From a virus, in IMG/VR virus record IMGVR_UViG_3300037357_000065, positions 1 to 45,755 of that record: a stretch of 45,755 bases of DNA; one strand, given 5' to 3'. Positions 1 to 45,755 of the stretch are shown here, piece by piece. The position numbers and the translations under genes were made by a program. The notes beneath the pieces were generated by a model. It made no database searches. It worked only from the letters and a program-made list of their open reading frames with translations, and was not told where the DNA came from. How positions within the stretch are numbered: position 1 is the first letter of the stretch; the number at the start of each line of letters is the position of its first letter.

Positions 1-127
1 CGCGCCGCGGATCAAGTAACGGTGATGATTCGGGCACCGGCTGTATTTGGGCGGCAACATCTTTGAATGGCGGATTGGCTGGCACTGGCCCTTTGCTGGT
101 TGTGCCGAATCCGCCCGGACCGTCGGT
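1..127. repeat. Terminal direct repeat, left copy
   Basis: The first 127 bases are identical to the last 127 (45629-45755). An exact overlap of this length is what a k=127 assembler leaves on a circular contig, so it is probably an assembly overlap and not a biological terminal repeat; that is inference. The same 126-127 bases also occur at 45284-45410 and 45419-45544, so the ends lie inside a coding tandem repeat and its true copy number across the junction is uncertain. Confidence 0.9.
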
Positions 128-1147
128 ACCAGTGTCCTCGTGCAGTATGTTAGGCCGGGGCGGTGTCGCGGGAGCCGGCATCGGTGCCGGAGTCGGTGCA
201 GGAGCGGGAGTCGGCGTCACGTTTTCTGGCGCTTTTGTTTCTACGGGGGCAGTCTGCACAGGGGGTTGGTTTTCGACCCCAGGCGCAGATTGACCTTCCG
301 GTGCCATGCCATGCAGCGCTCCGCCCCCGGCGCCCAGGGCCAGCGCCTTATATACGTTCTCCATGATGGGCCGACTATTATTAACATTACTGGCCATTTG
401 GCCTGCCACCTGGGGAAGCGCGGATGCCAGAACTTTGCCGCCGAATTTGGCTGCCGCATCGCGGACGACGCCAGAGAGCGCACGGTTTAACACGCCACGT
501 AGGAGGGTATTGCCCTTCCCGCCTAGCGCCCCCGCGATGGCTGAATCAATGGCGCCCTGGGTTATCGCCTGTCCAGGTGTTCCGCCCTGCCCATACTCGC
601 TTAATCCACCAACAGCGCCCGCCAGAACGGGGTTGCCGAAGCGTGCAGTGCCGGCCAGGAAGCCAGCAGCCTCGGTGCCGAAGTCCTCCTTCACTGGCGT
701 TTGCATGATGTTCTGGTTGGCAAGGAAAGCGTTTTGGCCCACCTGTCCCGGCAGAAGGCGTCCAATACCCTCCGCGGTACTGGGGATGCCGGAACCTTGA
801 TAAGCTGCAAGTGCGCGATTCTCGTAAGGATGTTGGGCGCCGAACTCTGCGGTCTCGGCGCCCTGAGCCGCAGCCTCAGCCGGCCCGTAGGCGGCCGCAG
901 CGCCAGCTTCCGCCGGGTTCGATTGCTTGTTAGGAAGGGCTGTGGCCTGTTCGCCGGCAGGACCGTAGAGTTTACGGGCAGCCTCATAATTGGCCCCGAT
1001 CTGTAATTGATGTTCCGGCTTGGCCGGATCGAGGCCCATCTTCGTGTTCAAATCTTGCGCCTTTAGGCGCCAGATTGAATTCGGATCGACGGCTTGCAAA
1101 TCGCTTGGGGGTGTGATCTGCAAATCAGATGGAAGTTCATCGGCCAT
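1..1147 (-). CDS. Giant internal virion-type protein, N-terminal part (continues at 45755)
   Basis: This open frame starts at the ATG at 1145-1147, preceded by an AGGAG Shine-Dalgarno, and runs off the left end with no stop. It is in phase with the frame at 45755-42498 when the 127-bp ends are overlapped, giving 340 + 1085 = 1425 residues. The first 60 residues are soluble-looking. Residues about 90-280 are rich in Ala, Gly and Gln with weakly hydrophobic helices, followed by a Pro/Ala linker and the first copy of a 41-residue repeat (ends SPLLDPRR). It follows the preceding minus-strand gene by 2 bases, so the two are translated as one operon. Very large Ala/Gly-rich proteins at the end of podovirus late operons are often internal ejection or polyvalent proteins; that role is inferred from size, position and composition. 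Confidence 0.75.
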   Translation of the reverse strand, partial: MADELPSDLQITPPSDLQAVDPNSIWRLKAQDLNTKMGLDPAKPEHQLQIGANYEAARKLYGPAGEQATALPNKQSNPAEAGAAAAYGPAEAAAQGAETAEFGAQHPYENRALAAYQGSGIPSTAEGIGRLLPGQVGQNAFLANQNIMQTPVKEDFGTEAAGFLAGTARFGNPVLAGAVGGLSEYGQGGTPGQAITQGAIDSAIAGALGGKGNTLLRGVLNRALSGVVRDAAAKFGGKVLASALPQVAGQMASNVNNSRPIMENVYKALALGAGGGALHGMAPEGQSAPGVENQPPVQTAPVETKAPENVTPTPAPAPTPAPMPAPATPPRPNILHEDTGTDGPGGFGTTSKGPVPANPPFKDVAAQIQPVPESSPLLDPRR

Positions 1148-1149
1148 AT

Positions 1150-2382
1150 CTACGCTCCTGGGGGCGCTGGTAAGGGATTAGCCGGCGGCTGGTAGGGCAG
1201 GATTTGCCCATTCGTGACCTTGAACATCTTGCCGGTGGACGGACTATTAAGTACGGAACCTTCCGGGTATTTGGCGCCTGTGACGGGGTGAACTGCGGCC
1301 GGTGATTGGGGAGTTGCAATTCCGGGTGCTGCTACGGGCGCCGCGGCGGGAGCCGGTGCCGCGGCGGAAGCCGGTGCCGCGGCGGGAGCCGGTGCCGCGG
1401 CGGGAGCCGGTGCATTAGATTGTGCATTTGGGCCGCCCGGCAGCCCTTTTTGCAGATTTAGTAACTCGTTTTGCCGTTGTCCCACAACCTGTGCCATACG
1501 TTGATAATCTTTCCACTGTTGGGTATCCGTATCGTTCGGGTCGATCTTATTTCCCTCGGCATCGGTGCCCGTCTCTAGTTTAGACTTGGCTTCTTTTCCA
1601 TCCTCCAATGCTTGTCGGTACGCTTGCTCAGCGGATTCATACTGCGCCTTCTGGTATTCGGATTCCTTTGCCTCTGGCGCCGGCTTTGGTTGTTCCGCCG
1701 CCTTACCCCCCGGCAACGGTTCCTGCACGGTGTCGGGCAACTTCACCTTGTACGCGCCTGCGCCCTCGGCCTCCAAGGTCTCGCCCGGTTTGAGGTTCGC
1801 CTGTTGGCGTTCTTCACCCGCGGCGAATGCTTCCTGCGACATCCGATCTGGCCCGTCGCCTTGACTGATACTAACCGACCCGCCGGGAATGGTGCGGGTC
1901 GGCGTATTCTGGGCCTGCTTCACAACCTCCTGCATGATCCCCTTGAACGTGTTGAGGTCGATGTTGGGATCGTTCTGCAAATCTTCGACTTGATCTTTCA
2001 ATTCCCCCAAGTCGTATTTGCCAAGCATTGCTGCCTGCATCACGCTCTTGGCCTTCGCCAACGATTGGGTCATGGGCGATACGCCCCCCACACCGCCTCC
2101 GCCGATTGCTGCGCCGGATCGCCGAGGGGAAGTTCCAGTAGTCCCCATTCCCCGGCCGCGCCCAACGGCTTGCCGAGTGTTTGAGGCATTTTGCAATCTA
2201 TTGGCTAACGCGCGAGCCGCCTCCACGTCTGGCGCCGACTTACGCGCAGCGATGAGTGGCACTTTCTTAGCTGCCGCTGCCTCACGCAGGTGACTCAGAT
2301 CGTTGACCGGCGTTTCCTTCGGCGGCTCGCCCTCATTACGACGGTTGAATCCTCGAGGACCAAAATTATCAGATTGAGCCAT
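1150..2382 (-). CDS. Hypothetical virion-associated protein, Pro/Ala-rich C-terminus
   Basis: A 410-residue protein with GGAG eight bases before its ATG. I do not recognise the family. It opens with a charged Asn/Arg-rich stretch, contains a helical Lys/Asp/Gln-rich middle (about residues 105-325) that could form coiled coil, and carries an Ala-Pro linker near residue 325-350 encoded by four 18-bp tandem repeats at 1340-1411. The last 50 residues include a PVTGAKYPEGSVLNSPSTGK-type segment that looks like a small folded module. It lies between a Gln/Asn-rich protein and the giant internal protein and ends 2 bases before the latter, so it is probably made late and packaged or used in assembly. 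Confidence 0.7.
   Translation of the reverse strand: MAQSDNFGPRGFNRRNEGEPPKETPVNDLSHLREAAAAKKVPLIAARKSAPDVEAARALANRLQNASNTRQAVGRGRGMGTTGTSPRRSGAAIGGGGVGGVSPMTQSLAKAKSVMQAAMLGKYDLGELKDQVEDLQNDPNIDLNTFKGIMQEVVKQAQNTPTRTIPGGSVSISQGDGPDRMSQEAFAAGEERQQANLKPGETLEAEGAGAYKVKLPDTVQEPLPGGKAAEQPKPAPEAKESEYQKAQYESAEQAYRQALEDGKEAKSKLETGTDAEGNKIDPNDTDTQQWKDYQRMAQVVGQRQNELLNLQKGLPGGPNAQSNAPAPAAAPAPAAAPASAAAPAPAAAPVAAPGIATPQSPAAVHPVTGAKYPEGSVLNSPSTGKMFKVTNGQILPYQPPANPLPAPPGA
1340..1411. repeat. Four tandem 18-bp repeats in coding sequence
   Basis: Four head-to-tail copies of an 18-bp GC-rich unit (gccgcggcgggagccggt on the plus strand, one copy with a g-to-a change) encode the Ala-Pro-rich linker of the protein at 1150-2382. 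In-frame units of this kind change linker length by slippage without breaking the frame. Confidence 0.9.
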
Positions 2383-2384
2383 GC

Positions 2385-3074
2385 CTAATCTCCATTATTC
2401 GCCGCACCCTGAATCGGATTACCGTTCATATCCAATGGATTGCCGGCATCATCATATCCGGCGATCATTGACGCCTCGCCGAATTCGTTCCCGCCATTAT
2501 TTATCATACCCTGATTATTGTTAAAAGCCATTAACGCATTCTGATATGCCTGCGCCTGGGTTTGCGAACTACTCGGAGCCGTAGTGGTCGCGTTGGTGAC
2601 CGCAGCGCCTTGATTACTGCCCGGCAATGCGCCGGTGACACCTTCATTGACCTGATTCTGTGGCAGCCCGACACCAGGGGCATTGATAGCATTACCTGCG
2701 TTTGCCGACATATTCGCCAGATTTTCCAATGCCCCCATTTGAGTAAGAGCGCCTTGATTCTGGACGTTGGCTGCCGCAAGATTATACGTTTGTAACGGCG
2801 CTTGTAGTTCATTGGGAAGTGTGGTTGAATTTGCTAGGCCGGCGTTCGTCAGACCTTGAGTGACGCTCGCCTGATTCTGGCCGAGTTGTTGTTGCAAGCC
2901 TTGCAATTGGCCGGAAGTCGTGTTACCGGCGAGATTATAAGCTTGGCCGAGGTTTGTCAGGGCCGCGTTATATCCTTGGATCGCGGGATTGGAACCAGAG
3001 AATTGAGTGACTCCCGGCGCGCCAAGGGCGCTTGTAGGAGTAGGAGAAGCGGCAGCACTAAAATTACCGGGCAT
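2385..3074 (-). CDS. Hypothetical Asn/Gln/Ala-rich virion protein
   Basis: A 229-residue protein, start ATG preceded by AGGTGAT. It is low in charge and very rich in Asn, Gln, Ala, Gly and Thr, with predicted helical segments full of LQGLQQQLGQNQ-like runs. Composition and place, next to tail and internal virion genes, resemble small internal or tail-associated proteins of podoviruses; no conserved motif allows a named function. The gene ends 3 bases upstream of the next ATG (2382), so translation is coupled. Asn/Gln-rich repeats could mediate self-association, which is inference. Confidence 0.7.
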   Translation of the reverse strand: MPGNFSAAASPTPTSALGAPGVTQFSGSNPAIQGYNAALTNLGQAYNLAGNTTSGQLQGLQQQLGQNQASVTQGLTNAGLANSTTLPNELQAPLQTYNLAAANVQNQGALTQMGALENLANMSANAGNAINAPGVGLPQNQVNEGVTGALPGSNQGAAVTNATTTAPSSSQTQAQAYQNALMAFNNNQGMINNGGNEFGEASMIAGYDDAGNPLDMNGNPIQGAANNGD

Positions 3075-3084
3075 ATATCACCTG

Positions 3085-4368
3085 CTATCCTAATGAGTTA
3101 TAATACTTTGTCAGAAGTTGCCAGTTGCGACGATGGCGATTATGCGACACCGCGTTTTGATCTAGCAACGGAAATTGTAGAGCAATCGCCACGGCGGATA
3201 CCATATCGGACATCGTTAAGGAGTCGGACAAACTTTCCGCGTGCAGAACGCCCACGATTCCCGCACAGGTTGCGGTAAGTGTCAGGGAATCGGAGAGCGA
3301 TGGGAAGGTGGCGCGTACCGCGGAAACAAGACCAGATATCGTCAACGAATCGGAGACCGACTCATGTAGACGCCGCGATCCCGACGAGAGATCGGAGAGT
3401 GTAAGTGAATCCGCAAGCGATGGAAATGTAGCGCGCTTTCCGCTGTCTGAAGCTGATAGAGTGAGCGAATCTGAGAGTGACGGAAAAGTGCGGCGAATCG
3501 CGAAATCGGAATCGGAAAGCGTTAATGAATCGGTATTTGTTTCAGTGTAACTATTAGCGCCTCCCGACCGCAGCAACGGCAGCATCGACGACACGCGGTT
3601 GAGTTCGAAGGGGTAGCCAGCTTTGGACGATATTGACCAGGCATCCACCGATTGCTGACCCCAAGCCATCGAAATTAGTGCGATATCATCCATCGCGCCG
3701 TTCCAAAAATGCGACGAATAATCCTGGCCGATCAAGCAATAGGTGGGCACCGTGTTCGCCGTAGTCCCCGACACGCCAGAAAAAATTAGCGATTGCGATA
3801 CTCCATCCACATAGACCGACACCGACGACGTGCTAATCACTCCGCCTGCATACGTCACAACAAGGTCATGAAATTGTCCGTCGTTGGGGATCACGCCGGT
3901 TGGGGTGTACAGATCGGCATCGGTGAATTCGACATACACATCGCCCGCTTCGAAGACGTTGCAATAAATCGAGAATTGCTGGAAATTTATCTGCGCCCCC
4001 GGACCGGCGTAAAGAATTGTATTAGTGCCTGTCGAGCTTACGGGATTTTTTACCTTGACGTGCAGCGTCCTTGGAGCCGCGCCCGATGGTACGATGCGCG
4101 GCAAGACGATGAGCGAGGCCGTGCCGTTGAAATTGATCTGCGCAAACCCGCCGGGCCTATTGGTCGGCCCCCATCCATATCCGGTGCCGAATGAATTTAA
4201 GGTACCCGCGTTGACCCCACGCAAATCATAAAACTTTGATCCGCCCGACAATCCTGGCACGCCTAAATACCACGCCACCAGCCCGCGATTGAGCGGGGCG
4301 GATTGGTTGATCGGATTTCTCAGATCAATAGGTCGATAGCGTCGGATTGGCGCAAGGCGCGAGATCAT
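3085..4368 (-). CDS. LamG/ConA-like surface protein with C-terminal SDSLTLSD repeats
   Basis: A 427-residue protein. Residues about 27-265 look like a laminin-G/concanavalin-type beta sandwich: LVAWYLG near the start, a DGQFHDLVVTY segment, SVYVDGVSQS, and a late MDDIALIS strand, all typical of phage LamG_3 domains. Residues about 270-390 hold six copies of a roughly 22-residue repeat built around (S/A)(L/V)(S/A)DSLT(L/I/M)(S/T), separated by RRTFP or RATFP linkers. LamG domains in phage bind carbohydrate or decorate virions, so a receptor-binding or tail-fibre role is inferred. No strong Shine-Dalgarno precedes the ATG, which lies 3 bases after the upstream stop, so reinitiation is likely. 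Confidence 0.8.
   Translation of the reverse strand: MISRLAPIRRYRPIDLRNPINQSAPLNRGLVAWYLGVPGLSGGSKFYDLRGVNAGTLNSFGTGYGWGPTNRPGGFAQINFNGTASLIVLPRIVPSGAAPRTLHVKVKNPVSSTGTNTILYAGPGAQINFQQFSIYCNVFEAGDVYVEFTDADLYTPTGVIPNDGQFHDLVVTYAGGVISTSSVSVYVDGVSQSLIFSGVSGTTANTVPTYCLIGQDYSSHFWNGAMDDIALISMAWGQQSVDAWSISSKAGYPFELNRVSSMLPLLRSGGANSYTETNTDSLTLSDSDFAIRRTFPSLSDSLTLSASDSGKRATFPSLADSLTLSDLSSGSRRLHESVSDSLTISGLVSAVRATFPSLSDSLTLTATCAGIVGVLHAESLSDSLTMSDMVSAVAIALQFPLLDQNAVSHNRHRRNWQLLTKYYNSLG
3430..3560. repeat. Part of the degenerate repeat array coding SDSLTLSD modules
   Basis: The coding strand repeats a unit of about 66 bp encoding a Ser/Asp/Thr/Leu-rich motif six times between roughly 3180 and 3560. The copies are diverged at DNA level but keep the protein motif, so the array is old and held by selection, unlike the near-identical 18-bp and 127-bp repeats elsewhere in this genome. 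Confidence 0.7.
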
Positions 4369-4371
4369 TGG

Positions 4372-4845
4372 TTAACCAGCTTGATCGCTGTAGGGAGAAA
4401 TATTCAAGGTATTACCGCTTGCTGCAAATGCCGCCCCTGTTTGGTTTTGCAGAAGGACTTTGAAATGTCCTGGCGGGATGGCGGCCGTTAGGCATGGACT
4501 ATATGCATTGCTTGTTCCATCACTAGGGAATACAACATCAGGATTGCGGGTTGCCGGAATACCATTAGTTCCCGTCTCATAATTCGTGTTGTCAAGAGAC
4601 TGCAAAAACCAAACATTAACGCCGGTATTGGTTGTTCGGTTTGAAGCGATTGCCGCCAAGTTCAATTGCACCTGGGCGAGAGGTAGACCGCCCAATCCGC
4701 TCCCTTGTATATTTATAAACGTACCCCCAGTATTGACCGACGCAAGAGTGGTGGAACCATTCGGTAGTGAGTTCGCCTCTGTGGACATTAACGTGGTGTA
4801 CGTTCCCGCATTTATCTGTACAAGATATTCTGTAACGAATGCCAT
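4372..4845 (-). CDS. Hypothetical beta-rich structural protein
   Basis: A 157-residue protein with alternating hydrophobic and polar residues and many Thr, Asn and Gly, consistent with a beta-sandwich decoration or tail protein. No catalytic motif is visible. It lies 3 bases upstream of the LamG-type gene and 8 bases downstream of the previous gene in a tightly packed late block. Only a weak TAGGG precedes the ATG. The family is not recognised; a virion role is inferred from context alone. Confidence 0.65.
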
Positions 4846-4853
4846 ATTTTACC

Positions 4854-5384
4854 CTATACTTGAACACCCTGAGTCTGCAATATTCCGAGCGCGGCCGTAA
4901 TGTCGGTAATATCACAATCCGCAGTCTGCGATGTGAGTAGTAACTGGATGCTATTGCACGACCCTGTGCCGAAAGCGGTCGCCTGTGCCACGGTCATCAT
5001 ATTCATGGTCACGAAATTAACGCCCAAAGCGTTCCAGGTTGCAAATTGAAGATTGCTTCCAGGATCAAGATTATCAATATAATCAAGCGCCGCGTTTGCG
5101 AGCGCCACATTCGCTTGGGTTAGCACAGTCTTACCATCCACTCCCACAGTTGTCGGGGATAGGGCATACAGATCAAGCAGATCGCGGATGGAAATAGCCG
5201 CGGCCAAAACGGAATTCTTTGGCAGGTAGCTATACTGGATCGTTTGATTCGGTACGATCTGATGCACCAATACCAGGAGTCCGGCCTCATCCCCAGAAGC
5301 AACATGGGGCGCGAAACCGATATTATTCGGATCGGTATGAAGCAGAGTGGCGAGTTGGGACTGTTGGGGGCCGGTGAGAAGCAT
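4854..5384 (-). CDS. Hypothetical late protein
   Basis: A 176-residue protein, AAGGATT before the ATG. The sequence looks mostly helical in the N-terminal two thirds (for example LLDLYALSPTTVGVDGKTVL, then LANAALDYIDNL), with few charges. It has no motif I can assign. It lies within the tail-gene block with 9-base gaps to both neighbours, and is presumably co-translated with them. Confidence 0.65.
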   Translation of the reverse strand: MLLTGPQQSQLATLLHTDPNNIGFAPHVASGDEAGLLVLVHQIVPNQTIQYSYLPKNSVLAAAISIRDLLDLYALSPTTVGVDGKTVLTQANVALANAALDYIDNLDPGSNLQFATWNALGVNFVTMNMMTVAQATAFGTGSCNSIQLLLTSQTADCDITDITAALGILQTQGVQV

Positions 5385-5393
5385 GATAATCCT

Positions 5394-5936
5394 TTAATCA
5401 TTCAGAACATAGGTTACGGCGAGTGTGTCGCCACTAATCACCGACCGGGTACTGCCGAATGAGGCTTCACAGAGAAGCGTGCCCGATGCACCGCTGATGG
5501 TGTTATTACTGGTGATGAATGCACCATTGATCGTCGCGGTTCCGCTGATATTGAACGTGGCGACGCTTGCGGCGTTGGTGATACTCTGGCTGGACGCTGC
5601 CGCCGGAGAATACGTTGGCCGGTTCGCATTACTATATGAGGCATTCTCTACCCATCCTGCGTGCGAGGCCATTGTGTCGCCGGCAGCCAAAGCGCTGAAT
5701 CCGGCATTGTCAATCAGGCCAATATACCAAATCGCGATCTGCGAGGCGCCCCCAATCGCGGTGTTCAATACCGTATTTCGCCCAATATTGGTAACGAGGT
5801 TCGGCGATTCCCATTCGTCGATCACCTTACCATCACGTTCGAGTTTGAAGATGAACCGCCCCTTGAGACCGATATGCTCGGCCGGCCGGGTAACAACGCC
5901 CTCTGCGCTATCGCTCAAATGTAACTGTGAATTCAT
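5394..5936 (-). CDS. Putative minor tail/structural protein
   Basis: A 180-residue protein with AGAGG before the ATG. The N-terminal segment GLKGRFIFKLERDGKVIDEWESPNLVTNIGRN (positions about 23-54, first part quoted only to show the type) resembles the start of small phage tail-associated proteins that carry an N-terminal beta hairpin and an LV(T)N(I/A)G turn. The remaining part is Ala/Ser/Thr/Asn-rich beta sequence. It follows the nozzle gene by 8 bases, consistent with a tail-tip or adaptor component. Function is inferred from similarity of pattern and position. Confidence 0.65.
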   Translation of the reverse strand: MNSQLHLSDSAEGVVTRPAEHIGLKGRFIFKLERDGKVIDEWESPNLVTNIGRNTVLNTAIGGASQIAIWYIGLIDNAGFSALAAGDTMASHAGWVENASYSNANRPTYSPAAASSQSITNAASVATFNISGTATINGAFITSNNTISGASGTLLCEASFGSTRSVISGDTLAVTYVLND

Positions 5937-5944
5937 AGAAACCT

Positions 5945-8038
5945 CTATCGTATTGTCCGTTGGCGACCAGCCTGGTCAAACTCTGCAATCGCAGATTCAA
6001 AAGAGAAGTAAGTATTGTTAACATTATTACCAATTGTTAACGTGAACCATCGACCGCGGAGGCGTTGCCGGAAACATTTCTGACGCCGATCAGTCGGCAT
6101 ATTCACGGAATAGGTGCTGTGTGGCGTGCCTTCGGTTACGCTGAACGCATCCGGTCCCGAATCAATCGTAGCGACCGCGTTCCAAAAGTTCGTGGTAGTC
6201 AAATTATAGTAATAATCAACCAAAATTGGATCGCCGGACCCTGGTGGATTATCGAAGGTAATGGTATTGGTAACGATGGTGTATTCGGTCACCGGTCCGT
6301 ATTCTTCTTCCATTGTATCATAATTAACAACAATGGCTGCTCCATTTGCCGGCGCGGTTCCAAATAGAATGGCGTTATCAACTGGAAAGAAGTAACCAGG
6401 ATTCGGGGTGATGCTGCCAAGACAATACTGCACCACTATCGCGGCGCCACTTACGGGCGCGGCTCCAAATTGAATAACATCGCCTTCTGCAAGGAAGAAC
6501 CCTGCGGCCGGAGGGTTGACCGTAGTACGGGGCACTGTGATTGAGTTCACGGTTGCGACCATCGTGGGGTTAAAAGCATCATTACTGAGATTGAAACTGG
6601 TGGTTGATCCATCACCCGTGAAATCATCAGTTTGCGTAGTCGCCGGTAGCGCCTGCTGCGGGATACTAATCGCGTTCACCGTCGCAGTCATTGTATCGTT
6701 AATGGCGGTATACGATAGATTAAAATCGGTGGTTGATCCGTCGCCGGTGAAATAGTCAGTTGGATCAGGCGCCGGATATATCGTGCGGCCACCCACCGTA
6801 ACCACTATCGGCCCCGGCTCTGGAAGTTGAGAAAGTGTAAATGTTTCAGTCGTCCCGTCGCCTGTAAAATCATCAATTTGATTGATGACATTCGGCTCTG
6901 GTTGATTCGGGCCGAGTTCGCCTAGATCAATCGTTAGGCCGGTAAGGAGTGAAGCGCCGGGGAACGGACTGATCGGGCCGAGTGTGACGAAGGCATTGAT
7001 CGCGGTTCCGTCGTCGTCAAACACAGTGCTATTCGCGGCGCCAAGGATGAATCGGCGAATATAACCATCGAACCCACCGAGAAAGATGGCGCGTTGATTC
7101 GGATCGTTATTGGCAAGATAGAAGCAAGACGCGGATGGCCCTATGTTCGCCGGAAATTGTTGCGGCCATAATCCACCCTTCCGACTATCATAAATCAACG
7201 ATAAACCCTGAGTAGCGCCCCCAATCGGCGACACAAACATATGCAGATAATGCAGGTCGGCATCCCACACCAAACTAATGATCTGCGTACCTGGATTTAG
7301 AAACTGGAAGAATTGATTGTACTTCGTCTTCGTCAGATTCTCCGGGGGTCGATAGAATTCCCAAATTGGGCGCACGGAGAATAATCCGCCTGTGGCGATA
7401 TAGTACAACGTCCCTTCGGGATCAATCGCCCAAGCATCTTTGCCGACCACACCCATGTTCTGCGAAATGATTGTGTTTGTACCACCGGCAGCCGGATCGC
7501 CTTGATACATGAACATGGAATGCGAGGCACCGATGATGAAATAATCGTCGGTGTACGGAATCAGCGCCGTGATTGGTTCGCCAATTTTGCCGGCGGCGGC
7601 AGGATCATCCACGAAAGCTGCGGCCGAATCCAAGGCAGAGAAATTCCAATCATAGGGATTGCTGACCCGACTCGCATACAAGTTCTGCGGATTGGTTGAA
7701 GCGTTCAGCATCAGGCGCCCGCGCCAGTTGGCGGCAAGCGTCGGCGTCACCGGCGCCGTGCCGGTCGTAACGACATAAGGAATAACCGATGCGGATAAAA
7801 GATCGACATCAATGATGCCGTTCACCCCGTCTACGATATAGGCGTGCTGATTGATGATGGCGATGCTGACAATATTGGTGGTCGAGAGCGGCGGCCCGGC
7901 GGTCTGCCCCAGGGCGCGGATCAATTGCGCAACGGGTTGAGAATAACCAAGATAGACATATCCTCCGCATACGGCAATAAGCACCGAATTATAAGTCGCC
8001 TGAACGGCAGCCCCAGAGGTTACGAATGAGTATGTCAT
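5945..8038 (-). CDS. Tail nozzle (tail tubular protein B / P22 gp10-like), C-terminal part
   Basis: A 697-residue protein. The beta-propeller-like first 370 residues contain hallmarks of podovirus nozzle or packaged-DNA stabilisation proteins: WRGRLMLNASTNPQNLYASR then PYDWNF, ALIPYTDDYFIIGA with MFMYQGDPA, and a GLFSVRP turn. Such proteins form the hexameric tube under the adaptor. Residues about 385-530 carry three copies of an Ig-like FTGDGTT/STTxxFxLS module, apparently inserted into the nozzle. The ATG overlaps the previous stop by one base (TAATG), coupling it to the 294-residue protein that seems to carry the nozzle N-terminus. It is therefore probably one part of a two-chain nozzle. 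Confidence 0.8.
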   Translation of the reverse strand: MTYSFVTSGAAVQATYNSVLIAVCGGYVYLGYSQPVAQLIRALGQTAGPPLSTTNIVSIAIINQHAYIVDGVNGIIDVDLLSASVIPYVVTTGTAPVTPTLAANWRGRLMLNASTNPQNLYASRVSNPYDWNFSALDSAAAFVDDPAAAGKIGEPITALIPYTDDYFIIGASHSMFMYQGDPAAGGTNTIISQNMGVVGKDAWAIDPEGTLYYIATGGLFSVRPIWEFYRPPENLTKTKYNQFFQFLNPGTQIISLVWDADLHYLHMFVSPIGGATQGLSLIYDSRKGGLWPQQFPANIGPSASCFYLANNDPNQRAIFLGGFDGYIRRFILGAANSTVFDDDGTAINAFVTLGPISPFPGASLLTGLTIDLGELGPNQPEPNVINQIDDFTGDGTTETFTLSQLPEPGPIVVTVGGRTIYPAPDPTDYFTGDGSTTDFNLSYTAINDTMTATVNAISIPQQALPATTQTDDFTGDGSTTSFNLSNDAFNPTMVATVNSITVPRTTVNPPAAGFFLAEGDVIQFGAAPVSGAAIVVQYCLGSITPNPGYFFPVDNAILFGTAPANGAAIVVNYDTMEEEYGPVTEYTIVTNTITFDNPPGSGDPILVDYYYNLTTTNFWNAVATIDSGPDAFSVTEGTPHSTYSVNMPTDRRQKCFRQRLRGRWFTLTIGNNVNNTYFSFESAIAEFDQAGRQRTIR

Positions 8039-8922
8039 TATTGAATATATACCGGCGCGGTTTGACCGACCGATACCTCACCAATGACACTTATTTGCGG
8101 TATGACATACACGTTACTGGCGTACAAACCAGGGAACGTAAATGATCCCGAGATACTACGATCCAATGAAGACAAAACTCCACTCCATTCCGGCAATGAA
8201 GGATTCCCATCAAATCCAATCGTGATTATAAACGGCGTCCCTTGCCAGTTTTGTCCCGTTAATACCGGCGTACCATTTGCATTTATGGATCGTCCGGATG
8301 GAGACCCAGTAACTTGCATGGCCAGGGTGACGGCATTATAGCTACTCGGTTGGGTGTTCCAAGGAGTCGGAATTATAATTATTCCGCTGCCACCGTTTCC
8401 GCTTGAATCCGCCTGTATCTCCGCCTGAAATGTAATATAAGAAAAACTACCGGTTGTGTTGAATCCAATTGCCGGAAGTGTGATATTTTGTGCGGTTCCG
8501 GCCGTGTTAAATGCTAGGACTGTGCCGGTAAATCCTTTTATTCCGGTAGCAAGGCCGGGGGCTTTCGTAGTCGTGTACGAGTTTGTTTCGCCCCAATTTA
8601 TTGTGATAAGGGGAATCGTGCCAATAGTTCCCCCACCACCTGTGGGCGTGATGAAGTTCGCTGCTTGCATTCCCTGTATCTGCGTGAGACCCAGGGAGCC
8701 ATCATATTTCTTCGTAATCCCGAATCGCTCGGCAACGCGCTCGCGCCCATAGATATCATAGGGCAGCACGTTAAGTGCATCCCAGCATGTGGGCGGCTGG
8801 GCGCCTTCCGGGCCTTGGCCCCCCATTGGCTGTTGCTCACGAGCCGCCGATTGCACAACGCCCCCGGTGGGGGACACAAGCGGCACCTGTTTCGTCTGCG
8901 GGATTTTCGCTGGATGCGGCAT
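8038..8922 (-). CDS. Nozzle N-terminal segment joined to a lectin-like beta domain
   Basis: A 294-residue protein. Residues about 44-80 (CWDALNVLPYDIYGRERV, then AERFGITKKYD) match the N-terminal pattern of podovirus nozzle proteins, normally part of one chain with the propeller seen in the next gene. Here it is followed by about 190 residues of Gly/Thr/Asn-rich beta sequence resembling a jelly-roll or carbohydrate-binding sandwich, then a stop overlapping the next ATG by one base. The ATG lacks a clear Shine-Dalgarno and sits just after a hairpin (8931-8959). I infer a nozzle gene split by acquisition of a surface domain; an independent adaptor protein is the alternative. Confidence 0.7.
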   Translation of the reverse strand: MPHPAKIPQTKQVPLVSPTGGVVQSAAREQQPMGGQGPEGAQPPTCWDALNVLPYDIYGRERVAERFGITKKYDGSLGLTQIQGMQAANFITPTGGGGTIGTIPLITINWGETNSYTTTKAPGLATGIKGFTGTVLAFNTAGTAQNITLPAIGFNTTGSFSYITFQAEIQADSSGNGGSGIIIIPTPWNTQPSSYNAVTLAMQVTGSPSGRSINANGTPVLTGQNWQGTPFIITIGFDGNPSLPEWSGVLSSLDRSISGSFTFPGLYASNVYVIPQISVIGEVSVGQTAPVYIQ

Positions 8923-8930
8923 ATAAAGAA

Positions 8931-8959
8931 GGCCGGCGCCTCACGGAAAGACGCCGGCC
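8931..8959 (-). terminator. Hairpin followed by U-rich run, upstream of nozzle gene
   Basis: A perfect 8-bp GC stem (ggccggcg / cgccggcc) with a 13-nt loop. On the minus strand it is followed by CTTCTTTATA and then the ATG of the nozzle-segment gene. It resembles a weak intrinsic terminator or an mRNA processing/stabilising hairpin inside the late operon, and has the same layout as the hairpin at 11032-11092. Confidence 0.55.
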
Positions 8960-8983
8960 CCAGGAGGAGAACACGACCGGACT

Positions 8984-9655
8984 TTACCGAAGTGGGTTGC
9001 CATCTTCAGCGAGGGTGCCATCATCGCCCGTGGTATCGGTATCGTTGTAACTGACGATGGTGGAATCGTAGTGATATTCAAGTGAAGCAATACGCCCGAC
9101 ACCCGTTGTCGTCCCGGCATAGGCGATTTCGACCGCAATCACATTGTCGCGCAGCAATCCATTGCTGCTCAAATTGATCTCAACGACCTGGTACGTTGTG
9201 CTGAGGGCGGCGTTTGCCGTATTAAACGGAAGGGTCGCCGTCACCGCGGAACCCGCGGAATTTGCCGCGGTCTTTCCTGGAAGCAAGATCGTCGGCGTTC
9301 CGGTAAGCGTGATGCCGGAATCGGCATTCGCCAGGGCAACCAGGACGCGAATAATGAAGTGATCGCTTGCCTCATCATAATCGCGCGGGATAGGGATAGA
9401 GAGGATGGCGGCGTTTGTGTCGCTAGCAGTCGTCACAAGTTCGGGTACGCCATTGACTGTGATAATAGTCGTGCCGCTTATTAGCGTGACATCACCAAAG
9501 CCAATATATTTATCAACCTGGATTCCACCATCCGCGGCTGACGCGGTACCGGTAACGGTGTTAACGCCCGAACCAGAATACTCATTTGAGGCGCCATTGT
9601 CACCTGTAACAAGTTGCTTAATCATGTACAGGAAATTATTCGGGGAGAAGTGCAT
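8984..9655 (-). CDS. Hypothetical structural protein
   Basis: A 223-residue protein with AAGGATT before the ATG. It begins MHFSPNNFLYMIKQ and continues as Gly/Thr/Ala-rich sequence with beta-strand patterning (for example DVTLISGTTIITVNGVPE). The C-terminus is acidic. It sits between the head-tail adaptor and the nozzle genes, so a connector or virion surface role is likely, but no family is recognised. Confidence 0.7.
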   Translation of the reverse strand: MHFSPNNFLYMIKQLVTGDNGASNEYSGSGVNTVTGTASAADGGIQVDKYIGFGDVTLISGTTIITVNGVPELVTTASDTNAAILSIPIPRDYDEASDHFIIRVLVALANADSGITLTGTPTILLPGKTAANSAGSAVTATLPFNTANAALSTTYQVVEINLSSNGLLRDNVIAVEIAYAGTTTGVGRIASLEYHYDSTIVSYNDTDTTGDDGTLAEDGNPLR

Positions 9656-9670
9656 AGCGGAATCCTTAAA

Positions 9671-11020
9671 TTACGATGTTCCAAACACTGGTACGGTCGG
9701 GCGTTGGTACCAATAATCACGGAAGGCCCGGATCGCCGGGGTCTTGCTTGTAGCCGCGGTCGGGTTGCCAAAATACCCCAGGCACTTCGGCACGGCGCGA
9801 CCATCTACCAATTTACTTTGCGGGAGGGCGGTGGTCTTGTAATAAGTCCAATCCGGCCCATCCATTGAATCATCAACTTCTTTTTCGCACAGCGCGTAGC
9901 ACGCGGCCTTGATTGCCTCATCGTGTCCGAAGGGCGCTGGCGGGGTATCGTACAAATTCACCAGATCATTGAAGTGAAGTGTATACGGAAATATCACCGA
10001 TAGGAATTCACTGCTAATCCGCCACGTCATCAATTCCCAGCGTTGCCGCGGTGGGATATATCCAATGAAGGAATATGTCGGTGTCGGAATCAACCGAACC
10101 GCCGCCTCATATGGCGTGCCGGATTCAATGTTATAGTTTTGCCGACGCTGCCGGATCGAGAACTCATCAATCCACCGCAGAATCATCCCGCGGTTGGTAT
10201 TGGCGATGAACGAAATCGGGCCGGTGTATTGCCCCCCGAAGTCGGCCGGTAAAGTATAATCGCCGGTCGCCACCATGCCGAAGCCGATGGCGTAGTTACT
10301 CGATGTGTTCAACTGCCCAAACTGCTGAATCAGTGCGGGAATCTGCTCGGTCGTAACCGCCGTGCCGGCTGGAAATGCCCCGCCCGGCACTTGAGGGGTT
10401 TGTGTCGGCACCACACTGGCCGGCGTGGCGATGATGTTCACCGTGTACGGGCCGAGGTATTGAACGATGGTGAATTGAGTCCCAAGTTGGGAAGATAGCG
10501 GAAACTCATCGACGGTCAAATTTAGGCCCGGTGTATTCGCGGGCGGGTTCCCGCCAATCCAGATCGGCCGAAGTTCCATTGATGCAAGAAAGGTCGGCGC
10601 CACATAAGGCACCTGCCCCAACGGCGGTGGCGGTGGAGGGGGAGGCGGACTGGTAAGGGTAAGGGTAGTGAGACCGGCGAACGGACCCGTGGAATTGTAA
10701 ACCGCCGATACATTCGTCGCGTTTGTTGGATCGAACGCAATCTGAGGCCAGAGGTCTACCTGCGCAATTCGGTTCAGCCATTTCCATCCATTCGGTTCGG
10801 GGCCATCATTGATGAACATCCGAATCGCGTCGTTAACAATGTCCTGGCAAAGCGCGAGATCAGCCGGATCATTAGGGACGCTCGGCACGCCCGTGCCGTC
10901 AGCGCCGTAATATGCGAGTCCCAACTTCTTCGATACCTTTATCAGCAAATCCTCATTCATCAGAGCCGAGGTCGGCTCCGTGATCGGGAAGTTCGGATAA
11001 TTAGAGGTTATCTGGGACAT
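9671..11020 (-). CDS. Head-tail adaptor (tail tubular protein A-like)
   Basis: A 449-residue protein. The N-terminal segment DIVNDAIRMFINDGPEPNGW followed by KWLNR (about residues 62-87), and a C-terminal LHFNDLVNLYDTPPAPFGHDE-type helix pair with AIKAACYALCEKEVDDS, match the pattern of podovirus adaptor proteins that bind below the portal and receive the nozzle. A (Pro)9 stretch at about residue 130 separates the N-terminal helices from an inserted beta region. Position between capsid and nozzle genes supports the call. No Shine-Dalgarno is evident; a structured hairpin with CTTCTTTTATAA lies immediately upstream of the ATG. Confidence 0.75.
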   Translation of the reverse strand: MSQITSNYPNFPITEPTSALMNEDLLIKVSKKLGLAYYGADGTGVPSVPNDPADLALCQDIVNDAIRMFINDGPEPNGWKWLNRIAQVDLWPQIAFDPTNATNVSAVYNSTGPFAGLTTLTLTSPPPPPPPPPLGQVPYVAPTFLASMELRPIWIGGNPPANTPGLNLTVDEFPLSSQLGTQFTIVQYLGPYTVNIIATPASVVPTQTPQVPGGAFPAGTAVTTEQIPALIQQFGQLNTSSNYAIGFGMVATGDYTLPADFGGQYTGPISFIANTNRGMILRWIDEFSIRQRRQNYNIESGTPYEAAVRLIPTPTYSFIGYIPPRQRWELMTWRISSEFLSVIFPYTLHFNDLVNLYDTPPAPFGHDEAIKAACYALCEKEVDDSMDGPDWTYYKTTALPQSKLVDGRAVPKCLGYFGNPTAATSKTPAIRAFRDYWYQRPTVPVFGTS

Positions 11021-11031
11021 TTATAAAAGAA

Positions 11032-11092
11032 GGGAGTTGGGTATGCACATCGCTATAAAACCCAGGGTTAGCGGTTGCTCTACCCAACTCCC
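11032..11092 (-). terminator. Long hairpin with U-rich tail before adaptor gene
   Basis: Perfect 12-bp arms (11032-11043 and 11081-11092) enclose a 37-nt region with its own small stem (CGCTA/TAGCG on the minus strand). The minus-strand copy is followed by CTTCTTTTATAA and then the adaptor ATG. It may be an intrinsic terminator, attenuator or processing site that lowers tail-gene expression relative to capsid genes. The loop contains GGTAGAGC, a tRNA D-arm-like string, but no T-arm, so it is not a tRNA. Confidence 0.6.
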
Positions 11093-11117
11093 TTGGAAGG
11101 GAAAGAGAAAAATGCAT

Positions 11118-12089
11118 TTAGTTGATCTTCGCCGCCGTGCGGAAGAAATCAATATCGAGAACGGGCGCTGCCGTGGTTGCAGTCGTCATCGACACAATGC
11201 CGCCATAATCGCTGGTCTGATCCCAAGTGCTATCGACCACATACTTCGCCACCTGATAACCATTGACAAACCAACGCGCCGTATAGGTGTCAAAGTTCAC
11301 GCCAAGTTTGACGAATCCAGCCGAGCCGGTGTTAATCCCAGTCTGGCCGGTTGTGCCCGTCACGACCAGAAGTCCGGGAGGAGTCGGGGGTGTATAGAAT
11401 GGGTTGCCCGGATCGGGATTGTTGGCGTTGGCCGTCAGAACATTAAGCAGCACGGTATTGAGTGTGCCCTTGCTGTTGCCGTAACTTGGTATGGTCGTCG
11501 AGACGTTCGGCGCAACTGCGGTGCCTTGATTGAGGTACACGGCATCAAAGTTGGCCGGCAGATCACCATGCAGCCAGAATCCAAAGCAGCTTGTTGCCGC
11601 CTGGGCGCCAAGACTATTACTGGCGCGTGTGGCCGAGGCCGCGGCGACAATGCCGCCGTTTACGGCGGTCGTGGTCGGCACAAGACCTTGCGTGTTAGCC
11701 ACGCCCACGAAAATACCCTTGGCAGTTGTCACATCGCTAACGGCCAGGGATGCCTCGAACCAAATTCGACCCGTGCCACCGGAGGCGATGGGGCCGAGAG
11801 GCCGGGTGTAAATCTGCGTGAACGCTTGGGCGGTGCCGGCGACAGTCGCCGACAGAACGTGGTCAAACGTACCAGCCTGAACGAAACTCTGCGTCAGGCC
11901 GCCGAGACCAGGGGTACCGGAGTTAGGAAGACCCGGCAAACTTGCAACATCGTAAAAATGCTGCGTTTGAAAATAACCGTTACCTTCGTCCTGTAACTCG
12001 TAGGCGAGGCAGTCCGCCCACACGCCGTCCGAAGGGGACTGCGGCAGATTGGGGTTCGTCTGCGCATATCGTGCAATTCCATAAGCCAT
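11118..12089 (-). CDS. Capsid-proximal beta-rich protein (possible decoration/head fibre)
   Basis: A 323-residue protein with a GAGGA Shine-Dalgarno, placed directly after the major capsid gene. It is rich in Thr, Ala, Gly and Asn with long beta-patterned stretches: FVGVANTQGLVPTT, CFGFWLHGDLP, GFVKLGVNFD, YTARWFVNGYQVAKYVV, ending VLDIDFFRTAAKIN. The WFVNGYQV segment resembles lectin-type beta sandwiches of phage capsid decoration or head-fibre proteins. There is no enzyme motif. Role is inferred from its location and fold pattern. Confidence 0.7.
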   Translation of the reverse strand: MAYGIARYAQTNPNLPQSPSDGVWADCLAYELQDEGNGYFQTQHFYDVASLPGLPNSGTPGLGGLTQSFVQAGTFDHVLSATVAGTAQAFTQIYTRPLGPIASGGTGRIWFEASLAVSDVTTAKGIFVGVANTQGLVPTTTAVNGGIVAAASATRASNSLGAQAATSCFGFWLHGDLPANFDAVYLNQGTAVAPNVSTTIPSYGNSKGTLNTVLLNVLTANANNPDPGNPFYTPPTPPGLLVVTGTTGQTGINTGSAGFVKLGVNFDTYTARWFVNGYQVAKYVVDSTWDQTSDYGGIVSMTTATTAAPVLDIDFFRTAAKIN

Positions 12090-12124
12090 ATCAAAATCCT
12101 CAAATCAGAGTAGAAGTCAAGAAC

Positions 12125-12141
12125 GCCATAACTCCTATGGC
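12125..12141 (-). terminator. Small hairpin after major capsid gene
   Basis: A 6-bp stem (gccata / tatggc) with a 5-nt loop between the capsid stop and the next gene; on the minus strand it is followed by GTTCTT. It is a weak terminator-like element that could let capsid mRNA end in excess of downstream genes. Confidence 0.35.
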
Positions 12142-13260
12142 TTAGGTGGTCGGGATGACATTGTGAAGGACAAAACCCGCCGTGCGCCGGTTCGTCACAA
12201 GGTTATTGTGCGAACCGTCAAGAAACACGGTGAAGGTCGTGTGCTGGCCGCGGTCAACCATCGGCTTGCTTTCCTCCATCCAATACCCTTCCTGAACGAT
12301 GGGTTGGAACTTGGACCAATCAATGCAGTAGATGGGGTTCGGCGTGAACGCCTCGCCGCCGCCGGCCGTGACCGTGAAACCGTCAAGTTGCGGAATGTAC
12401 ACAACGGGCATCTTGTTGAAATAAACGCAGCCCTCAAAATTGTGCAGCATCTTGCCGGCCAAATCCTCCGGCTGGTTGTCGTCATCACGCTTGTCGGCCA
12501 AATCTTCAAGTTCCGTCACCACATCGTCTGCGGCGTAGAGCTTGATTTTCTTGCCAACGGCGTCATCGCCGGGGGTCTTGACGAACGGAGCGGGCTTAAA
12601 GCGCGTGCGGCGCACGGCGCTGCGAAGTTTGCGCAGGAGCGCATTGTCGATGCGGTTGTACACATCGGCGTAGTTCGCCCACTTCGGTTCAGCGCTGGCA
12701 TCAATGCCGGCGCAGACCGTGCCAGTCGTGCCGTTCTGATAACGGATGGTCGTGGCGTTGAATCCGCCGACCGTGGCGCCATTGGCCAGGAAGTTGATAT
12801 AATACGGCACACCATACGGATACAATGTGTCGGTGGAACTTGTCGGCGTCATCCAGCCGCGTTCCTCGATCAGCTCGGCCAAATCCCACATGCGCTCCAC
12901 GCGCCGGGATTCAAGCAAGTTGATGAACCCCTTCGAGGAGTTCTTATTGCGAAGGATTTCGACCACATCCCAGGAATAATCGGTACCGATCTGGGTCCAG
13001 GGCACGTTGATAACAAATTGGCTCTGGTCAACGGTAGGCTGGTCAGTATCGTACAGCCGTCGATAGCGCGCGCGACCATGACGGTCAAGAATTGCGTTGC
13101 GCTGGATTGAAGTGCCGCCATCGACTTCTCGGCGGGATTCCTCGTAAATCTGACAGAATTCGTAGTGTTGGCTGTCCCACATCACTTCAAACTGCCCTTT
13201 GGGCAGGTCTCGGAGAGTGGTCGCCAGAAGATCAGCTAATTGACTTGCATCGACGCCCAT
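12142..13260 (-). CDS. Major capsid protein
   Basis: A 372-residue protein directly downstream of the acidic scaffold gene, with an AAGGA Shine-Dalgarno. The layout is that of podovirus-type HK97-fold capsid proteins: an N-terminal helix (ASQLADLLATTLRDLP), a SIQRNAILDRHGRARYRRLYDTD segment, a WDLAELIEERGW helix, a YADVYNRIDNALLRKLRSAVRRTRF helix with FKPAP turn, and a C-terminal GYWMEESKPMVDRGQHTTFTVFLD beta stretch. Length, gene order (portal, scaffold, capsid) and its own promoter two genes upstream support the assignment. The region ADKRDDDNQPED is a charged loop likely exposed on the capsid. Confidence 0.85.
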   Translation of the reverse strand: MGVDASQLADLLATTLRDLPKGQFEVMWDSQHYEFCQIYEESRREVDGGTSIQRNAILDRHGRARYRRLYDTDQPTVDQSQFVINVPWTQIGTDYSWDVVEILRNKNSSKGFINLLESRRVERMWDLAELIEERGWMTPTSSTDTLYPYGVPYYINFLANGATVGGFNATTIRYQNGTTGTVCAGIDASAEPKWANYADVYNRIDNALLRKLRSAVRRTRFKPAPFVKTPGDDAVGKKIKLYAADDVVTELEDLADKRDDDNQPEDLAGKMLHNFEGCVYFNKMPVVYIPQLDGFTVTAGGGEAFTPNPIYCIDWSKFQPIVQEGYWMEESKPMVDRGQHTTFTVFLDGSHNNLVTNRRTAGFVLHNVIPTT

Positions 13261-13278
13261 GAGAGGTTCCTTGAATCG

Positions 13279-14352
13279 TTAAGACGTAAACACTCGCTTC
13301 ATCCTTGAGGCGACGTTCTTTTCGAGTTCGTCCCGGTTCTTCGCCGGCTTTTCTCCGCCAGGGTTCGCGCCCCGGCCGGATGGTTTTACGGAAAGTCCTT
13401 TATTCCGTTTTTGCAACTCACCGCGGATTTCCTCACGCGCGGCGCTGTTCTTGAACTTCGCGCTGATGGCGTCATGCGCCATCGTCAACGCTTCTTCAAC
13501 CGGCAACGTACGGCCCTGGAACGCGGCGCCGGCACAAAGCGCGTCGGCATATTCCAAAACCTGCCTGCGCGTCTCAATCTGCGCCTCAGGGAGTTTATTC
13601 ACAGGGCCATCCCCGTAGAACTCCTTGAATGGCTTCAACTCGACGCCGGCGAAAAATCCCTCGACTTGCTTGCCGAGTGTATCATTCGCCGCCTGATCGG
13701 TGCGCTTCTGCGCGGCCGTCACTTGGGGAAGAACCGCGTTAATGCGGTCGATCACACCATTTACCGGTCCGACGAGAACATTCAGGAGTTCGTCGTCACC
13801 ATACTTCTTTCGCAATTCCTCCATGTCGAGCTTTGCGAGCGCGCCTTGGGGGATTGCGGCGGGTGCTGCGGGCTGGGCGACCGGTCCGGTTTTGCCGGCC
13901 TTTGCCTGCCAGCCGAGTTCCGCCATCTTGGCGATCTCAGCATTACGAGTCTCATGCACCTTACGGGCGAAGGTCAGAAAACCCGTGCCCTGAGACTTGA
14001 ACGCCGATTTGATCTCATCATCAGACCACTCGGCGGCTTTCAAAGATCGAACGTATGCAGCCGGAAGGGTTGGGGCGCCATCAGCCGCAGCTTCGGTACT
14101 AGGTTCCTCTTTGGTTTCAGATGGCGCCTCATCCTCTTTCGGGGGCGCCTCATTTCGTTCATGCCGGGCCCCTTTACCGGCCGGCTTGTCTGGCGTGCCT
14201 TCAATGACGCCAGTTGACTCATCTTCCTTGTCAACCGTTCCCATTATCGACGCAAATTGATCGTCGATCCTGGATGCCAGGGCTGATTTGTCCTCAGTGG
14301 ACATCTTGGCTTTATTCGACAACACTCTCGTATCGTCAATATTCTCCGCCAT
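13279..14352 (-). CDS. Capsid scaffolding protein
   Basis: A 357-residue, highly charged, mostly helical protein just before the major capsid gene. Residues 40-95 are Glu/Lys/Pro-rich and disordered-looking. LPAAYVRSLKAAEWSDDEIK and GFLTFARKVHETRNAEIAKMAELG helices follow. The C-terminus is basic (MKRVFTS with several Lys/Arg before it), as in scaffolds whose C-terminal basic helix binds the capsid protein. GGAG precedes the ATG, and a strong minus-strand promoter with TATAAT lies 50-80 bases upstream. No protease gene was seen, so scaffold release rather than cleavage is inferred. Confidence 0.8.
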   Translation of the reverse strand: MAENIDDTRVLSNKAKMSTEDKSALASRIDDQFASIMGTVDKEDESTGVIEGTPDKPAGKGARHERNEAPPKEDEAPSETKEEPSTEAAADGAPTLPAAYVRSLKAAEWSDDEIKSAFKSQGTGFLTFARKVHETRNAEIAKMAELGWQAKAGKTGPVAQPAAPAAIPQGALAKLDMEELRKKYGDDELLNVLVGPVNGVIDRINAVLPQVTAAQKRTDQAANDTLGKQVEGFFAGVELKPFKEFYGDGPVNKLPEAQIETRRQVLEYADALCAGAAFQGRTLPVEEALTMAHDAISAKFKNSAAREEIRGELQKRNKGLSVKPSGRGANPGGEKPAKNRDELEKNVASRMKRVFTS

Positions 14353-14404
14353 CGCGCTCTCCGTTGCCTGCTATGCAGGGGCAAGTTCTAGGTGCTACAG
14401 GTAT

Positions 14405-14433
14405 ATTATACCACATAAACCGGATAAAGCCAA
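14405..14433 (-). promoter_or_regulatory. Late promoter for scaffold and capsid genes
   Basis: On the minus strand TTGGCT (14433-14428) is separated by exactly 17 bases from a consensus TATAAT (14410-14405). The -10 is embedded in a 13-bp palindrome GGTATAATATACC (14400-14412), which could be an operator. It gives an independent transcript for the two most abundant assembly proteins. Confidence 0.75.
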
Positions 14434-14772
14434 CTAATTTCGCTCAGAAAATCCCGCCGCGGCCAGGGCTTGCATCTTGCCTTTGCGGTTCTTTGCTATC
14501 GGCACCCCATACATGGGGTTGCTCTGGTCGTCCGAGATTTCGATATCAGGACATTGCTGTTGAAATTTCCTGACTTCCTCCGGCGTATCCGCGGCGATAC
14601 TGAACATTTCAATCGGCTTGTGGAAGTTTTGCAAGTCGGTGTGAACGTGGGATATCTGCTTCTGGTAGTGAGCGCCCTTGCACTTCGGGCATACCGTCAG
14701 TACGGTCGCCATCGTATGAAGTTCGGTGTCTTCGTGATTGCAGTCGCCGCATTTGTATTCATACAACGGCAT
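14434..14772 (-). CDS. FmdB-type zinc ribbon protein
   Basis: A 112-residue protein starting MPLYEYKCGDC, the signature opening of the FmdB/CxxC zinc-ribbon family. Cys8 and Cys11 pair with a second knuckle at Cys28/Cys31 (CPKC), forming a four-Cys zinc site. The C-terminal part (FQQQCPDIEISDDQSNPMYG) is not part of the ribbon. Such small proteins are common in phage late regions, but their job is unknown; nucleic-acid or protein binding is plausible. It overlaps the preceding small gene by 14 bases and lies before the late promoter of the scaffold gene. Confidence 0.75.
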   Translation of the reverse strand: MPLYEYKCGDCNHEDTELHTMATVLTVCPKCKGAHYQKQISHVHTDLQNFHKPIEMFSIAADTPEEVRKFQQQCPDIEISDDQSNPMYGVPIAKNRKGKMQALAAAGFSERN

Positions 14773-14980
14773 TGCGCCCCCAGGTGAAATTGGGTGTGAA
14801 GCGGATCAGACGGTTCGGCACTTCCCAGACTTGGCCGCTCGCATCGAATACAACTGTCCATCGCCGGTCAAGGTCATGCTGGGTGTCAATGAAGATCGCC
14901 ATGCCACGGCCGGTCGGGCCTTTCCAGTCCGCCGCCGGCATCACTGTAACTTCCCGCGGCGTGTTCAACTCCAAAACCAT
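14759..14980 (-). CDS. Small hypothetical late protein
   Basis: A 73-residue protein. I chose the ATG at 14978-14980 because GGAGG lies 5 bases before it and it starts 2 bases after the preceding gene ends; longer in-frame starts would overlap that gene entirely. It has a beta-rich pattern (VLELNTPREVTVMPAADW, WTVVFDASGQVWEVPNRLIRF) suggesting a small SH3-like barrel. Function unknown. It overlaps the zinc-ribbon gene by 14 bases. Confidence 0.6.
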   Translation of the reverse strand: MVLELNTPREVTVMPAADWKGPTGRGMAIFIDTQHDLDRRWTVVFDASGQVWEVPNRLIRFTPNFTWGRNAVV

Positions 14981-14981
14981 G

Positions 14982-15236
14982 TTAACCTCCATATCCAGAT
15001 TTGCGAAGGTGCCCCATCTGGCCGGCATGATGTTCCGAACTATCGGGGTGGGCATTTCCGCTGGTATGCAGATGTTCCAGCGTCTTCGCCAGATTCGCCC
15101 GACGCCCTTCAACTCCACCATGCGCCGCAGCGGCGTCAAGTTTCTTGGCCGGGATTTTTTCGCCGGCTGGAACGTGAAGTTCTTTATGTAATGCGCCAGG
15201 ATGCTTAATGGCGCCTGCTATCCAGTTCTTTGCCAT
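14982..15236 (-). CDS. Small conserved phage protein (KIPAKKL type)
   Basis: An 84-residue basic protein beginning MAKNWIAGAIKHPGALHKEL and containing GEKIPAKKLDAAA, a pattern I recognise from many small phage morphogenesis-region proteins of unknown function. Its C-terminus (AHPDSSEHHAGQMGHLRKSGYGG) is matched in the next gene upstream (AHPDSSSHSKASHGHLRRAGHRG), so the two small proteins share a His-rich tail. Function unknown; a nucleic-acid or virion association is possible. Confidence 0.65.
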   Translation of the reverse strand: MAKNWIAGAIKHPGALHKELHVPAGEKIPAKKLDAAAAHGGVEGRRANLAKTLEHLHTSGNAHPDSSEHHAGQMGHLRKSGYGG

Positions 15237-15238
15237 AA

Positions 15239-15436
15239 TTAAATACCTCTATGTCCGGCCCGGCGCAGATGCCCGTGCGAGGCCTTAGAATGCGATGACG
15301 AATCGGGATGCGCGCCGCCGCCCTTCACATGTTCAGGCAGCGATTTGATTGACGGCGTTTTCGCGGCCCACTCCTTCGCCATCTGCGGATGTTGGGAGTA
15401 CATGAATCGGGCTTGTGCTTTCGATTGAAACGGCAT
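15239..15436 (-). CDS. Small conserved phage protein overlapping the glycosyltransferase gene
   Basis: A 65-residue protein; ATG at 15434-15436 is preceded by AAGGA. It starts MPFQSKAQARFMYSQHPQMAKEWAAKTP and continues SLPEHV, a pattern common in small phage head-region proteins (MPF-SKAQ-RF-Y-P-A-W). It overlaps the 3' end of the glycosyltransferase gene by 104 bases in another frame. The His-rich tail AHPDSSSHSKASHGHLRRAG is shared with its downstream neighbour. Function unknown. Confidence 0.6.
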   Translation of the reverse strand: MPFQSKAQARFMYSQHPQMAKEWAAKTPSIKSLPEHVKGGGAHPDSSSHSKASHGHLRRAGHRGI

Positions 15437-16505
15437 TGGATGGTCCTTGCAGAAGTCGGTCAATATCATCGGCCCAGCGGTCGATGGTAAATTTCTCTTT
15501 CACCAATTCTCGGTTATACCATCCCATTGATTCGCGTCCGGCAATGGATTCATTCGCGCAATGACGGATGGCGGAAGCTAATAATTGCGGAGAATCAACA
15601 GGAAATAGATAGCCGCGTACTCCACAATACATCAATTCACAGAGTCCACCAACATTAGCAAAAATTACGGGTTTGCCGGCCTCCATCGCTTCCAGCGCCA
15701 CAAGGTTAATCAGATCATCGCGCGAGGGAACAATGACCAGATCGCATTCATCAATGGCGCGTTGCTTTGTCGCTTCGTTGACGCGGCCAACCCAACTGAC
15801 TCGTGAAGCGCCAGTCTTGATCTCGCCGAGTTCCTTGTAGAATGTCGGTTCGGCGTAGCTGCCGATGAAATTCAATTGGTACTTGGGATTGTCCAGAATC
15901 TTCATTGCCTTCAACGCGATGTCATGCCCTTTGCGGCGCTGGATAGACCCCAGTAGTAATATCCGGAAGTCGTCATGACGCGATGCGGGGGGTAGCTGAT
16001 CTCGTATGACGATTCCGGGTGCAGAAATATCAATGGGTTGGTTTCGGAAGGGTTGGTAGAGTCTACGGGAGTACTCACAGTCTGTGAAGACGGCACTGGC
16101 TCCGTTAAAGGCGCGCTCGACAACGCGGGATGTATGACTGGTTCCCCGATCGGCGGCTTGGAGGTTACGAAGTTGTTCAACCCATTCTGGTGTTTCATGG
16201 ATACCCCAAACGCAACGGACCCCCATATCGGCAGCAGCGGCGACGGATCGGATCGTCACTAAGGTATTCGCCAACAGGGCATCGGCGCCATATAGTGCCG
16301 ACCGGGCGATTGTTTCCTCGCCTAGAATGCCAGTCACAACCTGGCATGGAATGCCGATGTCATTATACCAATCAATTAAAGGGCCAACTGATGGTGAGAT
16401 GACATGAATTTTCCACTTTTCACGCAGTTTTTCAACAAGGTGGAAAAGACCGATTGGTGCCCCAGATTCATTTAAATCATGGGTGATTACCTCTAAAGTC
16501 TTCAT
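15333..16505 (-). CDS. Glycosyltransferase, family 4-like (GT-B)
   Basis: A 390-residue GT-B glycosyltransferase. The ATG at 16503-16505 was chosen because AAGGAG precedes it by 7 bases; a longer start adds 12 basic residues. The N-terminal half has a Gly/Ala-rich SGAPIGLFHLVEKL segment. The C-terminal half shows ILLLGSIQRRKGHDIALKAM, then VSWVGRV, and the donor-site motif RDDLINLVALEAMEAGKPVI, where the usual EX7E reads DX7E. Such enzymes move a sugar from an NDP donor. Lying between portal and scaffold genes it could glycosylate capsid proteins, DNA, or host surface sugars; the sequence does not say which. Its last 35 codons overlap the next gene. Confidence 0.85.
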   Translation of the reverse strand: MKTLEVITHDLNESGAPIGLFHLVEKLREKWKIHVISPSVGPLIDWYNDIGIPCQVVTGILGEETIARSALYGADALLANTLVTIRSVAAAADMGVRCVWGIHETPEWVEQLRNLQAADRGTSHTSRVVERAFNGASAVFTDCEYSRRLYQPFRNQPIDISAPGIVIRDQLPPASRHDDFRILLLGSIQRRKGHDIALKAMKILDNPKYQLNFIGSYAEPTFYKELGEIKTGASRVSWVGRVNEATKQRAIDECDLVIVPSRDDLINLVALEAMEAGKPVIFANVGGLCELMYCGVRGYLFPVDSPQLLASAIRHCANESIAGRESMGWYNRELVKEKFTIDRWADDIDRLLQGPSNAVSIESTSPIHVLPTSADGEGVGRENAVNQIAA

Positions 16506-16547
16506 TTCTGTTCTCCTTCTTGTGTCAGGAATACGACGCACTATTTC

Positions 16548-16877
16548 TTAGGCCTGCATATATGGGCCTTCGTCCTGAGCGCCCGATCCGCCGTTCCATT
16601 TCGACATCTTAGCGCCGTCCTTACCCGCAGCGTTGGAATCCGGTTCATCCTGATCCTTCGGGTAGAAGGTCTCCTGCATCTTCTTGCCGACCTTGGCTTC
16701 GAGTGCCTTGCGCGATTGTTTGTGGGCCGCATTCACCGCATCCTTCTTTTTTGATAGATGGGCGTGCGCTTTGGCATGGCGGTCAGGATCGCTCTTGATT
16801 TCCTCCGCCTTCTGCAAGGCGTCAGCATCAGAAGCAGCAGCAGTATCGTCAGGATCATAGGGATCATTTTTCGGCAT
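16548..16877 (-). CDS. Hypothetical charged helical protein after portal
   Basis: A 109-residue protein with AGGAG before its ATG, directly after the portal gene. It is rich in Asp, Lys, Ala and His, with a long amphipathic helix (KAHAHLSKKKDAVNAAHKQSRKALEAKVGKKMQ, positions about 36-68; only the type matters). It has no cysteines and no known motif. It may be a small assembly cofactor, inferred from position. Confidence 0.6.
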   Translation of the reverse strand: MPKNDPYDPDDTAAASDADALQKAEEIKSDPDRHAKAHAHLSKKKDAVNAAHKQSRKALEAKVGKKMQETFYPKDQDEPDSNAAGKDGAKMSKWNGGSGAQDEGPYMQA

Positions 16878-16879
16878 AA

Positions 16880-18829
16880 TTAAACTCCTGCCGTAGCGTT
16901 AGCCAGCGGCGGTTTGGCGGTACTTGGGGTGAAAGCATGGCGAATCGCCAGCTTGATTGCAGTTTGCGCATCATTGGCGCCGGCCTGGGCATCCTGACGC
17001 TGTTGTAATCCTGGGGTGGGTGGGGCGCCCTGCACGTTGCCGGGCTGCCCATTCTGGGCGATGGCCGGCGCTAAGCCGGGATTCGGCTGGCCGGCAATCT
17101 GCCCTTTGCTGGGACCGGGCTGCGGACCCATCGCCATACGTTGCATGGCGGTTTGCTGCACCTGCGGCGCGAGCAATACCTCATCCATCCACTCAATTCC
17201 GGCGTCATGCGCCATCCTCACGAGGAAGGCGATGGGATCGAATGGGATGCCCATGCTTCCAAATATCTGCGCAGCCGAAGCGACGGCCGGAAGTATTTGC
17301 TGCGCGAAGGCCATGGCCTGTTGTAGTCGGGTCTTACTGTCCCTCCGTCCCATTGATTCCGGTTCAATGTTAAAAGTGAAGTCGAGGAAATCGCCCCGAC
17401 GTGCCTCCGGGGTAAGTATGACTTGCACATCCTGCATTGTCGGCGGTTGCAGGAACGGTTCACCAGTCGGCCCAAGCACAGGGCCACCGGGCACCATCTG
17501 GCGCCGGGTGAGCGGAATCTTCATCAGCGGGTCGGTGTGAAAATACCATGCGCGCTTCCGAGCCTCGCCCGCGGCCATCTGGTACACGAGGTCTTTCATG
17601 TCTTCCAGGCCTATGCTCGCATTCTGTTGCAGGACGTTCACCGCGGTCGCGCTCTTGCCTTCAATTCGCTGACCCCCAATCTGGTCGGGGTTTGCGGCCA
17701 TCTGGTTGAACCAATCCTGCAACTGCGCGAGATTGCGCTCGTTACTGTTCTGCTGGCCCCCGAAATGATAAACCTGGACACCATCGGGATCGTCAACCTT
17801 GACTGCTTCGCCATCGCCGGCATCACGAAGTTCCGTCGCATCATCAGCCGATGATGCTTTATAACCCATTATGTCTTTTTGCCGTTCCGCCTGTTCCACA
17901 ATCTTTTTGGCCATGCGATTAGCCAGGACATGAAGATCATACCAAATACCCACGGTAGGGATAGGAAGCGGGTTTCCAGGTACAGGTGGTGTAAGGGAGA
18001 GTAGCGTATATGGGCCTTCTTTGACCCCATAATAATCATCCACACGCAAATAATCATCAAACAAAACATCATCAGACCCAGGCACCGTAACGATAGCATT
18101 GGCTGATGGAACCCAGATTTCGGCAATTTCGACTTCATCTTCCAGATCGTAGTTATCTTCAACATTGATCTGTCGCATCGACAAGTCGAACGCTTGACGC
18201 TTCCGCCGTTCGTCGCTACAAATCGGGAGTCGGTTCACAAGGTCTTCATCATACAAACCCGTCTCAAGCAGAGTCCGGCGGGGCACTCGAATCTTATCGC
18301 CAATAAATGCCGCGTCCCGGAACATGTGATCTCGACAATTCGGGTCAATAACGAAGTTGTCAAAGTCTACCTTCTCAGTGTAAACGGTACCAGGGTCAAG
18401 AGATTCTTGGCCTTTATCATCGTCAAATACCGCAACGCTTCCGGATGTGGTGAGGCCAGTTTTGAGAACTCCGAGTGTGAATAAGGCGTCAACGATGACA
18501 CTCCGGTAAGTATTTCGGATGTCAATCTGCATGTCGTGGTTATCAAGGGCGAGTCCGAGAAGGTTTGCATATTCCCTCGCTTGCAGATAAGGGGTCATTA
18601 CCGTATGTTTGGGGAACGACATCACCATTGTCGGGATCAACACACGGATGGCGTTGAAGATCAGATTGATCGGGGCCGTACCTACCTCGCCCTCAGTCTT
18701 ATCATAATACGAACCGCAATACTCCTGGATGAAATGAACCCGCGCGGCCCGGAAGGCGTCCAGGCGTTTGAACCCGCGCTGCACGGTAAGTTGGAATTTC
18801 CGTGGACTGATTTCATCCGTGTAGCTCAT
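16880..18829 (-). CDS. Portal protein
   Basis: A 649-residue protein, the usual size for podovirus portals, with GGAGGG before the ATG. The typical order is visible: N-terminal helix RAARVHFIQEYCG, PINLIFNAIRVLIPTMVMSFPKHTV, VDFDNFVIDPNCRDHMFRDAAFIGDKI (wing), GIWYDLHVLANRMAKKIVEQAERQKDIMGYK (stem helix), RIEGKSATAVNVLQQNAS, and a C-terminal Gln/Gly/Pro-rich barrel (QPGPSKGQIAGQPNPG). It forms the dodecameric ring through which DNA enters and leaves the capsid. The start overlaps the preceding stop by one base (TAATG). Confidence 0.88.
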   Translation of the reverse strand: MSYTDEISPRKFQLTVQRGFKRLDAFRAARVHFIQEYCGSYYDKTEGEVGTAPINLIFNAIRVLIPTMVMSFPKHTVMTPYLQAREYANLLGLALDNHDMQIDIRNTYRSVIVDALFTLGVLKTGLTTSGSVAVFDDDKGQESLDPGTVYTEKVDFDNFVIDPNCRDHMFRDAAFIGDKIRVPRRTLLETGLYDEDLVNRLPICSDERRKRQAFDLSMRQINVEDNYDLEDEVEIAEIWVPSANAIVTVPGSDDVLFDDYLRVDDYYGVKEGPYTLLSLTPPVPGNPLPIPTVGIWYDLHVLANRMAKKIVEQAERQKDIMGYKASSADDATELRDAGDGEAVKVDDPDGVQVYHFGGQQNSNERNLAQLQDWFNQMAANPDQIGGQRIEGKSATAVNVLQQNASIGLEDMKDLVYQMAAGEARKRAWYFHTDPLMKIPLTRRQMVPGGPVLGPTGEPFLQPPTMQDVQVILTPEARRGDFLDFTFNIEPESMGRRDSKTRLQQAMAFAQQILPAVASAAQIFGSMGIPFDPIAFLVRMAHDAGIEWMDEVLLAPQVQQTAMQRMAMGPQPGPSKGQIAGQPNPGLAPAIAQNGQPGNVQGAPPTPGLQQRQDAQAGANDAQTAIKLAIRHAFTPSTAKPPLANATAGV

Positions 18830-20295
18830 TACAGCGTCCCTCCATAGATGACGCTATATGTGCCGGCGGTAAGCGCCGTGAATTGGAAAGTGATCGAGTA
18901 CATTGGCCCCGGCAGCGTGAAGAAGAATTGTGTCGCCACGTTCGCTGGAGCAATAAATGGGAACGGTAGGCCGCAGGGTAACGCCTGAGCCGCGGATGTT
19001 CCGTCTGTGGCACCGAGTATCTCGCAACTAATTGCCGATCCAGACGGCGCGGTAATCGTCACGCTACCTTTTAAGTCGATGCTAGTAACAGTGATGACGC
19101 TAGAAAGAGTCGGCGAAGTTGTTACGCCGGTTACGGTTTGATTAAAAGTTTGACCCACAGTTACTCCGGTAGTTATCTGAACGCCTTCACTAGTCCACGA
19201 ATTAAAATAAGTATCGGTGACGTAGACCCGATACCAATATTTTGTATTCTGCGCCAATCCCGAATCAGCATAAGTAGTTACTGTGCTTCCTGTTCCCACA
19301 TTCGCATACGTTCCCGGCGAGCCGCTCACATCGGGTGCGCGTTGGAATTGGTAAGTATATGGTCCCACACCTTGCGTTTGGGTCGTCGTACTGGCAAATG
19401 CTCCACTCCCAGTAATATCGGACATTGTGACGGGCTGCACATTGCCGATCTGACTCGTAGAACTTACTTGATATCCAGTATCATTGGTAAGGGATACCGT
19501 CGTCCCCGTAGCGCCACTCGTTATCTCACAACTCTGAATCTGTAGATTTGGGGTGTTACTGATCGTTATTCCGGTTCCAGTCGTAACCGTGACGACATCT
19601 CTGATAACTTGCGCGCTAACCGAATTTGGTAAATCAATACTTATTCCGGTTTGAGTGCCCGCAGAAATAGTAAGATTATCGCATTCAAAATCAAGCGCCC
19701 CTGATCCACTGTAGGTTACTGCTGGACCGTTTAAACCCGATCCGATGGAAAAAGCATATGTTCCCGAATCGCCCCTTGTAGTCCCATACCCAAAGATATT
19801 GGTTACGGTTGTAAGAGCCACTACTCCGCCAGATACATTTGCAGTGCTGGTAGTTGTGGTCTCGTGGCCAGAACAATACAAACTGTTAGACTGCCAAAGG
19901 GCTGCCAATGCGGCCGCCTGCCCAAGTGTCGCTAGTGGGCCACCAAGAAAACCCGTACTGACGGTGCCGGTTCCCGCAGAACGATCCAATGTCCATGTAT
20001 TAGCCACGGTGCTAACGGACATTATTTCATAACGGCCGACAGTCAATCCAGTTCCCGCTACGATGTTTATAATATTGCCCGCATCACCAGTAACAACCGT
20101 ATATCCCGTAAGGGTGGCCGTCGTCCCGGAAATTACACAGGTGTTACCACCGCCAGCGAGATTGGAAGGGTATCCATACGTCCCATAAGTTCTATCCACC
20201 CCGCCGCTGATCGTCGAATCAAAACCTCCACCGTTCTCGTCGTATTGAAATCCGTTTTGATTGACTTCGATTACTGTGTTGTAATTAATAGCCAT
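18829..20295 (-). CDS. Beta-helix protein with fibronectin type III-like domain
   Basis: A 488-residue protein sitting between large terminase and portal genes, an unusual place for a fibre-like gene. Residues about 40-290 are Gly/Thr/Ser-rich with repeated short strands (for example LDFECDNLTISAGTQTGI, then LQIQSCEITSGATGT), as in right-handed beta helices. Residues about 305-380 (QFQRAPDVSGSPGTYANV, DSGLAQNTKYWYRVYVTD) look like a fibronectin type III domain. The C-terminal 100 residues are another beta domain. It is likely a capsid or tail appendage protein. Both ends overlap neighbours by one base (TAATG), so it is translated with terminase and portal. Confidence 0.7.
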   Translation of the reverse strand: MAINYNTVIEVNQNGFQYDENGGGFDSTISGGVDRTYGTYGYPSNLAGGGNTCVISGTTATLTGYTVVTGDAGNIINIVAGTGLTVGRYEIMSVSTVANTWTLDRSAGTGTVSTGFLGGPLATLGQAAALAALWQSNSLYCSGHETTTTSTANVSGGVVALTTVTNIFGYGTTRGDSGTYAFSIGSGLNGPAVTYSGSGALDFECDNLTISAGTQTGISIDLPNSVSAQVIRDVVTVTTGTGITISNTPNLQIQSCEITSGATGTTVSLTNDTGYQVSSTSQIGNVQPVTMSDITGSGAFASTTTQTQGVGPYTYQFQRAPDVSGSPGTYANVGTGSTVTTYADSGLAQNTKYWYRVYVTDTYFNSWTSEGVQITTGVTVGQTFNQTVTGVTTSPTLSSVITVTSIDLKGSVTITAPSGSAISCEILGATDGTSAAQALPCGLPFPFIAPANVATQFFFTLPGPMYSITFQFTALTAGTYSVIYGGTL

Positions 20296-22235
20296 TATGC
20301 GCTCTGCAATTCTGCAAAGTTAAACCGCTTCGGATACCGGGCGCCGCCCTCTTGCGTTTCTAACTTTCGACGCTTTTTCCATTCAGCCAATCGGTGCCCA
20401 AAGGATCGTTGCGGGATAACCCGTTCCATGTCTCGCCACTTGGGCATTTCACTGAGGGCCAACACGGCAAGCATGTCGGCAATAACGCGATCTCCATGAG
20501 TCTTACGGGCGCTGGCGCTTTCGGCGACAAGTTCAGCCGGCCCGATTCCGCCGTCATCATATCGGATGTAGGTGAGCGCTTCGTCCAGGGCTGCGGCACT
20601 TCGGTTAATGTATTTGCCGTGGGCATAAGCTCGGCGTAACAGTCCAAGGGCCGTGGCCTTGGCTTCGGTATCCGACCGCCATCCATAGCGTTTGCCAGAC
20701 TTCTCAGACAATGTGCCGCTTTGCCGACGAAAATAAACATAAGGATATTTATACGTTCGACAAAGCTGCCGCCCAAAGTCCATGCCCGGATCACCATTGT
20801 TCTCCCAGATGATAAGAGGGCGCCGGTTACGTCCCCCGACCCATATCGCGGCAGCGCATGTGATGCGCGCCAATTCATACGGCGGGGTGTTCGCATCCGC
20901 AAATTCTGCAATTTTCTCTCGTGTCTCATTGCATGTCACATTGATAATGGAGTTACTTGCGCCCTGACCCTTGCTGATATCAATCGACAAGGTATACGAA
21001 TAACACTGATCCGGCCGGCCCTTAATCAAATGCGTCCAGATCGACCACGGCCCTGTGGCGAAGTTCAGGGATAATTTCAAAATACTTCTACGAGAGATCG
21101 CCTCCACGACATCCTCGTCGGATAGCCGGGATCGGAACTTAATTGTAGCGTGTCTACGAGGCGGCTTACTGAATAAGCGTTTGTGCTGCTCAAGGATGTG
21201 AGCTTCAAAGAATGTATCTCCTGAACCGATGTGATCCATGTCGAGTTCGGTGGCAACTTCTTTGGGGGTGCTGGTTGCACAGTACTGATCGTACCAGGGA
21301 CTTCGGATGTGCCACGCACCGTTTTCATCTTGCACGACATATCGGCCGGCTCCTTTCTCTGGATGTTCCCACCAGGGCATAACGAATACCGGGATTGACC
21401 CGCTCATCCGCCATTTGCTATATGCCGTGCCGGCGCCCCAGGGGGTTGAGGATACGAGTCGGCATGCTGTCACGTCCTTCGTGGACTGCTTGATCGCCTC
21501 CGCTTCCTTGACCTTGGCGAATTCATCTAAGTAGATCGAAGTGCGGCGATCTGATGAGCCGGCAGTTGCGTTCGCTGATTCCGCATCTATTCGGGTCTTC
21601 GTATCCAAGTTGACAATATGCAACTTCTTTCGCAACAGTCTTGGAAGCATCCATGAAGGTAGCCGAGACAGAATATAATCTATTTTTCCAAAGAGCGTAC
21701 CCGGATCGCTCAGCGTCCCAAAGGGGTAATTTTTTGGTAATCCGTCGAGCGAATCGCATGCATCCTCCTTGCGAGAGATCATCAGATGACTCTCGTACTG
21801 TCGGAACAAAAGTCGATGAGTATAGACCGCTATGTGCATCCATGTTACTCCCATGTCACGGGACTTGTCGGTCAATAGCGAATCGCCCTCATCAATGCAG
21901 CGTTCAATGTCCAGGATTCCCACGTCCTGCCGCGGCCATGTCACGAAGGGCAGATGCTTCGCGTCGGATTGTTTAACCTTGCCACCCTCGCCGGCCTCGA
22001 AAACCCGGAGAGTGAAAACGAAGGTGTTGATCCAAAACAAAATGGATTGGCTGCACGCGGTATAAAGATCGCGCTGCACGTCCTGATCCTGTTCCGCAGC
22101 TTGCAAAAGTCGAATGCGGTACGCAAGATTTCGCTCCGGTACCTTGGGCACACGCAAGCCGGTAATGGGGCATTCCCACATGTCGGGTAACACAATGGGA
22201 GTTAGGACGGGTTTCTCGGCAAAGGCGTTAGCCAT
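20295..22235 (-). CDS. terL: Terminase large subunit
   Basis: A 646-residue packaging motor from the ATG at 22233-22235 (a TTG three codons earlier is possible). ATPase domain: Walker A-like LLTDKSRDMGVTW at residues 110-122, and Walker B SIYLDEFAK with Asp217-Glu218. Nuclease domain: SIDISKG with Asp409, IIWENNGD with Glu458, and GDRVIADMLA with Asp562/Asp567, consistent with the acidic RNase H-like triad. The enzyme pumps DNA into the prohead through the portal and cuts concatemers. It overlaps the upstream small gene by 8 bases, and its stop overlaps the next ATG. The KSRDMG version of Walker A is common in phage terminases. Confidence 0.92.
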   Translation of the reverse strand: MANAFAEKPVLTPIVLPDMWECPITGLRVPKVPERNLAYRIRLLQAAEQDQDVQRDLYTACSQSILFWINTFVFTLRVFEAGEGGKVKQSDAKHLPFVTWPRQDVGILDIERCIDEGDSLLTDKSRDMGVTWMHIAVYTHRLLFRQYESHLMISRKEDACDSLDGLPKNYPFGTLSDPGTLFGKIDYILSRLPSWMLPRLLRKKLHIVNLDTKTRIDAESANATAGSSDRRTSIYLDEFAKVKEAEAIKQSTKDVTACRLVSSTPWGAGTAYSKWRMSGSIPVFVMPWWEHPEKGAGRYVVQDENGAWHIRSPWYDQYCATSTPKEVATELDMDHIGSGDTFFEAHILEQHKRLFSKPPRRHATIKFRSRLSDEDVVEAISRRSILKLSLNFATGPWSIWTHLIKGRPDQCYSYTLSIDISKGQGASNSIINVTCNETREKIAEFADANTPPYELARITCAAAIWVGGRNRRPLIIWENNGDPGMDFGRQLCRTYKYPYVYFRRQSGTLSEKSGKRYGWRSDTEAKATALGLLRRAYAHGKYINRSAAALDEALTYIRYDDGGIGPAELVAESASARKTHGDRVIADMLAVLALSEMPKWRDMERVIPQRSFGHRLAEWKKRRKLETQEGGARYPKRFNFAELQSA

Positions 22236-22413
22236 GAATTCCAACTTGCACTAATGCGGACAATGGCCGGTGTACCGGGGACATCCTGGGCATGGCGCGA
22301 ACGGCCGCGGCCAGCTTAACTTCTCCCGTAGCCCGGCGCCGGAGAAAGTCTTCGGTCTTGCCGGCTTGAATCACATCAAGCGGAAGTTGATTTTTCCAAT
22401 CACTCAGATTCAT
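22228..22413 (-). CDS. Small hypothetical protein before large terminase
   Basis: A 61-residue protein; the ATG at 22411-22413 has GGGAG 8 bases upstream. It reads MNLSDWKNQLPLDVIQAGKTED then LRRRATGEVKLAAAVRAMPRM, a basic helical protein of unknown function. It overlaps the start of the terminase gene by 8 bases and the end of the preceding gene by 14, indicating translational coupling. A packaging accessory role is possible but unsupported by motif. Confidence 0.55.
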   Translation of the reverse strand: MNLSDWKNQLPLDVIQAGKTEDFLRRRATGEVKLAAAVRAMPRMSPVHRPLSALVQVGIHG

Positions 22414-22642
22414 TGAATAACTCCCGTGTTCGAGTGATGGCGCGATCCTTGAGAACTTCAATAAGCCCTATCTGATGGGTCAAAGAGCCGGTACGAAAAT
22501 ATTTAGTAACAGGCTCGCCTACTGTGCCTTTGGGTATAAAGCCGACAACCAATGTATGGCACCGATTGCTTAACTCGTACAATAACCCTTCCGTCGATGC
22601 CAGGGTCAAATCTTCGCTGGATTCCATATCTTCATAACTCAT
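22400..22642 (-). CDS. Small conserved phage protein of unknown function
   Basis: An 80-residue protein, ATG at 22640-22642 with AGAGG upstream. The sequence pattern (LLYELSNRCHTLVVGFIPKG, then GSLTHQIGLIEVLKDRAI) resembles a recurrent small phage protein that precedes terminase genes. It has a buried beta-strand segment TLVVGFI followed by a helix. It overlaps the upstream zinc-ribbon gene by 11 bases. Function is unknown. Confidence 0.6.
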   Translation of the reverse strand: MSYEDMESSEDLTLASTEGLLYELSNRCHTLVVGFIPKGTVGEPVTKYFRTGSLTHQIGLIEVLKDRAITRTRELFNESE

Positions 22643-22961
22643 GATTCGCCTCTTTAACTGCCGATGCATGACGTTGGCCGCAGGACTGACAGACTATGAC
22701 CTCACGGAAATCATGCACACACCAGCATTCGGCGTGACAATGTTCACAATCCCAGGACTCAATTACCAGAGGACCGTTCACTCCCGTCGCGTCGATTATC
22801 GCATCCAGCACCGGCCCCAGCGCCAGGATCTTATTTGGTGACTCCAACGACGGCAGGCTCCGATCGTGACTTGCGCGGCGGCGGCCCTTGCGCCACACGC
22901 GCAGCAGCATTGGTAATAGCAACGAAAGACTCACGAACCCGATCAGTAGCCGTAATTGCAT
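22632..22961 (-). CDS. Membrane-anchored zinc ribbon protein nested over the upstream gene
   Basis: A 109-residue protein. Its ATG (22959-22961) has GAGGAG 8 bases upstream, inside the coding sequence of the upstream gene, which it overlaps by 131 bases in another frame. Residues 3-22 (LRLLIGFVSLSLLLPMLLRV) form one membrane-spanning helix followed by basic residues RKGRRR, predicting a C-terminus in the cytoplasm. The C-terminal domain has CEHCHAECWC and CQSCGQRH, enough Cys/His for a zinc ribbon. Membrane tethering of a zinc ribbon might place a phage factor at the envelope; function is unknown. If the overlap is not used, this would be a spurious frame, but the strong Shine-Dalgarno and ordered features argue for a real gene. 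Confidence 0.6.
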   Translation of the reverse strand: MQLRLLIGFVSLSLLLPMLLRVWRKGRRRASHDRSLPSLESPNKILALGPVLDAIIDATGVNGPLVIESWDCEHCHAECWCVHDFREVIVCQSCGQRHASAVKEANHEL

Positions 22962-23256
22962 CGGTCTTCTCCTCGCCGGACGTAGGAGCCGGCTTACCTT
23001 CAATCCGGTCGTAAAGAAAGGTCTGCGCCCAAGGGGCCGGCGCATGGGGAATCTTGATCGCGTTCCCGTGGTCATCCAATGACTTCTCAATGTAGCCGAG
23101 CGCCTGATCCCAGATGAGTTGCGCCAGCACGTCGGCACGAGTCAGGGCATTGCCTTCATCGTCGCAACTGATGGCCTGCACGGCGAGTTCACGCAGCGCC
23201 GCGGTGAGCCGGGCGCGACCTGGGGCACGAGGTTGGGATACGCTGGTGGCGGGCAT
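22831..23256 (-). CDS. Probable terminase small subunit
   Basis: A 141-residue protein two small genes upstream of the large terminase. The segment ALTRADVLAQLIWDQALGYIE and WAQTFLYDRIEGKPAP resembles small-terminase or DUF5681-type phage proteins, in which a helical N-terminal part precedes an (L/I)xDRxxGKP motif. Small terminases recognise the packaging site and stimulate the large subunit. The ATG overlaps the upstream stop by one base (TAATG). The last third overlaps the zinc-ribbon gene. The call rests on pattern and position. Confidence 0.55.
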   Translation of the reverse strand: MPATSVSQPRAPGRARLTAALRELAVQAISCDDEGNALTRADVLAQLIWDQALGYIEKSLDDHGNAIKIPHAPAPWAQTFLYDRIEGKPAPTSGEEKTDAITATDRVRESFVAITNAAARVAQGPPPRKSRSEPAVVGVTK

Positions 23257-23384
23257 TAGAATTTAACCTTTGGGGCGACGTACTTGACGAACAACGACTT
23301 GACCTCGTACACCGTATAGGCGCCGAGGGTCAAACCGATGCCGAGGACATAGGCGGCGAACAACGCGGAAAATAGATCGGGCAT
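23256..23384 (-). CDS. 42-residue membrane protein
   Basis: A 42-residue protein with a perfect AGGAGG Shine-Dalgarno 4 bases before the ATG (23382-23384). Residues 4-26 (LFSALFAAYVLGIGLTLGAY) form one transmembrane helix; the short C-terminus is basic (KYVAPKVKF). Its size suggests a regulator or partner of a membrane process; holin or superinfection functions are possible but unproven. It overlaps the next gene by one base. Confidence 0.6.
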   Translation of the reverse strand: MPDLFSALFAAYVLGIGLTLGAYTVYEVKSLFVKYVAPKVKF

Positions 23385-23397
23385 GATGCCTCCTGTA

Positions 23398-23844
23398 TTA
23401 GTAAAACGCGCGACTGGGCGCGCACTGCCACGACTTCTGACCCTGGTAATCCTGGGCAACAATCCGGCCGGTGCCCTGCAATCCGTAACTGAATGTGCTG
23501 GGGCCGCTGGTTAGCAGGGACGGTGTAATACCGACCGGAAGGGACTTGCCCTCCTTGCCGGATACATCCAGTGACTCCACGCCATTGATACCGCCGAGCG
23601 TGCCAATAGTCGTGGCCTGGGTTGCAGACGTGGCGCCAGCGGCGACGTTCAGTACATAGAGCAAATTGCTCGTATCGTCATTAGTGGCGAGCGTCAACTC
23701 GTCGATGATGAGGCGCTCGTAGGACTGCAGCGTGCGAAGTAACCCATTGGCATCATAGATGCCCACGGCCACGCTGGTGACATTGGCCACGGCGCCTTGA
23801 TAGGAAAGGTTAACTGTCTCGCCTTGTGTTGGAACGCTGTGCAT
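23398..23844 (-). CDS. Hypothetical first gene of late operon
   Basis: A 148-residue protein with GAAGG before its ATG. It reads as beta-rich with Thr/Ser/Gly (VNLSYQGAVANVTSVAVGIYDANGLL near the N-terminus) and no catalytic residues visible. It is the first gene after the minus-strand promoter (23995-24023) and a leader hairpin (23876-23908), so it would be the earliest made late protein. The pattern suits a minor structural protein; the family is not recognised. Confidence 0.65.
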   Translation of the reverse strand: MHSVPTQGETVNLSYQGAVANVTSVAVGIYDANGLLRTLQSYERLIIDELTLATNDDTSNLLYVLNVAAGATSATQATTIGTLGGINGVESLDVSGKEGKSLPVGITPSLLTSGPSTFSYGLQGTGRIVAQDYQGQKSWQCAPSRAFY

Positions 23845-23875
23845 GCGGGTCTGCCTTCATTCGCTAAATTAAATA

Positions 23876-23908
23876 GGGGCCGATACCATGTATGGCTGTA
23901 TCGGCCCC
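23876..23908 (-). promoter_or_regulatory. Leader hairpin of the late operon
   Basis: Perfect 11-bp arms (ggggccgatac / gtatcggcccc) with an 11-nt loop lie between the late promoter and the first gene; on the minus strand they are followed by TATTTAATTT. It could be an attenuator regulated by antitermination, or a 5' stabilising hairpin. Confidence 0.6.
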
Positions 23909-23994
23909 CAAGGTTTGCATCATGGGTAGGTCTCCGTTGATGCCCCCAGGTGAGACTACCACACTGGGTTGAAGTGCCTGTATGGCACCTATAT

Positions 23995-24023
23995 AGTGTA
24001 CCACACAAATGCCCCAATGGCAA
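23995..24023 (-). promoter_or_regulatory. Divergent late-operon promoter
   Basis: On the minus strand TTGCCA (24023-24018), 17-bp spacer, TACACT (24000-23995). A palindrome ctttaca-gtt-tgtaaag (24024-24040) abuts the -35 box and uses the same CTTTACA core as the iterons of the adjacent origin-like region, so a replication or regulatory protein could block or activate late transcription here. Confidence 0.65.
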
Positions 24024-24115
24024 CTTTACAGTTTGTAAAGATCAATATTTTTATTTGGTGGCGGGTGACTATCAACCTCCTCCCAGGTGGCGGGTGGCAG
24101 GGCCAAACGTCATAC

Positions 24116-24188
24116 CCGGCATAAACCCTACAACCGGCATAAACCCTACAACCGTCACAGGCGTTACAATCGTCACAGGCGTTACAAT
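24116..24188. repeat. Tandem 18-bp iterons
   Basis: Two copies of ccggcataaaccctacaa (24116-24133, 24134-24151) are followed by two copies of cgtcacaggcgttacaat (24153-24170, 24171-24188). Both units end in (C/T)TACAA, placing the same short box at one-and-three-quarter helical-turn intervals, as in iterons bound cooperatively by initiators. Confidence 0.85.
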
Positions 24189-24246
24189 CGTATCCTCCTA
24201 GGTGGCGGTCCGATAACCCGACGGTCCGATAACCCGGCGGACGACG

Positions 24247-24309
24247 GGCCGATCGGCGGGCAGTTGCTTGTCGGCGAATAGGGATGGGTCGCTTTGCCGC
24301 CGATCGGCC
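24247..24309. repeat. Inverted repeat in origin-like region
   Basis: Perfect 13-bp arms ggccgatcggcgg (24247-24259) and ccgccgatcggcc (24297-24309) with a 37-bp spacer; each arm also contains the palindrome ccgatcgg. It could extrude as a cruciform or bind a dimeric regulator. Confidence 0.8.
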
Positions 24310-24703
24310 GCCTTTACAAGTAGTCAAGATGTCGGCGAATAGGGTTGCTCTGAATCGGCCGCCTTTACAGGGATTGGCTGGGTTGTAAAGGCGTGTTAGG
24401 GTAAAGTACGTGGTTTTTACGCAACCTTTACAAGGACCTTTACAGGGGGTGGCTGTACCCTAACCCAGCCGTTGGATAGGTACCCTTATTATCAGCGTAA
24501 TATCCTTGTAAAGGTCCTCCTCTCTTTCTTACTTTCAACGTTCAAAGAGAAGAAATATATAGTATTAAACAGCCTTTACTAGGAGAGAAAGAGTAGACGG
24601 TATTTATTACTATCTATTTTTGTAACACAGAGAGAGACTTGAACTCGCCCCGTAACGCCTTTACAGCGGTATCAAGCGAATAATCGGGATGTATATTTCC
24701 GCT

Positions 24704-24732
24704 TTGACCGAATCGGGAATAGATGGTACATT
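24704..24732 (+). promoter_or_regulatory. Early promoter P1
   Basis: TTGACC (24704-24709), 17-bp spacer, TACATT (24727-24732). The spacer and flanks (GAATAGATGGTA) are shared with the promoter at 25535-25563. It is the first clear promoter after the origin-like region. Confidence 0.75.
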
Positions 24733-24777
24733 GTCGGTACTCCCCCATCGGCCAACCGGATAGCAGGTTGGAGGACG

Positions 24778-24790
24778 CCGGGAAACCGGC
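24778..24790 (+). promoter_or_regulatory. Leader stem-loop L1 before start
   Basis: GCCGG-AAA-CCGGC forms a 5-bp stem with a 3-nt loop, followed directly by GGAAGGA (Shine-Dalgarno) and the ATG at 24804. Same architecture as 25577-25589 and 27940-27952, with compensating base changes in the stem. Confidence 0.6.
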
Positions 24791-24803
24791 GGAAGGAAAT
24801 CAA

Positions 24804-24989
24804 ATGACGCGGCAACAAGCCCTTTCAATCGTCCGCGACCACTCCGAAGATGATGCCGAACTCCCCGAAGATATCGAGGAACTCTACATAGCGGTGTTTG
24901 GGATGCGCCGTCCTGAATACGACGACCTACAAACGGCTTGGAGCGAACTTTGTGCCCAGGCCGATCCATCGTCGGTTGGGCACTGGTAG
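24804..24989 (+). CDS. Small acidic early protein
   Basis: A 61-residue acidic protein starting MTRQQALSIVRDHSEDDAEL, with GGAAGGA before the ATG. It has two short helices and a cluster of Asp/Glu (EDDAELPEDIEEL). It is the first early gene, has its own promoter and leader hairpin, and is followed by a strong terminator (25004-25045), so it is a stand-alone transcript. Acidic first-made phage proteins are often host-takeover factors; that is inference and the family is not recognised. Confidence 0.65.
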   Translation: MTRQQALSIVRDHSEDDAELPEDIEELYIAVFGMRRPEYDDLQTAWSELCAQADPSSVGHW

Positions 24990-25003
24990 GTAACGATATA
25001 CTT

Positions 25004-25045
25004 GGCTCACCAAACGATTTCCATAAGTCGTTTGGTGAGCCTTTT
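25004..25045 (+). terminator. Strong intrinsic terminator
   Basis: Perfect 14-bp stem (ggctcaccaaacga / tcgtttggtgagcc), 10-nt loop, followed by TTTTCT. It ends the transcript of the small acidic early gene. Confidence 0.9.
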
Positions 25046-30143: not shown

Positions 30144-32308
30144 TGCTTCTCCCCCCTCCCCCTTCACCATTCCGCACGGCCGTGGTTCATGGGGAATCGC
30201 CGCTCGGATACACTGAGCATTATACCGGCTTCGGGTATCCAATGCCCCTGGCCGGTCCCCAAGTGCCGGGCTGGCGGGCCGTCCTGGCGAAGTGTCATTA
30301 TCCTCGTCCGGTTGTTGTAATCGACTTCGAGACCTACTTCGACCCTGATTATTGCATGGGCGACAAGGCGGGGGCACTGTCCACGATTGAATACGTCACA
30401 GACAAGCGATTCGAGATACTCGGTTGCGGGTTCACCCTGATCCGACAGCCGTTTGAGGATCATCGCACCAATACCTATTTTGACGTTGGCTTGCAAGCAG
30501 TAGTTGAGCGGATTGATTGGCTGCGGGGACAATACGGCCGGCATTTTGAAGGATGCACAGTCCTGATTCAGAATGCCTCGTTTGACGCGACAATCCTGGC
30601 TCGCCATTTCAGTCTTTACCCGCCCCATGTTATCGATCTTCTGGGTTTGAGCCGACACCAGAATGCCCGCCGGAAGAATGACCTCGCCCACATTTGCAAA
30701 TATCTGGGCTTGAGGGACAAAGGCGATACCTCGCAATTCTCTGGCATGACATTCCGCGAGCGGCATACGCCGGTAAAACGGGTACGCGGCAAGCTACAAA
30801 TGCCTCGGCGTCGGCCCTTGGCGACGGGAGAACAGATTGCCGCCCTATGTGAATACGGCCGGAATGACTGTCTGCGGGAATGGGAGGGTTTCACAATCCT
30901 CCTCCCCCAACTGACAAACCCTGCCGTTGAACTTCAATGGATCCAGCACTCACTGGAGATATTCACTAAGCCGGAGCTTCGCGTTGATTACACCCTTGGC
31001 CATAGCTTGAAGGAACAGATGTGGGCCGCGATGACTGCCACAATTCCAGAGGGGATGACGGCGGAGGAACTACGCGGCGACACTGTTTTTGGGGGCGAGC
31101 TTTGCAAGGCGTTGGAGGAGGCGGGAGATATTCCCGCTCGGTATTATAAGCCCGGTAAGAAGGGTTATTTGCTCGCCATCGCCGCTGATGATCCTGAGCG
31201 GGAATTATTGGAGAATCATAAGTCGGATCGGGTGCGGGGGCTGATGGCCGGCCGGATCGCCTGTGATTCCTGGCCCGGCCACATCAAGCGGATAGAGAAG
31301 ATCGCCGCACAATGCAAGGCCGGCGGCGATAAACTACCCGTGCCGTTGCGATACTACGCGGCCCATACCGGCCGGTCGGGCGGCACGGAGAAGATCAATC
31401 TCGCCAATCTTGGCAGTAAAGCCCACCCGCTCATTACGGCGGTCCGTGGCATGCTGATCCCCGATATCGGTAAGACCCTGGTGATTACCGATGCTTCGGC
31501 CATTGAAGCTCGCGGGCTGGCCTGGATCGCCGGTCAAGACGATCTTATTACGAAGTTCAAGAACGGAGAGGAGATTTACTGTGGATTCGCGGAAAAGGTG
31601 CTTGGATACCGCGTGCGCAAACCGAATAAGAATGGAAGCATCCCAGTTATTGAACAACGCATGGGGTGGGCTAGAAACAGCGTTGGAAAAGTGGGTATTC
31701 TTGGATGCGGCTACGGAATGGGTGCAGAGAGGGCAGTCGGATATGCTGATGGAGCAATCGACTTGCCGCTTGCCGAACAACTCGTTTATACTTATCGCAA
31801 TGAGAACAAAGCAATTGTTAAGTTATGGGGGGACGTTGAGAGAGCTTTTGTATATACTGCCCGATACCGCCAAGCTTGCGAGCTACCCCGTGGATTGGCT
31901 TTCATCCCTCGTGGCAATGATGGCGTCTCGATCCAACTCCCGAATGGGCGCCGGCTTCATTATGATTCGGTCCGACTCGCCGCCAATAAATTCGGCCGGG
32001 GCGCTGACCGCATATCCATCTTCAACAACATGAAGCACGTCTGGGAATTCTCGTGGGGTGGTTCGCTAGTGGAGAACATTGTCCAAGGGTTCTGCCGAGA
32101 TATTCTGGTGGAGGCAATTCTACGATTGGAACGGAGAGGCTATCATACCGTTCTCCACAATTACGACGAATGTGTGCTTCACGTCCCGATTGCCGACGCC
32201 AACAAAGCACTTGCCGCGAGCATCGAGGAGTTAAGCCGCGAACCAGCATGGGCGCCGGGCATCCCTCTGGCAGCGGAAGGGCAGATCGCAGAGAGGTACT
32301 GCAAATGA
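30143..32308 (+). CDS. Family A DNA polymerase with 3'-5' exonuclease
   Basis: A 721-residue replicative polymerase. Exonuclease motifs: VVIDFETYFD (Asp61, Glu63), NASFD (Asp148), YGRNDC (Asp242). Polymerase motifs: A, ITDASAIEAR with Asp450; B, RNSVGKVGILGCGYGMG at 511-527; C, HNYDECVLH with Asp675-Glu676. The start chosen overlaps the upstream stop; it gives about 55 residues before the exonuclease, part of which (VVHGESPLGYT) is encoded by the 49-bp dispersed repeat, so the N-terminus may be an addition. The C-terminus contains a second dispersed patch (LAASIEELSR). It would replicate the phage genome with the primase-helicase encoded downstream. Confidence 0.9.
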   Translation: MLLPPPPSPFRTAVVHGESPLGYTEHYTGFGYPMPLAGPQVPGWRAVLAKCHYPRPVVVIDFETYFDPDYCMGDKAGALSTIEYVTDKRFEILGCGFTLIRQPFEDHRTNTYFDVGLQAVVERIDWLRGQYGRHFEGCTVLIQNASFDATILARHFSLYPPHVIDLLGLSRHQNARRKNDLAHICKYLGLRDKGDTSQFSGMTFRERHTPVKRVRGKLQMPRRRPLATGEQIAALCEYGRNDCLREWEGFTILLPQLTNPAVELQWIQHSLEIFTKPELRVDYTLGHSLKEQMWAAMTATIPEGMTAEELRGDTVFGGELCKALEEAGDIPARYYKPGKKGYLLAIAADDPERELLENHKSDRVRGLMAGRIACDSWPGHIKRIEKIAAQCKAGGDKLPVPLRYYAAHTGRSGGTEKINLANLGSKAHPLITAVRGMLIPDIGKTLVITDASAIEARGLAWIAGQDDLITKFKNGEEIYCGFAEKVLGYRVRKPNKNGSIPVIEQRMGWARNSVGKVGILGCGYGMGAERAVGYADGAIDLPLAEQLVYTYRNENKAIVKLWGDVERAFVYTARYRQACELPRGLAFIPRGNDGVSIQLPNGRRLHYDSVRLAANKFGRGADRISIFNNMKHVWEFSWGGSLVENIVQGFCRDILVEAILRLERRGYHTVLHNYDECVLHVPIADANKALAASIEELSREPAWAPGIPLAAEGQIAERYCK
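30166..30214 (+). repeat. 49-bp dispersed repeat, copy 2
   Basis: Two substitutions relative to 27528-27576. Here it is translated near the N-terminus of the DNA polymerase as VVHGESPLGYT. Confidence 0.85.
32210..32248 (+). repeat. 39-bp dispersed repeat, copy 2
   Basis: One substitution relative to 25886-25924; translated at the C-terminus of the DNA polymerase. Confidence 0.9.
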
Positions 32309-32958
32309 AAATTTACATGGGTATTGATCCTGGCTTTACTGGCGCCATCGCCACCGTCACCCACCATAATGCGTGGTGCTGGGATATGCCGTTGGCGGAA
32401 GGGAGTAAGCGGACCGAGATTGATTTCCTTATGCTGTCTAACATTATGCGCTGGAGTGGGGTTGGAGAAGAAGGGGTTGCCGGCCTGGAATGGAACACGA
32501 CTCGGCCGGATAACGAGCCGGAACGCGCCTATCGTTTCGGTCTGCAAACTGGCGCCCTGGCGATGGGATTAACCGTGACTGGCATTCCTTGGCAAAAGGT
32601 TAGCCCGCAAGCCTGGAAGAACCATTATAACATCCAAGGCAAGGAAAAAGACCCACATAGCGTCGGCGCTCAAGAAGCATGGCGCGGGCTGAACTACCCG
32701 GAGCATGATCTTATCTATGGGCCGAAGGGCGGAATTCTTGACGGCCGGCTTGACGCCTTGCTGATTGCGGTGTACATTATCCGACAGCATGAGCCGATCC
32801 AACCCTTGGCTGTGGTTCGTGGGGAATCGCCGCTCGGATACACTGACGACGTCGACGGCCAGGATCGCGGCGGGCATGGCAGTTTGGCGGCAATGAAAGC
32901 CGTCCTCACGTCTGGCCCACGGGGGCGTCCGGGCGGTCGGAACTTACCGAGGATTTAA
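32305..32958 (+). CDS. RuvC-like Holliday junction resolvase
   Basis: A 217-residue protein starting MKIYMGIDPGFTGAIATV: the GIDPGxTG motif holds the first catalytic Asp of RuvC/RNase H-fold resolvases. GLEWN gives a likely second acid and GRLDALLIAVYI the C-terminal acidic pair. It would cut branched intermediates before packaging or help replication restart. ATG overlaps the polymerase stop by 4 bases (ATGA). The last 55 residues are an unusual Gly/Arg-rich tail that begins with VVRGESPLGYT, encoded by the third copy of the dispersed repeat; a typical resolvase would end before it. Confidence 0.8.
   Translation: MKIYMGIDPGFTGAIATVTHHNAWCWDMPLAEGSKRTEIDFLMLSNIMRWSGVGEEGVAGLEWNTTRPDNEPERAYRFGLQTGALAMGLTVTGIPWQKVSPQAWKNHYNIQGKEKDPHSVGAQEAWRGLNYPEHDLIYGPKGGILDGRLDALLIAVYIIRQHEPIQPLAVVRGESPLGYTDDVDGQDRGGHGSLAAMKAVLTSGPRGRPGGRNLPRI
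32808..32844 (+). repeat. Dispersed repeat, copy 3 (37 bp)
   Basis: Identical to the last 37 bp of 27528-27576. It is translated as VVRGESPLGYT at the point where the resolvase domain ends and an unrelated tail begins. Confidence 0.85.
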
Positions 32959-32960
32959 GC

Positions 32961-34184
32961 ATGCCCCAATACCGATTATCCGCCACCAGCATCGCGGCGT
33001 TCAAGACGTGCCCCGTCAAGTTCCGGCTCGGCTTCATTGAGGGACTGAAACCCGACAAGGATACCGAATCTCAACGGATGGGTACGAATTGGCACAAGCT
33101 TCATGAGCTTGCCGGCGCGGTAAAGGGCGATGAGGCGGCAAAGATTGACGCGGTTATTGCGCATCTGAACGAAGCCTATCGCACTCCCCCCATCAGCGTC
33201 ACTCCCTTCGATTGGGCGGTCGAGCGCGAGGTTCTCTTGCAATCCTTCATCGGTTATTTGTGGCGATGGACTAACGATCCGGTTGAAATCCTGGCCAGCG
33301 AAATCCCGTTTGAACTTCCCCTCATGTCGCCGAAGGTCAATCTGCCTTTGCCGACTTCCGATGTGGTCCGCGTCGGCAAGATCGACCACATTGTTCGATG
33401 GCAGGGCGCCGTCTGCAATCTTGAGCGTAAATCAACATCACGCTCGATTACATCCGACTCGGATTACTGGGATAAGGCCAAGAAGGATACACAAGTATCC
33501 ATGTATGCGCTGGCATTCAAGGACATGCCGCGATTATATGATCGCGGTTGTCCTAATACATATACATTAGCCGAGCTATGGAGCCGAGTCGGGGACCGGG
33601 ATATTGATTCGATTCCGTGGTTTGACAAGTCGGAACGCATTGGCAATACCCTGTATGACGTATGGCACAAGCCGACCATCAAACCCTCCGCAATTACCCA
33701 GGCTGAGACCGCGGAATTCATCAAGACCGATATGTACTGCGGTCGTAAGTTCACAGTAACTTGCGTGGAGAAGGTCGGCAGCGGCGAGATCGCGGCGACT
33801 GTGGACGGCGAGCCGGTGACAATTGAAATGGGCAAGCGCGGGTATGCCTTCCGCGAGACCTCGGCCATGTTCGGCGCCCGGCTCCTGCAAGACATCCAAG
33901 TTCGTCCCGACTTCTATTACCAGCGGCGCGAAATCGTTCGCACGGAGGCGGAACTTGAGGCGTTCAAGCATCAACTGTTCGCCGTCTATCAGGCGCAAAA
34001 GACGTTTGAGCGGTCGGGTTGCTGGTTTGAAAATGAACAACAATGTCGGGCAACCTTTCCTTGCCCGTTTATTCCCATTTGCTATGGGAGCGGTTCTGAG
34101 GTAGTATGTGATGGTAAGACCGTGCCTGCTGGTTTTAGACGACATCACGTTGATGTCACCGTTAACGGCCGGGAGATTGAATAA
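32961..34184 (+). CDS. RecB/Cas4-like PD-(D/E)XK nuclease
   Basis: A 407-residue protein with GAGGA before the ATG. It begins YRLSATSIAAFKTCPVKFRL, the LSxSxIxxFxxCPxxF pattern of RecB-family exonucleases. The nuclease core is GKIDHIVRWQGAVCNLERKS (about residues 138-157) with Asp, Glu and Lys in PD-(D/E)XK order, then QVSMYALAF with the conserved Q-YALA helix. Cys18 and the C-terminal cluster CWFENEQQC and CPFIPIC could hold an iron-sulfur cluster as in Cas4/AddB-type enzymes. With the Sak4-like ATPase and putative ssDNA-binding protein it would form a phage recombination system. Confidence 0.8.
   Translation: MPQYRLSATSIAAFKTCPVKFRLGFIEGLKPDKDTESQRMGTNWHKLHELAGAVKGDEAAKIDAVIAHLNEAYRTPPISVTPFDWAVEREVLLQSFIGYLWRWTNDPVEILASEIPFELPLMSPKVNLPLPTSDVVRVGKIDHIVRWQGAVCNLERKSTSRSITSDSDYWDKAKKDTQVSMYALAFKDMPRLYDRGCPNTYTLAELWSRVGDRDIDSIPWFDKSERIGNTLYDVWHKPTIKPSAITQAETAEFIKTDMYCGRKFTVTCVEKVGSGEIAATVDGEPVTIEMGKRGYAFRETSAMFGARLLQDIQVRPDFYYQRREIVRTEAELEAFKHQLFAVYQAQKTFERSGCWFENEQQCRATFPCPFIPICYGSGSEVVCDGKTVPAGFRRHHVDVTVNGREIE
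33348..33380 (+). repeat. 33-bp inverted dispersed repeat, arm 1
   Basis: The reverse complement of this stretch, inside the nuclease gene, is found exactly at 34351-34383, inside another gene. Both are coding on the same strand, so one copy is read as antisense protein. Confidence 0.9.
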
Positions 34185-34324
34185 TGCTTCACACGTTTAT
34201 ATCTTGCGCCGTAATCGGATTTGGGACTGGTGTCGGTGTCCTTGGCGCCATCATAATTGCGGCGACTTTGAATTATATCGTAGACTCGTATGCGCGTATG
34301 CTTAATCGGAGAGCCACCAAATGA
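34184..34324 (+). CDS. 46-residue membrane protein
   Basis: A 46-residue protein whose ATG overlaps the previous stop by one base and whose stop overlaps the next ATG by four (ATGA). Residues 5-30 (FISCAVIGFGTGVGVLGAII plus IAATL) form one membrane helix with a Gly-xxx-Gly pattern; the C-terminus is basic (YARMLNRRATK). Function unknown. Confidence 0.6.
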   Translation: MLHTFISCAVIGFGTGVGVLGAIIIAATLNYIVDSYARMLNRRATK

Positions 34325-34593
34325 ACGCCAATCGAAAGACACAATCGGAACTTGCCGACGCGGACCACATCGGAAGTCGGCAAGCCCCTGGGCGGCGCGA
34401 AGAGCTAATTCGGCGGCGGGAGCGGCGGCGGCGGAGGCGGCGGTACGCTAGCCTTGATGATGACGAAGCCCTGGTTGCGGAACAACGCTCCCAGGAGCCG
34501 CAACCAGGGGATGATCCTGACTTTGCCCGGCGCTTGGAGGCAGGCTCGGCCATGTTATCTGATGAGGATGATTTGACCGACGATGAATTGTAG
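34321..34593 (+). CDS. Hypothetical charged early protein
   Basis: A 90-residue protein with an Arg-only central stretch (RREELIRRRERRRRRRRYAS) and an acidic C-terminus (SDEDDLTDDEL), giving opposite charge ends. Residues 11-21 (LADADHIGSRQ) are encoded by the inverted copy of a nuclease-gene patch. It has no recognised family. Promoter P7 starts within its last codons. Confidence 0.55.
   Translation: MNANRKTQSELADADHIGSRQAPGRREELIRRRERRRRRRRYASLDDDEALVAEQRSQEPQPGDDPDFARRLEAGSAMLSDEDDLTDDEL
34351..34383 (-). repeat. 33-bp inverted dispersed repeat, arm 2
   Basis: Exact reverse complement of 33348-33380. Confidence 0.9.
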
Positions 34594-34601
34594 GGTATAC
34601 T
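34573..34601 (+). promoter_or_regulatory. Early promoter P7
   Basis: TTGACC (34573-34578), 17-bp spacer, TATACT (34596-34601). It precedes the recombination/chaperonin/ssDNA-binding gene group. Confidence 0.8.
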
Positions 34602-34623
34602 AACCAAACCAAGGAGTTGAACA

Positions 34624-35538
34624 ATGCCCCCGCCCCCGGCTCGAAAGCCCCCGATGCCCGCAGGAATCAGCAAACCACCCCCTCCACCAGTGGCCGGCCA
34701 CACCCCGGCTGCGTTTACGATGGATGCGGTGGACACTACTGGCATCGGCAAGACCATCGTTTTGTATGGTAAGTCGGGTGTGGGCAAGACCACGTTGGCC
34801 AGCATGGCACCCGGCGCCCGCTTCATCCCTCTGGACGACGGTAGTAAGGACATCCTCCATCCGAAGACCGGCGCCAAGCTGATCGGCCTGAAGCGGCAGG
34901 ACAAGCTCGCGCTCACCTTCCAAGATGTGCGGGATGCTTTGCATAATCCAGATCTCTGGCCGGCTGGATCAACGTGTGTAATCGACACCGGCACGAAGCT
35001 AGAGACAATTGCCGAGAAATACGTCTTTGAGAACGTACCCGGCCCGGCGTCATGCCCGAAGTGCAAGAACATTGAGGACTACGGATACGGTAAAGGGTAT
35101 AAGCATCTGCTGGATGCTATGCGGATGATTCTTGGCGACCTGGACCGTCTCAAATCTACCGGCGTCAATATCATCATTCTGGCACAGCTTGCACAGGCGA
35201 CGGTGAGCAATCTTGCGGGCTTGGACTACTTGGAAGACGGGCCGAAGTTCTCTAACGCCAAAGCCTACCCCGTTCGTACAGAAGTTGTCGAGTGGGCCGA
35301 CCACGTGTTACGCCTGGGGCATGGAGATGTGTTGGTGGCGACGGCGAGCAAGGAGGCGAAGCGTGGCAAGGCGTCCGGCTCAACGGATCGGATCATCTAT
35401 ACTCAGCCAGAGGTTTACTACCTCGCCAAGAGCCGGCCCATCAATGGCAAGCATCTGCCACCCCTCATCAGTTTCGATGCCCCAGACAATGATTCGCTCT
35501 GGGACATGGTCTTCAATGGCAATATACCGGAGGCATAA
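34624..35538 (+). CDS. Sak4-like RecA-fold ATPase
   Basis: A 304-residue ATPase with AAGGAG before the ATG. A Pro-rich N-terminal 35 residues precede the Walker A YGKSGVGKTTLAS at about residue 50; a Walker B-like TCVIDTGTKLE is near residue 120, and NIIILAQLAQA and a DVLVATASKE strand follow. A CPKC knuckle (about residue 143) is unusual. The order of motifs fits Sak4-type single-strand annealing or recombination ATPases of phages, which usually act with an ssDNA-binding protein; that partner is encoded two genes downstream. Confidence 0.75.
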   Translation: MPPPPARKPPMPAGISKPPPPPVAGHTPAAFTMDAVDTTGIGKTIVLYGKSGVGKTTLASMAPGARFIPLDDGSKDILHPKTGAKLIGLKRQDKLALTFQDVRDALHNPDLWPAGSTCVIDTGTKLETIAEKYVFENVPGPASCPKCKNIEDYGYGKGYKHLLDAMRMILGDLDRLKSTGVNIIILAQLAQATVSNLAGLDYLEDGPKFSNAKAYPVRTEVVEWADHVLRLGHGDVLVATASKEAKRGKASGSTDRIIYTQPEVYYLAKSRPINGKHLPPLISFDAPDNDSLWDMVFNGNIPEA

Positions 35539-35930
35539 TGCTTCAGCCGCGCAACACCCTGGTCGTCGTCGAGTTGATTGAGAAGCAAGAGGATGTGGTC
35601 GGCAAGGTCGTCATCCCCAACAACAACGACATGTATACCCATGCAACGGTCGTCGCCATCGGTCCCGGCAACGTGTCCGCGGCTGGCGCCCGTAGCGAGA
35701 CCTTCGATCTTGCGGTTGGCCAAACCGTGCTGGTCAAGCACAAAGAGGGTCGTGCCGTGGGTGGGGGCCGGGTTGCCTTATCCGATCTTGGCGTCGAGTA
35801 CCGGGAGGATGGGAAGCGTTACAAGATTTTCGAGCAAACTTCCATCCTGGGCATTGTTGCCGAACCAGTGAAGTTCCCCGATCTGCCCCCCAGAATTGAC
35901 CGATCTGGAACGTGTAAGTATCTCTTATAG
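35538..35930 (+). CDS. GroES-like co-chaperonin
   Basis: A 130-residue protein. Its first 100 residues follow the Cpn10 pattern: LQPRNTLVVVELIEKQED at the N-terminus, GKVVIPNNND in the mobile-loop area, ATVVAIGPGNVSAAG, FDLAVGQTVLVKH, and a C-terminal YKIFEQTSILGIVAE strand equivalent to the GroES ending. A 25-residue Pro/Lys-rich tail is extra. Like T4 gp31 it could pair with host GroEL to fold capsid or tail proteins; no GroEL gene is present. The ATG overlaps the previous stop (TAATG). Confidence 0.7.
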   Translation: MLQPRNTLVVVELIEKQEDVVGKVVIPNNNDMYTHATVVAIGPGNVSAAGARSETFDLAVGQTVLVKHKEGRAVGGGRVALSDLGVEYREDGKRYKIFEQTSILGIVAEPVKFPDLPPRIDRSGTCKYLL

Positions 35931-36034
35931 TTATCCGAAAGCGGTGGCGAACGGGCGAAGACCTTGCGTGGATTCTTATCGTCGGCACCGGCTTCGGCGA
36001 TGACAATGATACATTCAATTACTAGGAGAACAAC

Positions 36035-36958
36035 ATGGCTGAGATTGATCGCGTCGGTAGTTACATCTTTGAGATCGTCGGCTCCGGGTTCGGAACCACG
36101 GTCAAGGGATATCCTCAATGGATTCTGAGTGTTAAGGCACTCAAGTTCTGGGCAAACTCCCCTGACCTCTTGACGTATTACAAACTAGATGCCCCGGCCT
36201 GGGTTGATTGGGATCAGGAACAACAAGGCGTCGGCTACCTCTGTCTGTTCAATTCCGCCGACAATTACGATGCCAATACCGCCCTTCTGAACGCCAAGCA
36301 GGCCCAGGTCGCGGTTGGCTGGGACGGCTCATCTTTTGACCCGTTCGCGGATGGCACATTCATCGGCAAGCGAATTCTTGGCCGTATCGAGGAGCATACA
36401 TACAACGAAAAGACGACTCTCCGTCTTAACTGGATTGATGCCCCCGACGCCAATCCCGAACGCCAGATCAAGAGCCTGGACGCGCCAGCTATCAAGGCAC
36501 TCAACAGCAAGCTGAAATTCGGCGCTCCTCCGAAGGCGGTCGGCGCTTCGGCGCCTGTCAAGGCGCCCCCTGTGCCTGCGGCCCCGGTGGCGGCATCCGC
36601 CGCCCCGGCGCCCCCTGTGCCTGCGGCCCCGGTGGCGGCATCCGCCGCCCCGGCGCCCGCCGCTCCGCCGCAAGCCAAGCCTGGGCGTCCGCCGAAGAGT
36701 AAGGCCGCGGCGGCGGTTGCTGCCGCCGCAACCCCGCCGGCACCAGCCGCCCCCCCTACTGAGTTTGCCACTGAGGCTGCGGCCTGGGAATACGCGGCCC
36801 CCAAGAAGCCGGATACCACGACTGACGCGGAATTCGCCGATGCGTGGCTATCATCCCGCGGCGAGGTTGCCGGCGACCGAGATGAGGCGGCGCTGACGCC
36901 GGCTGATTGGGCTAAGGTCGTCGCCATCACATTCAAGGATTTGGCGATCACGGCCTAA
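36035..36958 (+). CDS. Probable ssDNA-binding protein with low-complexity linker
   Basis: A 307-residue protein with AGGAG before the ATG. Residues 1-165 match the pattern of a phage OB-fold-like family found beside Sak4 ATPases: GSYIFEIVGSGFGTTVKGYP, WVDWDQEQQGVGYLCLFN, LLNAKQAQVAVGWDG, RIEEHTYNEKTTLRLNWIDAPDA. Then comes a Pro/Ala linker with a perfect 45-bp tandem duplication (36562-36651) and a basic KPGRPPKSK AT-hook-like motif. The C-terminal 70 residues are a small acidic helical domain. It probably coats ssDNA during recombination and replication; the name is inferred from pattern and neighbours. Confidence 0.6.
   Translation: MAEIDRVGSYIFEIVGSGFGTTVKGYPQWILSVKALKFWANSPDLLTYYKLDAPAWVDWDQEQQGVGYLCLFNSADNYDANTALLNAKQAQVAVGWDGSSFDPFADGTFIGKRILGRIEEHTYNEKTTLRLNWIDAPDANPERQIKSLDAPAIKALNSKLKFGAPPKAVGASAPVKAPPVPAAPVAASAAPAPPVPAAPVAASAAPAPAAPPQAKPGRPPKSKAAAAVAAAATPPAPAAPPTEFATEAAAWEYAAPKKPDTTTDAEFADAWLSSRGEVAGDRDEAALTPADWAKVVAITFKDLAITA
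36562..36651 (+). repeat. 45-bp tandem duplication in linker
   Basis: Two exact 45-bp copies (36562-36606, 36607-36651) encode APPVPAAPVAASAAP twice, keeping the frame. Confidence 0.95.
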
Positions 36959-36985
36959 TCTCTTGGCGGCATTTGCAGGCGCTAT

Positions 36986-37012
36986 GCTTCCTCCTCATAA
37001 AATATAGGAAGC
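36986..37012 (+). terminator. Hairpin between ssDNA-binding gene and tRNA
   Basis: 7-bp stem gcttcct / aggaagc with a 13-nt AT-rich loop, ending 2 bases before the tRNA 5' end. There is no U-tract, so an RNA-processing role is more likely than termination. Confidence 0.4.
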
Positions 37013-37014
37013 AA

Positions 37015-37086
37015 GTGGTGATGGGCTAAGGATAAGTCACTGGCCGATTAAAGCCGGAGATGCGGGTTCAAGGCCCGTTCACCACA
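37015..37086 (+). tRNA. tRNA with 8-nt anticodon loop (identity uncertain)
   Basis: Seventy-two bases fold as a cloverleaf: acceptor GTGGTGA/TCACCAC (7 perfect pairs), D-arm GGCT/AGTC with loop AAGGATA, anticodon stem CTGGC/GCCGG, variable loop AGAT, and T-arm GCGGG/CCCGT with loop TTCAAGG. The anticodon loop CGATTAAA has 8 bases rather than 7, so the anticodon is ambiguous (UAA if the first U is U33). CCA is not encoded. Eight-base loops are known in +1 frameshift suppressor tRNAs. It could also be a defective or specially modified tRNA. The primase gene starts 8 bases after its 3' end. Confidence 0.75.
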
Positions 37087-37094
37087 CTACGCCA

Positions 37095-39416
37095 ATGGCA
37101 ATTGACTTTGCAAAGCTATCCGACAAGTTCCGCGGCAATGCGGTTTGGGGAATCGCGGAGCATTTAGCTAACCGGCTCAATGTATCCGTCGATTCCTTGG
37201 ACCGACTTGGCCTTGGATACGTTCCAATTATTGAACTTAGTAAGGGACCGAACTACGGTGGATTTTTTTGCTTTCCTCAACGCGATGCAGATGGCCTTAT
37301 CACTGGCATCAGTCTTAGGGGCCGTGATGATTTTAAGTGTATGTATCCTGGCTCAAAGCTGGGCCTATTTTACGAAGTCAATCCGGAGCATCGTCAGGGA
37401 GTCAACACCAACTATGACCCCGGACCCCAAAACTGGGTTAGAGCCGACAGCGATCACATCTGCCCCGTCTGCAATCAAGGAAAAGGATGTCTGATATCCA
37501 CCCCTGACTGCGGCCTTCCGGCCGCGGCAATCTGTGTCAGAGTGAAAGAGGGCGCGAGCCGGCCCATGCTGAACGGCTACTTGCATCATCTTGATGGTCA
37601 AGACGCTGCCGACCAGACCGCTTCCCCGCTCCCCCCATCCGAAGGTAGCGTCCTCATTGTGGAAGGCGCCAGCGATGTAGCCGCGGCGATGGATATGGGC
37701 TTTGTTGCGGTCGGTAGGCCCAGCGCCCAAGGCGGTATCCAGCTTCTCCCCGACCTAATACGGGGCCGGCAGTGCATCATCATTGGGGAGAACGACCAGA
37801 AGAAGGATGGAAAATGTCCCGGCCGGGAGGGGATGTATGCAACTTTTGACGGCATCAAGCGCGCCGCCAAGGGTGTTCGCATGGTCATGCCCCCACCTGA
37901 AATCAAAGACCTTCGGGCATGGCGGGCCAAGCACAGACTTACTAAGGAACAATTCCTTGAATACGTCGCCGCGAAGGGCATGGATCAAATCGACAATGCG
38001 GTTTTGCCTGACGATATGCCGACAACTATTGCGCGACGATTCCTCGCGGATTTGCACCGGCTGGGTGGCCGGCTTACGTTACGTCGTTGGGGCGGCGAGT
38101 GGTATATTTACAACGGCACCTGCTACGAACGCCTCGATAACGAACGATTCCTCGCACCGATGTATCAATGGGCTTACGGCAAGCTCGTGGCGGTGCCGAC
38201 AGACAAGGGCCAGAACTTCATTCCTCTCAAGATGAAAACCCGCCTCCGAGGCGACGTGGCCGAGGCTGCTATTTCCGAAACCCTGGTGCCAGAGAAGGTG
38301 CTGCCCGTGTGGATCAATAACACTAATGGTGACAGTATTAAGGATTTAATCGTCTTCAAAAATGGGGTGTTGAATGCCCGTAAGTTTCTCGCCGGCGTCA
38401 TCGAATCAGTTAGTTTTGCGGAACCGACACCAGACTTCTTTACTGTGTCGTCGCTCCCTCATCTATTCGACTCCACCGCTAAAGCCCCCAAATGGGAATG
38501 GTTTCTTAACTCAACTCTTGGCGATGATCCAGACAAAGTGGCGCTCTTGCAGGAATGGTTTGGTTACTGTCTGGTGCCGGATACGAGCCTGCAAAAAATG
38601 ATGTTCTTCCGCGGCCCTCCGAGCGCCGGCAAAGGCACGATCCTGGCGGTACTGCGATGGATGATCGGCGACGATCAGAGTGCCGTCGCCACCTTTGACG
38701 GATTGGCCGGCCCGTTCGGTCTCGCGCCCCTGGTTAATAAACTCGTCTGCGTCCTGGGCGACGTGCAGACCCCCAAGGGTGCCGACGCAAATCGTGGGCT
38801 TGAAGTTCTCCTGGGCCTTACCGGAGAGGATAGCGTCACAATCAATCGTAAGAACGTCGCGCAAATCCCCCTCCACGATTTATACTGCCGGATAACGATG
38901 GCGGCAAATAGGTTCATCGACGTGCCAGACCACGCCGGGGCTATGGCTCGGCGACTCAACATCATCGACTTCACACGATCCTTTAAGGATAGCCCAGACA
39001 CGACGCTTCGTGACTCCCTGCGTGATGAGATTCCGGGGATCATCATCTGGTCCCTAGCCGGCTTGAAGCGAATACGTGACACGAAAAAATTTACAACCCC
39101 TCGTACCAGCCGACTTGCTTTAGATGAATGGAGACTGTATACTTCTCCAATCGCCGGCTTCCTTGAAGAATGCTGCCGGCCAGACCCGGAGGAACGTGAG
39201 AGTCAGGTTGAGCTATTCGATTGCTGGGTTAAGTGGTCTGAGGAGCGGCGTATATCGCCCATGCCCAGCCCGCGGTTTTATGAGGGTGTGCGATTTGCGG
39301 CGCCTTACACGACGGCCATTACCGAGGAATCAGCGGGTCGGATTACGAAGTATTTTGACGGACTGCGGTTACGATCCAAAGTGGCGAAACAATTTCTTGG
39401 GAGACCAGAACGATGA
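37095..39416 (+). CDS. Primase-helicase (TOPRIM plus SF3/D5 type)
   Basis: A 773-residue fusion. N-terminus: a CPVC zinc knuckle at about residues 123-126 with more Cys at 132, 139 and 147; TOPRIM LIVEGASD (187-194) and IIIGEND (238-244). C-terminus: SF3 helicase with FFRGPPSAGKGT (Walker A, about 504-515), LVCVLGDVQ (Walker B), and ITMAANRF (motif C, about 590-597) followed by RRLNIIDF. It would unwind the template and prime synthesis for the family A polymerase. No Shine-Dalgarno is visible: the ATG is 8 bases after the tRNA, so tRNA 3' processing would leave an almost leaderless mRNA. Confidence 0.88.
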   Translation: MAIDFAKLSDKFRGNAVWGIAEHLANRLNVSVDSLDRLGLGYVPIIELSKGPNYGGFFCFPQRDADGLITGISLRGRDDFKCMYPGSKLGLFYEVNPEHRQGVNTNYDPGPQNWVRADSDHICPVCNQGKGCLISTPDCGLPAAAICVRVKEGASRPMLNGYLHHLDGQDAADQTASPLPPSEGSVLIVEGASDVAAAMDMGFVAVGRPSAQGGIQLLPDLIRGRQCIIIGENDQKKDGKCPGREGMYATFDGIKRAAKGVRMVMPPPEIKDLRAWRAKHRLTKEQFLEYVAAKGMDQIDNAVLPDDMPTTIARRFLADLHRLGGRLTLRRWGGEWYIYNGTCYERLDNERFLAPMYQWAYGKLVAVPTDKGQNFIPLKMKTRLRGDVAEAAISETLVPEKVLPVWINNTNGDSIKDLIVFKNGVLNARKFLAGVIESVSFAEPTPDFFTVSSLPHLFDSTAKAPKWEWFLNSTLGDDPDKVALLQEWFGYCLVPDTSLQKMMFFRGPPSAGKGTILAVLRWMIGDDQSAVATFDGLAGPFGLAPLVNKLVCVLGDVQTPKGADANRGLEVLLGLTGEDSVTINRKNVAQIPLHDLYCRITMAANRFIDVPDHAGAMARRLNIIDFTRSFKDSPDTTLRDSLRDEIPGIIIWSLAGLKRIRDTKKFTTPRTSRLALDEWRLYTSPIAGFLEECCRPDPEERESQVELFDCWVKWSEERRISPMPSPRFYEGVRFAAPYTTAITEESAGRITKYFDGLRLRSKVAKQFLGRPER
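39115..39143 (+). promoter_or_regulatory. Possible internal promoter P8
   Basis: TTGCTT (39115-39120), 17-bp spacer, TATACT (39138-39143) inside the primase gene; it could drive the nucleotide-metabolism and downstream genes. Confidence 0.45.
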
Positions 39417-40171
39417 ATGAGACCTTCACTACCGGCGCTCAACGGGATCAACAGGGCGACAAGTTGCGATATGATCTGATGTCCCCCTTGGCGGCGAAGC
39501 GGATCGCCAGGGTGTTCGCCGACGGCGCCAAGCGCTATGGGGATCGTAATTGGGAGAAGGGTATGCCTTTTACCCGCGTCCTCGCGTCGGCACTTCGGCA
39601 CCTGCACGCCTACCGGCTTGGCGATAAGGGCGAGGACCATCTCGCCCAACTCGCGTGGAACGTGGAGGCGCTTCTGCATTATGAGGAGGCAATTAAGGGC
39701 GGCACCTTGCCAGCGGACCTGAATGATCTGCCGAGGTACGACAATCTTGCGGGGTATGGTGGATTCATTGCCGACTCCGCCCCGCAGAAGGAGGACACCG
39801 TATACCTCGCCGGCCCGATGCGGGGCGTCGCTGATTTCAATTTTCCAGTCTTTGACAAAACTCGTGATTGCCTGACAGAGATGGGCTGGAATGTGATATC
39901 GCCGGCCGATATGGATCGGGCCGATCCTGATGATGTTGAGGATCAGGCGAAGTTTGCCGCCCGCGATACGAAGGCAATCATTGAGAAGTGCGGCGCCATC
40001 GCATTGCTCCCAGGTTGGGAGCGCAGCGAGGGCGCTACCGCGGAATTCTTCCTGGCGCGATGGTTGGGGTTGAAGATTATCAGTATATGGACTGATGAAG
40101 ATGGCGCGATGGAAATGCGCATTAGTGATGCTGATGAACGGGCGGCTGCGTATCGCATACTAGGGCGTTAA
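39413..40171 (+). CDS. Nucleotide-pool fusion: dATP/dGTP diphosphohydrolase-like + DUF4406-like
   Basis: A 252-residue two-domain protein. Residues 1-95 match the DUF5664 / dATP-dGTP diphosphohydrolase pattern (KLRYDLMSPLAAKRIARVF, GAKRYGDRNWEKG, ALRHLHAYRLGDKGEDHLAQLAWNVEALLHYEE), all-alpha with acidic metal sites. Residues about 127-250 resemble DUF4406/nucleoside deoxyribosyltransferase-like folds (VYLAGPMRG, FDKTRDCLTEMGW, CGAIALLPGWERSEGATAEFFLARWLGLKI). Both parts act on nucleotides, so joining them suggests channelled removal or exchange of bases. Related hydrolases (MazZ type) occur in 2-aminoadenine phages, but no PurZ gene is visible here. ATG overlaps the primase stop (ATGA). Confidence 0.75.
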   Translation: MNETFTTGAQRDQQGDKLRYDLMSPLAAKRIARVFADGAKRYGDRNWEKGMPFTRVLASALRHLHAYRLGDKGEDHLAQLAWNVEALLHYEEAIKGGTLPADLNDLPRYDNLAGYGGFIADSAPQKEDTVYLAGPMRGVADFNFPVFDKTRDCLTEMGWNVISPADMDRADPDDVEDQAKFAARDTKAIIEKCGAIALLPGWERSEGATAEFFLARWLGLKIISIWTDEDGAMEMRISDADERAAAYRILGR

Positions 40172-40174
40172 CCC

Positions 40175-40885
40175 ATGCGTAATCTCATCATCGGCGATCT
40201 ACATAATCCCTGGACGCATCCCGGCTACTTGCCGTTTTGCCGTGATCTATATTCGCGCCACAAATGTGACAATGTGATCTTCATCGGTGATGTTGTTGAC
40301 TGGCACGCAATCTCATTCCACCCCAGGAACCCCGATGCGCCCGGCCCAAAAGACGAGTATACGCGGACGAAGGAACGGGTTCAAGAGTGGTATAAGGCGT
40401 TCCCGAAGGCCAAAGTCTGTATCGGGAACCACGATGAGCGTGTGGTCCGGCTTGCCGGTACAGTCAATATCCCGGAGGATTTTCTCAAAACGTACTCGGA
40501 AATGTGGGAAACTCCTAGCTGGACCTGGGATCGTTCCTTCATCGCCGATGATGTATATTACTTTCACGGCACAGGAACGGGCGGAGTGCATCCCGCGTTT
40601 ACGTCGATGTGCAAGCAGCTGATGAGTGTAGTGCAGGGGCATATACACTCCGCGTCGGGCATCAAATGGAGGGCCAATCCTCGGCGCCGTATCTTTGGTA
40701 TGGACACAGGTTGCGGCATTGACGACAAGGCTATTGCGTTTGCTTACGGTTGGAATCAACAGATTAGGAGCATCGTTAGCGCGGCGGTCGTGCTGGATGG
40801 AATCCCGATCTTAGAAGTGATGCCGATGGGTGACGGTGAGAAGTATCATCGCTCCCGATTCGGCAAAAAGACGAAAGGCAGGTAG
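40175..40885 (+). CDS. Calcineurin-like metallophosphoesterase
   Basis: A 236-residue protein with all conserved blocks of the metallophosphoesterase fold: GDLH (residues 7-10), GDVVDWH (about 38-44), GNHDE (about 88-92), YYFHGTG (about 128-134) and GHIH (about 155-158), which bind two metal ions. It may act on nucleic-acid ends, nucleotides or phosphoproteins. AGGG lies before the ATG. Adjacent to the nucleotide-pool fusion gene, a role in nucleotide or DNA-end processing is plausible, but the substrate cannot be read from sequence. Confidence 0.85.
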   Translation: MRNLIIGDLHNPWTHPGYLPFCRDLYSRHKCDNVIFIGDVVDWHAISFHPRNPDAPGPKDEYTRTKERVQEWYKAFPKAKVCIGNHDERVVRLAGTVNIPEDFLKTYSEMWETPSWTWDRSFIADDVYYFHGTGTGGVHPAFTSMCKQLMSVVQGHIHSASGIKWRANPRRRIFGMDTGCGIDDKAIAFAYGWNQQIRSIVSAAVVLDGIPILEVMPMGDGEKYHRSRFGKKTKGR

Positions 40886-40889
40886 TTTA

Positions 40890-41435
40890 ATGCGTTACGC
40901 TCTACTCGTTTTTGTTTCGCTGCTGGCAGCCTGCTCATCACTTCCCAAGGCGACCCAGCAGACCATTCAGGCCGGACACAATCGGGCGGCGATTGCCGCC
41001 GGGAAAGCCCAGGATGCCGGCACAATAGCCGACGCAAAGGGCGCCGCCTCGCCGACCTCACATCCAATTGATGCTTCGGATGTCGTGGTGAAGGACACGC
41101 GCGCGTCATTGCGTGTGGTCTTCATTGTGTCCTTCATTGCCTTGCTGGTCAGTATCGGGTTACTATTTACACCGTTGTCTTTGGTGTCCAAGATCGCGGT
41201 TCCCGTGGCCGGCGCCCTGGCGGTCGGCTCCCTGGCCGGTGAGATTGCGGTGCCGTTCTTCCCCTACATTCTGGCGGGATTAGGGGTGCTGGCGCTCGCG
41301 CTGGCAGTCTATGAATTGATCGTCGCCAAGGGCAATGTGGCCCTGGCGATTACGGACACGGAGGCATTGATCGTGCCGGCGAAAACTACCGCGGCTCCGA
41401 CCGCGGCCCCCAACAACCATCCCCCGGTGAAGTGA
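40890..41435 (+). CDS. Membrane lipoprotein with multiple membrane segments
   Basis: A 181-residue protein. The ATG at 40890 (AGG upstream) gives a lipoprotein signal peptide MRYALLVFVSLLAACSS with lipobox LAAC and Cys15. Residues about 73-95, 100-118 and 122-145 are hydrophobic (VVFIVSFIALLVSIGLLF, VAGALAVGSLAGEIAV, ILAGLGVLALALAVYELIV). The C-terminus is Pro/Ala-rich. A lipid anchor plus inner-membrane segments is unusual; holin, spanin-like or superinfection-exclusion functions are possible. Its stop overlaps the next ATG by one base. Confidence 0.65.
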   Translation: MRYALLVFVSLLAACSSLPKATQQTIQAGHNRAAIAAGKAQDAGTIADAKGAASPTSHPIDASDVVVKDTRASLRVVFIVSFIALLVSIGLLFTPLSLVSKIAVPVAGALAVGSLAGEIAVPFFPYILAGLGVLALALAVYELIVAKGNVALAITDTEALIVPAKTTAAPTAAPNNHPPVK

Positions 41436-41791
41436 TGCGGCCGATCCGAACCCGCGAAGAATTGATTGACTTCGCTGCCAGAAGGGCACCCTCCGCGGCA
41501 TGTGCCACCGCGTTGAAAGACATGGAGGGCGCCCTTGTGCTAGGGGCGCACGATCCCGCCGTCGCTGGATTGCCGGGCTGGATCATCAAGGTGACATCCC
41601 AGCACGGGCGGGTTTGGATTCTTGCGGTCGGAATGGATGCCGACAATCAGGAGTACGTATGTCGGCAAGTCGATGAAATCCCCGACACTTATACCGGCTG
41701 CGTGACCGGCCGGCCGGGCATTATGAACGGCGACGACACGGAATACAGGAGGGCGTTGCGATGTCAGGTCCACCCCGAAGACTCTTACTAG
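41435..41791 (+). CDS. Hypothetical early/middle protein
   Basis: A 118-residue protein; ATG at 41435 overlaps the previous stop (TGATG). It has N-terminal helices (RTREELIDFAARRAPSAACA, LKDMEGALVLGA) and a beta pattern (WIIKVTSQHGRVWILAVGMD). Four Cys are dispersed, with no obvious metal motif. Function unknown. Its last 31 bases overlap the next gene. Confidence 0.55.
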   Translation: MRPIRTREELIDFAARRAPSAACATALKDMEGALVLGAHDPAVAGLPGWIIKVTSQHGRVWILAVGMDADNQEYVCRQVDEIPDTYTGCVTGRPGIMNGDDTEYRRALRCQVHPEDSY

Positions 41792-41994
41792 CCGCCGTCC
41801 CGGATTATGTCAAGGAACGATTCGGCAAGGATATCAGCCGGCAATCAGCGTACAATTGGGTGAGCGTTGGCCGGAATAATGTCAAGCTGCGGATCGCCCA
41901 GGTGGTGGCGCTTGGCGGACCACATACTATGGTGCGTGTGACTTATACTAATTGGGTGGATGAGTTTGTTTCGCGGATGGGAGGACTGGCATGA
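41761..41994 (+). CDS. Small helix-turn-helix-like protein
   Basis: A 77-residue protein with AGGAGG before the ATG. The segment DYVKERFGKDISRQSAYNWV followed by SVGRNNVKLR has the helix-turn-helix look of small phage DNA-binding proteins (FG-xISRQSxYNWV). A regulatory function is inferred. It overlaps both neighbours (31 bases and 4 bases). Confidence 0.55.
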   Translation: MSGPPRRLLLAAVPDYVKERFGKDISRQSAYNWVSVGRNNVKLRIAQVVALGGPHTMVRVTYTNWVDEFVSRMGGLA

Positions 41995-42257
41995 TAATCG
42001 ACAGCGACAAGGATCAGGTTGATTTGCGCGAGCGGATGGGGAGAGATCGGCTGCGGTTGGCAATGAATAATGAGGAAGCGATTCTCTGGCATCGAGAAGG
42101 GGAATGGCGGAAAGCTTCCGCCGATGTAATTTTGAATTTGCTTGGGATATGGATGATGGAAAATGCGCCGTGGAATGTGATGTTCGGCCCGGAACCTGTG
42201 ATCCTCTATTGGGAGCAATGCCGGCCTATCCAATCACCGACCGGGCTTTCGATTTGA
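41991..42257 (+). CDS. Hypothetical last early gene
   Basis: An 88-residue protein whose ATG overlaps the previous stop by four bases (ATGA). It is Trp-rich (EGEWRKASADVI, LGIWMMENAPWNVMF, ILYWEQC). Function unknown. Its 3' end overlaps the convergent holin-like gene by 32 bases, and no terminator hairpin was seen at this junction, so the two transcripts probably run into each other. Confidence 0.55.
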   Translation: MIIDSDKDQVDLRERMGRDRLRLAMNNEEAILWHREGEWRKASADVILNLLGIWMMENAPWNVMFGPEPVILYWEQCRPIQSPTGLSI

Positions 42258-42495
42258 CCCAGGACCAGAGATAAGATAGCGCCAGCGCTGCGGCGGAAGC
42301 GTATACACTCCATCCGATCAGCGCTCGCTTCTCGTGGGATTCAAGAGCGCCGACGCGAGACTTGACATCCTTCAAATCATCCATCACGGCCTTCACAATG
42401 GGATCAAAATGTTCGCCGACTTTTTGAATCAGTGGTTCCACGATGACGGTCTTTATTCGCTCCGCGTCCGCAAGTGTCAACTCTTTATCGCCCAT
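42226..42495 (-). CDS. Holin-like membrane protein
   Basis: An 89-residue protein. Residues 1-58 form a charged helix with coiled-coil spacing (IKTVIVEPLIQKVGEHFD, VMDDLKDVKSRVGALESHEK) and residues 59-80 a membrane segment (ALIGWSVYASAAALALSYLW), then a basic end. A soluble coiled coil plus one C-terminal membrane helix fits XhlA/hemolysin-type holins. It is the last late gene, where lysis genes often lie. AAGAGAT precedes the ATG. No endolysin neighbour is visible. Confidence 0.5.
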   Translation of the reverse strand: MGDKELTLADAERIKTVIVEPLIQKVGEHFDPIVKAVMDDLKDVKSRVGALESHEKRALIGWSVYASAAALALSYLWSWVKSKARSVIG

Positions 42496-42497
42496 GA

Positions 42498-45400
42498 TTA
42501 TCTCTTTTTCGGCACATGCCGCTTATTGAATCCGACCGCTTCTATCGCCTGTTGTTCTAGTGGCTCCGGCGGAGTCAATCCGAGGGTCGGTTGAATCGCA
42601 GTCGGCAGCACTTCTTTCGCCGCCATCTTGGCGGTTCCCTCATTCGGTTCAAATAGACTCTTACCCCGCGTCTTTTTACCCTGGAAGTCACGGCCCTCGT
42701 AATATTGTCGGGCCATCGACGGGACCGGCGCAAACCGATCCTCCGCCCATTTTACCACGTCTCCACCGGCATAAGCCAGCGCGATGACCGGTCCCATCGG
42801 GCCAGCCGGAAGCGTCCAGCGTCCCAAGCCGAACACATGAGGATGGAAGAAGTCCTCGGCGCTCTGGGGTAATTTACCAGTGGATACTGTGTTCATTACC
42901 CCACCCGCCAAGGCTGCGGCAAGTAGATGTCCGGCAACCGCTTGTTGCGCCGGCGAGAGGTTGGTTGTCTTCAACAACTCCGGTACATCCCCCGCGGCTC
43001 GGCCGATCAATTTGAACGGGTTGGTAGTCCAATGCGGAAACGCTAAGGCTTCCCGCAGCGCCAGTTGCACAGCTTTACTCTGGAATTCACGGCTGTCTTT
43101 CAGGTTACTAAATGAATAGTTAACAGCCTCTACAACCTTTTTTGCCTTGGCTATGACCTCCGGGTCGGTGGGGCTTAATCCTTTCCGACTCGCGTCATTC
43201 AGTACATCTTGCAGGCCCATGAATTGAGCGCCACGTCGGGCATTCTCCCCGACATTCTCAAACAGCATCCGTTTGGCAGCGCGGTTGATAGATGCCGGAT
43301 TCTTGAAATTGGTTTTCTCTGCCTGTCCTTTGAATATATCTGGGGTCTCAGGAATGCCGCCGGCCTTCGCGGCCAGTTGAACCCGTGATTCCATCGGAGT
43401 ATTTGGATTGCCAAACGCCTCTTTAGCGGCCCCGCCTTCATGTACCGCTTCCGCCAATCCGGTTCCCGGAATTGCCTGCCGAAGCGCCTTGGCGGTTTCC
43501 ATCAATTGTCCGTGTGTAAGACTTTGGATGGCGCGTCCCAATCGTAGGCCGGATGCCGATTGGGAAAAATTCATGTAGTGGGCGCCTTGCAAGCCTAACT
43601 TAGTGGTGATGATCGCTCGATTGGTGGAGTCAATCGCTTTCACGAATGGATTTTGCGGATCGACCGGCGACGGTTCCATGCCCTTATTGAAGATGTTCGC
43701 TACTGCCTTATCAGCGACGTACCGCGGCCGGTCGGCTTGTGCCAAGGCATCATCGACTAATCCGTGCTTTTCCGGCACCCGGCCAGCTTCATAGGTCGGA
43801 TGGTATTCACCCGTACCCGGCTCAGTAAATTCAGTCTTCGCGCGTGTCTCTGTCTGTCCCTTGTTTTTGCCGGCTTGTATTACCTGCTCGTAAGGGTAAT
43901 CGGCTTCGCTTTGATAATGCTCCTGCAATTCGTCCGGCGAAGCGGGCGGCAATTCCTGCACCGTCCCACCCTTTATTCCTTGTCGGAACAACGCAAGTCG
44001 AGTCTTCAACGGCGTATCCTGATTGTTCAGTTTATCAAGTAATCCGCCTTCATTTGTCGCCGACCATTTGCGTTGTGGAGGTTGAAATAATTTATCCCGT
44101 AGCGCCTGCTCATTCGGCATCTGCTGGTCGCCAAAGTCGAGTTTGCGAATGAGGCCGGCACGCACCGCGCCTTTCGCCATACGGGAAAAATGAACATACT
44201 TCATCGCATCGACACGTTTAACAATGGCGGTCACGAGGGGATTCTCGTGCATTGGCGCCATTCCTTTCGCGGCGAGGACGTTCACAAAATCCTCATGCCC
44301 ACCTGTCAGACTTCGGCTCTTTATAACATGCCCAATCGGCGCCAAACCTCCTGGGCCACTTCCTTCCGGCGCCTTATACCCGAACTCATAAGGCTTTTTT
44401 CCGTTCTTGTCGATCATACCGGCAGACCGACCCATTTGATCTTCATTCCAATGTTGCGCACCAGGAATGTTTTCACGAATTCCATTCCGTTTGACAGCGA
44501 CTCCATCCTCATGCCATAATGCGCCAAGATTACCGAATTTTGGATCGGATGGTGCTTGATGGGCCTCGATCTCATCTACGAGTCGGTATACGTCCTTCGC
44601 CCGGCCCGACTGTATCATCTGGTTTGTCGCGTCAATGTATGGTTTGTATGCCGCGGCGCGACGGAAGCCACCCAAATTACTCGTATCATTCGCCAGTTTT
44701 ATAATATCCATTGCACGGACAACATGGGTGCTGCGTCCAAGATTGCCGCCAAAGAATTCGCCGATGGAATTACCGGCCTTTACTGCCATACCCCCCATTA
44801 TGTCCTTTGTCGTGCGCCCAGCATTGAGGACTAGATCGTGGGCTCTTTTAACATCGAATCCACCACCTTCATCGGACCATAATTTTTGAAGCCATTTTTT
44901 TGTGGATGCGCCGAATGTGTCTTTTGGCACATCTTCTTTAGGGACGGCGCGGGTGACGGCCGCGGTCACTTGTTCCGGCGTGCGTTCTGCCGGCGGCTTG
45001 GCGGCTTCTTTCGCCTCTTCGGCTGGTGTCTGTACTTGTGTAGGAGTCCCGGCCTTTTGTTCCGCTGGTGTCGCTTCATCGGGTACAGGCGTACCCGCCA
45101 TCCCTTCGGGGGTTTCGAATGTTGCGTCCTTTGTTGGGTCTGCAATTGGCACCGGCGCCGGGGCGATTCCCCGACGCTCTACTCCTCCGGCGGCAAGGTA
45201 TTTATTCTGTACTTGTCCTATCGCGTCGGCATTCGCTTGCCGTTGTTCTGGGGTTAAACCGCTCCTTATTTTCTCGGCTAGTGCGCGCCGCGGATCAAGT
45301 AACGGTGATGATTCGGGCACCGGCTGTATTTGGGCGGCAACATCTTTGAATGGCGGATTGGCTGGCACTGGCCCTTTGCTGGTTGTGCCGAATCCGCCCG

Positions 45401-45755
45401 GACCGTCGGTTGTTTGCACGCGCCGCGGATCAAGTAACGGTGATGATTCGGGCACCGGCTGTATTTGGGCGGCAACATCTTTGAATGGCGGATTGGCTGG
45501 CACTGGCCCTTTGCTGGTTGTGCCGAATCCGCCCGGACCGTCGGCACCAGTGTCCTCGTGCAGTATGTTAGGCCGGGGCGGTGTCGCGGGAGCCGGCATC
45601 GGTGCCGGAGTCGGCGCAGGTGTTGGCACGCGCCGCGGATCAAGTAACGGTGATGATTCGGGCACCGGCTGTATTTGGGCGGCAACATCTTTGAATGGCG
45701 GATTGGCTGGCACTGGCCCTTTGCTGGTTGTGCCGAATCCGCCCGGACCGTCGGT
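42498..45755 (-). CDS. Giant internal virion-type protein, C-terminal part (continues at 1147-1)
   Basis: Residues about 341-1425 of the 1425-residue protein that begins at 1147. First come two further copies of the 41-residue repeat, then Pro/Ala/Glu-rich linker with a LTPEQRQANADAIGQVQNKYL helix. Large helical domains follow: NSIGEFFGGNLGRSTHVVRA, RKLDFGDQQMPNEQALRDKL, AHYMNFSQSASGLRLGRAI, NVGENARRGAQFMGLQDVLN, ALAFPHWTTNPFKLIGRAAG, HLLAAALAGGVMNTVSTGKL, and WTLPAGPMGPVIALAYAGGD near the C-terminus. The pattern resembles large internal or polyvalent proteins injected with phage DNA (a LPD38-like C-terminal region is a guess). No lysozyme or protease motif was found. It is 2 bases upstream of the holin-like gene. 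Confidence 0.75.
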   Translation of the reverse strand, partial: TDGPGGFGTTSKGPVPANPPFKDVAAQIQPVPESSPLLDPRRVPTPAPTPAPMPAPATPPRPNILHEDTGADGPGGFGTTSKGPVPANPPFKDVAAQIQPVPESSPLLDPRRVQTTDGPGGFGTTSKGPVPANPPFKDVAAQIQPVPESSPLLDPRRALAEKIRSGLTPEQRQANADAIGQVQNKYLAAGGVERRGIAPAPVPIADPTKDATFETPEGMAGTPVPDEATPAEQKAGTPTQVQTPAEEAKEAAKPPAERTPEQVTAAVTRAVPKEDVPKDTFGASTKKWLQKLWSDEGGGFDVKRAHDLVLNAGRTTKDIMGGMAVKAGNSIGEFFGGNLGRSTHVVRAMDIIKLANDTSNLGGFRRAAAYKPYIDATNQMIQSGRAKDVYRLVDEIEAHQAPSDPKFGNLGALWHEDGVAVKRNGIRENIPGAQHWNEDQMGRSAGMIDKNGKKPYEFGYKAPEGSGPGGLAPIGHVIKSRSLTGGHEDFVNVLAAKGMAPMHENPLVTAIVKRVDAMKYVHFSRMAKGAVRAGLIRKLDFGDQQMPNEQALRDKLFQPPQRKWSATNEGGLLDKLNNQDTPLKTRLALFRQGIKGGTVQELPPASPDELQEHYQSEADYPYEQVIQAGKNKGQTETRAKTEFTEPGTGEYHPTYEAGRVPEKHGLVDDALAQADRPRYVADKAVANIFNKGMEPSPVDPQNPFVKAIDSTNRAIITTKLGLQGAHYMNFSQSASGLRLGRAIQSLTHGQLMETAKALRQAIPGTGLAEAVHEGGAAKEAFGNPNTPMESRVQLAAKAGGIPETPDIFKGQAEKTNFKNPASINRAAKRMLFENVGENARRGAQFMGLQDVLNDASRKGLSPTDPEVIAKAKKVVEAVNYSFSNLKDSREFQSKAVQLALREALAFPHWTTNPFKLIGRAAGDVPELLKTTNLSPAQQAVAGHLLAAALAGGVMNTVSTGKLPQSAEDFFHPHVFGLGRWTLPAGPMGPVIALAYAGGDVVKWAEDRFAPVPSMARQYYEGRDFQGKKTRGKSLFEPNEGTAKMAAKEVLPTAIQPTLGLTPPEPLEQQAIEAVGFNKRHVPKKR
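45284..45755. repeat. Coding tandem repeat, 127-bp core units
   Basis: Three 126-127-bp near-identical cores at 45284-45410, 45419-45544 and 45629-45755 (the last equals 1-127) encode the 41-residue module DGPGGFGTTSKGPVPANPPF continuing to SPLLDPRR. Linkers between units are 8 and 84 bp; the 84-bp linker also follows the core at the left end (128-211) with few changes. The contig ends lie in this array, so copy number may be larger in the real genome. Confidence 0.95.

Follow-up and report, generated by a model that had tools for sequence, protein, structure and literature searches.

The origin of phage P4 contains short repeats, as does the region described here. Phi29-type phages have a control region at a divergent early/late junction, again as here, and boxes at the late promoter, which in phi29 are bound by the p4 protein. 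In phi29 there are few p4 sites and they do not belong to an origin, unlike the present candidate array, and no relative of p4 stood out in the window. The P4 initiator, the alpha protein of the ori/crr system, is a single primase-helicase polypeptide of the TIGR01613 family with a C-terminal winged-helix origin-binding domain. The origins of PICIs have two sets of iterons that flank an AT-rich region (PMC6092414), and the D5-type Cch2 and the SaPI Rep bind short iterons through the C-terminal domain (PMC7581432). The SCCmec Cch2 origin is served by a D5_N helicase, and the C-terminal domain of Cch2 binds very short repeats (AAGTG) (PMC7581432).

The window, the whole stretch of 45,755 nucleotides analysed here, contains a candidate origin that resembles that of P4 in its putative initiator, a single TIGR01613 polypeptide with a predicted C-terminal winged helix. 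It differs from P4 in the sequence of the boxes and in the N-terminal part of the primase-helicase, which in the model folds like a DnaG/TOPRIM primase. Furthermore, the phage is 45.6 kb in size and encodes a family-A polymerase of its own, and its candidate origin is located at the early/late junction, a long way from the initiator gene. With PICI and SaPI elements the window shares element-specific iterons, a D5/P4-family initiator and, as a weak likeness, short iterons that flank an AT-rich tract on both sides (PMC6092414, PMC7581432). In those elements the origin lies just 3′ of rep, whereas the array at 24.0–24.7 kb is about 12.5 kb from the primase-helicase gene. That gene extends to 39,416, overlapping the one that follows at 39,413. 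Because the region is not next to rep and belongs to full phages, we keep it apart from the PICI type. The D5_N helicase is common to the window and the SCCmec Cch2 origin; unlike the window, the latter has only three repeats, adjoins its gene and sits in a chromosomal cassette.

Genome organisation

The virus record that makes up the window is complete and circular. Its first and last 127 bases (at 1/45,755) are identical, giving a genome of 45,628 bp, and relatives span the circular junction. No near-identical match was found among the phage records searched, and no relative of the primase was found in the bacterial genomes searched. The late genes (terminase, portal) are on the minus strand to the left of 23.85 kb; the early genes, which encode a family-A polymerase, an exonuclease, a Sak4-like protein, a GroES-like protein and the primase-helicase, are on the plus strand to the right of 24.8 kb. 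The box region sits between these divergent operons.

The GroES-like co-chaperonin (35,538–35,930) lies inside the replication operon and is also found in G014 and L013. Directly upstream of the primase gene is a tRNA gene (37,015–37,087) with an odd anticodon loop, to which ARAGORN assigns no amino acid (‘atta’). A minus-strand ORF of 1,071 amino acids (42,498–45,713) has no PHROGs match. Two near-identical genes (26,702–27,478 and 28,416–29,249) carry a long tail of Ala-rich repeats, encoded by repeated GCC codons; the pair matches phrog_4433 weakly, and the first copy also matches DUF7666. A relative is present in G025, and L029 has a similar Ala-rich ORF.

The CTTTACA boxes and the AT-rich block

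The heptamer CTTTACA occurs nine times in the genome, on both strands, and all copies are within 642 bp (24,024–24,665); none is found elsewhere on either strand. Two copies form the palindrome CTTTACA-gtt-TGTAAAG (CTTTACAgttTGTAAAG, 24,024–24,040). The other seven extend to CCTTTACA and are located on the plus strand at 24,311–24,318, 24,362–24,369, 24,425–24,432, 24,437–24,444 and 24,658–24,665, and on the minus strand at 24,384–24,391 (TGTAAAGG on the plus strand) and 24,507–24,514. All the elements that the initial annotation had listed in about 650 bp are present. The overlapping ORFs are short and without support as genes.

In whole-genome Markov simulations the largest 7-mer cluster per 650 bp was 4–5 (order 1) or 4–8 (order 3), and 200 dinucleotide shuffles of the region itself gave a maximum of 4 versus the 9 observed. 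Among control windows along the genome, six or more copies of any 7-mer were seen in repeat-coding DNA and otherwise in a single window, at 1,051. The GCC codon repeats of the two Ala-rich genes give the genome its only denser 7-mer clusters. On the basis of the shuffles and control windows we rejected chance repeats. The idea that the boxes serve as −35 elements in a row of promoters was likewise rejected, since no −10 was seen by eye at 16–18 bp and none was returned by a scan.

An AT-rich block at 24,525–24,624, a candidate DNA unwinding element, has the lowest stability of all 100-bp windows in the genome (−1.140 kcal/mol per step; −1.253 for the next). Intergenic DNA tends to be AT-rich, and stability is therefore not decisive by itself. 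Eight exact boxes are on one side of the block and one (24,658–24,665) is on the other, early side; a variant box, CCTTTACT, is inside it at 24,573.

The region also contains longer repeats. The exact 18-bp pairs at 24,120/24,138 and 24,153/24,171 are parts of a single degenerate tandem array on the plus strand (24,105–24,194), with about five units in the window and about three in close relatives (counts read from the alignment); the comparison here is with the conserved 17–22 bp direct repeats of iteron plasmids. A 16-bp tandem pair, CGGTCCGATAACCCGr (24,206/24,222; 24,206–24,237, plus strand), is absent in close relatives. A perfect 13-bp inverted repeat (24,247–24,309) has arms at 24,247–24,259 and 24,297–24,309, and further direct repeats are at 24,269/24,330 and 24,303/24,354. 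The lower number of 18-bp units and the lack of the 16-bp pair in close relatives make the longer repeats resemble recent local duplications. Thus the 18-bp iterons first described exist, but their copy number differs between close relatives, which makes the short CTTTACA boxes the better candidates for functional sites; as judged from the alignment, the 18-bp units are probably secondary.

Close and distant relatives

Six close relatives (L056, L057, L058, L028, L025 and L024), with flanking genes mostly 91–97% identical, were aligned through the region. The palindrome is unchanged in all five that reach it (L056, L057, L028, L025 and L024). The spacers change but most of the boxes are retained: columns within boxes are kept in 37/42 and 44/49 cases versus 70–77% for neighbouring bases (p 0.01–0.02). 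The box at 24,311 is present in L057 and absent in L056, that at 24,437 is not conserved, and that at 24,507 retains its 7-bp core. The contigs of L024, L025, L028 and L058 end inside the box/iteron region, which points to strain variation or repeats.

More distant loci were found through the terminase (46–71% identical). At the matching divergent junction, upstream of their terminase genes, they have an AT-rich tract and clustered short boxes of different sequence. None of 200 shuffles reproduced the clusters of TTGAATTAG (AATTCAA) in L033, TGTTACC (GGTAACA) in L045, TGTCTAG (CTAGACA) in L048, TGTCTTG (CAAGACA) in L044 and TGACCGGG (CCCGGTC) in G025. Weaker clusters were those of CTGTAAG in L029 (6-mers, 0/200 shuffles) and GTATAGA in G026 (2/200). 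No significant 7-mer box cluster was found in G014, which has the unstable tract, or in G017 (marginal), though both have the primase. Within the fetched DNA, stability is lowest in or at the array in the window and in L026, L027, L029, L033, L045, L048, G014, G025 and G026. Boxes flank the least stable tract on both sides in the window, L057, L045 (5/5), L048 (6/4) and G025 (7/10).

The conserved layout with lineage-specific boxes speaks against both chance and DnaA or another host factor. Were the binder a host protein with one fixed site, boxes that differ so widely would be left unexplained; a phage protein that changes with the box could account for them. A DnaA-bound origin was also rejected on direct inspection, as exact matches to TTWTNCACA occur in the genome only at 13,595 and 18,476, none of them in the array.

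In G026 (L084, 6,892–7,460) the AT-rich tract is also surrounded by four CAGAGCCA copies, in addition to the GTATAGA boxes. An early gene near the array encodes a DUF7178 protein in L044 (2,541–3,212) and L048 (1,785–2,444).

The candidate initiator

The initial annotation had recognised no known initiator family among the genes. One is in fact present: the product of the plus-strand gene at 37,095–39,416, a P4-family primase-helicase with a DnaG/TOPRIM-like N-terminal part, D5_N and a DUF5906 helicase part, matches TIGR01613 (primase_Cterm) with 146.5 bits (E 8e-43), above the curated cut-off of 108.7, and also matches D5_N and DUF5906. The structure model was built from eight sequences and has low confidence in the helicase part; its N-terminal part has a DnaG-like primase fold. 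The last ~90 residues (682–770; codons 39,138–39,404) are modelled as a winged helix with pLDDT of ~80–90. This domain matches the crystallised origin-binding domain of P4 (1ka8) with Z 9.4 (2.6 Å, 83 residues) and the RFX DNA-binding domain with Z 11.6 (1.6 Å, 76 residues); moderate Z values may stem from a common fold. The 1ka8 match is more telling, since it covers the whole domain, in the same protein family and at the same position in the chain. When the C-terminal domain was used for a profile search of the PDB, the sole match was weak, to 7ola ‘DNA primase’ (E 0.056).

Between the window and the other lineages the C-terminal domain is 19–38% identical and the helicase core 38–55%; by sequence comparison the putative origin-binding domain diverges faster than the core. 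Of the distant records, five (G014, G016, G017, G025 and G026) are long enough to contain the primase, and it was found in each of them. The early proteins kept in G014, G017, G025 and G026 are the polymerase, exonuclease, Sak4, e15, primase, a MazG-like protein and x2, and the primase-helicase is the only one with precedent as an origin binder. It is probably this protein of the phage itself, the primase-helicase, that recognises the CTTTACA repeats.

Probable replication origin and alternative readings

The region is probably a replication origin of the satellite (P4/PICI) type, at which the primase-helicase would bind the boxes, melt the AT-rich tract and load, with a possible effect on late transcription. 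The original proposal of an origin-like region is thus supported in part: AT-rich tract and boxes recur at the junctions of distant relatives and a P4-type initiator gene exists, while the points on initiator family and 18-bp iterons needed correction. We infer the following course of origin firing. Several primase-helicase molecules, made from the early operon, would bind the CTTTACA boxes via the C-terminal winged helix and melt the adjacent AT-rich tract (24,525–24,624). The protein would then load itself as helicase and primase, and the phage family-A polymerase would extend. The box pair at the late −35 could let the primase-helicase act on the late promoter too.

Cumulative GC skew, which the initial annotation had suggested as a check, gives no independent support. 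The detrended minimum at 25.4 kb coincides with the coding-strand change and the 4-fold degenerate sites of the genome show no replichore pattern, so the skew is uninformative. In the isolated phages Carvaje and Proteus PM-CJR, which have P4-family primases, no such array was found beside the least stable DNA; the layout is therefore not a rule for the P4-type initiator family.

The boxes could instead be operators only, with a phage early regulator switching early to late transcription and the AT-rich tract being ordinary intergenic DNA. The regulator might be e4, a short protein (25,929–26,507, plus strand) with what looks by eye like an excisionase-type helix-turn-helix, or another helix-turn-helix protein. 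The strongest point for operators is the distribution of e4, which matches that of TGTAA-type boxes exactly, both being confined to two lineages, the group of the window and L029; the palindrome abutting the late −35, boxes abutting promoters in L029 and L033, and unrelated helix-turn-helix proteins near the arrays of L033 and G014 also fit. Yet e4 is not found in G014, G017, G025 and G026, and we rejected it as a universal binder because the majority of lineages yielded no copy of it; the structure model of e4 (pLDDT 43) is too poor for use. No regulator common to the lineages was found, whereas the primase is common to them, and most boxes surround the DNA of lowest stability in the genome, well away from all promoters. 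We regard operators alone as unlikely. A division of labour, with an origin bound by the primase-helicase overlapping the operators of a separate transcription regulator, would account for the palindromic pair at the promoter (spacing 3), which differs in form from the boxes surrounding the AT-rich tract, most of which stand singly; but the same 7-bp box is used in both places and one binder is simpler, which leaves two proteins improbable. More doubtful still is a packaging (pac/cos) or recombination site beside the terminase genes. The region is ~2 kb upstream of terL in the window and its close relatives, whose contigs often end in it, but contig ends are expected at repeats and the 127-bp end repeat of the window is far away. 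We know of no form of pac or cos site with arrays of boxes on both strands around a low-stability tract.

If the preferred reading of a P4/PICI-type origin is correct, it would give a testable origin and initiator for an uncultivated phage lineage and would place a satellite-type origin in full-size phages. The relatives would then offer a natural series of related initiator–box pairs for studying changes in origin recognition.

Promoters and late transcription

The leftward late promoter (23,995–24,023, minus strand) is extended sigma70-like, TTGCCA-17-TACACT with TG before the −10 (−35 at 24,023–24,018, −10 at 24,000–23,995), and is identical in relatives. The palindrome, described at the outset as touching the late −35, does indeed abut TTGCCA. 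The early promoter (24,704–24,732, plus strand) is TTGACC-17-TACATT, also with TG before the −10. By reading of the sequence, boxes abut TTGACA-17-TATACT in L029 and TTGCGT-17-TATAGT in L033. As boxes adjoin the late −35 in three lineages, coupling of the array to late transcription is plausible. Since the candidate origin lies between divergent operons and a palindrome adjoins the late −35, an initiator bound there could set late transcription; activation and repression of the late promoter are not distinguishable from sequence. It is less likely, but conceivable, that one initiator binds one array that serves as both origin and late-promoter switch, the start of replication toggling late transcription, with DNA-binding domain and box co-diversifying fast between related phages. 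A box at the late promoter would offer a simple route into the long-standing question of what links late transcription to replication.

The late leader RNA (23,845–23,990, minus strand) is strongly structured (z −3.4), with a 13-bp hairpin and others, and could be an antitermination or stability element. Its promoter-proximal part is nearly unchanged in close relatives.
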